Part shown: positions 1 through 64,000 of the stretch, piece after piece | Position numbering within the stretch: the first letter of the stretch is position 1 | How the letters are laid out: each line of letters opens with the position of its first letter | DNA from: Fimbriimonadaceae bacterium | GTDB lineage: Bacteria; Armatimonadota; Fimbriimonadia; Fimbriimonadales; Fimbriimonadaceae | Direction: 5' to 3' | Assembly: GCA_022843485.1 (NCBI GenBank) | Contig: JALHNM010000008.1 | Span: 1-64,000, forward strand | DNA length: 64,000 nucleotides | Program-made: the position numbers and the translations under genes | The notes under the pieces: generated by a model | What the model was told of the DNA's origin: nothing | Database searches by the model: none | The model's input: only the letters and a program-made list of their open reading frames with translations

Positions 1-98
1 AGAAGGCCGCCCTCGTCGCCTGCGAGAGGAAACTCCTCATGATCTGCTACGGCGTCGTCAAGAACCGAAAGCCCTTCGACCCAGGCCACTTGACTTGA
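1..98 (+). CDS. IS110-family transposase, C-terminal end (partial)
   Basis: Reading frame 3 from the left edge gives about 31 residues ending in TGA at 96-98. It includes ALVACERKLLMICYGVVKN and KPFDP, which match the usual extreme C-terminus of IS110/IS116 transposases (short helix after the Cys/Ser domain, then a G/N-rich KPYDP-like end). The rest lies outside the window, so activity cannot be judged. IS110 elements lack clear inverted repeats and I see no right-end boundary between 99 and 235, a stretch in which I see no gene. It marks the left part of the window as accessory. Confidence 0.65.
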   Translation, partial: KAALVACERKLLMICYGVVKNRKPFDPGHLT

Positions 99-235
99 GA
101 CAGCATCTGCCACCCGCCGTCTTTGACTAGTTGAGCGAGGAGCACATTCGCTGCAGCGCTGGCTTGAGCGCTTTCCGAGGGTGCCGGGGTGCAAAGGTCG
201 CCCCGGGGGTCGGGCGCGTGCGAGTGCACCCCGCC

Positions 236-1639
236 TTACGGCCGAGAACCCGGCGAACCCTGCCCCATCGGCAAAGGGTGCAGGGCGAAGACGAAGTCTT
301 TGTCGTCGGGTCCAGCTCGCTCGGGCTCGCCGTCGCCTCCATCGTCCACCCCGTCCGGCCCGACGCTCCAGAACTTCCCCGCCTCCAGGTCGACTCGGAA
401 CGGCTCCCCGCTATAGGGATCGACCGTCGCCGGGAAGGTCACGCCCCCGGACGCCCGGTACAAAGCGACCGCCCGCACAGATTCGCGCAGGGCCAGGGCT
501 CGGAAGGACACGTTGAGAGCGGTCACATGCGCCTCGCTAGCTTGGAGCGCGAACAGGCGACCGAGGGGGTTCGGCAGGCTCCGGAGTCGCCACCACACGC
601 GCAAGACCTCCCCCGGCGGCACAGTGCCTTCACCCTCGGCGAAGGTCGCTGGGAACGGGGACCACCGGCTCGCCCAAGCCCGGGCCTCGGGGGCGGGCGC
701 GACTTCGGGCACCCACGGGGAGTCGAAGGCGCGGTAAAGCGGATCCGCCAAGAGGCCGATATCCCGGGCCGTCTGGTGAGGATTGTAAGGGCGAGGATGC
801 GCCCATAGAGCGGCGCGCACCGCCTGAGGTCGCCTCGCATCGGTGAACAACCCGTCGTCCAGCACGGCCAAGTCGGGGTAGCGAGGGTCGAGTGTGGCGA
901 TGAAGCCCACAAAGAACCCGCCGACTTCGCCCCGCAGAGCCCGCCGCCCACCGTCCCGGGCGTCCGGGAGCGAAGCATAGGCAGCGGCGATCCGCTCGGC
1001 CTGGGCGTCGAGACGCCCGGACGCCAGCAGCTGGCGAGTCCGGTCGGCCGTGGTCGCGGTAAGCCCGCCTCCGATGATGAGGGAGATGACGGTCGAAGCG
1101 CCGTCGACGACCCGCCCCGCGAACCGGGCCGATGCGATCAGGTCGTCGGCGGCCGCGTCCGGCCGCCCGTCCTCGAGGGCTAGCACGGCCCGCAAGTGCC
1201 GTGCGTGCACCGCCCTAGTCCATGCCAGGAGCTCAGCGTTGGTCTCGTCGGGTGACGCCGAGAGAGGCTGACGGGCTGTGGGGAGGGCCATCCCCTCGTC
1301 CATCAGCTCGATGAGGGGCTTGTACCGCGCCACCACTCGGCGAGCTTCGGCGCGGTCGAAGTCCTCTCTGCCCGGGGCGAGGAAGTCGGCTGGCACCGGC
1401 TCCGAGGGAGCCCCCGGATCGCGAACCTCTTCGGGTGGGGCCATCCGGGCCCAGACGAGCCACCCGTTCTCGCTCACCGCAGGCATCGGTTCGGGGCGAA
1501 GGTGCTCGGGGAGAGTTGCCCGAAGACTCTCGGCGGTCGGCTTCTGAGCGTGCGACATCCAGGGGAGGAACGTGACGAACACGAGCGTTACAACGATGGC
1601 ACCAAGGGCCAGGGCATGCCTTCGCACACCTTTCCTCAT
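236..1639 (-). CDS. Exported protein of unknown function
   Basis: A 467-residue protein with an N-terminal signal or anchor segment (residues about 12-31, hydrophobic, ending SHAQ). The C-terminal region has a DPYSGEPFRVD ... WSVGPDGVDDGGDG pattern. That Asp/Gly-rich pattern recurs near the ends of planctomycete and armatimonadote exported proteins related to pseudopilin tails; this resemblance is from memory. No catalytic motif is recognised. The ATG at 1637-1639 is supported by a -10-like TAGAAT ending 6 nt upstream and no Shine-Dalgarno, so the mRNA may be leaderless. It reads away from the repeat element at 1749-2002. Confidence 0.75.
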   Translation of the reverse strand: MRKGVRRHALALGAIVVTLVFVTFLPWMSHAQKPTAESLRATLPEHLRPEPMPAVSENGWLVWARMAPPEEVRDPGAPSEPVPADFLAPGREDFDRAEARRVVARYKPLIELMDEGMALPTARQPLSASPDETNAELLAWTRAVHARHLRAVLALEDGRPDAAADDLIASARFAGRVVDGASTVISLIIGGGLTATTADRTRQLLASGRLDAQAERIAAAYASLPDARDGGRRALRGEVGGFFVGFIATLDPRYPDLAVLDDGLFTDARRPQAVRAALWAHPRPYNPHQTARDIGLLADPLYRAFDSPWVPEVAPAPEARAWASRWSPFPATFAEGEGTVPPGEVLRVWWRLRSLPNPLGRLFALQASEAHVTALNVSFRALALRESVRAVALYRASGGVTFPATVDPYSGEPFRVDLEAGKFWSVGPDGVDDGGDGEPERAGPDDKDFVFALHPLPMGQGSPGSRP

Positions 1640-1645
1640 GGTACG

Positions 1646-1651
1646 ATTCTA
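1646..1651 (-). promoter_or_regulatory. -10-like hexamer TAGAAT, probable leaderless start
   Basis: TAGAAT on the minus strand is followed by CGTACC (6 nt) and the ATG of the exported protein. A transcript would begin at or next to the A of ATG. No purine-rich ribosome site is present. One of twelve such sites in the window. Confidence 0.5.
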
Positions 1652-1748
1652 CCGTCCTGGCCTTGAACGCCCGATCAAGGCTTGTAAGCCAGTGTGCAGG
1701 CGGATGGATCTCCTGCTCTAGGGCAGAGACCGCCAAGGATAGTGCAGG

Positions 1749-2002
1749 GCGGCGGGTGGCCGGGTTGAGGGGGATGGATCGTGCCCGCTCAGCCCGGTTC
1801 CAAGGGAACTCTCGAACCCGCAGGGAGGCAGGTGCCCGAGCATCTGGCGATGGCCCTGGACGCAGAAGAGCCACCCAGCCACGGGTGGGGTCATGGCTCA
1901 GCCACGCGCCGTGAAAGGGCCAGCGCCCATGGCTATGGCCCTGAGGCCCAGACTGGCCGGGGCCTACGGACACCGACGGGCCAAAGCCATGCCACCCGCC
2001 GC
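1749..2002. mobile_element. MITE-like 254-bp element with 12-bp inverted ends (family A, copy 1)
   Basis: Perfect 12-bp inverted repeats, GCGGCGGGTGGC at 1749-1760 and its complement at 1991-2002, bound a GC-rich stretch with no convincing gene. Its first about 160 bp align base by base with 46275-46437 and 46881-47040. All three share GGATCGTGCC-type and CAGCCCGGTT blocks, then ATGGCCCTG at the same offset. A further partial internal copy starts near 1927. No target-site duplication is obvious. To its right lies the remnant of a coding sequence (2003-2155), so insertion or recombination here may have destroyed a gene. With the element it explains the whole 1640-2166 gap. Confidence 0.55.
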
Positions 2003-2155
2003 TATCCAGACCTGTGGTTCGTGGACGAGCACGGCAACAACGTCTTCTTCCAGATCGGCAGGACGGACTCGAAGGGGTGGCCGGTCGGGCGCGAGTTGGA
2101 TGCGGGAGGCGACCTCTCCAACTCGGGGTCGGTCTTCTGGGTCCCGTACAGGTAG
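2003..2155 (+). pseudogene. C-terminal remnant of an unknown protein
   Basis: Directly after the inverted end of the family A element there is an open frame of 50 codons ending in TAG. It has protein-like composition (WFVDEHGNNVFFQIGR, then SGSVFWVPYR), unlike the random-looking frame before it. No start codon or ribosome site fits it. I infer the 3' end of a gene whose 5' part was lost. It could instead be expressed as part of a longer frame beginning at 1781 inside the element, which I think unlikely. Function not recognised. Confidence 0.35.
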
Positions 2156-2166
2156 GCTGAAAAGGG

Positions 2167-2796
2167 ATGTCCGGTTCTTACGTCATCGCCACGTTCGAAG
2201 AGGTCCGGTCTGTGGTCGCGGACTTGTGCAAGGCCCTGGACCTCTTCTGGGTGCTTGAGCACTGGCCTGTCCACATGGCCAGCTACAAGTTCGTGGTGGT
2301 GTGGGGGCGAGGCGGGTCGGTCGAGGAAGCCCTATGGTGGCACCCAGGAGGGTACGAGGCGCGCACTGAACGGCCCATCCCCTCACGGCTGAGCGTGCGC
2401 TTGCTGGGCCTTGAGCCCGAGCTCGAGGGGCCGTGCGGCCGACTTGAGACCGTGCCCTCGTGCCTCCAGATCGACCTGCCGATCCAGACGCCCACGTTCC
2501 TGGCCGAGACCTGGTACACGAAGAGCAAGCGGGAGAACTGGGTGGCCTTGCCGGACGGTCGCAACGAGCCCGAGGTGCTCCTGGCGGAGTTCCGCAAGCG
2601 CCTCAGGCGCGTCGCGGCCGGCCCCGTCGCTTGGATCGCCGATGGGAGCGTCGCGCAGGGCTACAGGTACACGCCGGGGGCCCTCGCGTTCTACGAGGGA
2701 GGTGGCGTATGGACTGTCGGCTATGGCCCAGAGCGCAAAGCTGTGTTCCGCCCCCTCCCTGCGCCGCTCGGGAAGAAGACCGCTCCGAAAGACTGA
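2167..2796 (+). CDS. Hypothetical protein
   Basis: A 209-residue soluble protein without signal or membrane segment. The ATG is preceded by AAAAGGG, a good ribosome site 1-8 nt upstream. I recognise no domain. There is a Trp-rich stretch (LFWVLEHWPVH, residues about 26-36) and a basic C-terminus (LGKKTAPKD). It opens a run of four unrelated-looking small genes (2167-4768) between IS and repeat remnants and the ASCH gene; such orphan genes are often accessory. The stop is followed within 5 bp by a palindromic repeat (2801-2849). Confidence 0.65.
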   Translation: MSGSYVIATFEEVRSVVADLCKALDLFWVLEHWPVHMASYKFVVVWGRGGSVEEALWWHPGGYEARTERPIPSRLSVRLLGLEPELEGPCGRLETVPSCLQIDLPIQTPTFLAETWYTKSKRENWVALPDGRNEPEVLLAEFRKRLRRVAAGPVAWIADGSVAQGYRYTPGALAFYEGGGVWTVGYGPERKAVFRPLPAPLGKKTAPKD

Positions 2797-2800
2797 GACG

Positions 2801-2849
2801 GCGGGTGGCCCGGCCTGACCCGGAGGGCAGGCCGGGAGCAGGAACCCCC
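2801..2849. repeat. Palindromic intergenic repeat, family C copy 1
   Basis: This 49-bp sequence matches 52320-52368 with two or three differences. It starts with the GCGGGTGGCC motif also found at the ends of family A. It contains a hairpin with an 8-bp stem, CCGGCCTG and CAGGCCGG, around a 10-nt loop. It lies 5 bp after a stop codon, so it could act as a terminator, but there is no T-run. Confidence 0.6.
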
Positions 2850-2935
2850 GTTCGTGCCCACCCCATCGCTCCCCGACCGGGTCGGGCCCTCGTCCGCCCC
2901 TCCGGTGACCCTGAGGTAAATGTTCGGGGAAGGCG

Positions 2936-3400
2936 ATGGAGATTACGAGCTACACGTTGACGACGGATCTTCTGTGGGTCTCGGCGCCGGACGACTTCGT
3001 CCGGGACTCACACGGCTTCTACGTCGCCGTTGCGGACTCGGCCGAGCCGCCACTCCCGGAAGGTTGGCTGGCCGCCGTCCTCTGCGCCGAGACCAGTGAG
3101 CAGCCTTCGCTCGCGGAGGCTTTCGGCCTTGAGTCGGGGTCGGTTGTGTTATTGCAGCTCAAGTTGCCTTGGACGAAGGCGATTGGGCTGGGAGCGGCGC
3201 GGGAAGTCTTGACGGCGGCTTATCAAGGAAGGGCCAACCTCTATCCCACTCGGGTCTTGCCAGGCGAGCAAGCGCGTCACGTCACCGAGCGCGGAAGGCT
3301 CTACGAAGTCGGTCTACAGGCGGGCCCGGAGAACGAGGAGAGATACCGGAAAGGCCTGCGGGACGCCCGGTCGCGACATAGGCCTCAAGCTGGAGGCTAA
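2936..3400 (+). CDS. Hypothetical protein
   Basis: A 154-residue protein with no signal peptide. The ATG at 2936 has GGGGAAGG a few bases upstream as ribosome site. The sequence (MEITSYTLTTDLLWVSAPDD at the start, TERGRLYEVGLQAG near the end) looks like a genuine alpha/beta cytoplasmic protein, but I do not recognise its family. Its size, and its place among other orphan genes next to mobile remnants, would suit an immunity-type or other accessory protein; that is speculation. The next about 200 bp (3401-3609) hold nothing I can name. Confidence 0.6.
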   Translation: MEITSYTLTTDLLWVSAPDDFVRDSHGFYVAVADSAEPPLPEGWLAAVLCAETSEQPSLAEAFGLESGSVVLLQLKLPWTKAIGLGAAREVLTAAYQGRANLYPTRVLPGEQARHVTERGRLYEVGLQAGPENEERYRKGLRDARSRHRPQAGG

Positions 3401-3609
3401 CGATTCGAGCGGTGCGCGGCATGCTCCGTTCCGCACACTCCTTGAACTCGTAGCTAGGCGGCTAGCCCGGACCCGGGAATCTCGGAGACAATCGCAATGA
3501 GGCTCCGCACCTATGGCGAGCTGGCCATAGGACGCCGGGATGCAAACCTATGCCCCGGACCTCCGCCGTTCCCAGTCCCGCCCACTGATCCTAGGCGGCC
3601 CTAGCAGGT

Positions 3610-4047
3610 ATGCTAACTGTGAGTTCGACCCGCTCAACGTCATCGCCCGACTGCGCTACCAGGATCGACCTCTACCCCATCGAACTCCGTGTTCTGCAGA
3701 AGAGTGTGCGTTTACCAGACCTGATCGGTAGGAGAGTAACGTTCGTCAATGACGACAGTGAGGCTGTCTTGCACAGCACCGTGATTGGCGTACGACGGAA
3801 CGTCTCTGGGCAATCGGTCCTGATCCTTGAGCAAGCCGACAGCGGCCATCGGCTCCTTTCGGTCAACACTCGCTACGCAGCGGTGAAGCTCGAGGAGGTG
3901 AGCCAGGACCCGATACCCGTCAATCTTGTGCTCCTGACTGATGTAGGGCGCGACGCCGATCCGATCATGCCTGAGCACTGCTTACCCTTCGGGCGCGGGA
4001 CTCTTGAGCTTTCACTGCCCGACCGCTCAGTGGAAAGTTTCGACTGA
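3610..4047 (+). CDS. Hypothetical protein
   Basis: The 145-codon frame has a low-complexity Ser/Thr-rich start and becomes protein-like from about residue 18 (RIDLYPIELRVLQKSV), followed by beta-rich sequence (GRRVTFVNDDSEAVLHSTV; GQSVLILEQADSGHRLLSV). The true start may be downstream of 3610, for example GTG at 3619; no strong ribosome site decides it. Family not recognised. The antisense frame over the same bases is less protein-like. Positions 4048-4294 show no gene. Confidence 0.45.
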   Translation: MLTVSSTRSTSSPDCATRIDLYPIELRVLQKSVRLPDLIGRRVTFVNDDSEAVLHSTVIGVRRNVSGQSVLILEQADSGHRLLSVNTRYAAVKLEEVSQDPIPVNLVLLTDVGRDADPIMPEHCLPFGRGTLELSLPDRSVESFD

Positions 4048-4294
4048 GCTGGAAGTAAGGGCGCTCGTGCCAGTTGACAAACTCGCACCATACGATCCTA
4101 CATCCTCGGCCCGAGAAGGCCACCCGACGATGCCCGGTCAGCACGGAGGTCGGCGCTGCGCGGCTACCCTCGCCGCTGCTGGGCTGGACACAGCCGACGA
4201 GGGCCCCGGGGTGGCACAAGACATCGCCCGGCCGCGAGCAGGATAGACTGGAGGGGCCGACGCAGATCGAACCGAAGGAGTGAGGAAAGCGCAG

Positions 4295-4768
4295 GTGGTG
4301 TTCCACTTCCCCGAATGGGCTCCAAGATCATGGACGGACACGTTTTCCGACCCGTGGATAGGGGTCGAGGTCACCGCAGAGCCAACGTTCGACCTGTGTG
4401 TGGAGGGCGTTTCGCGCGTCGCGCATATCTATGGAGTCCGGCTCGAGTATAACGTCCCCAACGTCTTTCGCTTGGAAGAGGCCGGGTTCGCACGGACGGT
4501 CGTCACGACGATCCCATACCAGCCGCCATTTCTGGAATCGGTCATCCAGCCGTATAGGCGAACCTCGACGGCCGCTCGTGCCGCGGAACTGGCCTACACT
4601 TGGAGCCGGGTCTTGGAAGTGTTCGAACAGGAGCGAGCCAGCGGGCAGTACCGCCGGCCCGGGATCGACTGGACAGTAGCCGGCCTCGACGCCAACGAGA
4701 TGGCGGACGATCCGATCCGAGAGGCACTCCTCGCTGTCATCGGGGCATGGGCCAGTCGCAACGGGTAA
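4295..4768 (+). CDS. Hypothetical protein
   Basis: About 157 residues, soluble, with a Trp/Phe-rich N-terminus (VFHFPEWAPRSWTDTF) and a helical C-terminal half. The frame is open from GTG 4280. GTG 4295 (or 4298) is preferred because GAGGAAA lies 6-9 nt before it, whereas GTG 4280 overlaps its own candidate ribosome site. Function unknown. It belongs to the row of small orphan genes between the IS110 remnant and the ASCH gene, and it converges with the latter. Confidence 0.6.
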   Translation: MVFHFPEWAPRSWTDTFSDPWIGVEVTAEPTFDLCVEGVSRVAHIYGVRLEYNVPNVFRLEEAGFARTVVTTIPYQPPFLESVIQPYRRTSTAARAAELAYTWSRVLEVFEQERASGQYRRPGIDWTVAGLDANEMADDPIREALLAVIGAWASRNG

Positions 4769-4812
4769 CGCCGCGACGAGCCAGCTGCGTCCTTGGGCCC
4801 CTCAACCGGGTC

Positions 4813-5160
4813 TCACTCGTCGACGCGGGAGAAGTAGATGACGGTGACGAGGTGGGCGGGGGTGATGAACTCTCCGTAGATCCTGGTCAGGAGGGCGATG
4901 ACGTCGTCTTGGCTGCGGAGCTCGGGGTTCTCTCGCTCGACGTCCCGGGGGGAGAGTTCGGCGATCTGCTTGACTTCGACGCGGTCGAGGATGGCGGTGA
5001 AGAGCTTCCGGCGTCGTCCGAACCGGGGCCCGACCGTGACCCAGACGATCTGGCCGGTCCCGTACTTGTCGCCCTTGTCCCCGAGCCGGATCGTGGCCGT
5101 CTTCCGGTTCGTCATCAGCAGTTCGTCGTACAGCTCGGAGTAGAAGTTGAGGGCGAACAT
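4813..5160 (-). CDS. ASCH-domain protein
   Basis: A 115-residue protein that is essentially one ASCH domain. It has an N-terminal FYSELYDELL, then the basic KTATIRLGDKGDKYGTGQIV segment typical of the family, a beta core, and the closing LVTVIYFSRV strand. ASCH proteins adopt a PUA-like fold and are thought to bind RNA; some (YqfB-type) are amidohydrolases for modified nucleosides. The conserved Lys/Thr/Arg cluster (residues about 20-25) is present. Transcribed divergently from the hydrolase at 5213. Confidence 0.8.
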   Translation of the reverse strand: MFALNFYSELYDELLMTNRKTATIRLGDKGDKYGTGQIVWVTVGPRFGRRRKLFTAILDRVEVKQIAELSPRDVERENPELRSQDDVIALLTRIYGEFITPAHLVTVIYFSRVDE

Positions 5161-5212
5161 GAGGTTGCGGCCCGATAGTCTATCCTAACATGCGGTACAC
5201 AGGCTCCCACCG

Positions 5213-6088
5213 GTGGTGATCGTCTCTGTCCTGGCGGGCCTGTTCGCCCTGTACGCCCTCGTCCTCTTGGTCGTGGCGTACGCGATGGTGTTCCCGTTCC
5301 GGGTGCCGATCTTCTCGTCGCCGGGGATGATGGGCGAGCCCCAGGAGTCGGTCCGGTTCACGAGCGACGACGGGGTCGAGCTGCGGGGCTGGTGGGTGCC
5401 CGTCGAGGGGTCGACGGTGGTCGTCTTCTGCCACGGCTACCTGGTCAACCGCAGCGAGTTCGTCCCGCTCACCTCGCTCTTCACGCGGCGGGGGGCGTCG
5501 TGCCTGTTCTTCGACTTCCGGGCCCATGGCTGGAGCGGGGGGCGGAAGAGCCTCTTCGGCGCGGCCGAGCACCTGGACGTGGCGGCCGCGGTGCGCTTCG
5601 TCCGCGAGCGGCGGCCCGACGCCCGGATCGTCCTGTTCGGCTCGAGCATGGGGGCGGCGGCCGCGGTCTTCGCGGCGGCGGACGGGGTGCCGGCGGACGC
5701 TTTGGTCTTGGACAGCCCCTACGCGACCCTAGACGAGGCGACGCGTGGCTGGTGGAAGTACCTGGACCAGGGCCGGTGGGAGCCGTTCCTGCGACCAGTC
5801 TCGTGGATCGGCCGTGTCTTCACCCGGGTGAACCCCCGTTCTGTCCAGACGGGGCCGGCCTTCGAGCGGGTCGCGGGCCGACCGGTGCTGTTCCTCTTCG
5901 GCGCCAAGGACCCGCTCGCGCCGAGAGCCTCCGCCGAGCGACTTTTGGCCCAGGCAGGTCCCAGGGCTAGGGCGGTCTGGTTCGAGCGGAGCGGCCACAC
6001 GGAGGGCCGGTTCCACGAACCGGAGCGCTACCTGGCCGAAGTCGTCGAATTCCTCGAGTCCCAGGGGCTAATGCTAAATCTTAGTTAA
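5213..6088 (+). CDS. Membrane-anchored alpha/beta hydrolase
   Basis: 291 residues. An N-terminal hydrophobic segment (residues about 3-28) likely anchors it to the membrane. A serine-hydrolase domain follows: VVVFCHGYLVNR (oxyanion region), nucleophile elbow GSSMG (residues about 143-147), acidic loop FGAKDPLAP, and the His of ERSGHTEG near the C-terminus. It resembles the BAAT/S33 (YfhR/bem46-type) group; substrate unknown. No ATG is in frame; GTG 5213 or GTG 5216 starts the protein. An upstream ATG at 5190 runs into a stop. Confidence 0.8.
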   Translation: MVIVSVLAGLFALYALVLLVVAYAMVFPFRVPIFSSPGMMGEPQESVRFTSDDGVELRGWWVPVEGSTVVVFCHGYLVNRSEFVPLTSLFTRRGASCLFFDFRAHGWSGGRKSLFGAAEHLDVAAAVRFVRERRPDARIVLFGSSMGAAAAVFAAADGVPADALVLDSPYATLDEATRGWWKYLDQGRWEPFLRPVSWIGRVFTRVNPRSVQTGPAFERVAGRPVLFLFGAKDPLAPRASAERLLAQAGPRARAVWFERSGHTEGRFHEPERYLAEVVEFLESQGLMLNLS

Positions 6089-6198
6089 GACTGGATCATC
6101 TGTCAGTTGGCCTGCGTCATACCTGCGGGTACTCTCCAAGTCGATTCGTGGACAAGGGCGTTCATGGAGGCGAGGACGGACTCGCAGGACACCGAAGC

Positions 6199-6708
6199 AT
6201 GAACGCAGCCCTTGGTCACTGGCTCCTGCCGCAAATTGAGCGGTTGGCGCGAACTCAGCCCGGCAAGGTCGAGGCCCTTCTCGACGCCGTCCGGCACAGC
6301 CTCCCCGAGTTCCACTCCGAGCTCGTGATGATGGCCCTCGAACACGGGGACCTCGACGAGTCCCAGGCGGCGGCGGCGCTCGAGACCGACCCCGTCTCGC
6401 TGGCGCTGCGTCTCGAGGCCTACCGGAAGGCCGTTGCCGAAGGGGCCTCGATGGACTCCGTCGAGATCGACGCCAACGGCGTCGCCCGGATCGAGGGCAA
6501 GCACGTCACCGTCTGGGAAGTCGTCCGTGAATACCGCCGGACCGGGTCGGTCTCGGCGATGCGCGGGGCGTTCCCGGGTCTCAGCGAAGCCGAACTTCGA
6601 TCCGCGCTCCACTACGCCGGTCGCAACCCGGACGAGATCGGGGCCCAGATCCGGGCCTACGAAGAGATCATCGCCCGGAGCCGGGCCGCCTACCCGTTCG
6701 CGAAGTAA
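6199..6708 (+). CDS. DUF433-like domain protein
   Basis: About 169 residues from ATG 6199, chosen because AGGA lies 9 nt upstream; the frame is open from GTG 6148, which has no ribosome site. The N-terminal half is helical. The C-terminal part (IEGKHVTVWEVVREYRRTGS ... FPGLSEAELRSALHYAGRNPDEI) matches the DUF433 pattern, a winged-helix-like fold seen in VapB-like antitoxins and DNA-binding proteins. No toxin gene lies next to it: downstream is purC. It may be a stand-alone regulator. Confidence 0.65.
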   Translation: MNAALGHWLLPQIERLARTQPGKVEALLDAVRHSLPEFHSELVMMALEHGDLDESQAAAALETDPVSLALRLEAYRKAVAEGASMDSVEIDANGVARIEGKHVTVWEVVREYRRTGSVSAMRGAFPGLSEAELRSALHYAGRNPDEIGAQIRAYEEIIARSRAAYPFAK

Positions 6709-6720
6709 GCCCGCGGCCGC

Positions 6721-6726
6721 CATAAT
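6721..6726 (+). promoter_or_regulatory. -10-like hexamer CATAAT for purC
   Basis: CATAAT is followed by 7 nt and the ATG of purC, with no Shine-Dalgarno between. This predicts a leaderless or near-leaderless transcript for the purC-waaA-herA operon. Confidence 0.5.
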
Positions 6727-6733
6727 CGGGTCT

Positions 6734-7627
6734 ATGCCCGTAGTCTTGGCGGCCGAGTGCCCCTCGCTCCCCCTGGTCCACCGAGGGAAGGTCCGTGACA
6801 CCTTCGACCTGGGCGACGCCTACCTTCTGGTCGCGACGGACCGAGTGTCAGCGTTCGACGTGGTCATGGAGAACGGAGTCCCGGACAAGGGTCGGGTCTT
6901 GACCCAGATGTCCACGTTCTGGTTCGACCGCCTCGCTTGGGTGTGCCCGCACCACCTGCTGGCGACGGACGAGGATTCGCTGCGCGGGCGGGTGCCGGGG
7001 TGGGGGCCGGGGTTGCAAGGCCGGTCGGTGGTGGTCCGGAAAGCCAGGCCCTTGCCGATCGAATGCGTGGCCCGGGGGTTCATCGCCGGGTCGCTCTACA
7101 AGCAGGTGCGAGCCGAAGGGGGACGGACCCTCGGGCTTGACCTTCCGGATGGCCTCCGCGACGGCGACCGACTCCCGGAACCGATCTTCACCCCGGCGAC
7201 GAAGGCCCAAGAGGGGCACGACGAGAACGTCCCGTTCGCCCGGGCGGTCGATCTGGTGGGCCGGGAGGTCGCCGAGACGGTTCGCGAATGGACGCTCCAG
7301 CTCTACCGACAAGCCGCCGCTCATGCTGAGTCGGTCGGGCTCATCTTGGCCGACACCAAGTTCGAGTTCGGGCTTACGGACGACGGGCTCGTCTGGATCG
7401 ACGAGGCCCTGACGCCGGACTCGTCTCGCTACTGGGAGGCTGCGCACTGGCGGCCCGGCGGACCCCAGCCCAGCTTCGACAAGCAGCCGCTTCGGGACTA
7501 CCTTGAGGCGAGCGGCTGGGACAAGCGCCCCCCCGGGCCTCGCCTGCCGGAGGAGGTGCTCGAGGCCACCAGGGAGCGGTACGTCGAAGCCTTCCGGCGC
7601 GTGACGGGGCGGTCCGAGCTCGCGTGA
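6734..7627 (+). CDS. purC: Phosphoribosylaminoimidazole-succinocarboxamide synthase
   Basis: 297 residues, a normal length for the longer PurC form. It ligates aspartate to CAIR with ATP, giving SAICAR in purine synthesis. Family marks are HRGKVRDTFDL at residues 16-26, VATDRVSAFDV, ARGFIAGSLYK, ATKAQEGHDEN, LADTKFEFG and IDEALTPDSSRYW. The ATG at 6734 is fixed by the conserved N-terminus and an immediately upstream CATAAT. The stop TGA overlaps the GTG of waaA by 4 bp, indicating translational coupling in a three-gene operon. Confidence 0.95.
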   Translation: MPVVLAAECPSLPLVHRGKVRDTFDLGDAYLLVATDRVSAFDVVMENGVPDKGRVLTQMSTFWFDRLAWVCPHHLLATDEDSLRGRVPGWGPGLQGRSVVVRKARPLPIECVARGFIAGSLYKQVRAEGGRTLGLDLPDGLRDGDRLPEPIFTPATKAQEGHDENVPFARAVDLVGREVAETVREWTLQLYRQAAAHAESVGLILADTKFEFGLTDDGLVWIDEALTPDSSRYWEAAHWRPGGPQPSFDKQPLRDYLEASGWDKRPPGPRLPEEVLEATRERYVEAFRRVTGRSELA

Positions 7628-8916
7628 TCTGGATCTATAACATCCTCGTCACGTTCCTGAGCCCGTTCTGGGTGCCGTGGATGCTGATCCGAGCGGGGCG
7701 GCGAAAGGGGAAGGTGGACTGGGCGCAGCGGCTCGGCGACTACCGACTCCCGCGCCCGAGCCCGGACCGGCCGCGGCTCTGGTTCCACGCGGTCTCGGTG
7801 GGAGAGGTCGTCGCGGCGCTCCCGGTCTTGCGGGCGGTGCGGGCCCGTGCGCCCGAAGCAGAGATCGTTCTGAGCGTCACGACGAGTAGCGGGCACGAGG
7901 CGGCCCGTGAGAAAGCGGCGGAACTATTCGACCATCTGGTTTACTTCCCTATCGATGTCCCTCGGTTCACGATTGGGGCGATGATCAGGGTGCGCCCTCG
8001 AGCCGTCGCGATCATGGAGACCGAGCTTTGGCTCAACTTCCTCTGGGCGTGCCGGCTGGTGAAGGCCCAAACCCTGCTCGTGAACGGCCGGATCAGCGAT
8101 CGGTCGTACCCGCGGGCTCGTGTGCTTGGCTTCTTCTATGCCGAGCTGCTGCACTACGTGGACGAGGCCCTCATGCAGTCGGAGACCGACGCCGAGCGGA
8201 TCCGGTCGCTCGGGGCGTCCGAGGCCCGTGTTCTCGGCAACTGCAAGTTCGACCAAGCGGTGGAAGGAATTGATGATGGGGGCCGGGACTGGCGGGCCGA
8301 GCTGGGGATGGCCCCGACCGACCAGGTGATCGTCGTCGGCTCGACCAGGGGAGAGAGGGAGGAGGAGTTCGTGGCCGCCGCGCTCTCCGACCCGCGTCTC
8401 CAAGGCGCGCGCGTAGTCTGGGCACCCCGGCACCTGGAAAGGGTCCCGGCCCTCGCTGCCCGATTGGGCCCGGATGCCGGGCTCCGCTCGGAAGGGGCCC
8501 GCAAGCGGGTCACGATCCTCGACACCTACGGCGAGCTCGCGCAGGTCTACGCGGTGGCGGACGTCGTCGTGATCGGGGGCGGCTTCGACCGCCTCGGGGG
8601 TCAGAACCTGATCCAACCCCTTGCCCACGGAAAGCCCGTCGTCCACGGGCCTCACATGCAGAACTTTCGCGATGCGACCGAAATGGCGGCCCGGGCAGGG
8701 TGCACGGTCGTGGCCCACACTCCGGCTGAACTTGCCGAGGCCCTCGCCAGCCTCCTCCACGACCCCCAGCGCAGGCGCACCATGGGGGACGCCGCCCAAG
8801 CCCTTGTCCGGCAGAATGTGGGGGCAAGCGACCGGTACGCGGAGGCCATCGTGACCGCCCTCCGTCGACCGTCGGAACCCACTCCCGCCCGGGTACCCTC
8901 GGCGCCACGACGATGA
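7624..8916 (+). CDS. waaA: 3-deoxy-D-manno-octulosonic acid (Kdo) transferase
   Basis: 430 residues. An N-terminal hydrophobic anchor (residues about 1-19) precedes the GT-B domains. Family motifs include [51 protein letters not shown], a C-terminal [20 protein letters not shown] donor-site loop and the conserved Glu in the N-terminal domain. It adds Kdo from CMP-Kdo to lipid A precursor at the inner membrane, so the organism should build LPS. GTG start overlaps the purC stop (GTGA), and its own stop overlaps the next ATG (ATGA). Confidence 0.92.
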
Positions 8917-10361
8917 GCGGGATTTACTTCGGCAAGGGCGAGTCGCGGGAGGTCTCCCTCGACCCCAAGCTCGGCAACCGTCACGGGCTGATCGCGGGCG
9001 CGACGGGCACAGGCAAGACCGTCAGCCTCCAGACCCTGGCCGAGGGCTTCTCGTCGATCGGCGTCCCCGTCTTCATGGCCGACGTTAAGGGCGACCTCGC
9101 CGGGATCGGCCAGCCGGGTGGGGGCAACAAGCGGGTCGAGGAGCGCGCGGCCCAAATCGGCTTCTCGCTCGAGTACCGGGGGTGCCCGACCGTCTATTGG
9201 GACGTCTTCGGCGAGCAAGGCCACCCAATCCGGGCGACGGTGAGCGAGATGGGCCCGCTGCTCCTCTCCCGCCTGCTCGGGCTCAACGACACACAGGAAG
9301 GCGTGCTGAACATCGTCTTCAAGCTCGCCGACGACCGAGGGTTGCTGCTGCTCGACCTGAAGGACCTTCGCAGCCTCCTCGCGCTGGCGGCCGAACGGGC
9401 CGAAGAACTCCGAGCGAACTACGGCAACGTCTCCTCCGCCACCGTCGGCGCGATCCAGCGCTCGCTCCTTGTGCTCGAGCAGCAAGGGGGCGAGAGGTTC
9501 TTCGGCGAACCGGCGCTCGACCTGAGCGACCTCATTCGCACCTCCCTCGACGGCCGGGGGCACGTCAACCTCCTGGCGGCCGACAAGCTCATGCAGAACC
9601 CGCGGCTCTACGCGACGTTCCTGCTATGGCTTCTCTCGGAACTCTTCGAGGAACTGCCCGAGGTCGGGGATCCCGAGAAGCCGCGGCTTGTGTTCTTCTT
9701 CGACGAGGCCCACCTCCTGTTCACCGACGCCCCGAAGGCGTTGGTGGAGAAGATCGAGCAGGTCGTGCGTTTGATCCGGTCGAAGGGCGTCGGGGTCTAC
9801 TTCATCACGCAGAACCCGATCGACGTGCCGGAGACCGTGCTCGGCCAACTGGGGAACCGGGTGCAGCACGCCCTGCGCGCCTTCACCCCGCGCGACCAGA
9901 AGGCGGTCCGTTCCGCCGCCGAGACGTTCCGCCCGAACCCGTCCTTCAAGACCGAGGACGCGATCACGCAGCTTGCGACCGGTGAAGCGCTGGTGTCGAT
10001 GCTTGAGGAGAAAGGCACGCCGATGGTCGTCGAGCGGACCTTGGTGCGGCCTCCCGTCTCCCGGCTTGGGCCGGTGACGCCGGAGGAGCGGCGCGCCACG
10101 ATCGACGCCTCGCCCGTCCGGGGGCGCTACGACACCCCGGTCGACCGCGAGTCGGCCTTCGAGGTGCTCGCGAAGCGGGCCGACGCCGCCGCCGCCGAGG
10201 CCGAGCAGGCTCCGCCGGCCCGTCGACAAGCCCGGGCCCCCGAGAACCCGGTCGCCAAGGTCGTCACCGCCATGGCTACGAGCGCCGTCCGGTCGATGGG
10301 GACGCAGATCGGCCGCCAAGTCGTCCGCGGCCTCCTCGGCAGCCTCTTCAAGGGCCGCTAG
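8913..10361 (+). CDS. HerA-type ATPase, DUF853 family
   Basis: 482 residues. Walker A GATGTGKT at 29-36, [15 protein letters not shown] shortly after, and Walker [10 protein letters not shown] near residue 260, followed by [20 protein letters not shown], the arginine-finger region of HerA/FtsK-like ATPases. This is the DUF853 (YjgR) group, hexameric ATPases of unclear role related to HerA helicase. No nurA neighbour. The C-terminal about 70 residues are Ala/Pro-rich, then a short hydrophobic tail. ATG overlaps the waaA stop. Confidence 0.85.
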
Positions 10362-10468
10362 CCCTCACGAGCAGGCTGGGACGCCGGGCTGCGACCCTGC
10401 CGCCGTTGCTTCGGTTCTGAATTGAACCCGGAACCCCGCCGGTCACCCGGGGTGTAGATAGGGGGATC

Positions 10469-11008
10469 ATGCGACGTCTCGCGCTCGTCCTGACCCTCGC
10501 TTCTCTCGCCGGCTCCGGGTGGGCGTTCGGCCCGGAGCCTGCCGACGCCATGGTCACCCGCGCCCAGGCTCGGGCCAAGGCCGAGAAGAAGACCGTGTTC
10601 CTGGCCTTCCACGCGTCCTGGTGCGGGTGGTGCAAGCGGCTGGAGGCGTGGCTGGAGCGGCCGGCGGTCAAGCCCGTCTGGGAGAAGCACTTCGTGACGG
10701 TCTGGCTGACCGTTATGGAGTCGGAGGACAAGAAGGCCCTCGAAAACCCAGGCGGTGCGTCCTGGCTCGAGCGGGTCGGGGGCAAGGGCGAGGGGCTCCC
10801 GTTCTTCGCGCTCCTCACCTCGACGGGCTCGGTCGCCGCCGATTCTCGGCGGGTCGAGTCGGGCAAACGGCTCGGCAACGTCGGCTACCCGGCGGCGCAT
10901 GAAGAGGTCGCTTGGTTCCTGACGGCGGTGCAGTCCTCCACCAAGATCACCCCCGCCGAAATCGCCGTCCTGAAGCGCGAGTTGGAGGCCGCTGCCCCGA
11001 AGCGATGA
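10469..11008 (+). CDS. Secreted thioredoxin-fold protein
   Basis: 179 residues with a signal peptide (about residues 1-19, ending GWA). A thioredoxin-like domain carries the redox motif C52-G-W-C55 inside VFLAFHASWCGWCKR. This is the DsbD-gamma/thioredoxin_7 type that acts on exported proteins. The usual cis-Pro region is less clear (GEGLPFFALL). ATG is preceded by GGGGG. The stop overlaps the ATG of the epimerase gene (ATGA), so the two are probably co-translated. Confidence 0.8.
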   Translation: MRRLALVLTLASLAGSGWAFGPEPADAMVTRAQARAKAEKKTVFLAFHASWCGWCKRLEAWLERPAVKPVWEKHFVTVWLTVMESEDKKALENPGGASWLERVGGKGEGLPFFALLTSTGSVAADSRRVESGKRLGNVGYPAAHEEVAWFLTAVQSSTKITPAEIAVLKRELEAAAPKR

Positions 11009-11904
11009 GACTGCTCGTCCTTGGCGGCACCCAGTTCATCGGGAGGCACTTCGTCGAAGCGGCACGAACCGCCGGCCACGAGCTCACCCTGTTCCACCGA
11101 GGCAAGACGGGCGCGGGGCTCTTCTCGGACTGCGAACACGTCCTCGGCGACCGGCTCGAGTCGCTCGCGGGCCTGGAGGGTCGGGACTGGGACGCTGTGA
11201 TCGACGTCTGCGCTTACGTCCCCCGGGCCGTGCGCATGGCGGCCGAAGCCCTTGCGGACCAGGTTCCGTTCTGCCTCCAAGTCTCGACGATCTCGGTCTA
11301 TGCCGACGGTTCGGACGAGATCGATGAGGACAGCCCGCTCGCCACGCTCGAAGACCCCACGACCGAGACGGTGACCGGGGAGACCTACGGAGGCTTGAAG
11401 GCGCTCTGCGAGGAAGAGGCCCGCCGGGGGTTCTCGCGCGTGGCCTTCGTGCGCCCAACCTATGTGGTCGGCCCCTATGACCACACCGACCGGTTCGCCT
11501 ACTGGATCGACCGGGTCGGGCGGGGCGAGCCGGTCTCCTGCCCCGTTCGCCCAGACGGGTCGTCCGGGCCGATGCAAACCGTCGACGGTCGGGATTTGGC
11601 GGCGTTCATGCTCGCGCTCGTCGAGCAGGGGACGACCGGCGTGTTCAACACGGTCTCGCCGTCGATGCCCTTCCGGGAGGGGCTGGAGCGAATGGTCGCG
11701 GCCCTCGGGTCAGCGTCGGAGGTCCAAGGCGTCCCCGAAGACCTCCCGCACCCCCTGCTGCCGCCCTTGACCGGGGAGGCGGACCGGTTCCTGTCGATCG
11801 TCGGCTCGCGGGCCGTCGCGGCCGGTCTCCGGTGCCGCCCGTTCGAGGACACCTGCCGGGACACGGCCGAGTGGTGGCGGGCGCAGTCGCGTCGCCTCAG
11901 CTAG
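11005..11904 (+). CDS. NAD-dependent epimerase/dehydratase family protein
   Basis: 299 residues with an extended SDR (Rossmann) fold: LVLGGTQFIGR at residues 5-14, GD after the third strand, VSTISVYAD, and the YxxxK pair in TYGGLKALCEE. It belongs to the atypical group that includes chloroplast CSP41-like and NAD-dependent reductases whose substrate is often unknown (sugar nucleotide or cofactor). ATG 11005 overlaps the previous stop by 4 bp. It converges with the GH99-like gene. Confidence 0.85.
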   Translation: MRLLVLGGTQFIGRHFVEAARTAGHELTLFHRGKTGAGLFSDCEHVLGDRLESLAGLEGRDWDAVIDVCAYVPRAVRMAAEALADQVPFCLQVSTISVYADGSDEIDEDSPLATLEDPTTETVTGETYGGLKALCEEEARRGFSRVAFVRPTYVVGPYDHTDRFAYWIDRVGRGEPVSCPVRPDGSSGPMQTVDGRDLAAFMLALVEQGTTGVFNTVSPSMPFREGLERMVAALGSASEVQGVPEDLPHPLLPPLTGEADRFLSIVGSRAVAAGLRCRPFEDTCRDTAEWWRAQSRRLS

Positions 11905-11925
11905 GGGCAGGCTGCAGCGCCGCAA

Positions 11926-13089
11926 CTACCCCTTCGAAGCGCTCTCGATCTTTCGGCTCGCGTCCTTCTCGGCCCGGGTGAGCTCCCGGGCCGCCCTCTT
12001 GACGTCGCCCGCCAGAACGGCCTTGGCCGCAGCTTCCACGGCCCCTCCCGTCGCCCCTGCCCGGCGTAGCGTGAACAGGCGGAGGGGAAGCTCGAGGTCC
12101 GCTGCTCGGAACCGGAAGGAGGGGTCGCGTCTCCGGCTCTCGTCCTGGGTCGCGACGAGGTCGCGGAACCGGTGTTCGACCGACGGCTCGATCTGGGTGC
12201 CTTCCTGCCAATCGTTCCACGTGGCCACCTGCACCGCATCGCTCTCGGAGGCGAGGGCCGCCGCGAGGGTGTCTCGATAGGTGGCCCCTTCCGCGTCCGG
12301 CAGGTCGGGGTGGGCGTCCGGGACGCCCCCCTCCTCGTAAAAGTCCTGGAACCGGGGGAAGGCGGTCGCGATCCGGAGTCCCCACTCTCGCGAGCGCTCC
12401 GGGTAGGCCCGGGTGTACTCCATCCCATACCGGGGGATCGGCCAGTCGAACGCGCCCTGGGCGAACGGGTGTTGTCGGTGGAGCGTGATGAGTTGGAACT
12501 CCCCTGCCCCTTCGCGGAACGCCCCCCACTCCGCCTCGCCGAACCGTTGGGGGCCGAAGACGAGCACGGCCGGCTTGCCACGAAGCCGGAACCAGTTCTC
12601 CTGCCGCATCCACCCCCCGGCGAGGAAGGCCCCGGTCTCGCGGGCCACGGCGGGGACGTCCCCCTCCTCGATCCGCCCCGCCTCGACCATTTTCTTGGCG
12701 GTCTGGTCCTCGTAGACGACCCCGATCGTGAGCCCCGCCTGGGTCGCGACCTTGAAGAGGGCGGTCGTCCGGGCGTGGATCATCGCGTAGTCGATCGCGT
12801 CCCGGGCGCCGTACCAGTCGGCGAGGACGCCGTCAAACCCGCTCAGCTTGATCCAGCCGACCTGGAGCTCGATCACAGCGGGGTCGAGCGAGTCGTAGAG
12901 GCCGATGAGGGGCTGGAAGTGAGAACCGGCTCGGCCGGAGGCCCTGGCTTCCTCGACGGTGCGGTTCATTCGCCAGTGCCAACCGATCGTGCTCTCGCTC
13001 GCCTCGAACCAGGGCATGACGTGGACGAGGAGGGGAGGGCTCGCGAGGGTCCCCAGCGCCCAAGCAGTGGCCACGGCAAGAGTCATCAC
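11926..13089 (-). CDS. Glycoside hydrolase family 99-like protein
   Basis: 387 residues with a signal peptide (about 1-17). After it come LLVHVMPWFE, IGWHWRM, IGLYDSLDPAVIELQVGWIKLSGFDGVLADWYG and, near the end, ATWNDWQEGTQIEPS. These fit GH99/GH71-like TIM barrels (endo-alpha-mannosidase related), with acidic residues in the last motif as likely catalytic positions. Substrate cannot be deduced. The C-terminal about 60 residues are Lys/Ala-rich and helical. Start may be GTG 13089 or ATG 13086. Confidence 0.75.
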   Translation of the reverse strand: MMTLAVATAWALGTLASPPLLVHVMPWFEASESTIGWHWRMNRTVEEARASGRAGSHFQPLIGLYDSLDPAVIELQVGWIKLSGFDGVLADWYGARDAIDYAMIHARTTALFKVATQAGLTIGVVYEDQTAKKMVEAGRIEEGDVPAVARETGAFLAGGWMRQENWFRLRGKPAVLVFGPQRFGEAEWGAFREGAGEFQLITLHRQHPFAQGAFDWPIPRYGMEYTRAYPERSREWGLRIATAFPRFQDFYEEGGVPDAHPDLPDAEGATYRDTLAAALASESDAVQVATWNDWQEGTQIEPSVEHRFRDLVATQDESRRRDPSFRFRAADLELPLRLFTLRRAGATGGAVEAAAKAVLAGDVKRAARELTRAEKDASRKIESASKG

Positions 13090-13161
13090 CCGGCCGGTGT
13101 ACCCGACGGCGGGTTCATGCGCCGCCGCGGGAGCCGCTTTCGCCGTGACGGGTGCCGGAAG

Positions 13162-14481
13162 CTAGAAGTACTCCTCGATACGCTGGGTGCGGGAGGGCCG
13201 GGCGCCAGCCGGGCGGCGGAGCATCTGGGCGGCGAGTTCAGCCCCCTTGCGATCCCCCACCCGTTGGTAGAGGGCGAGCGCGCGTTGGAGCGCAGGGCCC
13301 GCGGCGGCGCTGTCCCCCGAAGCGATGAGCACGGACGCCACCTGGACGAGCGTCGCGGCCACCCAACGATCGTGCCCATGGGCCTCCCAGCCCGCAAGGC
13401 ACTCTTGAAGGTCTCGGAGCGCCTCGGAGTACCGGCCCTCGTCGCGCTTGGTCAAGGCTTCGAGAGCCTTGAGGTCGAGGCGCATGGCCCCGCCAGGGTC
13501 GTCGCCGATGCGTCGTTTGGCGGCGGCGTACCAGAACCGTGCCTGGGCGAAGTCTCCGCGCACCGCCGCGACGGAGCCCAGCCCTCTCAAGGGGCCTGCA
13601 GGCTCGACGGGCGGGTTGAACCGGCGCAAGGCAATGCTCTCTCGAAAGTGCCGCTCGGCCTCGTCCAGACGCCCGAGCCGGGCCTCGACTACCGCGAGTA
13701 CCTCGAGCAAGACCCCACGGCCGTGGGAGTGCTCGAGGGCGTCCCAGAACGGGAGCGACTGTCGGTAGCGCTCGGCCGCGCCCTCCAGGTCGCCTTGAGC
13801 AGCGAGGACGTCCCCTTCGAGGTGGAGAGCGCTCGCGAGCCCGTCGGCCGAACGGGACACGCGAGCCTCCCGTCGCGAGGACGCCGCGAACTGGAGCGCG
13901 CTCCCATAGTCCCCCCGGTTGTACGCGTCCCTTCCGTCTGCGGCGAGCTTCGCTTCGAGTTCGGCCAACGGGCGGGATTGCCTGCCCGTTGCGAGGGCCG
14001 GAGCGGACCAGGAGCCCGCGAGGAGGCTGACGGCGATAACGGCCCCCGCCCCCGTGAGGGCCAACGCCCCGACCGCCCAGGCCCAGCGGGCCTGTCGTGG
14101 TGGCTTCGTCGTCTCGACCTGGACGTCTGGCTCAGGGACCGAGCTAGGCTCCTCGTCGAGGGTCGAGGCTTCCGGTGTGGCGGGCGCTGGGGGGGGCAGG
14201 GGCTCGGGAGCGGACAGCGACGCGCAGTACTCGTCCTTCCAGGGTAACCGGAGAGCCTCGAAGGCGCCCCGCAGCACGCTACGGTCGTTCCCCTTTTGCT
14301 TCAGGATCCGATCCGCCGTGCCCAGGCTGACCTCTAGCAGAGCGGCCCGGGCCGCTCTCGTCATCTCACCGTGACCGCCCCCTGCGGCCCATTCGGCCCG
14401 CAGGCGCTCCTCCAAGAGAAGGACGGCTTCGTCGGTGAGACGGGCGGCCCGTGCCCTCCGACGCGAAGGGTTAGTCCCCAT
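13162..14481 (-). CDS. Membrane-anchored TPR protein with N-terminal helix-turn-helix-like region
   Basis: About 439 residues. An N-terminal basic helical domain (1-85) looks like a DNA-binding or signalling module. A Pro/Glu-rich linker (92-130) precedes one membrane segment (134-155, ALALTGAGAVIAVSLL) and about six TPR-like helical repeats (residues 165-425). The arrangement puts the repeats outside the membrane and the small domain inside, as in anti-sigma or one-component sensors; role inferred only. The stop lies 72 bp upstream of the GH99-like start, so the two may be co-transcribed. ATG 14481 is preferred to TTG 14484. Confidence 0.7.
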   Translation of the reverse strand: MGTNPSRRRARAARLTDEAVLLLEERLRAEWAAGGGHGEMTRAARAALLEVSLGTADRILKQKGNDRSVLRGAFEALRLPWKDEYCASLSAPEPLPPPAPATPEASTLDEEPSSVPEPDVQVETTKPPRQARWAWAVGALALTGAGAVIAVSLLAGSWSAPALATGRQSRPLAELEAKLAADGRDAYNRGDYGSALQFAASSRREARVSRSADGLASALHLEGDVLAAQGDLEGAAERYRQSLPFWDALEHSHGRGVLLEVLAVVEARLGRLDEAERHFRESIALRRFNPPVEPAGPLRGLGSVAAVRGDFAQARFWYAAAKRRIGDDPGGAMRLDLKALEALTKRDEGRYSEALRDLQECLAGWEAHGHDRWVAATLVQVASVLIASGDSAAAGPALQRALALYQRVGDRKGAELAAQMLRRPAGARPSRTQRIEEYF

Positions 14482-14493
14482 CAAACGACCTTA

Positions 14494-14499
14494 AGTGTA
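14494..14499 (-). promoter_or_regulatory. -10-like TACACT within a shared GGTACACTTAAG block
   Basis: The minus strand reads GCAAGGTACACTTAAGG 12 nt before the ATG of the TPR gene. Nearly the same block, GCAGGTACACTTAAG, occurs 32 nt before the lectin-like gene at 42276. TACACT is a fair -10 element; no -35 is evident at 17 bp. Shared regulation is possible. Confidence 0.4.
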
Positions 14500-14979
14500 C
14501 CTTGCAGCCTCAGTATGGGCCTAAACTGCACCGTTCAAGATAAGCGAACCCCGTTATCTTGACCGGATTTTCGGGGTCTGCCGGTGTACAGTCCCGACGT
14601 TAGTGCTTGCTCGCCCCCCTGCCCGTTCGCCGATGTGGCGGGTCGGGGTGGGCGGCCGTAAGGGCCCATCGGAGGTCGCGCACAGGTTCCGGGCATGGGC
14701 CGGTGCGGTGCCGAGCCGCGGGATCGCCCGAGGCCAAGGCACCCGACCAGAAAGGTCCTCTGCCGGCGCCCGGTCCTCTGCATCGTCAGAGACCGGGCCC
14801 GCTTAAGTCGCCGCACGGTGCTCGAAAGGCGTCCCCACTGGACTTCGGAGTCTGACCCCTCGACGGGCAGCCCTGACATCGGACGACCGAGGACAAGGGC
14901 AGCACGGACACACAGGCCAGGCTCGGCAGCTTCAGAAGAGGGGCGACGCTCCGCAGCCCGCATCGGCGTGGCGATCAGA
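14500..14979. other. Intergenic stretch without recognised gene
   Basis: Several frames stay open on both strands but all have random-looking composition (Arg/Pro/Ser runs) and no ribosome site. I see no RNA gene or repeat here. It separates the divergent TPR and DinB-like genes. Confidence 0.4.
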
Positions 14980-14985
14980 TAGACT
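14980..14985 (+). promoter_or_regulatory. -10-like hexamer TAGACT, probable leaderless start
   Basis: TAGACT is followed by TCGGCT (6 nt) and the ATG of the DinB-like gene, without a ribosome site. Confidence 0.45.
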
Positions 14986-14991
14986 TCGGCT

Positions 14992-15489
14992 ATGGCCAGC
15001 CTGATCGCTGTGGTCGATGCGTGGGACATGGGGCATTGGGAGTTCGGCGAGGCTCTCGACGGGCTCGCGGACGCCGACCTCTGGCGTCGCCCCGCGCCTG
15101 GGCTCTGGAGCATCGGGGAGCTCATGGGGCACATGGCGTACTGGGAGGCGACCCGCTTCACCGGCCCGGTGGTCGAGGGCGACCCCCGCGGGGCCCTCGT
15201 GGACGCCCGGTTCCGGTACTACGACCCGTCCGTGCCGGAGCCGGTCGTGCTCCCGATCGGGGTGGCCGAGGCGGCGGCCCAGCTCGGCGCGGTCCATGCG
15301 GCGGCCGCGAAGGTGGTGCGCGAGGCCGACCCAGACAGCGAGGACAAGCCCGGCGAAGGGATCGTCGGGATGTGGGACGGCGCGACCTGGGGCGACCTCG
15401 TCAAGTACATGGCCTTCCACGTCGGCTACCACACTGGCCAAGCCTACAGCGCCCGGCACCTCATGGGCCACGCCACGAAGGACAACTAG
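14992..15489 (+). CDS. DinB-like superfamily protein
   Basis: 165 residues with a four-helix DinB/YfiT-like fold. Metal-ligand histidines are visible: GHMAYWE near residue 46 and HVGYHTGQ near residues 140-147. Family members bind a divalent metal, and some are thiol-dependent transferases or stress-induced proteins; the substrate is unknown. A second DinB C-terminal remnant lies at 49806-49940. The gene is followed by 337 bp that hold only an 11-bp repeat array. Confidence 0.75.
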   Translation: MASLIAVVDAWDMGHWEFGEALDGLADADLWRRPAPGLWSIGELMGHMAYWEATRFTGPVVEGDPRGALVDARFRYYDPSVPEPVVLPIGVAEAAAQLGAVHAAAAKVVREADPDSEDKPGEGIVGMWDGATWGDLVKYMAFHVGYHTGQAYSARHLMGHATKDN

Positions 15490-15583
15490 TGGCGAGGTGA
15501 GGGAGGGTTCGTGGATCCTATGGGGCTTGTAAGACCTCTACTCTCGGGGTGGTGCTCGGTGGTGGCTTGGTCGGGGCTTGGGT

Positions 15584-15653
15584 GGCACACTCCGGCGTGT
15601 GCCAACCCTGTGCCAACCGCGTGCCAACCGCGTGCCAACCGCGTGCCAACGAC
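15584..15653. repeat. 11-bp phased GTGCC array
   Basis: Five direct 11-bp units (GTGCCAACCNN) run from 15599 to 15653. To their left is one unit in inverse orientation, GGCACAC at 15584-15590, forming a 7-bp palindrome with GTGTGCC. On the minus strand the core is GGCAC every 11 bp. It lies between the DinB-like gene and the secreted protein at 15827. Arrays with the same GCAC core and period occur at 38968-39011 and 53158-53245. Confidence 0.7.
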
Positions 15654-15826
15654 TGCGTTCCCCCGGTGCTGATCCCTCGACCGCACCGTCTCTCGGCCAT
15701 GCTCGGCGTGGGGCAGGCTGACGGCCCTGGCGGGCCCGGTACTTTCGCTCGAATCTCTCGCGGCTCGCAGGGGGAGGGGCGCGCCGGGCTCCATACTCGG
15801 CGTGTACCTCGCGGTACAGGAAAGAT

Positions 15827-17005
15827 ATGAGAAATTACTTGGCCCTCGGGCCGCTTCTTGGTCTCTTGGCTCTCGCCCCTTTTGCTGACGCTGCCAACGT
15901 CTACGTCTTCTCGAGCGGCAACCCGACCCACGACGACGTCGTCCGTGCCTCGCTCGCGGGGGCCGGGCACACTTCGGTCATCGGGGTGGAGTTCTGGGAG
16001 TTCGACGGGACGGTGCCTCTCACCGGCTACGACGCCGTCTTCTTCCAGGCGAACTACAACTGGTTCTCCGGGTCGATGCCCGAGGCGGGCGAGGCCCAAC
16101 TCGTCCGATACGTCAGCGATGGCGGCGGGCTTGTCACCTCAGAGTGGGTGCTTTGGCTCTCGGCAGCCGGGAGCTTGCCCACTCTGCGGGACGTGTTCCC
16201 GTCGATCGAGACGACCAGCTACAACAACGACACGACCCACACCTTCCAGCAGATCGACGCCGATCCGACGGTCAACTCCGGGATGCCGGCGAGCTTTGTG
16301 CTCGACGGTGACTTCGCTGGGGGTGGCGAGACGAACATCCCAGGCGTGAAGGCGGGCGCCAAACAGTTCTACACCACCACGCGGAACGGGCCCTTCGTCG
16401 GCTTGTCCGGCTGGGACTACGGGAGCGGCAGGGTCGCCCAGTTCTCGCAGACCGTCGGCGAGCGGTTCATGACGAACCCGCTGGGCTTTAGGCTGCTCGG
16501 CAACGTCATGGAGTGGGTCTCGCGCGGTGCGGGCACGGTGCAGGCGAACCCGACCTCGGTCACGGTCCGGCTCGGCCGTATCGACGCGGGCAGCGTCGCC
16601 GAGATCGCTGACATCGACGGCCAAGTGTTCCGGGTGTGCAAGTTCATCGTCCCGAACCAAGCGGTCGCCCCGATCACAGTCGAAGTCAACGGGACGTCCC
16701 CGATCCCCTCTCCCAGCCAGCTGAGTTTCCGCACCTACGGGCGGATGAACGCGTCCGGGCTGTTCTCGCAGACGCTCGACCTCTGGGATTGGAACCTGGG
16801 GAACTTCAGCCCGACGGCGGTGACGACGAGCACCATCGGCACCACCTTCCGCGCCGCTGGCGTCGGGGCGAACGCTCCGGTGGGCCGGTTTGTCGGCTCG
16901 TCGAACCAGGTGCGGGCGCGCTACCGGATCCGGCAGACCGGCCCCGCAGGCACCCCTGCTTGGTGCTTCAACCTCGATCAAGCGATCTGGCTCATCCGCC
17001 CGTAA
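15827..17005 (+). CDS. Exported protein with ThuA/GATase-like N-terminal domain
   Basis: 392 residues. Signal peptide of about 22 residues (ends FADA). The N-terminal part (VYVFSSGNPTHDDVVRASL ... YDAVFFQANYNWF ... LVRYVSDGGGLVTSEW) resembles ThuA-like or class-I glutamine-amidotransferase-like folds that lack the catalytic Cys in exported versions. The C-terminal half is beta-rich and unrecognised; two Cys (VCKF, AWCFN) may pair. ATG follows AGGAAAG. It may bind or sense sugars; that is inference. Confidence 0.65.
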   Translation: MRNYLALGPLLGLLALAPFADAANVYVFSSGNPTHDDVVRASLAGAGHTSVIGVEFWEFDGTVPLTGYDAVFFQANYNWFSGSMPEAGEAQLVRYVSDGGGLVTSEWVLWLSAAGSLPTLRDVFPSIETTSYNNDTTHTFQQIDADPTVNSGMPASFVLDGDFAGGGETNIPGVKAGAKQFYTTTRNGPFVGLSGWDYGSGRVAQFSQTVGERFMTNPLGFRLLGNVMEWVSRGAGTVQANPTSVTVRLGRIDAGSVAEIADIDGQVFRVCKFIVPNQAVAPITVEVNGTSPIPSPSQLSFRTYGRMNASGLFSQTLDLWDWNLGNFSPTAVTTSTIGTTFRAAGVGANAPVGRFVGSSNQVRARYRIRQTGPAGTPAWCFNLDQAIWLIRP

Positions 17006-17032
17006 GGGCGGTTGGCGTGGAGAGTGGGCTTC

Positions 17033-17121
17033 GTGGACTGGGGGTGCGTCCTCTGTGGACTGGGTGGCCGGGGTGGACGCCCGGCCCCGTCCAAAGAGTC
17101 CACCCCGTCCACCCACTCCAC
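17033..17121. repeat. 9-bp phased GTGGAC/GTCCAC inverted array
   Basis: GTGGAC-type units start at 17055, 17064 and 17073 (plus an outlier at 17033). Inverse units GTCCA or GTCCAC start at 17089, 17098, 17107 and 17116. Spacing is 9 bp within each half, and the halves can fold together. It sits between convergent genes (17005 and 17165), so a bidirectional terminator or protein-binding site is possible. A related array lies at 39725-39785, also between convergent genes. Confidence 0.65.
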
Positions 17122-17164
17122 AGCGCCCTCGCCCCCACCCCCTCGTCTCAGCCCACAGGCCCGC

Positions 17165-17365
17165 TCAGCTTGCCTCGCTCTCGGCCCTAACGATGGGCAA
17201 GAGCGAGCGCAGGAGGTCGTTGACGAGCTTTGGATCGCGGAACACTTCTGCGACGTCGGGGTCGAGCAGGACGACGTTGGAGCCTTCTCGGGCGTGAGCG
17301 GCGTACTTGCCCCTCACTCCCCCTGAGAAGTCGTACTCTTTGCGGGTCTCTTCAGGCTGACTCAT
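17165..17365 (-). CDS. Small antitoxin-like protein paired with BrnT
   Basis: 66 residues. It begins MSQPEETRKEYDFSGGVRGK, then NVVLLDPDVAEVFRDPKLVNDLLRSLL. The EYDFSGGVRGKY signature is common in small proteins encoded beside BrnT-type toxins. The start overlaps the end of the brnT-like gene by 14 bp, toxin first, as in brnTA operons. Since that toxin gene carries a nonsense codon, this may be an orphan antitoxin. Confidence 0.65.
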   Translation of the reverse strand: MSQPEETRKEYDFSGGVRGKYAAHAREGSNVVLLDPDVAEVFRDPKLVNDLLRSLLPIVRAESEAS

Positions 17366-17627
17366 AGTCCTTCCGCTCTCTTGGCGTCGCTATGCGAGCC
17401 GACACGATTCGGAGGCGGCCGTCCCGTTCAGGTTGGACGACTACGACGAGCACGGCGTTGTGTGTCGCGCCCAGTGTGACGAACCGCTCCTCGTCCAACG
17501 AGTGGTCAGGGTCGGGAACCGTGAGGCTGAGGGGGTCGGCGAAGACCTCCGTAGCCTGCTCGAACGACACGCCGTGCTTGACCCAGTTGGCTTCTGCCTT
17601 GGCCTCGTCCCATCAGAAGATCAGCAC
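17352..17627 (-). pseudogene. brnT: BrnT-family toxin gene with in-frame stop at codon 5
   Basis: From GTG 17625-17627 the frame reads V-L-I-F-stop-W-D-E-A-K-A-E-A-N-W-V-K-H-G, then SFEQATEVFADPLSL and, near the end, RIVSARIATPRERKDYE. Apart from the TGA at 17613-17615 this is a complete BrnT (RelE-like ribonuclease toxin), whose usual N-terminus is LxFEWDxxKxxxNxxKHGVSF. Either the gene is dead, or a shortened product starts at GTG 17570, losing the first strand and helix. The start overlaps the miaB 3' end by 7 bp. Confidence 0.7.
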
Positions 17628-19000
17628 GAGACGCCTTGGAGCCCCCAGAGGTGGCTTTCTGTGGCCTTGATGGTCACGAGTTCGCCGACCCACTCCGGTT
17701 TGGCCGGGAAGTGGAGCATGCGGAAGCAGCGCGAGTAGCCTTGGAAGAGGCCAGGGTTCTTGGGGGAGGGGCCTTCGACGAGCACCTCGAACTCGCGGCC
17801 GACGCAGGCGGCGTTGCGGGCGAGGGTGATGGCGTTTTGGGTGGCGATGAGCTTTTGGAGCCGGGCGTCGGCGAGGGTGGGGTCGACCTGCGGCATCTCA
17901 GCGGCGGGGGTGCCGGGGCGGGGGCTGTACTTGAACATGAAGGCCCCGTCGAACTGGAACCGCTCCATCGCGGCGAGGGTGCCCTCGAACTCCTCCTCGG
18001 TCTCGCCGGGGAAGCCGACGATGACGTCGGTCGTGAGCCCGATCCACGGCACCGCCTCCCGCAGCGAGGCCACGATGGCGGCGAACGACTCGACCGTGTA
18101 GACCCGTTTCATCCGGCGGAGGAGGTCGTCATGGCCGGCTTGGAGGGGCATGTGGCAGTGCTCCATGACCTCGGGGACGTCGCGGACGGTCTCGACGAGG
18201 TCGGCCTTGAAGTCGCGCGGGTAGGGCGAGGTGTAGCGGAGGCGCTGGATGCCCGGCACCCCGGCGAGCAGGCACAGGAGCTTGCTGAACGGTACGTTCC
18301 CCTCGGCGAGGTTCTTGCCGTAGGAGTTGACGGTCTGGCCGAGGAGGGTGACCTCGCGGGTGCCGAGCTCGGCCAGGCGACGGACCTCTTCGACGATGTG
18401 CTCGGTCGGGCGGCTCCGTTCGCGCCCGCGGGTGGTGGGGACGATGCAGAACGTGCAGAACTTGTCGCAGCCGTACTGGATCGGCACGAACGCCTTGAGC
18501 TTGCCGCGTCGCTCGAGGTGGCGCTGGGGGACGTCGGTGACCACCGCCCCGCGCCGTTCGGGCAGCTCGAGCCGCTTGGCGAAGCGCTTCTTCTGGAGGG
18601 CCTCCTCGACGAGCCCGGGGATGGCGTGGACGTGGGCGGTTCCGACCACGAAGTCCACGAACGGGTTACGGCGCTTGATCTCGTCGGCCCGGAGCTGGGC
18701 CATGCACCCGGCCACGCCGACGACCATCTCCGGGCGGCTCTGCTTGATCTCGCGGAGGAATCCGAGGAAGCTGAACGCCTTGTCCTCCGGCTTCTTCCGG
18801 ACGCTACAGGTGTTGAGGATGACGACGTGCGCCTCGCGGGGGCTGGGGGCTTTGGTGAACCCGAGCCCTTCGAGGTAGAGGGCCATCTGCTCGCTGTCCT
18901 CCTCGTTCATCTGGCACCCCCAGGTCTGCACGAAGTACGTGCCACGGACGGTCTTCGCGCGGTCGGGGAGGAGGCCGGGTTGGAGGAGGGTCGAGGACAT
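17621..19000 (-). CDS. miaB: tRNA-2-methylthio-N6-dimethylallyladenosine synthase
   Basis: 459 residues. N-terminal UPF0004 domain with the three Fe-S cysteines in TWGCQMN, NTCSVRKK and AGCMAQ. The radical-SAM cluster motif CxxxCxxC is in YGCDKFCTFCIVPTTRGRERSR, and a TRAM domain closes the protein. MiaB methylthiolates i6A37 in tRNAs reading UNN codons. Normal length. It is followed by the broken brnT pair, which may be co-transcribed. A TATCCT lies 15 nt before the ATG. Confidence 0.95.
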   Translation of the reverse strand: MSSTLLQPGLLPDRAKTVRGTYFVQTWGCQMNEEDSEQMALYLEGLGFTKAPSPREAHVVILNTCSVRKKPEDKAFSFLGFLREIKQSRPEMVVGVAGCMAQLRADEIKRRNPFVDFVVGTAHVHAIPGLVEEALQKKRFAKRLELPERRGAVVTDVPQRHLERRGKLKAFVPIQYGCDKFCTFCIVPTTRGRERSRPTEHIVEEVRRLAELGTREVTLLGQTVNSYGKNLAEGNVPFSKLLCLLAGVPGIQRLRYTSPYPRDFKADLVETVRDVPEVMEHCHMPLQAGHDDLLRRMKRVYTVESFAAIVASLREAVPWIGLTTDVIVGFPGETEEEFEGTLAAMERFQFDGAFMFKYSPRPGTPAAEMPQVDPTLADARLQKLIATQNAITLARNAACVGREFEVLVEGPSPKNPGLFQGYSRCFRMLHFPAKPEWVGELVTIKATESHLWGLQGVSC

Positions 19001-19091
19001 TTCGCGCTGACGGTCAAGGATACCTTTCGGGTGCCGACCCGCCGTCCTCTGATCGACGGGGCGTGAGGGGAGCGGGAGTCCCCTGGCCTGG

Positions 19092-20171
19092 CTACGGCCG
19101 CTTCTTCTTGTAGAACGGCCGGTCGAGGACGGTGGTCTCGCCGTCTACCTTGTCCAACTTGAGCGGGGTGGCTCCGGTACGGGCGCCCAACGCTTCGGCC
19201 AACGCGAGGGAGTGGGTGGTCACCCAGAGTTGCGAACCGGTCGATGCGTGGGCGAGCATGTCGGCGAGCGGTTCGATGGCCGCCGGGCTGACGCTGGTCT
19301 CGGGCTCGTTGAAGGCCATGATCGGAGGGGTGTGCACTTGGTAGCAGGCGGCGGCCAGGCACAGGAACTTGAGGGTGCCGTCGGAGAGCTCTTGCGGTCG
19401 GACGGGGCGCTGAAGCCCCTCGACGAGCATCTCTGCGGCGGTCGCCTCGAAGGTGAACGCCGAATCGGGGAACGCCCGGGCAAGGCACTCGTGCAGGGAG
19501 TCCCCGTCGCCTCGGGCCTCCACGACGAAGAGCACGGTCGGCCAGTTCGAGCCGTCTTCCGCGAGCCGCCGCGGATAGGTCGCGAGGGAGGGGCGACGGA
19601 GCGGCGAGTCAGCGTCTGTGCGGAACTCGTGGAAGAACGCCCACTTGCGCACGAGATCCTGGAAGAGGCTCAGGAAGGGGTACCGCTCGACGTCGATCAC
19701 CTGGGAAAAGATCGACTCGGAGTCCTGGAGGTTGTCCCGCTCCTCGATTCCGGACTCGAGTCCGCGAAGCTTGGCGTAGGATCGCTTGCGATCGACCATC
19801 ACCCGACCGGCAAGCTTGAGCACCTCGTGCTTGACCTGTGGGTCGAGGGGGAAGAGCGGGAGCTCGCTGCACGGACGGAGGCCGAGCTTCAGCGTGTACT
19901 CGAACGGTTCCGAGACCACCTCGAGAAGGAGCTCGACCGGTCCCTTCTTACGCGGTCCAGCCCACAGGGCGGACTCCAACCCGCCTTCCCTCGCGAGAGA
20001 CTCGGCAAGGTTGCCCTTGACCGCATCGGCGAGCAGCCGGAAGGCGTTGAAGAGGTTGCTCTTGCCGCACCCGTTCGGTCCGGTGACGACGTTCACGTCC
20101 GAGAAGTCGATGTCGAGGTCTCGTATCGAGCGGTAGCCCTCCACCTTGAGCCGCTGGATCCGGCCATGCAT
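19092..20171 (-). CDS. RecF/SMC-like AAA ATPase (COG4637 type)
   Basis: 359 residues. Opens with LKVEGYRSIRDLDIDFSDVNVVTG and the Walker A GPNGCGKS at residues 31-38. The ABC-type signature is in ELSDGTLKFLCLAA, Walker B in MAFNEPETSVSP, and the H-loop in WVTTHSLAL. These are stand-alone predicted ATPases, some linked to DNA repair or phage defence. No nuclease partner is adjacent, so the role is open. Confidence 0.85.
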   Translation of the reverse strand: MHGRIQRLKVEGYRSIRDLDIDFSDVNVVTGPNGCGKSNLFNAFRLLADAVKGNLAESLAREGGLESALWAGPRKKGPVELLLEVVSEPFEYTLKLGLRPCSELPLFPLDPQVKHEVLKLAGRVMVDRKRSYAKLRGLESGIEERDNLQDSESIFSQVIDVERYPFLSLFQDLVRKWAFFHEFRTDADSPLRRPSLATYPRRLAEDGSNWPTVLFVVEARGDGDSLHECLARAFPDSAFTFEATAAEMLVEGLQRPVRPQELSDGTLKFLCLAAACYQVHTPPIMAFNEPETSVSPAAIEPLADMLAHASTGSQLWVTTHSLALAEALGARTGATPLKLDKVDGETTVLDRPFYKKKRP

Positions 20172-20177
20172 GCAGGA

Positions 20178-20183
20178 AGGCTA
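20178..20183 (-). promoter_or_regulatory. -10-like hexamer TAGCCT, probable leaderless start
   Basis: TAGCCT is separated by TCCTGC (6 nt) from the ATG of the ATPase gene. No ribosome site. Confidence 0.4.
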
Positions 20184-20278
20184 CCCCTTGGTGTGCTGCA
20201 GGAGAGACTCGGTTGTCGGGTGAGGGTGCGTCCATCCCTTGAGGCCACCGAACGCGACACGTCCGAGTCCAAAGCAGT

Positions 20279-20307
20279 GGTGGCACCGCCGAATCGGCGG
20301 TGCCACC
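20279..20307. terminator. 12-bp hairpin, probable terminator
   Basis: GGTGGCACCGCC and GGCGGTGCCACC flank the 5-nt loop GAATC, a perfect 12-bp stem. It lies just beyond the stop of the VCBS gene (20331, minus strand) and before the ATPase gene. It has no T-run. It belongs to a set of hairpins with 5-nt loops (see 27542, 38265, 60321). Confidence 0.55.
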
Positions 20308-20330
20308 TTGGGACTGTCCGAGGCGAGGGC

Positions 20331-21980
20331 TTAGCGCCAGCCTGTCCAGTTGACGCGGTCGACGCTGACCGTCCAGCCGCCGCTGGAGCTGGCCCAGCTC
20401 ACGCGGGTTCGGACTTCGCCGTTGGCGTCCACGAACCGGGCCGGGGAGGCCGAGACGCGGTGGTTGACCACGGTGTCTCGCGTGGTGAGGCTCGACGTGC
20501 CGACGAGCACCCATTTGCCGGCCGAGCGGTCGAAGAGTTCGACCGACTGGGTCGGGGCGATGCCCGCGGGGGTCTCGAGTCGGGCCTCGACCGTCACGTC
20601 GAGGACGGACGGGCTCGCGCTGATCCGGCGGCTGGTGAACTCCATCGCCAAGTTCGGCGCCCCGGGCCGGACGGCCGGCACCGAGCGACCGGCAAGCCGC
20701 TGGTCGTCGCTGAACCGAGTCGTCATGGCCGTGCCCCGCACCCAGGTGCCGGTGGTCATCGAGCCGCTCCTCGGGGCGGCGCCTGAGAACCGACCCTGAT
20801 TGTTCTTCAAGACCTGGGTCACGGTCGCGGAGCCGAACACGAACGCGTTCTGGAAGAGGTCGAGGTCGAGGTCACCGTCGACGTCCACCCAGGCCAGGCG
20901 AGCGTCGTACCCGGTGACGAGGGGGGCGGCCACGGTCGAGAACTGGCCGTTGCCCAGGTTCTTGAGGACGGCCTGGACGGTGGGCGGGCCTTGGTTGTTG
21001 CCGTTGCTGAAGTTGCGGCTGCCGCCCGAGTAGGCGAGGTCGACGAGGCCGTCGTTGTCGAAGTCGGCCCAGGTCACGTCGCCGAGGACGACTCCGGGGA
21101 GGCCGAGCCCGACCTCGGTGAAGACACCGGCATCGTTACGGTAGACGCGGGTGAAGCCTTCCGAGACCATGGTGGACTGACCGCCGTTCACCGAGAGGTC
21201 GAGGTCGCTGTCGCCGTCGATGTCGACGAACTCGACGCGGCCCTGACTCAGGCCCGGCAGGAGCGCCGACTGGGTGTAGCGACCGGTGCCGTCGTTCGTG
21301 AAGACGCGGAGGGTGGTGTTCCGGAAGATGTCCTCGCCGGTGACCGCGATATCGACGTCGCCGTCTCCGTCGAGGTCGCCCACGGCCTGGCCGCCCAGGC
21401 TGGTCCCTTCGAGCTGCTGGCGGGTGTCGACGAAGTTCAGGTTCCCGTCGTTGCGGTAGACGATGAGCACGGGGTCGTTGGCGCCGGCCGAGAGGAGGTT
21501 GCCGCTCACGACGATGTCCTGGTCACCGTCTCCGTCGGCGTCGAAGGTGTTCAGGCCTCCGCCCCAGGCCCCCGTCAGGCCGAGCCGGGCGTTCCGGAAC
21601 GTGCCGCTCTCGTTGACGTAGGCCTCGAGGAAGGGTCTCGTGCCTTCCCAGCCGTTGATGACCAAGTCGAGGTCGTTGTCGCCGTCGAGGTCGGCCCAAG
21701 CGGCCTGCGACTCGACGAGACCGGTGAACGTGTCGGTCGTGACCGAGAACCGGCCGTTCCCGTCGTTGCGGAAGATACGCGTACCGAGCCAGCCGAACTG
21801 GCCGCCGCCCGAGAACCCGGTCTGGACGACGTCAAGGTCTCCGTCCACGTCGTAGTCCCCGAACGCGAGGCCGGGTCGGGTGAACCCGTTCAGATTGGGG
21901 TCGAACACCGAGAATTGCGCGTACGCGACCCCGGCGAGGCTCAGGGCAATGAAGGATGATGGGATTAAGCGGGAAATCAT
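20331..21980 (-). CDS. Secreted FG-GAP/VCBS-repeat protein
   Basis: 549 residues with a signal peptide (about 1-21, ending AYA). From residue 25 to about 400 there are at least seven repeats of the type FxDxDxDGDxDLV (GDYDVDGDLDVV, DLDGDNDLDLVI, DADGDGDQDIVV, DIDGDSDLDL and so on), which form a calcium-binding integrin-like propeller. The last 120 residues are beta-rich. Such proteins bind ligands or surfaces. ATG follows GAGGAG 6-11 nt upstream, a strong ribosome site. The 178 bp to the divergent VKOR gene hold no gene. Confidence 0.85.
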   Translation of the reverse strand: MISRLIPSSFIALSLAGVAYAQFSVFDPNLNGFTRPGLAFGDYDVDGDLDVVQTGFSGGGQFGWLGTRIFRNDGNGRFSVTTDTFTGLVESQAAWADLDGDNDLDLVINGWEGTRPFLEAYVNESGTFRNARLGLTGAWGGGLNTFDADGDGDQDIVVSGNLLSAGANDPVLIVYRNDGNLNFVDTRQQLEGTSLGGQAVGDLDGDGDVDIAVTGEDIFRNTTLRVFTNDGTGRYTQSALLPGLSQGRVEFVDIDGDSDLDLSVNGGQSTMVSEGFTRVYRNDAGVFTEVGLGLPGVVLGDVTWADFDNDGLVDLAYSGGSRNFSNGNNQGPPTVQAVLKNLGNGQFSTVAAPLVTGYDARLAWVDVDGDLDLDLFQNAFVFGSATVTQVLKNNQGRFSGAAPRSGSMTTGTWVRGTAMTTRFSDDQRLAGRSVPAVRPGAPNLAMEFTSRRISASPSVLDVTVEARLETPAGIAPTQSVELFDRSAGKWVLVGTSSLTTRDTVVNHRVSASPARFVDANGEVRTRVSWASSSGGWTVSVDRVNWTGWR

Positions 21981-22146
21981 GATTGTCTCCTCATAATACG
22001 ACGGGCCCCGCGGAAGACGCGGTTACACCACTTTCTCGAAGTTTACGACTTTTTCCCGATTCTTCGGCCGGGCCCCGTGCGGGCAGGGTCGTCCGCCGCC
22101 CTGGCGGGTTCCAGGACGCGGGCACGGAGGGGCGCTCGCATACGTT

Positions 22147-22152
22147 CATAAT
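22147..22152 (+). promoter_or_regulatory. -10-like hexamer CATAAT, probable leaderless start
   Basis: CATAAT, then CGTTGC (6 nt), then the GTG start of the VKOR-DsbA gene. No Shine-Dalgarno. Confidence 0.5.
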
Positions 22153-22158
22153 CGTTGC

Positions 22159-23328
22159 GTGAACCCAGCGTCGTCCGAGACCGGTACGGCCCTTCGCCCT
22201 GGCACGGCGGTGGGGCTCAACCGCGCGATCCTCTTCCTCTGTTTCGTCGGGGCGTTCATCGCCGGGGCTCTCTCGTACTCGAGCCTTACCGGCAAGTCGA
22301 TCCCGTGCGGAGCGGCGGCGGGGTGCGACGCGGTCTCGATGCACGCGAGCTCGAAATGGTTCGGACTGCCCGTCGCCTACTTTGGCTTGGCCGGGTACCT
22401 TCTCCTGGCGGGGCTCGCTCTGGCCCGTGCCTACGGCCCGGCGGACCGGTGGCCCCTCCTGACGAAGGTGAGCCTTGCTGGGTCCACCTTCGGCTTTGCC
22501 GCCAGCCTTTACTTCACCTACACGTCGATCGCGGTCATCCAGCAGACCTGTTCGTGGTGCCTCGCCTCGGCGGCCACGATGACGGTCGTGTTCCTGCTCA
22601 CGCTCTTCATGAGCCAGATGGGGGCGCCGGGCGGCTGGTCGCGGCAGGCGGACGGGCTCGTGGCGATGGCCGGGTTCCTCGTGGCCGTGGGGGGCATAGG
22701 CGGTTACGGTGCCTACGTCCAGGGGGCGGCCGACGCGGTGATGGGCGACGTGAAGCTCTCGGCAGTGAGCGAGGCCGAGATCGTGCCGACGACGGCCAAG
22801 GTCCGGGGGGCGATGGACGCTCCGGTGACGGTCATCGAGTTCGCCGACTTCAACTGCTCGGCCTGTCGGACGTCGAAGCCGAAGATCCGCGAGGTGCTCG
22901 CCGCGACCGGGGGCAAGGCCCGGCACGCCTTCCGGCACGTGCCGTTGGTGCAGATCCCCGGGCACGAGACGAGCATGCAGGCGGCGGTCATCGCCGAGTA
23001 CGCCGCGTCGCAGGGGCGGTTCTGGGAGTTCTTCGACGCCGCGTTCGACCCCTCGAACGACCAGCGGATCAAGACGGTCGACGGGATCATCGGGATCGCG
23101 AACGACGTGGGTCTTGACGCGGCTGCCGCCCGCAAGGCCCTCGACGAGACGTCGGCGGAGGCCCGGTCGGTCGTCGCCGACTTCGACTTGGCCCTGCGGC
23201 TCAACATTCGGGGCACCCCTACGTTCGTCGTCCTCGCCAAGGGGCTCCCGCCCAAGGTCGTGACCGCGGCCAGGCTCGGCGAGGTGCTCCAGAGCCCGCC
23301 GTACCGGTCTGTGATGCAGGGGGGCTGA
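22159..23328 (+). CDS. VKOR-DsbA fusion (oxidative protein folding)
   Basis: 389 residues. Residues about 20-155 form a vitamin K epoxide reductase domain with four membrane helices, the pair around GCDAVSMHASSKWFG, and the CxxC in IQQTCSWCLAS. A fifth helix follows near 165-185. Residues about 210-385 are a DsbA-like thioredoxin domain with the motif C-S-A-C in FADFNCSACRTSKP and a cis-Pro loop (IRGTPTFVV). The fusion oxidises exported proteins and passes electrons to quinone. GTG 22159 is the only plausible start. Six bp before mnmA. Confidence 0.9.
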   Translation: MNPASSETGTALRPGTAVGLNRAILFLCFVGAFIAGALSYSSLTGKSIPCGAAAGCDAVSMHASSKWFGLPVAYFGLAGYLLLAGLALARAYGPADRWPLLTKVSLAGSTFGFAASLYFTYTSIAVIQQTCSWCLASAATMTVVFLLTLFMSQMGAPGGWSRQADGLVAMAGFLVAVGGIGGYGAYVQGAADAVMGDVKLSAVSEAEIVPTTAKVRGAMDAPVTVIEFADFNCSACRTSKPKIREVLAATGGKARHAFRHVPLVQIPGHETSMQAAVIAEYAASQGRFWEFFDAAFDPSNDQRIKTVDGIIGIANDVGLDAAAARKALDETSAEARSVVADFDLALRLNIRGTPTFVVLAKGLPPKVVTAARLGEVLQSPPYRSVMQGG

Positions 23329-23334
23329 GGGTCG

Positions 23335-24432
23335 GTGAGCCGCCGCCGGACCGTGTGCGTCGCCATGTCCGGCGGCGTCGACAGTAGCGTGGTCGCCGCC
23401 CTCCTCCGCGCTCGGGGGCACGACGTGGTCGGGGTGACGATGCAGATCTGGCAAGAGAGCCAGCGCGACCCTCGCCACGCCGGCTGTTGCTCCCTCGGTG
23501 CGGTCGAGGACGCCCGACGCGTCGCCCGGATCGTCGGGATCCCCCACTACGTGATCGACTTCAAGGACGCCTTCCGCGAGGCTGTCATCGACGAGTTCGT
23601 CGACGAGTACGCTCGGGGCAGGACCCCGAACCCGTGCGTGACGTGCAACAAGAAGGTCAAGTTCGACGCCCTCCTGGACAAGGCTCGTGAGTTGGGCTGC
23701 GAGACCCTGGCGACGGGGCACTACGCACGGGTGCGTAGGGTCGGGGGCCGCTACCGGCTCCTGGCCGCCCGCGGGGGGCACAAGGATCAGAGCTACGTGC
23801 TGTACGGCCTGAGCCAGGCGCAACTCGAGCGAGTCTGGTTCCCACTCGGTGAACTGGGCGACAAGGCGGAGACGAGACGTTTGGCGCGGGAGGCAGGCCT
23901 TCCGGTCGCCGACAAGCCGGACTCGCAGGAGATCTGCTTCGTGAGCGAGGCCGGGGGGTACCGCGAGTTCCTGCGCAAGGCCCGGCCGGAGATGTTCGAA
24001 GAGGGCGAGCTTGTCGGGACGGACGGCCAGGTCGTAGGACGGCACGCCGGGGTCGCGGACTTCACGGTCGGCCAGCGGCGGGGCTTGGGGGTCGCCATGG
24101 GGCGGCCGCTCTACGTGATCGGCCTGGACCCGGCCTCGCGGCAAGTGCGGGTGGGCGGGGAAGAGGAGCTCCTCCAGCGAGAGGTGACGGTCGGAGAGGC
24201 CCACTGGAGCGGGTACGGGCCGGAGGCGACCCCGATGCGGGTGACGGCCAAGATCCGGTCGAACATGGCCCCGCAGCGGGCGACGCTCCACGCGGGTGCA
24301 CCGGGGCTAAGTGGTTTCAGGCTCGAGTTCGAGGAGCCGGCGAAGGCCGTCACCCCGGGCCAGATCGCGGTGGCGTACCGTGGCCAGACGGTCGTGTGCG
24401 GCGGGCGGATCGCGGGCGACGACGGCCGGTAG
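23335..24432 (+). CDS. mnmA: tRNA-specific 2-thiouridylase
   Basis: 365 residues. PP-loop SGGVDSS at 12-18, the catalytic Cys in TPNPCVTCNKKVKFD (about residue 100), the second Cys in SQEICFVSEAGGYREFL (about 201), and the C-terminal beta-barrel with GQRRGLGVAMGRPLYVIG. Makes s2U34 in tRNA Lys/Glu/Gln using sulfur from a relay. The GTG start lies 6 bp after the VKOR stop, so both are probably one operon. MnmG, which modifies the same base at C5, is at 60377. Confidence 0.95.
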   Translation: MSRRRTVCVAMSGGVDSSVVAALLRARGHDVVGVTMQIWQESQRDPRHAGCCSLGAVEDARRVARIVGIPHYVIDFKDAFREAVIDEFVDEYARGRTPNPCVTCNKKVKFDALLDKARELGCETLATGHYARVRRVGGRYRLLAARGGHKDQSYVLYGLSQAQLERVWFPLGELGDKAETRRLAREAGLPVADKPDSQEICFVSEAGGYREFLRKARPEMFEEGELVGTDGQVVGRHAGVADFTVGQRRGLGVAMGRPLYVIGLDPASRQVRVGGEEELLQREVTVGEAHWSGYGPEATPMRVTAKIRSNMAPQRATLHAGAPGLSGFRLEFEEPAKAVTPGQIAVAYRGQTVVCGGRIAGDDGR

Positions 24433-24566
24433 GTTTGGGGGGTCGGGGGTCCGGGCTCGGGGGTCGTGCGGAGCCGGAGCACCGCGGACCTGGGGGCGGA
24501 GCGGGAGCTCCGCGCTCCGGGGGCACCTAGGCCCTTGGGGGGGCGGTCGGTATCCTCGCGGCGCCT

Positions 24567-24980
24567 ATGGAAGAGACCACCCTTGTCCTCATCAAGCCGG
24601 GCGGCGTCGGCCGCAACCTCATCGGCGAGATCACCCGCCGCATCGAGGCCCGCCAACTCCGAGTGTCCGGCCTCAAGCTCGTCAGGGCCGAGCGGGGCAC
24701 CGTCGAGCAGCACTACGACGAGCACCGGGAGCGGCCGTTCTTCAAGGACGTCTGCGACTATCTGACGAGCGGGCCGATCGTGGCGATGGCGGTGACGGGC
24801 ACGAACGCGGTCAAGGCGATCCGCACGATGATGGGGGCGACCAACCCCCTCGAGGCGACGCCAGGCACGGTGCGGGGGGACTTGGCCCTGACCATCGACG
24901 ACAACCTCACCCACAGTAGCAGCGACCCGGAGGCGGCCGCCCGGGAACTCGCGCTCTGGTTCCCCGAAGGGACGGTCTGA
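24567..24980 (+). CDS. ndk: Nucleoside diphosphate kinase
   Basis: 137 residues, standard length. Starts TLVLIKPGGVGRN; the phosphorylated His is H116 in NLTHSSSDPEAAARELA. It equilibrates NTP pools by a ping-pong mechanism. The usual HGSDS is HSSSD here, a common variant. TATCCT lies 10 nt before the ATG. A GC-rich hairpin with TTTT follows the stop. Confidence 0.95.
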   Translation: MEETTLVLIKPGGVGRNLIGEITRRIEARQLRVSGLKLVRAERGTVEQHYDEHRERPFFKDVCDYLTSGPIVAMAVTGTNAVKAIRTMMGATNPLEATPGTVRGDLALTIDDNLTHSSSDPEAAARELALWFPEGTV

Positions 24981-24987
24981 GCCCCGG

Positions 24988-25035
24988 CCCCGCCCTCCCC
25001 ACCGCCGAGCCCTGGGGGAGGGCGGTGGGGCTTTT
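24988..25035 (+). terminator. Rho-independent terminator of ndk
   Basis: A 13-bp stem with one bulge (left arm from 24988, right arm ending at 25030) is followed by CTTTT at 25031-25035, just downstream of the ndk stop. Confidence 0.75.
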
Positions 25036-25110
25036 GGGGCGCACGGCCGAAGGGCAGTGGGGCGGCCCTTGCGCCCGGCAGGCGGCTCCGGGTACCTTGC
25101 CGTTCCCTGT

Positions 25111-25196
25111 GCGCGGGTGGTGAAATTGGTAGACACACTACCTTGAGGTGGTAGCGCCCACAAAGCATGAAGGTTCGAGTCCTTTCCCGCGCACCA
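25111..25196 (+). tRNA. tRNA-Leu (anticodon GAG)
   Basis: Cloverleaf: acceptor GCGCGGG with CCCGCGC, D-loop with AATTGGTAGAC, anticodon stem CTACC/GGTAG around loop TTGAGGT (GAG at 34-36), a long class II variable arm, T-loop GGTTCGAGTCC, and an encoded CCA at 25194-25196. 86 nt including CCA. Confidence 0.95.
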
Positions 25197-25354
25197 AAGG
25201 CTCTCCCGCTGGCCGGTCGGTCAACCCCCGGACGCCCCTGAGTCGTCCCGGACGACCCTCAGGGCCCTTCCTCGACTTTTTTCGGCTTTTTCCTGCCAGG
25301 CAGGCTGTAAATTCGTATTCTTGGCGTAGAATATCGCCAGAGGCCCCTCGCCCC

Positions 25355-27529
25355 ATGAAGACACTGCCGTCTTTCCTCCTTGCCCTTGTCGTCGCGTGCC
25401 CCTTGGTCGTCCTTGCCGACGAGCAGAACGTCACGCCCCCGACCGTGCCGGTGCGCGGCCTTGGCGGTACGGTGCTCCAGCAGGGCCAGTGGTTCTACGC
25501 GACCGTTCAGCCCCGGGACTGGGAGGCGGTGCTCGAGGCCACGGCCAGCCCGCTCCTCGGAGACGTCGACCTCTATGTCCGGAGGGGCCAGCGCCCGACG
25601 TTGACCGAGTTCGACTATGCCGACACAGGCCCGACCGGGGTCGAAGAGGTCCGGGTCACGAACGATTCCAGCCCCCCGCTCACGAGCGAGGTGTGGCACA
25701 TCGGCGTCTACGCCCGGACCCCGGCGTCCTTCCGCTTGGCGCGGGGGGCGAGGCAGGTGCGCTCGAACCGGCTCGGCAACGGGGCGACCCCGTACCCGAG
25801 CGGGGTGACGTTCCGGGTCTGGGCCCCGTTCGCCAACTCGGCCCACATCGCGGGTCAGTTCAACGGCTGGAACAACTCGTCGAGCCCGTTGGTGAGCGAG
25901 GGAGGGGGCTGGTACTCGGTTGACTACCGTAACGCTCGCCCAGGCCAGCAGTACAAGTTCGTCCTCCGCAACGGCGCGAACGTGATCTGGAAGAACGACC
26001 CCTGGGCCCGGGTGCTCACGACTTCCGTCGGCAACTCGATCGTCCACGACGGCTCTGCCTACCAGTGGCAGACGTCGAACTTCCAGACCCCGGCCTGGAA
26101 CGAGATGATCGTGTACCAGATGCACATGGGTACGTTCAACGACACGGCCGGCGGCCGCCCGGGCACGTTCGCGTTGGCCGAGGCGAGGCTCGACTACCTC
26201 CAACAAATGGGGGTCAACGTAATCCAGCTCCTTCCCGTCCAGGAGTTCCCAGGCGACTTCTCGTGGGGCTACAACCCGTCGCACCAGTTCGCGGTCGAGA
26301 CCGCCTACGGCTCGCCGGACGCCTTCAAGTCGTTCGTCGATAAGGCGAACGCCCGGGGGATCGCGGTCCTCATGGACCTTGTCCACAACCATTACGGCCC
26401 CGGTGACCTCGACCTCTGGCGGTTCGACGGCTGGTTCCAGGGCTCGTACGGGGGCGTGTTCTTCTACAACGACGACCGGGCCATCACCCCTTGGGGGAAC
26501 ACCCGACCGGACTTCGGTCGGCCGGAGGTGAGGCAGTACATCGTCGACAACCAAAGGATGTGGGCCGAGGAGTACCGCGTCTCTGGCTTCCGCTGGGACA
26601 GCACGCTCAACATCCGGCGCACGAACCGGGGGGACAACGGGGACGGGTGGAGCCTTCTCCAGTGGCTCAACAACGACCTCGACGCCCGCCAACCGTGGAA
26701 GATCAACATCGCCGAGGACCTTCAGGGCGATTCGTGGATCACTCGGGCCACCACTCTTGGAGGGGCCGGGTTCGACGCGCAGTGGTCGGGGTTCGTCCAC
26801 GCGGTGCGAAGGCAGATGAACAGCCCGAGCGACACCGGCCGGGACATGAACGACCTCGCCTGGGCGATCACGGAGCGGTTCAACGGCGACGCCTTCGAGC
26901 GGGTGATCTACACCGAGAGCCACGACGAGAACGCGAACGGCCGCCAGCGGCCCCCGAGCGAGATCGACTCGGCGAACCCGGCGAGCTACTGGGCCCAGAA
27001 GCGTTCGACGCTCGGCGCGGCCCTCGTCTTCACCTCGCCCGGGATCCCGAAGTTGTTCCAGGGACAGGAGATCCTCGAGGACGGCTGGTTCCAGGACACT
27101 GACCCAGTCGACTGGACTAAGCTGACCACGTTCAGCGGCATCAACCGGCTCTATAAGGATCTCATCGCGTTGCGTCGGAACCTGGACGGACGGTCACGAG
27201 GGCTCACCGGCCAGAACCTGAACCTCTTCCTCGTCAACAACGCGGACAAGGTGATCGCCTTCCACCGGTGGCAGGACGGCGGCTCTGGGGACGACGTCAT
27301 CGTCGTCCAGAACTGGCGGAACCAGACCTACACGAACTACCGCGTCGGCCTGCCCCGCGGGGGCGGGTGGACGGTTGCCTTGAACAGCGATTGGAACGGG
27401 TACTCGCCCCTGTTCGGCAACCAGTTCAGCCCGAACTTCCAGGCCGACGCCCAGGCGTGGAACGGGCTGCCGTTCTCCGGGACGGTCAACCTAGCGCCGT
27501 ACTCGACGCTGATCCTTACGAAGGACTGA
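25355..27529 (+). CDS. Secreted GH13 enzyme, branching-enzyme type, with CBM48
   Basis: 724 residues from ATG 25355; the frame is open further upstream but a signal peptide starts here ([19 protein letters not shown], cut after LA). Residues about 25-130 look like a PPC-type beta domain. About 140-245 form CBM48 ([21 protein letters not shown]). Then comes a GH13 barrel: LMDLVHNH, nucleophile Asp in GFRWDST (about 414), acid/base Glu in NIAEDLQ (about 454), and Asp in ESHDEN (about 523). Motifs resemble GlgB (1,4-alpha-glucan branching enzyme), but GlgB is normally cytoplasmic, so an extracellular amylase-like role is equally possible. Confidence 0.85.
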
Positions 27530-27541
27530 CGCCGTGTCAAC

Positions 27542-27633
27542 GGGGCAGTACCGGCGAAAAGCCGGTGCTGCCCCTGGCTTTGGCCCCGTGTGCCAGGCTG
27601 GAAGCCTGGGACACCACCGGCTGGAAGCCGGTG
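27542..27633. repeat. Three tandem hairpins with 5-nt loops
   Basis: Stems: 27542-27555 with 27561-27574 (14 bp, loop GAAAA); 27588-27598 with 27604-27614 (10 of 11 bp, loop TGGAA); 27615-27621 with 27627-27633 (7 bp, loop TGGAA). Each inner end is GGC/GCC. The cluster separates the GH13 gene from leuC and may terminate the former. Similar 5-nt-loop hairpins occur at 20279, 38265 and 60321. Confidence 0.65.
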
Positions 27634-27639
27634 CTACGC

Positions 27640-27645
27640 TACAAT
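27640..27645 (+). promoter_or_regulatory. -10-like hexamer TACAAT for leuC
   Basis: TACAAT, then 8 nt, then the ATG of leuC, with only a weak GCGGG between. Suggests a very short or absent leader. Confidence 0.45.
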
Positions 27646-27653
27646 CGAGCGGG

Positions 27654-29039
27654 ATGGCAACGACGCTGTTCGAGAAGGTGTGGGACGCCCACAAGGTCGC
27701 CGATCTGCCGGGGGGTGGGGCGCTGCTCTACATCGACCGGCACCTCGTCCACGAGGTGACCTCGCCACAGGCGTTCGACGGCCTCCGCGAGGCCGGGCGG
27801 ACGGTGCGCCGGCCGGACCTGACCTTCGCGACGGTCGACCATAACGTCCCGACCGATGGGCGTCCCATCGACGGGGCCACCCTCTCGGGCAAACAGCTCT
27901 CGGCGCTCGACCGGAACTGCCGGGAGTTCGGGGTGCCCCTGTTCGGCTACGACGACCCGCGCCAGGGGATCGTCCACATCATCGGTCCGCAGCTTGGCCT
28001 CACGCTCCCGGGGCTCACGATCGTGTGCGGTGACAGCCATACCTCCACGCACGGGGCGTTCGGTGCGCTGGCGTTCGGCATCGGGACGACCGAGGTCGAG
28101 CACGTGCTCGCCACCCAGACCCTCCGCCAGTCGACCAAGCCCAAGACCCTCGCCGTGGAAACGACCGGGCGGCTCGCCCCGGGGGTCACCGCGAAGGACG
28201 TGATCCTGGCGATCATCCGCAAGCTGGGGGCGGGCGGCGGGGCCGGCTACGTCGTTGAGTACCGGGGTGAGGCGGTGCGGGCCCTCCCCATGAGCGGGCG
28301 GATGACGATCTGCAACATGAGCATCGAGATGGGTGCTCGGGCGGGGATGATCGCCCCGGACGACACGACGCTCGAGTTCGTAGCGGCCGAGGATCGCCCG
28401 TTCGCTCCGAAGGGAGAGGCGTTCGCTAGGCTAGAGGCGTACTCCCGGGGGCTGAAATCGGACGAGGGGGCGACCTTCGACCGGGTCGAGACGCTCGACG
28501 TGGACAGCCTGACCCCGCAAGTGAGTTGGGGCACGACCCCGGCCATGACGGTGGACATCGACGGTGCGGTGCCAGAACCGCGGGACGGGAGCGAAGAGCG
28601 GGCCCTGCGCTACATGGGCCTCGAGCCGGGCGTGCGGATGAGCGAGCTCCGGGTCGACACGGTCTTCATCGGCTCGTGCACGAACGCCCGGCTGGAGGAC
28701 CTTCGGGAAGCGGCCGCCGTGGCCCGGGGCCGGAAGGTCGCGGAGGGGGTACGGGCCCTGGTCGTGCCGGGGAGCGCCTCGGTTCGGGAACAGGCCGAAC
28801 GAGAGGGCCTTGACGGCGTGTTCAAGGCGGCCGGGTTCGAGTGGCACCGGGCGGGGTGCTCGATGTGCCTCGGCATGAACGGGGACGTGGTCAAGCCTGG
28901 CCAACGGTCGGCTTCGACGTCGAACCGACCGTACGAAGGCCGCCAGGGCCCGGGGTCGCGGACCCACCTCGTGAGCCCGGTCACGGCCGTAGCGACCGCG
29001 GTCTCCGGCACGTTCACCGACCCCCGGACATTGGTCTGA
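27654..29039 (+). CDS. leuC: 3-isopropylmalate dehydratase, large subunit
   Basis: 461 residues, typical of bacterial LeuC. The 4Fe-4S ligands are Cys342 in IGSCTNAR and Cys402/Cys405 in GCSMCLGMN. Other marks are [27 protein letters not shown] and [16 protein letters not shown]. It isomerises 2- and 3-isopropylmalate in leucine synthesis and needs LeuD, which is not adjacent on either side. ATG 27654 is supported by the conserved [12 protein letters not shown] start and TACAAT just upstream. Confidence 0.93.
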
Positions 29040-29117
29040 CCGTGCGTTCGCCGGGCCCAAGGCTGGAAAACGGGGCGGGTATAGTGTGAGGCTCAATCCT
29101 CGAAGGGGGCCTGACGG

Positions 29118-29252
29118 ATGAAGCGGACTTTCCAGGCGAACAATCGCAAGCGACACAAGACCCACGGTTTCCGAATCCGGATGCGGACTACGGACGGGCA
29201 GAACGTACTCAAGCGCCGCCGTCTGCGGGGCCGCCGCCGCATCGCGGCCTGA
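29118..29252 (+). CDS. rpmH: Ribosomal protein bL34
   Basis: 44 residues, [19 protein letters not shown] at the start and arginine-rich to the end, a standard L34. GAAGGGGG lies 10-15 nt upstream as ribosome site, and TATAGT at 29080-29085 is a fair -10. Its TGA shares its A with the following rnpA frame. The rnpA frame is open beneath the entire gene. Confidence 0.95.
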
Positions 29253-29590
29253 TTGGACTGAGCGGACTCTCGAAAGCCCGGTTCGAGGAAGTCTTCCGCG
29301 AGGGCGGGAGGGCCAGTTCGCAGACCTTCCGTGTCCACGCGATGCCGGGCCAGGGCAGGGTCGGGTTCGCCACGGCCAGAGCCATCGGCGTCCACGCACG
29401 CCGGAACCGGGCGAAGCGACGGGCCCGGGCCGCGTTCAACGAGGTTGGCCTGGTGGACGTACACTGGGACGTGGTGGTGTTCGTCCGAGAAAGCGCCCTG
29501 ACGATGGATTTCGAAACGATGCAGCACGAGTTAACGGCGCTCCTGGAGGAAGCGCGAGGGCGATGGGACGGACGATCGGCGTCGCACTGA
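29252..29590 (+). CDS. rnpA: Ribonuclease P protein component (start codon non-canonical)
   Basis: The frame carries RnpA marks: [13 protein letters not shown] near the start, [11 protein letters not shown], the RNR box in [14 protein letters not shown], and [10 protein letters not shown]. It binds RNase P RNA for tRNA 5' maturation. No ATG, GTG or TTG lies upstream of the conserved region in this frame; ATG 29342 would cut off the RxxxVFxxG helix. Candidates are ATT 29252 (overlapping the rpmH stop), CTG 29258, or a start before rpmH, since the frame is open back to 29090. ACG 29114 sits where a Thermus-type nested rnpA would begin. The end overlaps yidD by 28 bp. Confidence 0.85.
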
Positions 29591-29772
29591 TCCGCCTCTA
29601 CCAACGCACGACCAAGTGGATGCCCCCGAGCTGCCGCTACACGCCGAGTTGTTCGCAGTACACCCTCGAGGCCGTCGAGAAGTACGGCCTGATCAAAGGG
29701 TCCTGGTTGGGGCTCAAGCGCATCGGCCGCTGCCACCCCTTCCGACCCGGTGGGCACGACCCCGTCCCGTAG
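29563..29772 (+). CDS. yidD: Membrane protein insertion efficiency factor
   Basis: 69 residues with the family core [22 protein letters not shown] and the end [17 protein letters not shown]. It is a small basic amphipathic protein aiding YidC. Start ATG overlaps the rnpA end; 22 bp before yidC. Confidence 0.95.
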
Positions 29773-29794
29773 ACTAGACGCTTCCCCTGCACCC

Positions 29795-31177
29795 ATGAGC
29801 GCCGCCGCCAAGCCCCGGAACCCGTTGATGACGTACCTCTTGTTCGGGGTCGTGGTGTACACGGGCATGCTCCTGTTCTTCCCCCCGCGTCCGACCGACA
29901 CGCGCTCGGCGGCTGAGATCTGGACGGAGATGCAGAAGCTCAACGCGGATGGGCGGGACGTGACGATCGCGCGGGTGCTGGCGGACTATCAGCGCAAGCT
30001 CGACGAAGAGAAGGGGCAGAAGAAGCTCACCCAGGCCCAGGTCGATCAAAAGGTCCTCGAGGCCAACGTGCTGGTGGCGCACACGAAGCTCAAGAGCGGG
30101 CTCTACCAAGCGAACGAGAAGAAGGACGGGGTGCTGGGGCACCAGAAGATCACGGCGGGCTACACGCTCTTCCAACCCAAGTTCGACCGCTACCGCGGCA
30201 CTACTCTCTGGCAGACGCCAGTACCGGTGTCGCCCGGGTTCGGGCTTGAGGGCGCGACGATCACACCGGACCGGCTCTACCAGGCCTACGTCGAGGATCT
30301 CCAAGTCCGCAACAAGGACCAGCTCGTGTTCGGGTTGTTCCGCGGTTGGCACCTTATCGACTCGCTGATCAAAGCGACGGGCTCGATCCCCGGCTTCAGC
30401 TACTGGTTCTCGGCGTTCCTGCTCGCGCTCGTCGTGCGCCTGGCCGTCTTCCCTCTGGCCATGAAGCAGTTCAAGTGGGGGCGGCAGATGGGCCAACTGC
30501 AGCCTTACATGAAGGAGATCCAGGAGAAGTTCCAGGACAAGAAGACGAAGCAGGTCCCGCCCGAGAAGGCGCAAGCGTTCCAGATGGAGACGATGGCGCT
30601 CTATAAGGAGTACGGCGTGAACCCGCTCTCCGGGTGTCTGCCCGCGCTGATCCAGCTCCCGTTCTTCTTGGGCGTGTACAACTGCATGCTCCTCTACAAG
30701 TTCGAGTTCACCAAGGGCACCTTCCTCTGGATCCAGCCGGGCGCGCAGAACCTCGGCCCGTTCCAGATCGCCCCGAACCTGGGCCAAGTCGACCACATCC
30801 TCGTCCTGCTCTACGCAGTGTCGATGATCGCGAGCATGCTCCTCACCCCCGCGAGCGACCCGAGCCAGATCAAGACCCAGCGGATCATGGCGGTCGTGAT
30901 GTCGGTGATCGTGACGGTCTTCATGTTCATGTTCCCGGTGCCGAGCGCGTTCGTCCTGTACTGGGTGTTCGCGAACGTGCTAGCGACGGCCCACGCACTT
31001 TGGGTGTACCGCATGCCGATCGAGCCGCTCAAAAAGGTGGCCACGGCGACGGGCGGGGCGATCCCGGTCGACGGGTTCAGCCGGAACGGGAATGGGAACG
31101 GGGCCTCGAACGGCTCCGTCGACCCGGAGTTCTTCGGCAAGACCGGTTCGCCGCGGAAGTCGAAGAGGAAGAAGTAA
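29795..31177 (+). CDS. yidC: Membrane protein insertase
   Basis: 460 residues. First membrane helix at about 11-29 (LMTYLLFGVVVYTGMLLFF), then a short periplasmic domain (about 30-195) rather than the large proteobacterial one, then the conserved YidC core: FSYWFSAFLLALVVRLAVFPLAMKQ, cytoplasmic hairpin, GCLPALIQLPFFLGVYNC, and two more helices near 345-415. The conserved core Arg is in VVRLAVFP. A Gly/Asn-rich linker and a basic tail (RKSKRKK) probably touch the ribosome. ATG 29795 is the start. Confidence 0.95.
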   Translation: MSAAAKPRNPLMTYLLFGVVVYTGMLLFFPPRPTDTRSAAEIWTEMQKLNADGRDVTIARVLADYQRKLDEEKGQKKLTQAQVDQKVLEANVLVAHTKLKSGLYQANEKKDGVLGHQKITAGYTLFQPKFDRYRGTTLWQTPVPVSPGFGLEGATITPDRLYQAYVEDLQVRNKDQLVFGLFRGWHLIDSLIKATGSIPGFSYWFSAFLLALVVRLAVFPLAMKQFKWGRQMGQLQPYMKEIQEKFQDKKTKQVPPEKAQAFQMETMALYKEYGVNPLSGCLPALIQLPFFLGVYNCMLLYKFEFTKGTFLWIQPGAQNLGPFQIAPNLGQVDHILVLLYAVSMIASMLLTPASDPSQIKTQRIMAVVMSVIVTVFMFMFPVPSAFVLYWVFANVLATAHALWVYRMPIEPLKKVATATGGAIPVDGFSRNGNGNGASNGSVDPEFFGKTGSPRKSKRKK

Positions 31178-31213
31178 AGGATTGGCCCTCGGGGGGCCAT
31201 AGACCCAACCACC

Positions 31214-32059
31214 ATGGAAACGATCGAAATCACCGCCGCCACGCTGAACGAGGCGGTCGAGAAGGCGGCGGCTGCACTCGGGGTGTCGGCCGACGAAGTC
31301 CACGCGACGGTCGTCGAGGAGACGAAAGGCCTCTTCGGGCGCGGTCAAGTCCGCGTGAGGGCGGAAGCGAAGGCGGCCAAACCGGCCAAGGCCAAGCCCG
31401 CTGCGAAGAGAAAGGCGTCGGAGCCGGAGGCCGAACCACCGGTCGAAGCCGAGGCCGAAGACCCCGCCGAGGCCCTTGCCGGGGCCCCCGCCGAGGCGCC
31501 CAAGAAGCGGGGCGGCCGGACCAAGAAGGTTGACGCGGAGCCCGCGGCGGCCGCGGTCGCGACCCTCGAGCGCCCAGAGGGTGAGGACGAAGCCGTCGAG
31601 GCCACGGCGGAGGACGCCGATCAGTTGGTCGGGCTGCTCGCCGAGATCCTCGAAGCCGCCGATCTCAACGTCGATGCGACCGTTAGCGAGGTGAAGGGCA
31701 AGTACGTCAACGTCCAGCTTCGTGGGCACGACACGAGCTACCTTGTCGGCCGACGGGGGGAGGTCCTCAACGCCTTGCAGTACTACATGAACGTGGTCTC
31801 GGCCCGGCAACTGGGCCATGGGATCCGCGTGGTGGTGGACGGCGACGACTACCGCAACCGGCGGGCGGAGACTCTGACGAAGCGCGCCCAGGACATCGCC
31901 GCGGCGGTGCTCGACCGAGGCGAGGAGGCCGTGCTGGAGGCATTGCCCGCCTTCGAGCGACGGATCGTCCACCAGGCGATCAGCGAGATCGACGGCGTCA
32001 CGACCTACAGCGAAGGCGAGGAGCCGAACCGCCGGGTCGTCATCGCACCGGCGGAGTAG
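31214..32059 (+). CDS. jag: Jag/KhpB family RNA-binding protein
   Basis: 281 residues. Jag_N domain at about 1-50 (AAAALGVSADEVHATVVEETKGLFGRGQVRV), a long Ala/Lys/Glu/Pro linker (about 55-135), KH domain about 150-205 (LVGRRGEVLNALQYYMN) and R3H about 215-281 (PAFERRIVHQAISEIDGVTTYSEGEEPNRRVVI). KhpB proteins bind RNA and affect cell elongation. Next to yidC as in most bacteria; the usual following mnmE is absent here. Confidence 0.93.
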   Translation: METIEITAATLNEAVEKAAAALGVSADEVHATVVEETKGLFGRGQVRVRAEAKAAKPAKAKPAAKRKASEPEAEPPVEAEAEDPAEALAGAPAEAPKKRGGRTKKVDAEPAAAAVATLERPEGEDEAVEATAEDADQLVGLLAEILEAADLNVDATVSEVKGKYVNVQLRGHDTSYLVGRRGEVLNALQYYMNVVSARQLGHGIRVVVDGDDYRNRRAETLTKRAQDIAAAVLDRGEEAVLEALPAFERRIVHQAISEIDGVTTYSEGEEPNRRVVIAPAE

Positions 32060-32080
32060 GGCCCCCTGATCGGGCGGGGG

Positions 32081-32086
32081 TAGTCT
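32081..32086 (+). promoter_or_regulatory. -10-like hexamer TAGTCT before ldcA
   Basis: TAGTCT, 7 nt, then ATG 32094, without a clear ribosome site. Confidence 0.4.
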
Positions 32087-32093
32087 CCGCCCG

Positions 32094-33020
32094 ATGCCCC
32101 TCTCGATCAAGCCTCGCCCGTTACGGGCGGGAGACGAGGTACGGATCGTGAGCCCGGCCTCCGCTGTCGAGCCGGACAAGGTGGCGGCCGGGGTCGCTCT
32201 GCTCGAAAGCGCGGGTTACCGCGTGACTTTCGGCCAACACGCCTTCGCTCGGGACGGATACCTCGCTGGGCCCGACGAGCACCGGGCCGCCAACCTTCAG
32301 GAGGCCTTCGACGACCCGGCCGTGGCCGCCGTGGTCTGTTCTCGCGGGGGCTATGGGTGCGCCCGGCTGCTGCGGCTCCTTGACCTCGACCGCATGGCGG
32401 CGAGCAGCACGTTCTTCGTCGGGTTCAGCGACGTCACCTCCCTGCACTTGGCCCTCAACCGGCGGGGCCTCGCGACGCTCCACGCCCCCATGCCCCTCTC
32501 GTTCTCGGTCGAGCGACCGGAATGGGTCAAGGCGTCGTTCCTCGCCGCGCTCCGAGGGGACGACCCGGTCGCCGTCGGGGTGCCGGCCGCCGAGACCCTG
32601 GTGCCTGGGAGTGGGGAGGGGGCCCTAACGGGTGGCTGCCTGTGTCTGCTCTGTGACAGCCTAGGGACGCCCGACGCCCTCGACTGCGAAGGCCGTGTCG
32701 TGCTCATCGAGGACGTCGACGAGAACCCCCACCGGGTCGACGCGATGCTCACGCACCTGCTCAACGCCGGGCAGATCCAGCGCGCAGCGGGGATCGTGGT
32801 CGGCGAGATGACCGGCACCGACACGCGGAGCGACCCTTCGATCGGGTCTTGGCCGTGGCGCAGGATCGTGGCGGACCGCCTCCAACCGCTCGGCGTCCCC
32901 ACCGTCGTCGGGTACCCGTTCGGACACTGCCGGGCGATGGCGAGCCTGCCGCTCGGCGTCCGAGTCCGGCTCGACGCCGACCTGGGTACCCTCACGTTGC
33001 TCGAACCGCTATGCGCCTGA
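32094..33020 (+). CDS. ldcA: LD-carboxypeptidase (S66 family)
   Basis: 308 residues, normal length. Cuts the terminal D-Ala from L,D-linked murein tetrapeptides during recycling. Marks: VRIVSPASAV at the start, AVVCSRGGYGCARLL, nucleophile Ser in VGFSDVTSLHLAL (about 113), Glu in LIEDVDENPHRVD (about 205), His in YPFGHCRAM (about 278). No signal peptide, so cytoplasmic. The end overlaps the next gene by 10 bp. Confidence 0.92.
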   Translation: MPLSIKPRPLRAGDEVRIVSPASAVEPDKVAAGVALLESAGYRVTFGQHAFARDGYLAGPDEHRAANLQEAFDDPAVAAVVCSRGGYGCARLLRLLDLDRMAASSTFFVGFSDVTSLHLALNRRGLATLHAPMPLSFSVERPEWVKASFLAALRGDDPVAVGVPAAETLVPGSGEGALTGGCLCLLCDSLGTPDALDCEGRVVLIEDVDENPHRVDAMLTHLLNAGQIQRAAGIVVGEMTGTDTRSDPSIGSWPWRRIVADRLQPLGVPTVVGYPFGHCRAMASLPLGVRVRLDADLGTLTLLEPLCA

Positions 33021-34408
33021 CTCTCTTCCTCTTTGCGCTGCTCGCCCCGGGTTTGGCCACGCCCCAACGGTGGGAGAAGCCCCTCGTCCCCGGCGTGGTC
33101 TACCGCATGGAGGTCGACGGCAACGTGCCGAGGGTGGTCCACGCCCTCCGGTTCGCGCGCGGCGCGGCTACGGTCACGGCCCGCCCGCAGCTGGCCCGTC
33201 CCCAGGTGTTCGCGGGCGAGGACGAGGCCAAAGGTCGGGCCCCGCTGAGCCAGACGGTCCAGCGGACGGGTGCCCTTGCGGGCGTCAACGCCGACTTCTT
33301 CCCCTGGTCCGGCGACCCGCTCGGGGCGATGGTGCGGGACGGGGAGCTGGTGAGCCGACCCTTCCGTGGGCGCAGCGTGTTCGCCTGGGGGCCGGGCGGG
33401 ACGACGGTGAGCCGACTGAACTGGACGGCCGAGGCGGTTCTCCCGGACGGCACCTCCCTGAGCGTCGATGGGCTCAACGAGGAGGTCGGGCGGACGATGC
33501 TCGTCCTCACGACGCCCACCGGCGGGAACGCGGTCTCGGCCGCGGACTCGGTGACCGCCTACCTCGCGGTCGATGGCCCGCTCACGCCCAAGGGCTCCTG
33601 GGTGGGGAAGGTCGTGTCGGTCGAAGAGAACCTGCGCCGGGCCCCAGTCGGGAAGGGGCAGTTCGCCCTGACTGCCTCTGGGCCGAAAGCGGAAGCGCTC
33701 AGGAAGCTGGAGGGGGGCCAGAGCGTCACGGTCCGGGTCGCGGTCACGGGGTTGGAGTGGGAGAAGTGGCCGCAGGTCGTGGGCGGCGGGCCGGTCATCG
33801 TGGCCGGGGGCAAGCCGATCCAGGCCTGGACGGCCGAGGACTTCCGCGACGACTTCGCCACGAGGCGCCACCCCCGGACGGCGATCGGCGCGACCCCGTC
33901 GGGCGACGTCTGGCTGGTCGTGGTCGAAGGGCGGCAGAGTCACAGCGCGGGCGCGACCCTCGACGAACTCGGGCGGCTCATGCTCCGGCTCGGGTGCACG
34001 GAGGCGATCAACCTCGACGGGGGCGGGAGCAGCCAGATCGCGCTGAGGGGAATGGTCGTCAACCGACCCAGCGACGGGTCCGAGAGGCCGATCGCCAACT
34101 CCGTCCTCATCGCGCCGACCGGGGAAGGGTGGCCCCCGCGCGGCGATGAGTTCGTCGTGAAGGGCTCGGCTCGGGTGACCGTGGGCTCCGCGGCGGAGTA
34201 CCAGGTGGTCGACGAGTCGGGTCGGACGGTCCCTAACGCGGTCGTGGTCTGGGCAGCCTCGGGCGACGCCTGGATCGACCAGGGTGGGCGACTCCGCGGT
34301 CTCCGACCGGGGCGGAGCAAGGTCACAGCCTGGGTGAACGGGCGTACGGCCGAGGTCACCGTCACCGTCGAAGCCCGAAAGCCCGCGACGGCGCCCAACC
34401 AAGGCTGA
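33011..34408 (+). CDS. Exported phosphodiester glycosidase family protein
   Basis: 465 residues from ATG 33011 with a signal peptide of about 16 residues. The NAGPA/DUF2233 domain covers about 40-370: GVNADFFPWSG, RHPRTAIGATPSGDVWLVVVEGR, EAINLDGGGSSQIAL and an N-terminal FRGRSVFAWG. Family members remove sugars from phosphodiesters or act on wall glycans. The last 80 residues form an Ig-like beta domain. The overlap with ldcA suggests coupled translation and a shared wall-related role. Confidence 0.85.
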   Translation: MRLTLFLFALLAPGLATPQRWEKPLVPGVVYRMEVDGNVPRVVHALRFARGAATVTARPQLARPQVFAGEDEAKGRAPLSQTVQRTGALAGVNADFFPWSGDPLGAMVRDGELVSRPFRGRSVFAWGPGGTTVSRLNWTAEAVLPDGTSLSVDGLNEEVGRTMLVLTTPTGGNAVSAADSVTAYLAVDGPLTPKGSWVGKVVSVEENLRRAPVGKGQFALTASGPKAEALRKLEGGQSVTVRVAVTGLEWEKWPQVVGGGPVIVAGGKPIQAWTAEDFRDDFATRRHPRTAIGATPSGDVWLVVVEGRQSHSAGATLDELGRLMLRLGCTEAINLDGGGSSQIALRGMVVNRPSDGSERPIANSVLIAPTGEGWPPRGDEFVVKGSARVTVGSAAEYQVVDESGRTVPNAVVVWAASGDAWIDQGGRLRGLRPGRSKVTAWVNGRTAEVTVTVEARKPATAPNQG

Positions 34409-34455
34409 AAGTCGCCTCGCTCGCGCGAATCTGACCGGCGGGTCTGTGCGGTGAG

Positions 34456-34788
34456 CTAGGTTGACTTCTCCCGGTACTGCCGCGGCGAGAGGCCGGCATG
34501 GCTCCGGACCAGCTTGTTGAACCGGTGCAGGTCGGGAACCCCGACGCGGGCCGCGACTTCCTTGACCTTGAGGGTCGTGGTCGCCAGCAGGCGGCACGCC
34601 TCGCGCGCTCGGGTCTGGCGGATGAAGCCGAGGACCGTCGTCCCGTGCTCGGCCTGGAACCAATTGAGGAGCGCCGATTGAGAGACGTCGAGCCGACGGG
34701 CGATCTCCGCGACCCGGAGCGACGGCCTCGTCGGGATCCGGATCAACGTCCGGCCGACCGGGCCCGTGGCGGGGGCCGCCTGGTGCAT
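34456..34788 (-). CDS. Stand-alone AraC-type DNA-binding domain
   Basis: 110 residues comprising just two helix-turn-helix motifs: LRVAEIARRLDVSQSALLNWFQAEHG and VKEVAARVGVPDLHRFNKLVRSHAGLSPRQYR. No sensor domain precedes it; the upstream frame ends quickly. It may be a small native regulator or a truncated gene. Positions 34789-35039 show no gene. Confidence 0.75.
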   Translation of the reverse strand: MHQAAPATGPVGRTLIRIPTRPSLRVAEIARRLDVSQSALLNWFQAEHGTTVLGFIRQTRAREACRLLATTTLKVKEVAARVGVPDLHRFNKLVRSHAGLSPRQYREKST

Positions 34789-35039
34789 CGACCTCGACAG
34801 GGCGGTCTGGACCGTCCGCGGTTAATGGCCGGGGCCTGAGCCCGGGTGCTTAAGGGACGTCGGGATCGCCCGGGTCGCCGCTCGCCCTCGGTGGCCCGAG
34901 GCGGCCGCCGCCTTGAGTCCCCGGGCCACTCGGCGTCCGCGACCTCGCCCGCCGGGCCTTCGGGCCGGCCAGGTAAGGTGCAAAGCACCGATAGGCCTAC
35001 GGAACCCTGACCGCAGGCCCGCCGGTAGAGACCGTGCCT

Positions 35040-38000
35040 ATGCTCCTTTCGACCCTTGTCGCCATTGCGGCAGCCCCAAGCGTCATCCAAGACGCGAAGC
35101 TTCTGCGGTTCCCTGACATCCATGGCGACAAAGTCGCCTTCGTTTACGCCGGTGACATATGGACGGCCGACCTCAACGGCGGTTTCGCCCGTCGCCTGAC
35201 CTCGAGCCCGGGGTCCGAAGTGTCCCCACGGTTCTCGCCCGACGGAACGATGATCGCCTTCAGCGGCCAGTACGACTCGGCCGTGCAGCAGGTCTACGTC
35301 ATGCCCGCCGACGGAGGGACGCCGAAGCGGCTCACTTTCGAATCGGAGTCCGCCATCGTCGCGAACTGGACCCCGGACGGCAAGATCGTCTACGCGAGCG
35401 CCTACGGCAACCCGTTCACGACCCGGATGTGGATGGTCGACCCGGACGGCGGGATGCCCATCCGCACCGACCTCGTCGAGTTTACGAACGGCTCGTTCAG
35501 CCCGGACGGCAAACAGCTCGTCTATAACCGGAACAACTCGTACGTCTTCACCTGGCGGCTCTATCGCGGCGGCACGCAGGGGCGGCTCTGCTTCTGGGAC
35601 TTCGAGAAGGAGACCTACACCGAGGCTCCGGCGGGCCGGGAGCAGAACTACTGGCCGATGTGGATCGGTGACCGGGTCTACTTCCTCTCAGACCGGGCCC
35701 AGAACAACCTGAACCTTTGGTCGTACGAACCGCGGACGAAGCGCTTCGAGCAGCTCACCCGCTTCGACGATGGGGACATCAAGAACCCGCAGTTCGACTC
35801 CAAGCGGATCGTGTTCGAGCGGATCGGTGCCCTCGCCATGTACGACGTCGCCGCCAAGAAGGTCGAGCCGGTTTCGGTGACGATCGCCTACGACGAGGTC
35901 GCTGCCCGGCCGCGGTTCCGTCGGTTCGGCGAGTCGGTGAACGACTTCGGTCTGTCGCCGAGCGGCAAGCGTCTCGTCCTCACGGGCCGCGGGGACCTCT
36001 ACTCGGTGCCGGCCAAGAACGGCCCGACGCGGGCCTTCACCTCGACCCCCCGGTGGCGCGAGCGCGCCGGGTCGTGGTCGCCGGACGGCCAAACGATCGC
36101 TTACCTGAGCGACCAGAGCGGGGAGTGGCGGGTCTGGACGCAACCGCAAATGGGCGGTGAGGCAAAGGAACTCGGCCTGCCCGCGGACCACAAGGTCTCC
36201 CGTTTCAACTGGTCGCCGGACGGCAAGACGGTCGCTTACGTCACGTACGACGACAAGCTGCACCTCTTCGACCTTGAGTCCAGTTCGAGCACCTTCGTGG
36301 TCGAGAACGCCTCTGGCTCGGTTCAGTTCGACTGGGCGCCGAACAGCGATTGGGTCGCCTACACCAAGGTCGAGCCGAACCTGTTCAGCGCGGTCTACCT
36401 CTACGACGTCAAGGCGAAGGCCCATCACAAGGTCACGGAGGGCTACTACAACGACGGCCCGGTCGCCTTCGACATGAACGGCAAGTTCCTGTACTTCGTC
36501 TCTGGGCGGACGTACGGGGTCAACTTCAGCCCGTTCGAGATCGGCCTCCACCAGCAGAACGTGCAGCGCGTCTATGCCATGGCCCTGGCCAAGGACACGA
36601 CCGACCCGTTCGCCATCGCCTCGGACGAAGAGCCCGTGAAGGCGAAGGAAGAGCCCAAGAAGGAAGAGCCCAAGAAGGAGGAGCCGAAGAAGGACGAGGC
36701 GAAGCCCGCCGACCCGAAGCCTGCGGAAGAGAAGCGCACGAAGGTCGACCTTGACGGCCTCGCCGACCGGGTGATCGCGCTCCCATGGCCGCCCGCCTCC
36801 TACGGGTTCCTTGCGGGGGCTGACAACGGCGTCTTCACGTTCTCCGGCGGCAGCCTCGTGAGGTTCGACATGGCGTCCCGCCAGTCACAGACGATCCTGC
36901 CTGGGGTGGCGGCGCTCGCGTTCTCGGCCAAGAGGGACAAGATTGCCTACCTCGCGGGCGGGGTGCTGGGGATCGCGGACGTCCGGCCCGGGATCGACCC
37001 GGCCGCAGGGCGGGTGCCCGTGACGGACGTGGCGACCGTTTGGCAGCCGCGCGACGAGTGGACCCAGATGTACTGGGAGGCCTGGCGCTACATGCGCGAC
37101 CAGTTCTACGACCCCGAGATGATGGGGCTGGACTGGAAGGCCATCGGCGACAAGTACGCCGCGCTCCTGCCCTACGTCTCGAACCGCGCCGACCTCTCCT
37201 ACCTCTTCGGGCTCCTCATCGGCGAGCTGGGCACGGGCCACGCCTATGTCCAGGGCGGCGAGACCAACTTCCAGGTCCCGAACGCCCCGGTCGGCAAGCT
37301 CGGGGCGGACTACGAGGTCGTCGGGCGCAACGTCCGGATCAAGAAGGTCTACAAGGGCCTCAACTTCGAGTCGGACCGACGGGGCCCGCTCGGAGGCCTC
37401 GGCGTGAGCGTCAACGACGGCGACTACCTGCTCGAGATCGACGGCAAGCCCGTGACCGGGGACCGGAACCTCCACGAGCATCTGCTGGACCGCGTGGATA
37501 AGCCGGTCGTCCTGACCGTGAACTCCACGACGTCGCTCGAAGGGGCCCGGAAGGTGACCGTTCGGCCGATCGGCGACGAGTCCGAGCTCCGCTACATCAG
37601 CTGGGTCGAGGCGAACCGCCGCTACGTCCTCGAGAAGTCGGGCGGGCGGATCGGGTACATGCACGTCCCGAACACCAGCGTCCAAGGGATCATCGAGTTC
37701 GTCAAGGGCTACTACTCCCAGGCCGGCACCGACGCGATGATCGTCGATGAGCGCTACAACGGCGGCGGGTTCATCCCGACGTTCTTCGTGGAGGCGCTCA
37801 TGCGAGAGTCGCTGACCGTGTTCCGCCCGCGCCACGGCCGCGACGTGCCGCTCCCCGGGAGTCACCCGGAGGGGCCGAAGGTGATGCTCATCAACGAGTT
37901 CGCGGGCTCGGGCGGCGACATGCTCCCGTGGCTGTTCAAGCGTAACGGGCTTGGGCCGCTGATCGGGACGCGGACTTGGGGCGGGCTCGTCGGGATCACC

Positions 38001-38252
38001 GGTGGCGCACCTCTGGTGGACGGCGGCTCGGTGACAGCCCCGGCATTCGGCATCTACGACCGTGAGACCGGCAAGTGGATCGCCGAGAACACGGGCGTCG
38101 ACCCGGACATCGAAGTCGACGCCCGCCCGGACCTCATCGCCCAGGGCAAGGACCCCGTGCTCGACAAGGGCATCGAGGTTCTGTTGAACGAGCTCAAGAA
38201 GAACCCGCCGAAGAAGCGGCCCACCCCGGCCTTCCCTCGGTTCGGCCGCTGA
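35040..38252 (+). CDS. Tricorn-like S41 peptidase with WD/TolB propellers
   Basis: About 1070 residues; signal peptide at the start (MLLSTLVAIAAAPS). Residues about 25-300 and 300-690 form two beta-propellers with many FSPDG/WSPDG motifs. A Lys/Glu/Pro linker sits at about 533-570. Then comes the core helical region, a PDZ domain (about 765-855) and the S41 catalytic domain with MIVDERYNGGG and the nucleophile Ser in NEFAGSGGD (about 960). Tricorn-type proteases cut peptides after proteasome-like digestion; bacterial forms are periplasmic. ATG 35040 or GTG 35034 may start it. Confidence 0.9.
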   Translation: MLLSTLVAIAAAPSVIQDAKLLRFPDIHGDKVAFVYAGDIWTADLNGGFARRLTSSPGSEVSPRFSPDGTMIAFSGQYDSAVQQVYVMPADGGTPKRLTFESESAIVANWTPDGKIVYASAYGNPFTTRMWMVDPDGGMPIRTDLVEFTNGSFSPDGKQLVYNRNNSYVFTWRLYRGGTQGRLCFWDFEKETYTEAPAGREQNYWPMWIGDRVYFLSDRAQNNLNLWSYEPRTKRFEQLTRFDDGDIKNPQFDSKRIVFERIGALAMYDVAAKKVEPVSVTIAYDEVAARPRFRRFGESVNDFGLSPSGKRLVLTGRGDLYSVPAKNGPTRAFTSTPRWRERAGSWSPDGQTIAYLSDQSGEWRVWTQPQMGGEAKELGLPADHKVSRFNWSPDGKTVAYVTYDDKLHLFDLESSSSTFVVENASGSVQFDWAPNSDWVAYTKVEPNLFSAVYLYDVKAKAHHKVTEGYYNDGPVAFDMNGKFLYFVSGRTYGVNFSPFEIGLHQQNVQRVYAMALAKDTTDPFAIASDEEPVKAKEEPKKEEPKKEEPKKDEAKPADPKPAEEKRTKVDLDGLADRVIALPWPPASYGFLAGADNGVFTFSGGSLVRFDMASRQSQTILPGVAALAFSAKRDKIAYLAGGVLGIADVRPGIDPAAGRVPVTDVATVWQPRDEWTQMYWEAWRYMRDQFYDPEMMGLDWKAIGDKYAALLPYVSNRADLSYLFGLLIGELGTGHAYVQGGETNFQVPNAPVGKLGADYEVVGRNVRIKKVYKGLNFESDRRGPLGGLGVSVNDGDYLLEIDGKPVTGDRNLHEHLLDRVDKPVVLTVNSTTSLEGARKVTVRPIGDESELRYISWVEANRRYVLEKSGGRIGYMHVPNTSVQGIIEFVKGYYSQAGTDAMIVDERYNGGGFIPTFFVEALMRESLTVFRPRHGRDVPLPGSHPEGPKVMLINEFAGSGGDMLPWLFKRNGLGPLIGTRTWGGLVGITGGAPLVDGGSVTAPAFGIYDRETGKWIAENTGVDPDIEVDARPDLIAQGKDPVLDKGIEVLLNELKKNPPKKRPTPAFPRFGR

Positions 38253-38264
38253 AGGTACCAGGTT

Positions 38265-38291
38265 GGAGCGCGGGCCACAAGCCCGCGCTCC
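38265..38291. terminator. 11-bp hairpin after the S41 gene
   Basis: GGAGCGCGGGC and GCCCGCGCTCC enclose CACAA, 12 bp after the stop. Stem perfect, no long T-run. Same 5-nt-loop design as the hairpins at 20279, 27542 and 60321. Confidence 0.55.
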
Positions 38292-38411
38292 CCTGACTAC
38301 CTGTTCGGCGCACTCGTCCGAAAGCCCGTCTTGCGGGTCACCTCTGCGGGAGGGCCGTAGGTGCGAGCCGCGTCCGGTCGCCGGATGCGACGGGCGAGGC
38401 GCGACGGTCGT

Positions 38412-38777
38412 TCACTGGAAAGCGCTCAGGTGCCAGGCGAGGCCGCCCGGCAGGGGGCCGGTGGCGAACTCCAAGTGGATTACACGACGGTGGCCGACTT
38501 GGGTCGCGGGGGAACTTGCGTGCAGGACGAGCGGCTTCATCGCGACGCAGTCGCCGGCTCGGCACGTCGCAGCGACCTCGGCGATCACATCAGCGAGGCA
38601 GCCCGAGGCGTTCATGGTCAAGAACCCACGTACGTGCGTCCGCTGCAACACGCGCAGCGGCCCGTTCTCAGACCAACGCACCCACCCGCCCTCCTACGCA
38701 GTGGCGAAGGGCGCAAGAAGGGCCAGGGCCAGGGTAGCCAGGGGCCGGCACGATCCGGAGGACGGGGGTGTTCTCAT
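38412..38777 (-). pseudogene. Decayed phytanoyl-CoA dioxygenase-like gene behind a signal-peptide ORF
   Basis: Codons from 38681 down read ENGPLRVLQRTH, CRAGDCVAMKPLVLHASSPA, HRRVIHLEFATGPLPGGLAWH. These are the C-terminal third of a PhyH-family Fe(II)/2-oxoglutarate enzyme with its iron His. The N-terminal two thirds with HxD are missing. In the same frame, ATG 38777 with GGGAG upstream starts a 27-codon ORF (LATLALALLAPFATA, a complete signal peptide) that stops at TAG 38694-38696. This looks like a scrambled, dead locus. Nothing else in 38292-39073 is gene-like apart from the array at 38968. Confidence 0.6.
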
Positions 38778-38967
38778 CGGGGTCTCCCGTGCCATGTTCC
38801 TACGCAGGGAGTGTACAAGCCGGTTGTGGGGACCGCCCCCTTGTCGTCGCGTTTTTAGGGCCGGGGCTGGGTCGGTGAGGCGGGCTTACCTCGCCCTTGG
38901 AGCCCGGCGTGTGCGCTGGGCGAGCACGGCGGTCCCACGGTGGTTCTGAGGGGGAAATGCAAGCGGT

Positions 38968-39011
38968 GGCACGGGCTCGGCACGGGGTCGGCACGGGAGC
39001 GGTACGGGCGG
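38968..39011. repeat. 11-bp phased GGCACGGG array
   Basis: Units at 38968, 38979, 38990 and 39001: GGCACGGGCTC, GGCACGGGGTC, GGCACGGGAGC, GGTACGGGCGG. Exact 11-bp spacing, core GGCAC. It lies 62 bp before the ATG of the 39074 gene. Same core and period as arrays at 15584 and 53158. Confidence 0.7.
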
Positions 39012-39073
39012 AGCCGCGGCGCAGCCGAGATGGGCCTGAGGACGGCGGGCGGCGCGACCGACGATAACTAGGT

Positions 39074-39721
39074 ATGGCGGTCGTGAAACCAGGGATCGGG
39101 CTCGGGGGTCTGAGCGGGACGAGCGGGGGGGCGGTCTTCGCCACGCTGCGGGACGGGACGGTGATCGTGCGCGAGCGGCCGGGTTGGCGGGGGAGCCCGA
39201 CGCGGGCCCAGACCCTGTCGCGCCAGGCCTTCCGTCGGGCGGCCGGCTCGTGGGGCGGGCTCACGCGAGAGGAGCAGGCTTCCTGGCTCGCGTGGGCCCG
39301 TCTCAGCGACCCCTTTGCGGGGGCGGACGGGGCGGTGCGGGCGTATGTGTCGCTCGCGGTGCGCTGGCTCGCGGTGAACCCGATGGGCACGCCGCCGAAG
39401 CTGCCTCCGGCGGCGCCGTTCGCGGGGGACGCGGTCGCGGTGGCGGCGACGGCGGCGCCGGGGGCCCTCGTCTACTCGCCTGACCGGGCGAACGCGGCCG
39501 GGATCGTGACCGAACTGCTCGGGGTGCGGGTGCGGTCGTGGCTCGCGAACCCGCGGGACCGGGACTTCCGGGCATTGGGGCAGGCGGCGTTCTCGGGGGC
39601 GGGGGCGGCGGTGTCGGTGCCGGTCAAAAGCGGGCGCTATGCGACGGCGGTGCGCTTCGTGCGGGTCGCGAGCGGGCAGTCGTCGTCGGTGTTGCGGCTG
39701 GGGGTCCTGGGAGTGGGTTGA
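39074..39721 (+). CDS. Hypothetical protein, Gly/Ala/Val-rich
   Basis: 215 residues, no signal peptide. Starts GIGLGGLSGTSGGAVFATL followed by RDGTVIVRERPGWRG, then a helical part with SRQAFRRAAGSWGGLTREEQASWLAWA (Trp-rich) and an Ala/Val-rich C-terminal half. I recall similar starts in small environmental-bacterial proteins of unknown role that could be virion or repeat-associated, but I cannot name the family. Codon use is extremely GC-rich. ATG 39074 lacks a clear ribosome site. Confidence 0.6.
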   Translation: MAVVKPGIGLGGLSGTSGGAVFATLRDGTVIVRERPGWRGSPTRAQTLSRQAFRRAAGSWGGLTREEQASWLAWARLSDPFAGADGAVRAYVSLAVRWLAVNPMGTPPKLPPAAPFAGDAVAVAATAAPGALVYSPDRANAAGIVTELLGVRVRSWLANPRDRDFRALGQAAFSGAGAAVSVPVKSGRYATAVRFVRVASGQSSSVLRLGVLGVG

Positions 39722-39724
39722 GGG

Positions 39725-39785
39725 GTGGACCCTGTGGACTCGGTGGACTGAGTGAGCAGGGTGGACTGGGCGGACGGTGGTGGAC
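39725..39785. repeat. 9-bp phased GTGGAC array
   Basis: GTGGAC or close variants start at 39725, 39734, 39743, 39752, 39761, 39770 and 39780. It begins 3 bp after a stop codon, between convergent genes. Same unit as the array at 17033-17121. Confidence 0.65.
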
Positions 39786-39798
39786 GGGGAAGGGGGGC

Positions 39799-39829
39799 CG
39801 GGGTGGGCCTAGGGTTCGGGCCCACCCCG
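39799..39829. terminator. 10-bp hairpin between convergent genes
   Basis: CGGGGTGGGC and GCCCACCCCG surround an 11-nt loop, 8 bp from the stop of the 39838 gene. Could end transcription from both sides. Confidence 0.55.
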
Positions 39830-39837
39830 CTCGCAGG

Positions 39838-42276
39838 TCAGGGTTGGGACTCGAGCGACACTTCGTCGATGAAGTAGCGCCAGTTCGTTACCGTCGTCGG
39901 GCCGGTCTTGCGGGCTGTGATGCGGATTTGGATGTCCCGCGTGTCTTGGTTGACGAAGCTCTGCGGCAGGTTCAGCGTGTAAAGCGACTGCCGGTCGCTT
40001 CGGCTCACGCTCCGCTCGTCGAGGGTCACGTAGACCTGCTGCGACCAGTCGTAGACCTCGAGCTTCTCGGTGATGCCCACCGTGTTCGCGCTCGTCGTGA
40101 TCGAGAGGCGAAGGAAGGAGGCGGACTGGTAGGGCGTGAAGGCCGTCACGGTGAGGTTGACCGGCGCTTCGTTGAGGTTCCGGGTGAGGCCCGGGGCCCA
40201 GGCGGAATAGTCCCCGTCCCTGGTGCCCAGACTGGCCGTGTCACCACTGACGGGCAGGCCCCGGGTGACGGAGTAGTAGGCGGGTCGGACACGGTCGGAG
40301 AGCGTGGCCGGTTCGAGCACGATGCCCCGCGGGTCGCCGTCGAGCGTGGCGTTGCCGACGATCAGCCCGTTGGAGTTGATGCCTCGTAGCGACGTGATGA
40401 CGTAGCGACCGATGTTGCCGACGTTCTCGTCGACGACCCTCGTCTGGCGGTCGGGCGTCCAGACGATGAAGTCGGTCGTGTTGTCCTGGCGTTGACCGAG
40501 CCCGAGCACCCAGCCCGAGTCGGCGACGGCGATCGCGTTCGAGCCGACGAACCCGGACGGTAGCGGGAGCTGCTGGGGGGTGCCGGCGCGCCGGTACTCG
40601 AAGGACCGGCGGCCGAAGAGGCTGCCGCTATCCCCGACGACCAGACCGCTGATGTTGACGTCCACGCCGAAGCTGCGGTCGTCGTTGCCGAGGACGCCGA
40701 TGTTGATCGGGGAGCCCTGGGCGTCGAAGAGGGTGGCGCGGCCGATGGCGTTCGGGTTCTGGTTGAGGTTGTCGTTGAAGCTCGTACCGACGAACTCGCC
40801 CGTGTCGGCGACGCCGCCGATGGTTTGGAACCGGTCGAAGCCGGGGAGCAGATCGGTGGCGAAGGCGGAGCCCCCGATGTCGGTGACGAGGCCGCGGTTG
40901 GTCTGCCCGTCGAAGACCGAGCCCACGACGCGGCCGACGTTGTTCAGGCCCCCGAAGAAGCCGAAGGCGATGGTGGTCGGGTCCGACTGGCCGGACAGCC
41001 AGTAGCCGTAGGCCCGGCGGCCGACGTTGTCGAAGAACTGGCCTCCGACGGTGCCGTTGTTCGAGATGGCGAGGGCTTCGGCCCCGACGAAGTTCGCGGG
41101 GGGCGAGAGGAGTCTGAAGTTGCCGCCCTGCCACACGAAGCCGCGGCCCGTCTGACTCGGCCCGACCCGCCCGACGACCCTGCCGTCGTTGCCGACGTCG
41201 TTGGCGGAGATGTCGGTGAAGCCTTGGGGCTTGCCGAGGTCGCGCAGGGTGTAGAGGCCCTGGTTGGGCCGGGCGTTCGCTTCCATCACGAACCCGCGGA
41301 CTTGGTTCTCGGGGTAGCCGGCGTTGGGGTAGTCGTTCCAGATCGGGGCTTGTTGGCCGACGGGGAAGCGGTAGCTGGCAACGTTCTCGATGCCGAGGAA
41401 GTTGTTCGGCTCACCTGCCTTCCAGTTGCGGTAGGAGGACGTCTCACCGCTGGTCCAGGTCCAGCCCACGTTGGGGTCTTGGTTGGGCCCGACGCGGAAA
41501 AGGCCGATCCAAGGGCCGAGGTAGGTTTGGCCGAAGGTGTCGAGCGCGAACCACCGGTTGAAGTCGCTGAAGAGGCTGAAGAGGAAGCTGTTCTTCTGGC
41601 TGGACGAGGGGGTCGCGAGCCAGCCGCCTTGGGCGGCGGCGGCGGCGGCGGCGTCCTTCCAGCTGATGCCGATGGGTGCGGAGACGGGCTTGTACCACTT
41701 GCCGTTCGTCCACTGCACCCAGTCGGTGGGCGGGTAGGGGGACTCGACGACATAGGCGATGACCTGGGGGTTGATCCGCGGGACGGCGCCGATGGCGAGG
41801 TCGTTCCAGGCCGCAATGGGGTTGCTGTCGAAGTTGTAGAAGGCGGCCCGGTTCTCGTCGCCTCCGGAGTTGTTCGGCTCGCCCGGGTACCAGGCGCGGA
41901 AGGTGCTGGTCTCGCCGGTGAGCCAGTTCCAGTTCTTGGTCGGGTCGGGGTCGTTCCCGGTTCGGAAGAACCCGATCCAGGGGCCCACGTTGGCGCCGTT
42001 AAAGAGGTTCTTCGACCAGAACCGCTTGTCCCGGATCAAGTCGAACACAAAGGCGTTCTCGGCGCTCGAGGTGAGGGTCACAAGGTAGCCGCCTTGTTGG
42101 CGGGCTGCCACATCGGCCTCGCTCCAGGCGATGCCCGAGGGGACGAGCACCCCCTTGTACCAGTTCCCGTTCCCACTCCACCGCACCCAAGGGGTGTCTT
42201 GAGCCGACGCACACGCGACAACGGCGACGCAGGCGAGTGCGAACACACGCCGAAGATCTCCTAACGCAAGTTTCAT
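39838..42276 (-). CDS. Secreted protein with two C-type-lectin-like domains and HAF-type repeats
   Basis: 812 residues from ATG 42276 (frame open from GTG 42285). Signal peptide about 25 residues. Two CTLD domains in tandem, about 30-180 and 185-335. Each has SWxDA-like, GGYLVTL, GPWIGFFRT, NWxWxxGE and AWxPGEPNN motifs; the EPN triplet suggests calcium and mannose-type sugar binding. Residues about 345-640 carry HAF-like repeats (GRVVGRVG, NNGTVGGQFFD, GRVVGSVFD), and a C-terminal beta domain follows. Probably surface adhesion. The upstream GTACACTTAAG block is shared with 14494. Confidence 0.8.
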   Translation of the reverse strand: MKLALGDLRRVFALACVAVVACASAQDTPWVRWSGNGNWYKGVLVPSGIAWSEADVAARQQGGYLVTLTSSAENAFVFDLIRDKRFWSKNLFNGANVGPWIGFFRTGNDPDPTKNWNWLTGETSTFRAWYPGEPNNSGGDENRAAFYNFDSNPIAAWNDLAIGAVPRINPQVIAYVVESPYPPTDWVQWTNGKWYKPVSAPIGISWKDAAAAAAAQGGWLATPSSSQKNSFLFSLFSDFNRWFALDTFGQTYLGPWIGLFRVGPNQDPNVGWTWTSGETSSYRNWKAGEPNNFLGIENVASYRFPVGQQAPIWNDYPNAGYPENQVRGFVMEANARPNQGLYTLRDLGKPQGFTDISANDVGNDGRVVGRVGPSQTGRGFVWQGGNFRLLSPPANFVGAEALAISNNGTVGGQFFDNVGRRAYGYWLSGQSDPTTIAFGFFGGLNNVGRVVGSVFDGQTNRGLVTDIGGSAFATDLLPGFDRFQTIGGVADTGEFVGTSFNDNLNQNPNAIGRATLFDAQGSPINIGVLGNDDRSFGVDVNISGLVVGDSGSLFGRRSFEYRRAGTPQQLPLPSGFVGSNAIAVADSGWVLGLGQRQDNTTDFIVWTPDRQTRVVDENVGNIGRYVITSLRGINSNGLIVGNATLDGDPRGIVLEPATLSDRVRPAYYSVTRGLPVSGDTASLGTRDGDYSAWAPGLTRNLNEAPVNLTVTAFTPYQSASFLRLSITTSANTVGITEKLEVYDWSQQVYVTLDERSVSRSDRQSLYTLNLPQSFVNQDTRDIQIRITARKTGPTTVTNWRYFIDEVSLESQP

Positions 42277-42308
42277 GATAGTCACTCGGGCCTAGCCCTG
42301 GAGGCTTA

Positions 42309-42314
42309 AGTGTA
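42309..42314 (-). promoter_or_regulatory. -10-like TACACT before the lectin-like gene
   Basis: Minus strand GCAGGTACACTTAAG, 32 nt before ATG 42276; near-identical to the block at 14494-14499. Confidence 0.4.
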
Positions 42315-42499
42315 CCTGCGTTTTATGCTTGTTCTTGCCAAGATCGCGCATGATTCGTGCGGGATTTTTCGACCAGGCGGGCTTGAGCGCGCCTCCGGGG
42401 GCCGGACTCAAGTCCGGCACTCCGGGGTCCGCTCTGGGTTCGGTGAGCTGTCGCTAAGGCCGCGGGCTCACGGCACCGGCAGGGCCCCCGTTCGGCCCG

Positions 42500-43081
42500 C
42501 TACGTGCTGGCCCGATACCCTCGGGGTTGCTCCCGCAGGCGGCTCAACGTCTTGACGAGGGCTTCCTCTTTGGCCAGTGCCGCTCGCCCGTCTACCCGCT
42601 GGAACCGTACCGGCCGAACGTCTGTCAGTCCGAAGGGATTGACGAGCCTGAGCGGCACATCGAGCCCTCCCCCTCCGCTCCAGGACGCGACGACCACCTT
42701 GGTGACGGCCTCCCAGTAGGGGCGCTTGTCCGAGTCCCCCGCCTCATAGAGCCAGTAAGCCCGAGCGACCGTGAGCTCGAGCCCCTTGGCCGTCAGTCGC
42801 CATGTCCCTTCGGTCGCCATCGGCGGGACGTACTTGGTCTGCGCCGTCAGTCTTTCGAGAGCCAGGAACGTCCCGTCCCGCTTGACGGCGATGTCGGCTT
42901 CGAACGACCCAAGTGCAGCGCCAGGGAACCGGTTCGACCACCGTCCACTCACCTTCTCGACGTCGGCGGCACTCGGCCGACCTTCGGGTGGAGCACAGCC
43001 GACAGAGGACGGACCCGAGGCCACCAGCGCGAGCGTCAGGGGGATCTATCCGAACAGGAGGAAGGAACGCGCTTGGCTCAT
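42500..43081 (-). pseudogene. Lipoprotein gene with in-frame TAG inside the signal peptide
   Basis: ATG 43081 overlaps the hmgA-like stop (ATGA), the standard coupled start. The frame reads MSQARSFLLFG, TAG (43046-43048), IPLTLALVASGPSSVGCAPPEG, a lipoprotein signal with lipobox SVGC split by the stop. Beyond it is an intact 150-residue lipocalin-like beta domain (GRWSNRFPG, GTFLALERLT, TEGTWRLTAKGLELTV). Re-initiation at GTG 43024 would give a product with a shortened signal. Either a recent nonsense mutation or a sequencing error. Function unknown. Confidence 0.6.
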
Positions 43082-44235
43082 CGTGTCTGCCAACTCTTCC
43101 AGTACTCGGGGTCTTCGATCGAGACCGCTTCCTGGGTCATCCAGAGCGGGTGGAAGGTGTCGAGCATGACGGCGAGCTCTTCGGTCTTGGTGTGGCCGAT
43201 CGAGCGCTCGACGGCGCCGGGCTGGGGGCCGTGGGGGATGCCGAGGGGGTGCATGGTGATGGAGCCCTCCTCGATGCCCTTGCGCGAGCCGAACTTGTCG
43301 TTGCAGTAGTAGAGCACCTCGTCGCTATCCACGTTCGAGTGGTTATAGGGGATAGCGATGGCCTCGGGGTGGAAGTCCAGCACCCGCGGGCAGAACGAGC
43401 AGACCACGAAGTTCCAGCCCGTGAAGGTTTGGTGGATGGGCGGGGGCAGGTGGAGCTTGCCGACGATCGGCTGGAAGTCGTTGATGTTGAACGTCCACGG
43501 GTAGACGTAGCCGTCCCACCCGACGATGTCGAACGGGTGGAACTTATAGTGGTACTTGGTGTGCCGCCCACGTGCTTTGACGACCACGAAGAAGTCGCCC
43601 GCCTCGTCGTAGGTCTTGAGCTCGACCGGCGGGTGGACGTCGCGCTCGCAATAGGGGGCTTCTTCGAGCAGCTGGCCGTACTGGTTGCGGTAGTTCTTGG
43701 GGATCGTAACGGGGCCGTAGCTCTCGATGGTGAGCATGCGCACCGGGAGCGAGTCGAAGCGGAGCCGCCAGATCGTGCCGCGCGGGACCACGATGTAGTC
43801 GCCCGGCTTGAACGGCACGTCGCCGTACATCGACTCGAGCGTCCCGCTGCCGTCGTGGATGAAGAGGATCTCGTCGGCCTGGGCGTTCTTGAAGAAGTCG
43901 ACCATCTGCTCGGCGACGAGGCCTTGGTTCCAGACCACGTCGTTGTTGCCCATGAGCGGGATGCGCCCGGTGATCGCGTCGCCGCAGGGCTTCATGCGGC
44001 TGGTCTTGAAGTGGCGGTGCCGGAGGGCCTCGTCCTTCAGGTACGTCGGCGCGACCGCCCCCATGTCCTCCCACCCCGCGACCTCGGTCGGCAGGTTGAT
44101 GTGGTACATGGTGCTCATCATGTCGCTGAACCCGTGGGTGCTGAAGAGCTGCTCGGAGTAGAGCGAGCCGTCGGGCTTGCGGAACTGGACGTGCTTCTTG
44201 GCGGGCAGCTGCCCAAGTCGATGGTATCGCGGCAT
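43078..44235 (-). CDS. hmgA: Homogentisate 1,2-dioxygenase-like enzyme
   Basis: 385 residues, double-cupin fold (COG3508). Family sequence is seen in YHRLGQLPAKKHVQFR, LYSEQLFSTHGFSDMMSTMYH, DEILFIHDGSGTLESMYG, KPGDYIVVPRGTIWRL and the iron-site region NHSNVDSDEVLYYCN ... MHPLGIPHGP. It opens the homogentisate ring in tyrosine breakdown, or a related aromatic; bacterial members of this shorter group are not all verified. TAAACT lies 9 nt before ATG. Coupled to the broken lipoprotein gene. Confidence 0.85.
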   Translation of the reverse strand: MPRYHRLGQLPAKKHVQFRKPDGSLYSEQLFSTHGFSDMMSTMYHINLPTEVAGWEDMGAVAPTYLKDEALRHRHFKTSRMKPCGDAITGRIPLMGNNDVVWNQGLVAEQMVDFFKNAQADEILFIHDGSGTLESMYGDVPFKPGDYIVVPRGTIWRLRFDSLPVRMLTIESYGPVTIPKNYRNQYGQLLEEAPYCERDVHPPVELKTYDEAGDFFVVVKARGRHTKYHYKFHPFDIVGWDGYVYPWTFNINDFQPIVGKLHLPPPIHQTFTGWNFVVCSFCPRVLDFHPEAIAIPYNHSNVDSDEVLYYCNDKFGSRKGIEEGSITMHPLGIPHGPQPGAVERSIGHTKTEELAVMLDTFHPLWMTQEAVSIEDPEYWKSWQTR

Positions 44236-44285
44236 GGTGCCGCTAGTTTACGCTAGCCCTCGCTGCTGGGGTGGTCGTCCCCCGT

Positions 44286-44490
44286 TTCATGCCTTTTGAT
44301 GCCTCAACCCTCGCAAGGTTGAGGCTCCATCCTTGCCCGCCGCCATCGAGGGGACTCGTGTACCGTCTCGCACCCCGGCCGTTGCCTGCACGTGTCCCGT
44401 GAGACCTGAGCAAGCCTCAACCCTGCAAAGGTTGAGGCATCGAACCCTTTGAGGACTGAGGCATCGAACAGCGAGTGGTGAGGCATCGAA
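44286..44490. repeat. Palindromic repeat family B, copy 1
   Basis: Begins GTTTCATGCC. Two identical hairpins: GCCTCAACC/GGTTGAGGC at 44301-44325 and at 44414-44438, each with a 7-nt loop. Three direct GAGGCATCGAA units follow at 44434, 44458 and 44480. The copy fills most of the 382-bp gap before the C39 gene. Confidence 0.65.
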
Positions 44491-44605
44491 ACGCGACACC
44501 GCGAACGGTGGCTTGGGCGTTGCTTGGGAGCCTGGCCCGCCCCTAGCGCCGGAAAACTCCTTGGCGATTCTCGCGACAAGCGACGGATCGGTCGCTCCAA
44601 TACGG

Positions 44606-44611
44606 TACTGT
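44606..44611 (+). promoter_or_regulatory. -10-like hexamer TACTGT, possible leaderless start
   Basis: TACTGT, then GGCGGG (6 nt), then ATG 44618. Confidence 0.35.
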
Positions 44612-44617
44612 GGCGGG

Positions 44618-46252
44618 ATGCGCACCTCACTGAAGAAGCTGGCTTGGGTGACCCTCGCCGTTGCTTCAGCCACAGCCCCGGCCCTCGCCGACGAGTTCCG
44701 GTTCCGCGCGGACATGCCTGACTTCGACCAGCGACGGTCCGGATTGCCGAACAACGGCAACATGTACTGCGTCCCGACCAGCTTCGTCAACATTTGCGGC
44801 TACTTCCGGAACTACGGGATGCCGAACATGCTGGACGGCAGCAACCCGAACAGCCACAGCGAGATGACGGGCCTCATCTTCCTCATGGGGTTCCTCATGG
44901 GAACCCACCCGGAGGATGGGACAAGGGGGTCATGGCCGACCGAGTTCGCTTGGGTCGACTCCAAGACGAGTAAGTTGGTGTTCATGGGGGCTTGGGGCCC
45001 TTCCAGCACATGGGGGTTCAACGCGGTCATGGGCCAGTTCCGTGGCGGGGCCCTCGTCCGCATCGGTTATGGCCGGTACACGAACGTGAACGGAACGTGG
45101 TTCCGCACCGGCGGCCATAGCGTGACGATGGGCGGATTCGGCATCCAAGGGTCGCAAAGGTACTTCCTCGTGACCGACCCGGCCCGTGACGACGGCGACA
45201 ACACGAGGCAGAGCTCGTTCGTCTTCGAACAGAAGGACACGACCAACATCACCCTGAACACGGACGACCACGGCCCGGTCACTCACGCCCGCTACACGTT
45301 CTGGACCGGGGACAGCGGAAACAGGCGCGCCATGGTCGACAGCATGACGAGCTTCATGCCGGTCTACGCGGGATGGCCGGCAGCGAACCAAGACGGGACG
45401 AACCTGAACATCCGGTTCCAGTACATGCCCCAACCGCCGACGATGGGGCAGTTCCCGACATCGTACACAGTGACCACGACCGACTCCATCGTCGATTGGT
45501 GCTTCGACCCGAGCGAGTTCGGGCTTGTTCTCCTGAACACGGCGGGGCAGGTGAAGAAGGTCGATATCGCCTCCGAGGCCGAGACCACGGTCCTCACGAG
45601 CGCAGCCGCGCGGCAGGTGGCGGTCGGCGGGCACGATCAGGACGTGTACGTCCTACGCGAGGGCACGTTCTTCGACTCGGTGAGCCGGATCCCGAAAAAC
45701 GGAGGCCGGCCCCAGTCGATCAACCTCCCGGGCAAGGCCGCCGCGATCGAGGTCGACGACCGAACGGGAGGCGTCGTGGCCCTCGACTCCGACCTCCAGG
45801 GCGCGACCGCCTTCGACCGCGACTTCACGACGAGCCGCCGCGAGGCGTTCGTCCTGATTGCCCCGGCCCGGCCTACGGTGCGGATCGCGACCGGTCAGGG
45901 GCTCTTCGCGATCGACTCGGCGACCGGCAACTACATGATCGCCGAACAGGGCCAGCAGGAATGGACGACCTTGGCACGGCAAGGGAACCGCAGGGTTGGC
46001 CGGACGGTGAGGGTGAAGGTCGTTGGGGGGATCCAGCGTTTGATGGCCGGTCCGCAGAACACGGTATTTGTCCAGGACGGGAACGAGCGTCTCCAAACGT
46101 TCCACCCCAACGGCGTCACGAAAGCCACCGAGTTCACCGCGTTCCAGGCCGCTGGGCCCGTCCGCATCCCGAAAAGCTTCACGGCCGTGCGCCCAGGCGA
46201 GATGACGAACCAGGGCTGGATCAACGTCCTCCCCGACGGGAACAACCCCTAG
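44618..46252 (+). CDS. Exported C39-like peptidase with C-terminal propeller
   Basis: 544 residues. Signal peptide about 25 residues (ends ALA). The N-terminal domain starts DFDQRRSGLPNNGNMYCVPTS, with the likely nucleophile Cys51; His167 in GGHSVTMGG and Asp in LVTDPARDD complete a papain-like triad of the C39_2 type. From about residue 285 the protein is beta-rich with repeated loops (VGGHDQDVYVLREG, DDRTGGVVALDS), probably a propeller. Substrate unknown. Confidence 0.75.
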   Translation: MRTSLKKLAWVTLAVASATAPALADEFRFRADMPDFDQRRSGLPNNGNMYCVPTSFVNICGYFRNYGMPNMLDGSNPNSHSEMTGLIFLMGFLMGTHPEDGTRGSWPTEFAWVDSKTSKLVFMGAWGPSSTWGFNAVMGQFRGGALVRIGYGRYTNVNGTWFRTGGHSVTMGGFGIQGSQRYFLVTDPARDDGDNTRQSSFVFEQKDTTNITLNTDDHGPVTHARYTFWTGDSGNRRAMVDSMTSFMPVYAGWPAANQDGTNLNIRFQYMPQPPTMGQFPTSYTVTTTDSIVDWCFDPSEFGLVLLNTAGQVKKVDIASEAETTVLTSAAARQVAVGGHDQDVYVLREGTFFDSVSRIPKNGGRPQSINLPGKAAAIEVDDRTGGVVALDSDLQGATAFDRDFTTSRREAFVLIAPARPTVRIATGQGLFAIDSATGNYMIAEQGQQEWTTLARQGNRRVGRTVRVKVVGGIQRLMAGPQNTVFVQDGNERLQTFHPNGVTKATEFTAFQAAGPVRIPKSFTAVRPGEMTNQGWINVLPDGNNP

Positions 46253-46274
46253 GAGGCAGCGGGAGATCCATCCT

Positions 46275-46437
46275 GGGCGGCGGGTGGCCGGGTTGAGCGG
46301 GAGGGATCGTGCCCGCTCAGCCCGGTTCGCACGGAACACTCGAACCCTCGGTGCTGCGAGTGTTCGAGGCCCTGCCTATGGCCCTGGTCTCAGCCGAGTC
46401 ACCCGGCCACGGGCAGGGCCACAACCGGGCCAACCGC
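46275..46437. repeat. Family A element, copy 2
   Basis: Shares the first 23 bp (from GGGCGGCGGGTGG) with copy 1 and aligns over 163 bp. Imperfect inverted ends: GCGGGTGGCC at the left, GGGCCAACCGC at the right. Internal 9-bp stem GAACACTCG (46334-46342) with CGAGTGTTC (46357-46365). It lies between the convergent 44618 and 46444 genes. Confidence 0.65.
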
Positions 46438-46443
46438 CTGCCC

Positions 46444-46860
46444 CTACGCCCCTCTTGCCCCAAGTCTTCCTGGCCGAAGCTCGGACGCCCCGCCAGGGTC
46501 GAGAGTCGTTCGATACACGGTTATGTCGAGCTTGACTCGATACTGCGCTAATCGGGCGAGAAGGGACGGACTCAAGGAGACCACCATCGTTTCGTCGTTC
46601 TCTACGAACCCGAGGTCAAGGACGCGTCGCGAGCACTTGTTCCATAGGGCTAGGTAGCGAGGCTCTAGGGTGTCCAGCGCGCGGATTATCTTCTCGATGG
46701 CAGTCAACGGCCTCTTGTACTCTCGAAGTGTTTGAAGATACCAGCGGCCGGCCGGCTGGTTAGCGATCAGCGCCAGGCCCTGGCGTTCGAGTCTCTCCGA
46801 CAGCGGCGAAAGGTTCGACCTAGAGTACAGGTATAGGTCCGTTATGGCGGGGTGTCGCAT
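46444..46860 (-). CDS. Hypothetical protein, possibly DUF4279-like
   Basis: 138 residues. The middle and end (TLREYKRPLTAIEKIIRALD, LDLGFVENDETMVVSLSPSL, LLARLAQYRVKLDITVYRTT) resemble the C-terminal half of DUF4279 proteins, where a sensing-like beta strand is followed by SPELLRRLADLGxxLDxDIY. The N-terminal half of that family is missing or diverged, so this may be partial. Flanked on both sides by family A repeats. Confidence 0.5.
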   Translation of the reverse strand: MRHPAITDLYLYSRSNLSPLSERLERQGLALIANQPAGRWYLQTLREYKRPLTAIEKIIRALDTLEPRYLALWNKCSRRVLDLGFVENDETMVVSLSPSLLARLAQYRVKLDITVYRTTLDPGGASELRPGRLGARGA

Positions 46861-46880
46861 CGCTCAAAAGAATGCCCTAT

Positions 46881-47040
46881 GCGGCCGGGTGACCGTTGAG
46901 CAAGATGGATTGTGCCTGTGCAGCCCGGTTCTCTGGGAGTCGCAACTCACGTGGCCGCATGTGCGCGAGCCCCGGGCTATGGCCCTGAACCCAGCAGAGT
47001 CACGCCGCGGCGGGCCGGGCCATAACTAGGCCAGCCGCTG
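46881..47040. repeat. Family A element, copy 3
   Basis: Aligns with copies 1 and 2 over 160 bp: GATGGATTGTGCC at 46904, CAGCCCGGTT at 46921, ATGGCCCTG at 46979. Ends GCGGCCGGGT and GGCCAGCCGC are near-complementary. Most diverged copy. No gene follows until 47527. Confidence 0.6.
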
Positions 47041-47197
47041 CGAACTGCGAGTGCGAGAACACAAACGCACAGGGGCCGCCCGTCACGTTCTTCCGAAGTT
47101 TAGGCCGAAGGGCTCGCTGCCTGAAGCGACTCCATAAGCTTAAAGAAGCCGGAATCGACATGAAGGGTACGCCGTTTGAATCTCCAGCCGAGTTCTG

Positions 47198-47301
47198 TCT
47201 TTCATCAACCCCCGGGGGGTTGAGGCTCTGGCGGACTACTCGGAGTTTCAAAGGGCTGGCTGGCGAGGCTCCGTAGCCTCGACCTTGCAAGGGTTGAGGC
47301 A
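47198..47301. repeat. Palindromic repeat family B, copy 2
   Basis: Starts TTTCATCAACC, hairpin TCAACCCCC/GGGGGGTTGA. Contains 29 bp (47250-47278) identical to 48405-48433 and ends GGGTTGAGGCA. No coding frame of quality in 47041-47526. Confidence 0.7.
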
Positions 47302-47526
47302 CTATAGAGGCCTCTCGGGAGGTTCGAGGCTCGCCGGGAGCCAGGGGACGGGGCGGCCGAGGTCGGCGGTGGAGTTCGATTCGGTGCGGGCACCGTTGGA
47401 GCAGGTTGTCGTGGTGGAGACCATCACGGGGCGGCCGGCGCTCCCTCCGCTTCGGCTGCCCTCCCGGCTGTCTAGTGGGGGGGTCGATGCCTCGGCACAA
47501 GCCGTGCCGAGGCATCTCCGTAGCGC

Positions 47527-48120
47527 CTAGGCCTTGCGCTTGCGGCTCAGGAACGCGGCGAGGCCGACGGCCGCACCGATGAGCGTCGCCGGCTCCGGAA
47601 CGATGTTGATGTTGTCGAACTGGAAGGTGTTGCTCGGGTCGTCCTGGAAGTCCATGCTGACGATGTTCGTCATCAGGCTGAGCGAATAGGTCTTGAGGAC
47701 GTTGCTCGGGTTGAGCCGGACGCTCTCCGTCACCTGGGTGTTGTCCGCGCGCCTGCCGACGAACGTCACGGTCTGGTTAGGACCCCCCAGGAAGACGTCG
47801 GCCATGTCGATCGACAAGACGTCGAACGCACCGCCGCCGACCTTGGTCATCGTCATCGAGCCGTCGAAGTAGTTCGCGAAGATCGCGACCGTGCCGGTAT
47901 AGAACCCGGGAAAGCCGGAGGTCCAGGAGGCGATCGCCTGCGGGTCACCGGGGTGGACGGTCTCGGTGAACTTGAAGCCACGGGAGGTGACATTGTCGCC
48001 GTACAGCGTGAAGCCGCCGGTGCCGTTGTTGTTCAGGTCCTCGAAGTCCACGAGCTGGGCGCTCGCGATGATCGGGGCGCAAAGCGCCGTCATGGTGGCA
48101 AGAAGGGTTAAGCTCTTCAT
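47527..48120 (-). CDS. PEP-CTERM exported protein
   Basis: 197 residues from ATG 48120, which follows GGAGAGAG. Signal peptide about 20 residues (ends ASA). A beta domain of the NFxDI type (FEDLNNNGTG ... FQFDNINIV) is followed by the PEP-CTERM sorting tail: VPEPATLIGAAVGLAAFL, then RKRKA. An exosortase would cut and attach it; none is in the window. Its own function is unknown. The frame is open further upstream, but the signal peptide fixes the start. Confidence 0.85.
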   Translation of the reverse strand: MKSLTLLATMTALCAPIIASAQLVDFEDLNNNGTGGFTLYGDNVTSRGFKFTETVHPGDPQAIASWTSGFPGFYTGTVAIFANYFDGSMTMTKVGGGAFDVLSIDMADVFLGGPNQTVTFVGRRADNTQVTESVRLNPSNVLKTYSLSLMTNIVSMDFQDDPSNTFQFDNINIVPEPATLIGAAVGLAAFLSRKRKA

Positions 48121-48340
48121 CTCTCTCCAGGTGGCGACAAGACACGCCGTACAGATCATATCACACTTTTATAGCCGAGGGATGACGATCGTCTAGAGTT
48201 CAGGTAAAATTCCGTTCCGTAACCCTGTACTTCGCCTTGTCACAGCCTAGTGGAATTACGGTGGAGGCGCCGCCCCCCAGTCTCAAGCGACCGACCGCAC
48301 GGCCACCCGATGACCTGCGCCTCAGTGGGAGTCAGCAAGC

Positions 48341-48462
48341 GTTTCATGCCTTTCACGCCTCAACCTTCGAGGGGTTGAGGCAATCGCGGTCTATCCCGAC
48401 TTTGAAAGGGCTGGCTGGCGAGGCTCCGTAGCCCCAAGCCTGCGAGGGTTGAGGCATGAAAC
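48341..48462. repeat. Palindromic repeat family B, copy 3, with 11-bp inverted ends
   Basis: GTTTCATGCCT at 48341-48351 and its exact complement at 48452-48462 bound the element. Inside: hairpin CCTCAACC/GGTTGAGG and the 29-bp block shared with copy 2. The most complete copy and best guide to the family boundary. 48163-48340 has no gene. Confidence 0.75.
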
Positions 48463-48529
48463 CCGCCCCAGCGCCTCTTCGACCAACTCGAGCAGGGACG
48501 CGCGGCTTTCGGTGATGCCAGACTAGATC

Positions 48530-49801
48530 GTGATTCCCGCGTCCTTGTTGATCGCCGCCTTGGCGGGTCAAGAACCGAAGCCGTTGACCGCCGTGGACCT
48601 TCAGGGGCTCACGGCCCAGGTCACGTCACAAGACGACATCGGGCCGTTCGCCAAGGCCCTGGTGAGGCGGTCGGTCGGCGACGCCCGGATCGTCATGCTC
48701 GGCGAACTCACCCACGGCGACGGGACATCGTTCGCGCTCAAGACGAGCCTCGTCAAGTTCCTGCACGCCGAAATGGGGTTCGACGTGCTGGTTTGGGAGT
48801 CCGGCTTCTTCGACTGCGCCGAGATGGACCGCGAGCTTGGTGGGGACAAGCCCATCGGCGAGGTCGCGAGGCTTGGCGTGTTCGACCATTGGAGCCACGC
48901 CGCCGAGTCGCTCCCGGTCTTCGAGTACGCCCGCTCGTCCCAGGGCTCGAACCGTCCCCTCCGGATGGCCGGTTTCGACATCCAGCCTTCGGGCACAGCC
49001 TCGAACTGGATGCTGCCCGAGATGATCGGGTGGTTCGGCGACCGGATGAGCCCGAGGGGCCGGAAGGAGGTCGACGCCCTGCTCGAATCCGTCCGGACGG
49101 CGACGCCGGAGACGTTTCAAGCCGCCTACGCCAAGGCGTACCGGATCCCCGACATCTTGCGCCGCGAGTACGACCGGCAGAGGTGCACGCTTGATCGAGA
49201 ATGGGGCAAGGAGTCTGCGTTCCGGGTGCAGGCCCTTCGTGTCGGCTCAAGGTACGGGGCGATGCTGAAGCTCGCGGGCGCGGGAACGCAGGCCTTCGCG
49301 TCGAGCTACAACCACCGGGAACGGGCGAACGCAGACAACCTGACTTGGCTCGCCAACGAGCGGTTTCGGGGCAAGAAGCTCATCGTTTGGGCGCACAACG
49401 TCCACATTCTCAAGGGTCTGCCGGGTTCCGGCGACCGTTCCCAGCCCCGAAAAGGCACGACCGAGCTCGACTCGACGGGCCGTATCCTCGCCGAACGCCT
49501 TGGAGACAACGTGCGGTCGATCGGTGTGGTCGCCCTGGGGGGCCGGTGGTCGTGGCGAGGCGGCGATCCGATCGAGTTCGCCCCGGCTGAGCCGGACGCG
49601 CTCGAGGCCGCGCTGGCGTCTCATTTCCCGGGCCTCGGGTTCGTCGATCTGCGGTCGGCCCCGACCGGCCACACTTTGCGCAGACCTTGGAAGGCCGTCA
49701 TCGACCGGCAGAACCCGTTCACGGTCCAGACAGTCTGGCCGGACGGCTTCGACGGGTTGCTGTTCGTGCGCGAGATGCGCCCGCGGACTCAGCTTCCCTA
49801 G
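48530..49801 (+). CDS. Erythromycin esterase-like hydrolase
   Basis: 423 residues. Short N-terminal hydrophobic stretch (IPASLLIAALAG) suggests export. Ere-family marks: IVMLGELTHGDGTSFALK (catalytic His), FDVLVWESGFFDCAEMDREL, RMAGFDIQ, SYNHRERANADNLTWL, KLIVWAHNVHI. Family enzymes hydrolyse macrolide or succinoglycan-type lactones and esters; many are not resistance genes. Start GTG 48530 has no clear ribosome site. Confidence 0.85.
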   Translation: MIPASLLIAALAGQEPKPLTAVDLQGLTAQVTSQDDIGPFAKALVRRSVGDARIVMLGELTHGDGTSFALKTSLVKFLHAEMGFDVLVWESGFFDCAEMDRELGGDKPIGEVARLGVFDHWSHAAESLPVFEYARSSQGSNRPLRMAGFDIQPSGTASNWMLPEMIGWFGDRMSPRGRKEVDALLESVRTATPETFQAAYAKAYRIPDILRREYDRQRCTLDREWGKESAFRVQALRVGSRYGAMLKLAGAGTQAFASSYNHRERANADNLTWLANERFRGKKLIVWAHNVHILKGLPGSGDRSQPRKGTTELDSTGRILAERLGDNVRSIGVVALGGRWSWRGGDPIEFAPAEPDALEAALASHFPGLGFVDLRSAPTGHTLRRPWKAVIDRQNPFTVQTVWPDGFDGLLFVREMRPRTQLP

Positions 49802-49805
49802 CCGT

Positions 49806-49940
49806 TCACTCCATCCAGTGGACCTTCTCGTCGCCGAGCAGGCATTGGATGTAGTTCAACTGGCCGTCGTGGTACCAAAGGTGGCTCACTGCGATGTGGG
49901 CGATGATGATCAGCGGCGTAGGCGGGGTCGGGTGGCCTGG
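49806..49940 (-). pseudogene. C-terminal remnant of a DinB-like gene
   Basis: Minus frame reads LIIIAHIAVSHLWYHDGQ, LNYIQCLLGDEKVHWME, stop at 49806-49808. This matches the last helix of DinB proteins, where HxxxHxGQ supplies metal ligands. Upstream codons are Pro/Thr-rich and lack the rest of the domain. No start found. Confidence 0.55.
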
Positions 49941-50021
49941 CCCCGTCGCTGCGGCGACAGGCCAAGATCCGCAGACTCTTGACCACGCTCTCTGCCCTCC
50001 GGGCCAGACCGGGCCGCCAGT

Positions 50022-50549
50022 CTAGGGACCGTGCTTCTTGGAGATGCGCTTCAGGGTGCCCCTTTGGACGTCCGTCACGACGTGCGACGAGACTCCGCCC
50101 GGGCCGGGCTCGCTGAAGGTGAACGAAGTGAGTTGGTAGATGACCTTGTCGCCTTCGCGCCACATGTCGAGCGAGACGTTCTGCACCCCGATGCCGAAAA
50201 TCGACGTGAAGCGGTCGGCCATCCACTGCGAGGCGAGCAGCACGCCGCCACCCTCGTTGATCTGCCACTTGCCGAGCGCGGGGTCGACCGGCTCCAGGAC
50301 ATAAGGCCGGACCGGCTGTTGGCCGTACTTGAGCTCGAACGTGTAGGTTTGTGGCTCTTCTAGCTTCTCAATGCGAAGCGACATGGGGAGCTTTAGGTAG
50401 TCGGGCTGGCCCGGCCGCGAAAACACCAGGTCGCCGATCCAACGCCCCTCGAAGTCTCCGGGAAAGCTGGCTGAGACCGACTGGACGGGCGGCTGTGCAC
50501 CGGTCAAGGCGGAAGAGGCCAGAAGCGTGGCGAGGAGGGGCAAAGTCAT
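50022..50549 (-). CDS. Exported hypothetical protein
   Basis: 175 residues from ATG 50549. Signal peptide (LPLLATLLASSALTGA). A beta-rich domain (FEGRWIGDLVFSRPG, YTFELKYGQQPVRPYVLEPV, GGGVLLASQWMADRF) resembles small lipocalin-like or DUF1579-type barrels; not assigned. TACACT lies 6 nt before the ATG, so probably leaderless. The longer frame from 50630 is not protein-like before the signal. Confidence 0.7.
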   Translation of the reverse strand: MTLPLLATLLASSALTGAQPPVQSVSASFPGDFEGRWIGDLVFSRPGQPDYLKLPMSLRIEKLEEPQTYTFELKYGQQPVRPYVLEPVDPALGKWQINEGGGVLLASQWMADRFTSIFGIGVQNVSLDMWREGDKVIYQLTSFTFSEPGPGGVSSHVVTDVQRGTLKRISKKHGP

Positions 50550-50555
50550 TGCTGC

Positions 50556-50561
50556 AGTGTA
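50556..50561 (-). promoter_or_regulatory. -10-like hexamer TACACT, probable leaderless start
   Basis: TACACT, then GCAGCA (6 nt), then ATG 50549. Confidence 0.5.
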
Positions 50562-50692
50562 GCCCATCCGGCAAGGGCGGCGCGGGCGTCGACTCCGGTC
50601 GTGGTCGTCATGACGGTCAGAGTGTGGCACAGGGAAAGTGCAACGCAGACCGGCTGGCCACCCACGCTTGTGAGGACGTGAGTCAGGAGTGG

Positions 50693-51157
50693 CTACGGCT
50701 GGCCTTCGGATCCGTCAAGGTCTGCTTTCAAGTAGAGGGACTGAGTGGCAAAGTCGATGACCGCCTGATGCCCGTCGAACACATCGACTCCAAGGATCAT
50801 ATCGACCTCTGACGAGCCGTGGGCTTGGAGGTGTTCGTTGATGCTCCCAAAGTCCATGCCGACCAACTGGCCGAGCCGTGGAACGACCGGTCCGACTTCG
50901 AGGATCGCTCCTTCAATGAGGAACTGGTCCAGAGCTCCACCAGCCCCGCCTCCGGCGATGTCGACATTGGAAAAGGCGAGCCCAAGCTCCTCGACGAGCG
51001 ACATCGAGACGCACGTACAAGAAGCACCGGTATCGACGAGCAACTCTACCTGCCGACCGTTCAACGAGCCTTTCGTGTGGAAGTGCCCGACGGCGCTTCT
51101 TGCCAGCGGCACCCGCTGGTAGCCATGATGGTGCAGAAAAGTGGAAAGCTCGCTCAC
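50693..51157 (-). CDS. Retropepsin-like aspartic protease
   Basis: 154 residues, one retropepsin/gag-asp domain. Catalytic D42-T-G-A45 in LLVDTGASCTCVS, the hydrophobic flap GALDQFLIEGAILEVG, and the second conserved ILGVDVFDGHQAVID near the end. Such single-domain enzymes dimerise to form the active site. No signal peptide, so cytoplasmic. GTG start at 51157; no TPR or membrane domain as in related bacterial proteins. Confidence 0.85.
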   Translation of the reverse strand: MSELSTFLHHHGYQRVPLARSAVGHFHTKGSLNGRQVELLVDTGASCTCVSMSLVEELGLAFSNVDIAGGGAGGALDQFLIEGAILEVGPVVPRLGQLVGMDFGSINEHLQAHGSSEVDMILGVDVFDGHQAVIDFATQSLYLKADLDGSEGQP

Positions 51158-51255
51158 CGGGACTCCAGGTTCCTTGGGCCGCGATCTTACCTTTCATCCT
51201 AGACCTCAGGGGCACTCGCAGCACAGCTCGCAGAGGTCGGAACTGACCGTGCCGA

Positions 51256-52107
51256 TCACGAGCGCCCCAACGCTTCGTCGACTGATTCCAGGAGCGTGCT
51301 CCGGAGGGACTCGAACGTGACGTCGGGGCGGCCGAGCGCGGCGTAGGGGCCGGCCCACTCGGGGAGGTTGGCCATCGGCCGCCGGGCCGCGCGGAGATCC
51401 CAAGTGACGAGGTCGTCGAGCGGCATGGGACGCAGCTCGAGGTAGCGGCGGGTGAAGGCCTCCATCGCCTCGCGCCCCAGGATCCAGCGGACGTCGAGGC
51501 GGCTGATCGCGAGGTCCGCGAGGGCGGGGCCGGTGAGGGCGTTCTCCCAGTCGATGACCCCGGTGAGCCGCTCGCCCTGCCAGAGCCAGTTGCCCGGCCA
51601 GAAGTCGCCGTGGCGGAAGACGGCCGGCTCCAGGCTCGGCGGGCTGAGGCGGGCCAGCGCCGCCACCACCTCCGGCTCGCGGAGGTCCTCGTTGAGCGGG
51701 CCGTCCGTCGGGGTTTGGAGAGCCTTGGTCGCCATCAGCGCCCCGTCGGGCACGGGGACACTATGGATCGCGGCCAGCATCGCCGCCGCCTCCGCCACGA
51801 ACCCGTCGGGGTCGGCCGGGGCCGCGGTCGGGGCGCCCTCGAGGTATTCGAGCACCAGGAACCGGCCGTCCTCCGCCTCGCCCAGCCCGAGCACTTCCGG
51901 CGCCGACACGCCCCCCGCCCGCGCGATCCCGATGGCCCGGGCCTCGTAGGCGGCCGGGTCGGCGATCAGGGTGCGGACGTAGGCGCTGGGGAACCGCACG
52001 ACCACCCGCCGCCGCTCGCCCCCCGGCCCGGCGAGGTCGGCCAAGAACATCTCCGCCGACATCCCCCCAGCCATCGGCTCGAGCCCCATGAGCTCCCACC
52101 CCGGCAT
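51256..52107 (-). CDS. APH-family phosphotransferase
   Basis: 283 residues from ATG 52107, which has GGAGGGGG upstream; the frame is open to 52443 but that part is low-complexity. Kinase-like fold: VVVRFPSAY (nucleotide Lys replaced by Arg), LVLEYLEGAP hinge, catalytic loop FRHGDFWPGNWLW (HxDxxxxN), metal Asp in VIDWENA. Acts on a small molecule (aminoglycoside, choline, homoserine or similar); substrate unknown. No membrane segment. Confidence 0.85.
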   Translation of the reverse strand: MPGWELMGLEPMAGGMSAEMFLADLAGPGGERRRVVVRFPSAYVRTLIADPAAYEARAIGIARAGGVSAPEVLGLGEAEDGRFLVLEYLEGAPTAAPADPDGFVAEAAAMLAAIHSVPVPDGALMATKALQTPTDGPLNEDLREPEVVAALARLSPPSLEPAVFRHGDFWPGNWLWQGERLTGVIDWENALTGPALADLAISRLDVRWILGREAMEAFTRRYLELRPMPLDDLVTWDLRAARRPMANLPEWAGPYAALGRPDVTFESLRSTLLESVDEALGRS

Positions 52108-52319
52108 CGCCCGCCCGACCCCCTCCCGCGCCTCCCGCTCCCGCCCCACACCGCCCATCGTACCGACCCCCGACCCAGACACCTCCAAGGAGCGCGGGCC
52201 TCCCGGCCCGCCCCCCGGTCCGCGGGCCTCCTGGCCCGCAAGTACCGTGCCCATGCCAGGGGAGGCCCTGGGGCAGGACGCGCCAGAGCCCACGTCCGGG
52301 ACGGACGTGCCACGACCGG
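52108..52319. other. Intergenic region with two GC hairpins
   Basis: GCGGGCC/GGCCCGC hairpins occur twice: 52194-52211 (loop TCCC) and 52222-52239 (loop TCCT). No gene is convincing between the APH start and the family C repeat. Confidence 0.4.
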
Positions 52320-52368
52320 GCGGGTGGCCCGGCCTGACCCGTAGGGCAGGCCGGGAGCAGGGACCCCT
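52320..52368. repeat. Palindromic intergenic repeat, family C copy 2
   Basis: Matches 2801-2849 with two or three changes; one change falls in the hairpin loop, leaving the 8-bp CCGGCCTG/CAGGCCGG stem intact. Here it is between two minus-strand genes. Confidence 0.65.
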
Positions 52369-52479
52369 CCGGCCACGCGCTCCGGTCCTCTGCTGGGCTA
52401 TCCCCCATGGACGAGGCGCCCGCGGTGGCAGTCGGCGACCCACGAAGCCCCGCCGGTCGGCTGGGGCTGACCCCCGCTG

Positions 52480-53052
52480 TCAGCCCACCGTGACGAACGT
52501 GGCCGGGTCGTCTTCGCCGTACCAGTCCATCACGACCGGAAGGCCGGTGGCCGAGCGGAAGGTGCCGAGGCTCGAGCGGCCCGGCTCCGTGGCCGCCGCG
52601 GAAAGCAGAACGTCGCGGACGCGCCCGAGAAGCTCCCGGTTGGCCACGTCGAACCCCTCCGGGTCCTCGTCGGCGTAGGGGAGCTCCGCTGCCGCCGCCT
52701 CGATGGACTCGACCATCGCGCAGACCAGCACCCCGGACCGGGCCAGCGCGTCGGCCCCGTCGACGAGGAAGGCGGCCACCGCCCCCGAATCGGCCCGGAC
52801 GTTCAGCCGCATCTCCGTCCAAGGCCCGCCGGCCTCGGCGCAGGGCTGGAGCGAGGACGCCGCCACGCTCCAGAACTCGCTGAGGTCGGCTCCGTCGGCG
52901 AAGACGTCGCTCCCGACGAGGCCTTCGAGCTGGACCCGGTTGACCCTCTCGCCCTGGACCTCGACCCCCCCGAACGTGTCGGGGTCGAGCACGAGGCCGG
53001 GCAAAGACCGCTCCGGGCCGTGGATGCTGAAGTACGTCGTCCAGGTGACCAC
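52480..53052 (-). CDS. Hypothetical protein
   Basis: 190 residues from GTG 53052. This start is chosen because GATAAT ends exactly 6 nt upstream and the protein-like sequence begins here (VVTWTTYFSIHGPERSLPG); the frame is open to 53142 without a ribosome site. Alpha/beta protein with an Ala-rich helix (ESIEAAAAELPYADEDPEGF) and an acidic tone. Family not recognised. The 11-bp array at 53158-53245 lies upstream. Confidence 0.6.
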   Translation of the reverse strand: MVTWTTYFSIHGPERSLPGLVLDPDTFGGVEVQGERVNRVQLEGLVGSDVFADGADLSEFWSVAASSLQPCAEAGGPWTEMRLNVRADSGAVAAFLVDGADALARSGVLVCAMVESIEAAAAELPYADEDPEGFDVANRELLGRVRDVLLSAAATEPGRSSLGTFRSATGLPVVMDWYGEDDPATFVTVG

Positions 53053-53058
53053 CCAGCC

Positions 53059-53064
53059 ATTATC
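53059..53064 (-). promoter_or_regulatory. -10-like hexamer GATAAT, probable leaderless start
   Basis: GATAAT, GGCTGG (6 nt), GTG 53052. The downstream edge of the 11-bp array is about 95 bp away. Confidence 0.45.
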
Positions 53065-53157
53065 CCCGGCCCCGGTCGTCCGAGGGAAGGGGAGGATCTG
53101 CGGCCCTCGCCGCCGGGTCGGGCCCGACCTGAACGGCGACACGACCGGAACATCCTC

Positions 53158-53245
53158 GCTTCAAACCTGCTTCAACTGTGCCTCAAACGTGCTTCAAACC
53201 CCGGTTTGCAGCACGTACGCAGCACGTTTGAAGCACGTTTGAAGC
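53158..53245. repeat. Inverted 11-bp phased array (GCTTCAAACGT)
   Basis: Eight contiguous 11-bp units. Four run GCTTCAAACCT-like (53158, 53169, 53180, 53191); the next four run in reverse orientation, ending with two perfect ACGTTTGAAGC (53224, 53235). The two halves are complementary and could form a cruciform or hairpin about 44 bp long. Core on the reverse units is GCAC every 11 bp. Confidence 0.75.
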
Positions 53246-53264
53246 ACACAGCCCCCGCAGAAGA

Positions 53265-53291
53265 CCCCTCTCGGCAGCCTGCCGAGAGGGG
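53265..53291. terminator. 12-bp hairpin terminator of the PEP-CTERM gene
   Basis: CCCCTCTCGGCA and TGCCGAGAGGGG flank a 3-nt loop, 9 bp beyond the stop of the 53301 gene. On the minus strand TCTTCT follows. Confidence 0.7.
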
Positions 53292-53300
53292 TTCGAGACC

Positions 53301-54146
53301 TCAGCGACCTGCGGTCCGGCGGCGGGAGGCTCGCCAGCCGGCGAGGGCGAGGAGGCCGAGGGCCATGGTCGAGGGCTCGGGCACGGGGGCGCCGTAGGCC
53401 ATGTCCCGCCAGTCCTTCAGGCCGGTGTCGCCGACTTTGGTGAAGGAGGGGGTGCCGTCGAGGGTCATCGAGTAGAGCGTCCCGAGGCTGTCGAGCCCGT
53501 AGAACCCGTTCCCGTCGTACACCATGCCCGTGATCGCCGCGTCGAGGCTGTCCAGCTGGCCGACGAGCTGTTTCGAGTTGTCCTCCCAGGTCGCCTTGTA
53601 GACGTACTGCGTGAGGCCGTCGCCGGACTCTTGGTTGAGCACATAGAACGCGTTGTCCTTCACCGCGAAGGCGTCGAAGCTGTTCACCTTCGGCCGGATG
53701 ATCTTGATCGGCCCCCGGACGAAGCTCGTGAAGGTCACGGCGGCGTCTTGCGCACCCGGGCCGCTGCTCGCGACCAGCCCCTCCTCGATCTTGTTGGTCT
53801 GTCGGTCGTCGAGGGTGCCTCCGTCGAGGTGGGGCGCCCCGGAGCCGTTCACCGTGAAGAGCACGTCATCGAGCGCCCCGGTCGCGAGGTCCTTGACTAG
53901 CCGCAGCTCGCCCTTCGCGTTCGTGACCCAGACGCTGCCGGTGGGGGCGACCGGGCCGCCGGACCAGATGTGCAGCCCCCATGCGTCGTCCTGGAGCTTC
54001 ACCACGCGGGTGGCCTTGGCCGTCCCCGCGTCGATCTGGTAGAGCCAGTTGTCCGCGTTCACGGCGTAGAGCGAGGCGGTCTGGGCGTGGGCCCCCAGGG
54101 CAAGCGTGCCCAAGGCGGCCATCGTCAAGGCGGTGCGTGTGCTCAT
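53301..54146 (-). CDS. PEP-CTERM exported protein
   Basis: 281 residues. Signal peptide about 21 residues (ends AHA), a propeller-like beta domain with repeated LYAVNADNWLYQID and NGFYGLDSLGTLYSM elements, then VPEPSTMALGLLALAGW and a basic tail (RASRRRTAGR), the sorting signal. ATG follows GGAGAAGG, a strong ribosome site; TATACT lies about 40 nt upstream. Confidence 0.88.
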   Translation of the reverse strand: MSTRTALTMAALGTLALGAHAQTASLYAVNADNWLYQIDAGTAKATRVVKLQDDAWGLHIWSGGPVAPTGSVWVTNAKGELRLVKDLATGALDDVLFTVNGSGAPHLDGGTLDDRQTNKIEEGLVASSGPGAQDAAVTFTSFVRGPIKIIRPKVNSFDAFAVKDNAFYVLNQESGDGLTQYVYKATWEDNSKQLVGQLDSLDAAITGMVYDGNGFYGLDSLGTLYSMTLDGTPSFTKVGDTGLKDWRDMAYGAPVPEPSTMALGLLALAGWRASRRRTAGR

Positions 54147-54250
54147 GTGTGTCCTTCTCCGGTCACCCCGCCCAAAGCGGCGGGGCCACCTTGAGTATAC
54201 GGCGGAATGGGGGCGGCCGAGCCCCGCCCCCCGTCACGTTCAGGCACAGT

Positions 54251-55168
54251 TCAGGGGCGTCGGCGCCGGGCCACGAGGGCAGCGACCCCCACCCCGAGCG
54301 CGAGCATGGACCCCGGCTCCGGCACCGTCTTCACGACCCAGTCGTTATGGTCGCGCAGGGCGGTGAAGAACGGGATCTTGCCGTAGACCGAGCCGTTCGA
54401 GCTCTCGGCCACGCCCGCGACCTGCCACTCGTCGCCGACCTTGATGAAGAACCCGCCGCCGCTATCCCCGGGCGCGGTTGCCCCTTCGAGCGTGGTCGGG
54501 GTCTTGGTCGATTTGTTGCCGCCGAGCGCCTCGAACGGAGCCATCGTGTTGTTCGCCTCTTGCCCGTCGTCGAAGTCCAACATGAACGTGTTCTTGACGA
54601 CGAACTCGTTGTTCCTCGGGTCTTTGAGGTCGATCGCGTCGATGGCGTTCGTCGCCGCGCGCCTAGTGCCGTCGGGGTCGCTCATCGCCCCGGTCTTGCC
54701 GTTCCCGAAGAACCCGAACCCCGCGAAGGCCCCTTCTGTACCGTGGAGCGTCTTCGCGTCCCACTTACCGGAGTAGAGCTTCGAGGGCGTGACGCCGGTC
54801 ACGGCCTTCTTGAGCTTGACGAGGGCGATGTCCCGCCCCTCCCCCTTCTTGTCCTTGTCCCAGGGCAGGGCGTCGTGGAAGACGATCTTGTCGGCGAGGA
54901 ACTCGGCGCCGTTGATGGTGAACTTGAAGTCGGCGACGGTGCCGGCGTCCTCCTTGATGACGTGGGCGGCGGTCAGGACCCACTCGCTGGCGATCAGGGT
55001 CCCGCTCCCGAAGCTGTCCTTGCCGGAGAGCTTGCCGACCGAGGTGAACGTCTTCCCGAAGTCCACGTAGTCGGAGTCCTTCTTGGAGTCGAGGCCGGAG
55101 ATCGCGTGGGCCCCGGCGGTCAGGGCCGCGAGCGCGGCGACGGCGAGTGTTCGAGTGACGTTTGTCAT
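54251..55168 (-). CDS. Trypsin-like serine protease with PEP-CTERM tail
   Basis: 305 residues from ATG 55168. Signal peptide about 22 residues. S1 triad: His69 in LTAAHV, Asp113 in RDIALVKL, Ser236 in GDSGGG. The C-terminal 24 residues (282-305) are a PEP-CTERM signal: VPEPGSM, a hydrophobic stretch, RRRR. A surface-sorted protease beside another PEP-CTERM protein (53301) and opposite an XRE-TPR regulator (55262). No activating propeptide is evident. Confidence 0.9.
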   Translation of the reverse strand: MTNVTRTLAVAALAALTAGAHAISGLDSKKDSDYVDFGKTFTSVGKLSGKDSFGSGTLIASEWVLTAAHVIKEDAGTVADFKFTINGAEFLADKIVFHDALPWDKDKKGEGRDIALVKLKKAVTGVTPSKLYSGKWDAKTLHGTEGAFAGFGFFGNGKTGAMSDPDGTRRAATNAIDAIDLKDPRNNEFVVKNTFMLDFDDGQEANNTMAPFEALGGNKSTKTPTTLEGATAPGDSGGGFFIKVGDEWQVAGVAESSNGSVYGKIPFFTALRDHNDWVVKTVPEPGSMLALGVGVAALVARRRRP

Positions 55169-55261
55169 GGCTGTCTGTCCTTTGGCCCTCCTCTCAGTCC
55201 GGAGTCGGGCATGGACACAGCCTAAGGCCCCGCGGCCGGCGGGCCCCCGTTCCTTCAGAAA

Positions 55262-56599
55262 ATGGAACGGCGTATCCTGGTGGTGGACGTGGGCGCAGCG
55301 CAGGAGGTCGGGGTCGGGGAGTTGGGCGGGTTCCTGCGGGGGCACCGCTTGGCCGCCCGGCTGTCCCTCTCCGAGCTCGCCCGGCGAGCGGAGGTGGCGA
55401 AGAGCACGCTGAGTCGCTGGGAGGCGGGTCGGGCGGAGCCGGACGTGGTCCCGCTACGCCAGGTGCTCCGGGCGCTCGGGGTGGACGCCGCCGGGACGGT
55501 GCAGGCCCTGGCCCTGCTCCGGGCGCCGCGGGGGGCGAGGGCCCTGCGCGAGCTCGACCGGCGCGAGGGACGCGACCTCGGCGAGATCGGGGTGTCGGCC
55601 CCGGTCTTCGGGTCGGCGCTGCGGGCCTTGCGGGGGCGGTCCGGGCTCACGGCGGACGACTTGGCCGGGCGAGTGGGCGTGGCCAGGTCGACCCTCGGGC
55701 TTTGGGAGACGGGCCAGCGCATGCCCGGCTCGCGCGACCTGGCCCTGGTGGCCGAGCTGTGCGGGGCGGGGCCCGAGGAGCGGGCGGCCCTCCTCGAACG
55801 CCGTCTCCCCGTGCCCCTCGGGCCGGAGGGGCCGGACAGGCTCGTGGCCTGGCTCGAGCGGCTGGTAGACCGGCTGGCGAGGGAGCGGCGGGTCAACGAG
55901 GTCGAGGCGGCGGGGTTCGAGGCCGAGGCCTGGCGCCTGGCCCAACACGACGACCGCGGGGCGGCGCTGCTGGGGCAGTACTACAACGTCCGGGCCGGGG
56001 CGCACTGCGAGACGTTCGCCGTCGCCGAGGTGCGGCGGTCCGCGACCAAGGCGCGCGACCTACCGTTTTACGACGCCCCCCGGCTGGTGAGCCACGTCCC
56101 CGAGTCGTGCCTCGCGTGGGTGCAGTACGGGACGGTCGGACTTGGCGGGATGGACCGGACGCTGCGGCGGCTCGAGCGGTGCTTCGAGCGGCCGATGACG
56201 GGCTACGAGCGGTGGTCGCTGCACCTGTTCCTGGCCCGGTTCTACGCCGAGCAGGGGCGGGTCGACCGGCTGGAAGGGTCGCTGGCCCAAGCCGACCGCG
56301 AGGCCGGGGACGACGCCCACCAGGCCGAGCTCACCATGACCTACTCGGCGGACTGCTGGGAGGCGGCCGGGTATCCGGAACGGGCGTTGCGGCTCCTGCC
56401 CGAGGAGCTGCCCGACGTCTGGGCGGTGCCGGCGCACCTCGAGACGGTGCGGCTGAGCGCGCTGGTCCAGCTCGGGGAGCGGGACGCCGCCGCCCGGTCG
56501 CAGCAACGGCTCCACGGGTGGATCGCCGAGAGCGGGATCGTCACCGTAGAAGCCCGCCGCGCCCTCGGCCTCTACCGCGGCCGCTTCGGCGAGGCGTAG
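55262..56599 (+). CDS. Double-HTH XRE-family regulator with TPR-like region
   Basis: 445 residues. Two Cro/C1-type helix-turn-helix domains, about 20-75 (LRGHRLAARLSLSELARRAE) and about 115-172 (LRALRGRSGLTADDLAGRVG). Each is followed by a recognition helix ending STLSRWEAGR or STLGLWETGQ. The rest (about 200-440) is helical and TPR-like, as in activators that sense peptides or proteins. Extremely GC-rich. Divergent from the PEP-CTERM protease with 93 bp between, so it may control it. Confidence 0.85.
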   Translation: MERRILVVDVGAAQEVGVGELGGFLRGHRLAARLSLSELARRAEVAKSTLSRWEAGRAEPDVVPLRQVLRALGVDAAGTVQALALLRAPRGARALRELDRREGRDLGEIGVSAPVFGSALRALRGRSGLTADDLAGRVGVARSTLGLWETGQRMPGSRDLALVAELCGAGPEERAALLERRLPVPLGPEGPDRLVAWLERLVDRLARERRVNEVEAAGFEAEAWRLAQHDDRGAALLGQYYNVRAGAHCETFAVAEVRRSATKARDLPFYDAPRLVSHVPESCLAWVQYGTVGLGGMDRTLRRLERCFERPMTGYERWSLHLFLARFYAEQGRVDRLEGSLAQADREAGDDAHQAELTMTYSADCWEAAGYPERALRLLPEELPDVWAVPAHLETVRLSALVQLGERDAAARSQQRLHGWIAESGIVTVEARRALGLYRGRFGEA

Positions 56600-56660
56600 G
56601 GGCCGTACGAGAACCTGTACTTTTCCACATGGTCGTTGGCCAATCTTCTCCGAAGAGTTG

Positions 56661-56666
56661 TATACT
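56661..56666 (+). promoter_or_regulatory. -10 hexamer TATACT, probable leaderless start
   Basis: TATACT, TGTCCT (6 nt), ATG 56673; best -10 match of the leaderless set. TTGGCC lies 19 bp upstream as a loose -35. Confidence 0.55.
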
Positions 56667-56672
56667 TGTCCT

Positions 56673-57968
56673 ATGCAGCAATTGCGGGCATGTTTGACGG
56701 CGGCTCTTACCGCGGCAGGAATGGTTTTCGCCGTGGCCCAGACGATAGATCCAAACTGGGTCGTGGAGTCTTCGGAGCCGGGGTGGCTAGAGCTCTTCCC
56801 ATCGCTCGCCGCGACTGCAGACGGCGTGTGCGTCCAGGTCCAACAGTCGGTCATCGGGCAGTACACGACGTCCCGAACCCAGGTGCGTCGGTACGACGAC
56901 TTTGGCACACTGCTCTGGACGCGAAACTTTGACTTTCAGGGGAGTGCTTGGGCGTCCGGGAGCTGGAGCTTCCCAAGCGCGGGCGGTTCGGTCTGGTTGG
57001 CCTCAATCGTCATGCGCGAGAGCCGGGACTCCACTCTGGTTCTCCGCCGCATCGACCGATTGGGCACGACGCTGGCTAACGTCCAGCGGGAGGTCAATGC
57101 GTCCGACCCTCGTCTCGAGTTCCAGCCGTTGGGGGACGGCGGGCTCGCGGTCGCGTGGTCCTCGCGGGGCAACCACTACCTCCGCCTCGGCCCGGCGGGC
57201 GAAGTGGTGGTCGAGACCTCACCCTCCGTCCGAGGTCGGCTCCTCACGCTCGGGCCCGGGGGAGAGTCCTACTGGGGCTCACTATCCTGGGAAAGACCGC
57301 CAACGTTCGAAATCTACAGGCTCGACGTTCAGGGGTCGCTCGTCTGGAGCCGGACGGTCAGCGTAGGGCTCGACCGGATCGGCGACGTTGCCGGACAGTT
57401 CGCGACCGTCAACGGGGACACCGTCGTCACGACGATGGGCGCCTACAAGGACTATCCGGCGCCCGACGAATACTGGATGGAGGCGGTCAGCCTTCGGGCC
57501 TCTGACGGAGCCGTCCTCGCCCGCCGCGACCTGCTCGACCGCGAGCGCTTCTGGGCACCGAAGCCGTTGTCCCACCCGTTCGGAGGCACCGTCCTGTCAG
57601 GCCATGCTGACAAGCCCTGGCCGATCGAAAGGCTGACGAGCGGCCTCGACCTGGTCTGGTCTCTGGCCGGCCCTCCGTTTGACGCCTCGGTCAGTGTCAA
57701 GGCCATCGACCGCTTCGGCAACCTTTGGCTGACGGGGTCCGAGAGATCCCAACCCGGCTCTGACTGGAGCGTCGGTGTCTTGGGCCCCCAAGGGGTGCTG
57801 AGAGCCCGGAGCCGGTTGGCCTTCGCCGAAAGCTCCCACGCCTCTGAGGTTGCCTTTGACCCGACTGGCCGGGCCTACGTGTTGGGTCTTCGCGGCGAAT
57901 ATGGCCCCGAGCCTATGACGGTCCTCGCCCAGTACCCGGCGCTCGCGAACCCGCGCTTGAGGCACTGA
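56673..57968 (+). CDS. Exported beta-propeller-like protein
   Basis: 431 residues with a signal peptide (LRACLTAALTAAGMVFAVAQ). Repeated motifs such as RYDDFGTLLWTRNF, RRIDRLGTTLANVQ, YRLDVQGSLVWSRTV and DRFGNLWLTGS match SBBP/PQQ-like propeller blades found in exported proteins of planctomycetes and armatimonadotes. Role unknown, probably binding. Start fixed by the signal peptide and TATACT. Confidence 0.75.
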   Translation: MQQLRACLTAALTAAGMVFAVAQTIDPNWVVESSEPGWLELFPSLAATADGVCVQVQQSVIGQYTTSRTQVRRYDDFGTLLWTRNFDFQGSAWASGSWSFPSAGGSVWLASIVMRESRDSTLVLRRIDRLGTTLANVQREVNASDPRLEFQPLGDGGLAVAWSSRGNHYLRLGPAGEVVVETSPSVRGRLLTLGPGGESYWGSLSWERPPTFEIYRLDVQGSLVWSRTVSVGLDRIGDVAGQFATVNGDTVVTTMGAYKDYPAPDEYWMEAVSLRASDGAVLARRDLLDRERFWAPKPLSHPFGGTVLSGHADKPWPIERLTSGLDLVWSLAGPPFDASVSVKAIDRFGNLWLTGSERSQPGSDWSVGVLGPQGVLRARSRLAFAESSHASEVAFDPTGRAYVLGLRGEYGPEPMTVLAQYPALANPRLRH

Positions 57969-57974
57969 CGGTCG

Positions 57975-58006
57975 CCAGCCAGTCCCCGTGGCCAGGGACT
58001 GGCTGG
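57975..58006 (+). terminator. 12-bp hairpin terminator
   Basis: CCAGCCAGTCCC and GGGACTGGCTGG around an 8-nt loop, 6 bp after a stop codon, followed by GTCTCGTTCG. Confidence 0.7.
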
Positions 58007-58070
58007 GTCTCGTTCGTGCGCGGGCCGCGGGTTCACCTGCGCGCGGCTCGCCGCGGTGAGTGGTCGAATC

Positions 58071-58104
58071 GCCGCGGGGTCGCTTCGCGACAGCCCGCGG
58101 CTAC
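58071..58104. repeat. Compound hairpin repeat, family D copy 1
   Basis: GCCGCGGG ... CCCGCGGC outer stem and GTCGC/GCGAC inner stem, ending CTAC. Copies at 62318-62347 (opposite orientation) and 62370-62405. It is followed by a 12-bp tandem pair CTACTCAGGGGT at 58101-58124, which touches the stop of the next gene. Confidence 0.6.
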
Positions 58105-58123
58105 TCAGGGGTCTACTCAGGGG

Positions 58124-58414
58124 TCACTTGCCGACTTCGCCGTCACCGTCGAGGTCTTTGCCGGTCAGGTTCTCGGCGGCCCCGACGGCGGCGTCCTTCA
58201 CCTTGGCGAAGAGCCCGCCCGCGGCTTCGGCCACGTTGCCCGCGACCTCCTTGGCGGTCTCGAGGGCTTGGCCCGCCTTGTCCTGGACCGTCTCGGCCGC
58301 GCCGTGGGCCGCATCGGCGACGTCGTGGGCCGCGTCCTTGGCCGTGTCGGCTGCGTGGGCTGTCGCGTCCTGTGCCTTGTCAGAGAGGGTTTCGGGGGTG
58401 GTGTCTTCGTTCAC
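58124..58414 (-). CDS. LEA/apolipoprotein-like helical repeat protein
   Basis: 96 residues, almost wholly amphipathic helix in 11-residue-like repeats rich in Ala, Asp, Lys (DKAQDATAHAADTAKDAAHDV, then ETAKEVAGNVAEAAGGLF), ending with an EF-hand-like DLDGDGEVGK. Such proteins protect membranes or proteins in drying or osmotic stress. GTG start with GAGGATC 6 nt upstream. Likely a stress pair with the YtxH-like gene upstream. Confidence 0.7.
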   Translation of the reverse strand: MNEDTTPETLSDKAQDATAHAADTAKDAAHDVADAAHGAAETVQDKAGQALETAKEVAGNVAEAAGGLFAKVKDAAVGAAENLTGKDLDGDGEVGK

Positions 58415-58501
58415 GGGTGATCCTCGCCCCGCCGGGTTCCGGCGGACACCCTCATTCTAGCGCGGTGGACACCCGATTCAGGTTACGGGGTGTCCCCTGG
58501 G

Positions 58502-58808
58502 TCAGGGTCGAGTGACCCCCTTCGCGATCGAGCGGCCCGTCTCGTCGACCGCACGCTTGATCTCGCGGGCGTCGTGTTCGACGTGGTCCGAGACGTGATC
58601 CATCAAGTCACGGCCCCGGTGCTTCAAGTCGTTCACCACGGCGGAACCCTTGCCCGCGACGTCGCTCACCTTATCGACGACCTGGTCGAACTCGCGCCGG
58701 CGGCTGACGGCGTAGATGAACGTCCCGATGACGCCGACTGCGGCGCCGATCAGGAAAGAGGAGAGTCCCAGGCCGCCGCGGGGTTCGGCGTAGTCGTAGT
58801 TCTGCACA
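58502..58808 (-). CDS. YtxH-like membrane stress protein
   Basis: About 102 residues from GTG 58808 (ATG 58837 is possible). One N-terminal membrane helix (LGLSSFLIGAAVGVIGTFIYAV), then a charged amphipathic helix (REFDQVVDKVSDVAGKGSAVV), the YtxH/gas-vesicle-like general stress architecture. The frame is open to 58963 but not protein-like there. 88 bp separate it from the LEA-like gene downstream on the same strand. Confidence 0.65.
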
Positions 58809-59079
58809 CTGCTTTCTACGCCGCAGTGAGTACCCATCGTGTGAAGGGCCGCCGAACGGCGGAAGAATTCCGTCAGGACCCTGCGAAAGCCTGGCCAGAG
58901 GGCACTTGCTCTGGGTCGGATGGACGGCTCGGAAGACGCAGGCCCGCCCGTCGCACCGTGCACAAGAGAAGACGGTCCCCGCGACTCAGGACGGGGTCTG
59001 GGGTCGGGCAGAGGGGCGAACGAATGGGCTAAGCTATGCGTCCAACGGGGAATCGGCGGAGAGCCGATCGGTTGACGAG

Positions 59080-60309
59080 ATGCCAGTCTACAGCTACACC
59101 TTCAAGGACGTGAGCGGCGGCCTCCAAAAGGGGACGGCCGAGGCCGATAGCGAAGAGGCTTTGAGGGGACGGTTCGGCGAGCAGGGCCTCGAGCTCGTCG
59201 AAGTCACCCTCATCAAGAAGACCGGCAAGTCGACCGCCAAGCGCACGGGCAAGGTCAAGCTCGCCAACCTGGCCGTGTTCTGCCGCCAGTTCTCGACGAT
59301 GGTCGACGCCGGGGTGTCGCTCGTGCGGTGCCTGGACGTCCTCGGGCGCCAGACGCAGGACCCCAAGCTCAAGAAGATCCTCATCGACATCGGCGAGCGG
59401 GTCGAGGGCGGCGAGTCGCTCTCCCGGGCCATGCAGCGCCACCCGCGGACCTTCAACAACCTCTTCATCGGCCTCATCCGGGCGGGCGAGGTCGGCGGCG
59501 TGCTCGAGGAGACCCTCCAGCGCCTCAGCCAGTTCCTCGAGGCGGACGTGGCCCTGCGGCGCAAGGTCAAGTCGGCGCTCACCTACCCGGTGCTCGTCCT
59601 CATCGCCGCCATCGGCATCGTGACGTTCCTCGTGGCCTGGGTCGTGCCCCAGTTCGCCCAGCTCTTCAAGGACATCGGGCTCAAGGACACCGACTTCCCC
59701 GGCCCGACCAAGTTCCTGATCGACCTCTCGGCGAACCTCCAGAAGAACGCCCTGATCATCATCCTGGTCGGTGTGGCCGTGTTCTTCGGGTGGAAGCTGT
59801 TCGTCTCCACGCGCTTCGGGCGCCGGGCCGCCGACCGGGTCAAGCTCGTCATCCCTGTCTTCGGCAAGCTCCACCACAAGGTCTGCATGGCCCGTTTCAG
59901 CCGGACGATGGGCACCCTCCTCACCTCGGGCGTCCCCATCCTCCAAGCCATGGAGACGGTCGCGGGCACGATCGGGAACACGATCATGGCCGACGCCGTG
60001 CTCGACGCCCGCGCCCGCATCCGAGAGGGAGACCGGATCGGCGACCCCCTCGAGGCGAGCAAGATGTTCCCGCCGATGGTCGTGCACATGATCGGCGTCG
60101 GAGAAGAGTCTGGCTCGCTGGACTTCATGCTCCAGAAGATCGCCGACTTCTACGAGGCCGAGGTCGAGGCGACCCTCGCCTCGCTCACTGCCGCCCTCGA
60201 GCCGCTGCTGATCCTCTTCCTCGGGTTCATCGTCGGGTTCATCGTCATCGCGATGTTCCTGCCCCTGATCAAGGTCATCGAAGGCCTCTCGACCGGCGAC
60301 GCGACCTAG
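59080..60309 (+). CDS. Type IV pilus/type II secretion inner-membrane protein, PilC/GspF family
   Basis: 409 residues. N-terminal YSYTFKDVSGGLQKGTAEADS, then two T2SSF domains (about 70-195 and 270-395). Each has the sequence FxRxxxTMVDAGVSLVRCLDVL or FSRTMGTLLTSGVPILQAMETV and GE(V/E)xGxL motifs. Three membrane helices near 175, 225 and 380. Forms the platform of the pilus or secretion motor. ATG 59080 begins it. No other pilus gene is adjacent. Confidence 0.9.
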   Translation: MPVYSYTFKDVSGGLQKGTAEADSEEALRGRFGEQGLELVEVTLIKKTGKSTAKRTGKVKLANLAVFCRQFSTMVDAGVSLVRCLDVLGRQTQDPKLKKILIDIGERVEGGESLSRAMQRHPRTFNNLFIGLIRAGEVGGVLEETLQRLSQFLEADVALRRKVKSALTYPVLVLIAAIGIVTFLVAWVVPQFAQLFKDIGLKDTDFPGPTKFLIDLSANLQKNALIIILVGVAVFFGWKLFVSTRFGRRAADRVKLVIPVFGKLHHKVCMARFSRTMGTLLTSGVPILQAMETVAGTIGNTIMADAVLDARARIREGDRIGDPLEASKMFPPMVVHMIGVGEESGSLDFMLQKIADFYEAEVEATLASLTAALEPLLILFLGFIVGFIVIAMFLPLIKVIEGLSTGDAT

Positions 60310-60320
60310 GCTGGCTCCGA

Positions 60321-60343
60321 GCCGGGCGGCCGACCCGCCCGGC
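60321..60343. terminator. 9-bp hairpin after the PilC-like gene
   Basis: GCCGGGCGG and CCGCCCGGC with loop CCGAC, 12 bp after the stop. Same 5-nt-loop form as hairpins at 20279, 27542 and 38265. Confidence 0.5.
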
Positions 60344-60376
60344 GACGGTGCCAGGGGCTACACTTCCTAGACGGTC

Positions 60377-62272
60377 GTGGGCACTTTCGACGTCGTGGTG
60401 GTGGGGGCGGGGCACGCCGGGATCGAGGCCGCCCTGGCCGCGGCCCGCATGGGTTGCCGGACGCTCTGCGTCACCCTCCGGCTCGACCGCATCGGCCACC
60501 TGCCCTGCAACTGCTCGATCGGCGGCCCCGCGAAGGGGCACATGGCCCGCGAGGTGGACGCCCTCGGAGGCCAGATGGGGGTCGTCACCGACCGCACGCT
60601 CACCCACTTGCGCCGGGTCGGGACGGGGAAGGGCCCGGCCGTCCAGACCACCCGTGCCCAGGTCTGCAAGTCCCTCTACCCCCGGGCGATGCGGGAGGCC
60701 CTCGAGTCGCAGCCCGGGCTCACCGTCCGGGAGGGGCACGTGGAGACCGTGCTCGTGGAGGGCGACCGGGTGGCGGGGGTCGTCGTGGACGGCGAGACGA
60801 TCCAGGCCCGCGCCGTGGTCGTCACGACCGGCACCTTCCTCAACGGCCTGTGCCACGAGGGGCACCGCCAAACCGTCGCGGCGAGGGAAGGGGACAGGGC
60901 GACTGTCGGGCTCAGCGCCTTTCTCCAGGGCCTCGGGGTACGTGTGCGTCGGTTTAAGACCGGCACCACGCCGCGAGTCCGCCTCTCCAGCCTCGACCTC
61001 GGCCGCACCGAGGCCATGCCCAGCGAGCCGGAGGCGGGGCCCCTCAGCTTCCTCCACGACCGCCCCTCGCCCCTGCGGCCCCTGCTGCCGACCTGGCAGA
61101 CCCGCACGACAGCCGCCACCCACGACGTCCTCCGGACGAACCTCGGCCAGAGCGCCATGTACGGCGGCGCGATCGAGGGCGTCGGGCCCCGCTACTGCCC
61201 CAGCGTCGAGGACAAGGTGGTGCGGTTCGCCGATAAGGACTCGCACCCGGTCTTCCTCGAGGTCGAAGAGTGGGACAGCGAGTCGGTCTACGTCCAGGGC
61301 TTCTCGACCTCGATGCCCGCCGAGGTGCAGCTCCAGGCCCTGCGCACCGTCCCCGGGCTCGAGTCGGTCGAGATGCTCCGCCCCGGCTACGCCGTCGAGT
61401 ACGACATGGCCGACCCCACCCAGCTCGACGCCACGCTCATGTCGAAGCTCCTGCCGGGCCTTTTCCTCGCGGGCCAGCTGAACGGCACGAGCGGCTACGA
61501 GGAGGCGGCGGGGCAGGGGATCGTGGCCGGGGTCAACGCCGTGCGGCACGTCCGCGACGAGGCCCCGGTCGTGCTCGCCCGCACCCAGAGCTTCATCGGC
61601 GTCATGGTGGACGACCTCGTGACGAAGGGGGTGGAGGACCCCTACCGGATGCTCACGGCACGGGCCGAGCACAGGCTCCTGCTCCGCCACGACAACGCGG
61701 ACGAGCGCCTGACCCCGCTCGGCCTTGAGCTGGGCACGGCCTGCGAGCGCCGCCGCCGCCGGTTCGAGGAGAAGCAAGAGGCCGTCGCACGGGGGCGGGC
61801 GTTCCTCGTGCGGTCGTTCGTGTTCGAGGCCCAGAACCCGGCCCTGGACAGGCGGGAGCTGGCCCCGGTCAAGAACAAGCAGTCGCTGCTCGACCTGCTC
61901 AAGCGGCCCGGGGTGACGCTGGCCCTCATCGAGGACCTGGCCCGCGAGGTGGGGCTCGACACGGCCGACCTCCCCGCAGCCGGGGGTGACCCCGGGGCGA
62001 CGGGCCCGACCGCCCGCCAGCGGCTGGAGATCGAGGCGGTCTACTCGGGCTACCTACGCCGCCAGGAGGACGAGGCCGACCAGGCCCGGCGACTCGACGA
62101 GACGGCGATCCCCACCGGGTTCGACTACGACGGGCTCAAGGGCCTCAGCTACGAGAGCCGGGAGAAGCTCGGTCGGGTGCGCCCGTCGACGATCGGGCAG
62201 GCCGCCCGTATCCCCGGCGTCCGCCCCGCCGACGTCGCCCTCCTCATCGGCCACGTCCGCTCCCGCCGCTAG
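60377..62272 (+). CDS. mnmG: tRNA uridine-5-carboxymethylaminomethyl modification enzyme
   Basis: 631 residues, normal length. FAD-binding [20 protein letters not shown] at 8-27, the GidA signatures [22 protein letters not shown] and [12 protein letters not shown], and the C-terminal helical domain that binds MnmE ([22 protein letters not shown]). With MnmE it installs cmnm5U34, the base MnmA thiolates. MnmE is not in the window. GTG 60377; TACACT lies 12 nt upstream. Confidence 0.95.
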
Positions 62273-62317
62273 CCCCGGGCCGTCGCACGCCGCCCCCTTG
62301 CCCGGCCTCCCGGCCGG

Positions 62318-62405
62318 AGCCGCGGGCTGTCGCGGAGCGACCCCGCGCCGACCGACCCTGAGTCCTCGAGCCGTGGGGTGGCCTGCGGCCACAGCCCACG
62401 GCTAC
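62318..62405. repeat. Two family D compound hairpins
   Basis: 62318-62347 matches the reverse complement of 58071-58104 with two changes. 62370-62405 keeps the design but with other bases: outer stem GCCGTGGG/CCCACGGC, inner GTGGCC/GGCCAC, end CTAC. The stems vary together while pairing is kept. Placed between the convergent mnmG and lipoprotein genes. Confidence 0.6.
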
Positions 62406-62409
62406 GGGC

Positions 62410-63339
62410 TCAGGGCTTGAACACGGCGCGGAGGGTGACGGTGCCGACTTCGGTTGAGGAGTCGTAGAGCGACCAGAACACTTCGCCGGTGACGGGGTCG
62501 AAGATGCCGTTGGTCTCGACCAGCTCGCCCGGGCCCTTCACGAGGACGGTGATCGCGACCGGCGGTGGGCTGGAGTCTTCGCCCTCGGAGGGCGGGGCCC
62601 CGGCGACGCCGCCGGTCCGCTCCTCGGGGTCGAACAGCTCGTCCTGCGTGAGCTCGGCTAGGGTCTCGCGGACGACGGCCCGGCGCTGGGCGTCGTTGAG
62701 CCGGTCGCCGAGGTGGGTGCGCAGGGCCCCGGTCAGGGCCTGCCCGGAGGCCACGCGGATCGAGCGCAGCGCCCCCTCTGGGTTCGTGAGGAGCAAGCCC
62801 AGCCGTGGCTCGGGCGGGCCGAAGACCGCCCACATGACCGACCGCCCGGTCTCCTCGTCGATCGCCTTGAGCTCGGCCTCGGTCGGGGAGAACGGGGTGA
62901 GCGCCGCTCCGAGCCGCTTGCGGAAGCCCTCGTTCGAGGGCGGGGCGGACGCGGGTCGCAACAGGGTGAAGGTCTCGACGTACTCGAGCGTCCCGTCGGC
63001 CCGCTCGTTCACAGTCACGGTCGAGCGCAGGGCGTCTTCGCCCTTGCTCCGGAGCCGGTACCCTCCCCCGGCTTGGCCCGGCGCGACCTCTCGGGTGGCC
63101 TCCAGTTCGGACGCCCGGTCGGACTCGGTGGCCTTGACGGTCCAGGTGTCCGGGTCGTCGAACGCGATCGCCTCGGCGGGTTTGGGCGCCTCGGTGTCGG
63201 GGCCGAGCTCGAACTTGGCGATCGAGTACTTGACCGTTCGTTTGAACCCGCCCTCGGACGAGACTTCGGTAGTGGAGACTGCGGTGTGGCAGCCCACGAG
63301 GGCCACGAGGAGAGGGGCGAGGGCAAGGACCCGGCGCAT
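62410..63339 (-). CDS. Predicted lipoprotein
   Basis: 309 residues from ATG 63339. Signal peptide with lipobox LVGC (Cys18). Beta-rich mature part: [27 protein letters not shown], a helical middle ([22 protein letters not shown]), and the end [18 protein letters not shown]. Role unknown. ATG 63339 is chosen over 63348 because TAGAAT ends 7 nt before it and the first ATG lies inside that hexamer. Confidence 0.75.
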
Positions 63340-63346
63340 AGCGCGC

Positions 63347-63352
63347 ATTCTA
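63347..63352 (-). promoter_or_regulatory. -10-like hexamer TAGAAT, probable leaderless start
   Basis: TAGAAT, 7 nt, ATG 63339; no ribosome site. Confidence 0.45.
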
Positions 63353-63403
63353 TCCCGCCCTCCGCCGAGGGGTGCCCCCCAATCACGTATACTAGGAAGT
63401 GAT

Positions 63404-64000
63404 ATGGCTTTGTACGATAAGGCAGCAGGGGGATATGTGAACGCTGAGGCGGTGGTCTCTACCGACTGGGTAGCCGAGCACCTTACAGACCCCGCGGTGC
63501 GGATCGTGGAGTCGAACGAGGATCCGTTGCTCTACTCAAGCGGCCACGTCCCGGGGGCGGTCGAGGTGGACTGGACTCGCGACCTGAACGACCCGCTCAT
63601 GCGGGACTACCTCAACCGGGACGGGTTCTCCGCGCTCATGTCCCGGATCGGGGTCGCCCGCGACACCCACGTCGTCTTCTACGGCGACCGCAACAACTGG
63701 TGGGCCTGCTACGCGCTGTGGGTGTTCTCGCTGTTCGGGCACCCACGGATGTCGGTCATGGACGGGGGGCGGATCAAGTGGTCGCAGGAGGGTCGGCCGA
63801 TGACGCAGGAGCGGCCGGTGACCCTGGCCACGGACTACGAGGCGCCCGAGCGTGACGACCGGACCGAGCGGGCGTTCCGCGAGGACGTCCTGATGCTGCT
63901 GGCCGACCGTGGCCGTCTCATCGACGTCCGGAGCCCGGGGGAGTTCAAGGGCGACCTCGTCCACATGCCGGACTTCCCGAACGAGGGGGCTCTGCGCGGG
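63404..64000 (+). CDS. sseA: Thiosulfate/3-mercaptopyruvate sulfurtransferase (partial, runs off the window)
   Basis: 199 residues are visible. First rhodanese domain: [56 protein letters not shown]. The second domain starts with [14 protein letters not shown]; the catalytic Cys loop lies beyond the window end. Transfers sulfur to cyanide or thiols. ATG 63404 has AGGAAG 5-10 nt upstream, and TATACT is at 63388-63393, so the leader would be only a few bases long. Confidence 0.88.

Follow-up and report, generated by a model that had tools for sequence, protein, structure and literature searches.

A phased, inverted array of 11-bp repeats in a Fimbriimonadaceae genome, a solo copy of arrays that precede genes of one protein family

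R1 ParR requires two 11-bp repeats, and the ParR families of C. perfringens each recognise their cognate repeats only (PMC9426499). REPtrons consist of a TnpA-REP (RAYT) gene with cognate REP palindromes, and their gene and repeat co-evolve (PMC8266576). The PHO boxes of PhoB/PhoP-type response regulators contain two 11-nt direct repeat units (PMC4415409). Here an array of 11-bp units from a Fimbriimonadaceae bacterium, its copies and the genes linked to them are described and set beside these systems.

The window analysed covers the initial 64 kb of contig C8 (JALHNM010000008.1) of a 2.96 Mb genome in 20 contigs (G000; GCA_022843485.1). A preliminary description had reported eight contiguous units, four in one orientation and four inverted, without a gap, and direct reading of positions 53158-53245 (88 bp, 8 x 11 bp, gapless and in exact phase, with imperfect units) bears this out. 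The array and its flanks are as follows.

53124..53157, no strand assigned: shared flank, common to the other solo copy in the genome, C2:289838-289972
53158..53201, plus strand: arm 1, four direct 11-bp units of the GCTTCAAACGT type
Units of arm 1: 53158 GCTTCAAACCT; 53169 GCTTCAACTGT; 53180 GCCTCAAACGT; 53191 GCTTCAAACCC
53202..53245, minus strand: arm 2, four inverted 11-bp units
Units of arm 2, inverted: 53202 CGGTTTGCAGC; 53213 ACGTACGCAGC; 53224 ACGTTTGAAGC; 53235 ACGTTTGAAGC
53246..53257, no strand assigned: outer flank, ACACAGCCCCCG, with CGGGG (other strand) kept in each of the genome's three class A copies

The two arms (43 nt, spacing 2 nt) are 81% complementary, Tandem Repeats Finder gives period 11 for both halves of the array, and of the repeat lags 7-24 in the window, lag 11 ranks in the top two. 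A two-unit pattern allowing up to 3 mismatches matches the window five times, always inside the array, against 0.02 matches expected from shuffles, and the array is far beyond chance. Its setting is also as first described, between a hypothetical gene (52480-53142, minus strand) and the terminator of a PEP-CTERM gene (53301-54146, minus strand; Pfam PF07589); a terminator-like hairpin occupies 53265-53291 on the latter gene's side. The hypothetical gene may truly begin near 53050, where a GTG right after GGGGATAATGG would make it leaderless. Upstream of the PEP-CTERM gene, positions 54240-54257 hold GTTCAGGCACAGTTCAGG, a pair spaced 11 bp with two units only, and a gene with two XRE-type helix-turn-helix domains (55262-56599) lies ~2 kb from the array.

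A genome search found the unit of the window array at two further sites, C2:289848 and C5:217311, both in the 4+4 layout (class A). Between the C2 and window copies identity is 84% over 112 bp, flank included, and because the 34 bp before the window array are common to both, what was copied extends beyond the array itself. The C5:217311 array stands in front of a gene, C5:216569-217231, belonging to the protein family described below, and the window array is a solo (gene-less) copy of that 4+4 array. A fragment 12 kb from the class A gene (C5:204742-205008, L083) is 92% identical to the C-terminal part of that gene. Other GTGC-type units form arrays at C1:46107, C3:162418, C6:28791 and within the window, and the exact four-unit GTGC pattern recurs in three of 60 relatives, namely G001 (same genus), G008 and G016 (both same family); the genes flanking the window array were not found in these three genomes in an empty-site comparison at the DNA level. 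The window holds two more period-11 arrays with other units, at 15599 and about 38968, which are listed here with the linked gene.

15599..15653, plus strand: solo class B array on the downstream side of a DinB-like gene, with five GTGCCAACCGC-type units
38967..39010, no strand assigned: gene-linked class B array, four units CGGCACGGGxx, ~64 bp upstream of the gene at 39074
39074..39721, plus strand: family gene, 215 aa, N-terminal domain and FnIII-like domain

A general GCAC core, proposed at the outset, is confined to some classes, and other arrays have quite different units. A GTGC core was considered as the signature of all arrays and rejected, since the units of other paralogues differ.

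When the array loci were compared with one another by BLAST, several arrays proved to adjoin the same gene in different genera, and the genes behind the arrays belong to a single family, of which G000 has about 19 loci and some fragments. Eleven of the 19 loci have their own upstream array of four 11-bp units, and the unit is different each time (for example GTGCTTCAAAC, ATAGTCCGAGC, ACCGATGGACG, CGCCTAGAAAC and TCTCCTCCTGT). Of 60 family genes of relatives, 26 have a lag-11 score of 23/33 or more in the 500 bp upstream, and none of the other lags between 7 and 19 attains this more than once in the same genes. As background, 280 kb of genome not picked for arrays contain one place at 21/33 with lag 11, a score reached by 0.2% of random 500-bp genome pieces. 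The genome thus contains many further phased arrays whose period is always 11, with no free variation of unit length seen, which supports the earlier proposal of helical phasing, here as a rule.

Across 42 arrays, units 0-3 have 7.9-8.4 of 11 bases in common and units -1 and +4 fall close to background (2.9 and 3.2 of 11, respectively), which sets the unit number at four; the four-unit window was picked by score, and a fifth unit would still show. The array starts at -73 to -139 from the start codon in 36 of 42 cases, and no arrays were found on the 3' side of family genes. A CCGAnnAT motif, read as a probable leaderless promoter, directly precedes the start codon in 29 of 42 array genes vs 2 of 17 array-less genes, the latter making up nearly one clade of the family tree, plus three others. 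A phased inverted second arm is present on the gene side in 19 of 34 arrays (p<=0.01, shuffles) and on the side far from the gene in 5 of 40, and 4+4 is the complete form of the array. Functionless minisatellite slippage, for which the tandem units and the G+C-rich genome could speak, hardly deserves credence given a period that is always 11, four units, a constant place, an inverted arm and conservation between genera.

The same layout bears on whether the array acts as an RNA hairpin or cruciform with a 44-bp stem, for instance as a terminator or mRNA stabiliser. The window array folds very stably as RNA (-51.7 kcal/mol, z -8.3) and has a terminator-like hairpin on one side and the next gene on the other, and the hairpin or cruciform envisaged in the preliminary description is thermodynamically possible as DNA (-28.5 kcal/mol, z -6.9). 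As the main function it is unlikely, because the arrays keep strictly to direct repetition, whereas their second arm is absent or degenerate in about half of the gene-linked cases. Those arrays, moreover, lie upstream of putative leaderless promoters, and an Rfam search of 52400-54300 matched no family; we regard this explanation as highly improbable.

Of 291 Armatimonadota genomes, 34 contain the protein family, which occurs in a patchy pattern with 1 to 28 matches each, and is expanded to 10-20 paralogues in several Fimbriimonadaceae genomes. A collection scan with the family alignment returned one named relative (CP075364.1, Fimbriimonadaceae bacterium ACE_ARM1). Family members had no match above threshold in Pfam, PHROG or NCBIfam and no transposase signature in these libraries; a sub-threshold match in one of 14 members (E 0.036, below any cut-off) points to DUF6266 (PF19781) as a possible remote relative. 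We know of no array associated with DUF6266, and a literature search for this domain and for 11-bp tandem repeats in Armatimonadetes found no papers. A phage, plasmid or viral source of the family was considered and set aside, no match being found.

Three sequences were modelled with middling confidence. The AlphaFold model (pLDDT 75) comprises a beta hairpin and three helices besides a C-terminal FnIII-like domain (VIA Z up to 9.6), and the N-terminal part modelled alone (pLDDT 73.5) matches nothing; the fold search with this domain never exceeded VIA Z 2.8, which does not by itself prove a new fold. No DNA-binding fold was recognised in the family protein, either by sequence or in these middling-confidence models. 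Several family genes (L080, L063, L099, L106) have a low-complexity insert between the N-terminal and FnIII-like domains.

Unit and protein vary together. In cross-genome pairs, proteins at least 50% identical have units that are more alike (7.68 vs 6.00 of 11, permutation p 5e-5). Unit similarity tracks the identity of the N-terminal domain (standardised coefficient 0.26, 0/3000 permutations) and not that of the FnIII domain (coefficient 0.006, p 0.45), with p 0.007 for the difference, the signal being a correlation over related sequences in which the permutations leave some shared ancestry. That most family members have an array of their own in front of them, with more copies scattered over the genome, points to recognition of each array by its own protein.

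The explanation we put forward, to which we give an even chance of being right, is that the array is a self-recognition element bound by the encoded protein and controlling that protein's own promoter, the window array being its dispersed solo copy. The protein would bind its own array through the N-terminal domain as a head-to-tail multimer, with four protomers per arm, all on one helix face, and the bound protein would control its own gene, the array lying just upstream of a mostly leaderless promoter. Solo arrays would be extra binding sites in trans, quickly gained and lost; the protein of the C5:216569-217231 gene would have the window array among its targets, and this array might affect the downstream gene 52480-53142. 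Self-recognition is favoured by the near-identical units, the strict helical register, the fixed unit number, the unit peculiar to each gene and the conservation of the unit with the protein. An alternative, that the array is the operator of some conventional regulator binding in tandem, for example a response regulator of the PhoB/OmpR type, would account for the promoter-proximal place and for a unit length and head-to-tail layout as in PHO boxes (PMC4415409). It is nonetheless improbable, as the unit differs per paralogue, too many units for a single regulator or a handful of them, and no regulator gene is consistently linked beside the arrays.

Solo copies, one to three per class, accompany eight of the 11 array classes in G000, and not all are palindromic. 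A solo array of the TCTCCTCCTGT class (C4:71644-71687, L283) has six units rather than four. Solo units are nearest the gene-linked array of their own genome (4.45 vs 3.39 of 7 in class A and 3.85 vs 2.89 in class B), and the true pairing of solo and gene-linked genomes is the best of 24 in each of the two classes. G016 has one gene-linked array and two solos that agree at 92/92 bp, with flanks about 68-85% identical, which indicates selection on the array or its homogenisation. Three G001 solos (L064, L070, L073) agree fully over their units and have unrelated flanks. Of five solos checked by neighbour gene, one is kept: the array at window position 15599, which in G008 also adjoins the orthologue of the DinB-like gene. 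The other four were not found in G001 or G008, where synteny is mostly broken; with one of five kept beside the same gene and synteny often broken, most solos do not look like a conserved regulon, so solo arrays appear to be gained and lost. Two solos (L071, L081) sit between convergent genes and thus cannot be promoter sites.

These copies raise the possibility of a REP- or MITE-like mobile element, in which the array or the 4+4 palindrome (about 60-135 bp with flanks) moves. It would accord with the identical-unit solos in unrelated flanks of G001, with solos that are mostly not common to relatives, with the two solos between convergent genes and with the palindromic form. Mobility does not, however, need a constant place upstream of promoters or a constant unit number, no target-site duplication was seen by eye, there are just one to three solos per class, and the G016 arrays are better conserved than their flanks. 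The family has no transposase signature, and the genome's Y1_Tnp genes are not near any 11-bp array: within 3 kb around four Y1_Tnp matches the lag-11 score never exceeds 19/33 and no GCTTCAAAC core occurs. One of these genes, RAYT-like (C6:21695-22021), is flanked by its own, different REP-like repeats in eight copies. Short G+C-rich dispersed repeats of this kind are found at 52189-52362 of the window (core about 52322-52356, dozens of genome matches), and their eight copies around the C6 gene make them look like the REPs of that RAYT. This separate RAYT/REP system is not the explanation of the 11-bp arrays. We consider such a mobile element, carried by some other enzyme or by the family protein and with the copy before each gene as the source, unlikely but well worth weighing as the main rival to self-recognition.

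Self-recognition and array mobility are compatible. Counted against self-recognition are the protein's lack of a recognised DNA-binding fold, the position of some solos between convergent genes and the small number of solos kept. The rigid rule of 11 bp, four units and a per-gene unit kept between orthologues, linked as it is to an orphan protein family, is, for its part, strong evidence of a recognition system of a new kind. With somewhat less than even confidence, we tentatively propose that the family is a new sequence-specific DNA-binding family with a novel N-terminal domain, each paralogue reading its own phased array of four (4+4) units. If true, dozens of natural protein/site pairs would be available in related bacteria, from which a recognition code could be read, and solo arrays would be small private regulons or anchoring sites; should the arrays prove mobile, they would represent a novel type of small repeat in bacteria. 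The arrays give a first functional clue to a protein family that no library names, and a pairing of gene and dispersed repeat other than that of transposase with REP.

Among known systems, ParR/parC is similar in having short direct repeats (~11 bp) by the promoter of the locus, an arrangement found here as well; a binding protein encoded in the gene cluster downstream of the repeats, binding as a multimer and family-specific repeats are ParR features (PMC9426499). The present arrays differ in being chromosomal, in their 4+4 inverted layout and in their dispersed solos; no ParM-like or other constant partner gene was seen in the array neighbourhoods read, and the family protein gave no ribbon-helix-helix match by sequence or fold, the latter in models of middling confidence. 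REPtrons likewise combine a gene and its own palindrome with cognate copies dispersed in intergenic DNA, but the array-linked protein has no Y1/HUH transposase match, and the arrays have direct 11-bp repetition and few copies. PHO boxes also have 11-nt direct units upstream of promoters, head-to-tail binding being a PHO-box feature (PMC4415409); here, in contrast, one genome has eleven different units and not a single consensus, the linked gene is not a response regulator, and the units number a fixed four plus an inverted arm. The gene/array pairing resembles ParR/parC, PHO boxes and REPtrons by analogy of logic only, and none of the three accommodates it as a family. Taken together, the proteins, the rule of four gene-specific units and the solos match no system named or found and are rated as new, and the 11-bp array is apparently an element of an undescribed kind.
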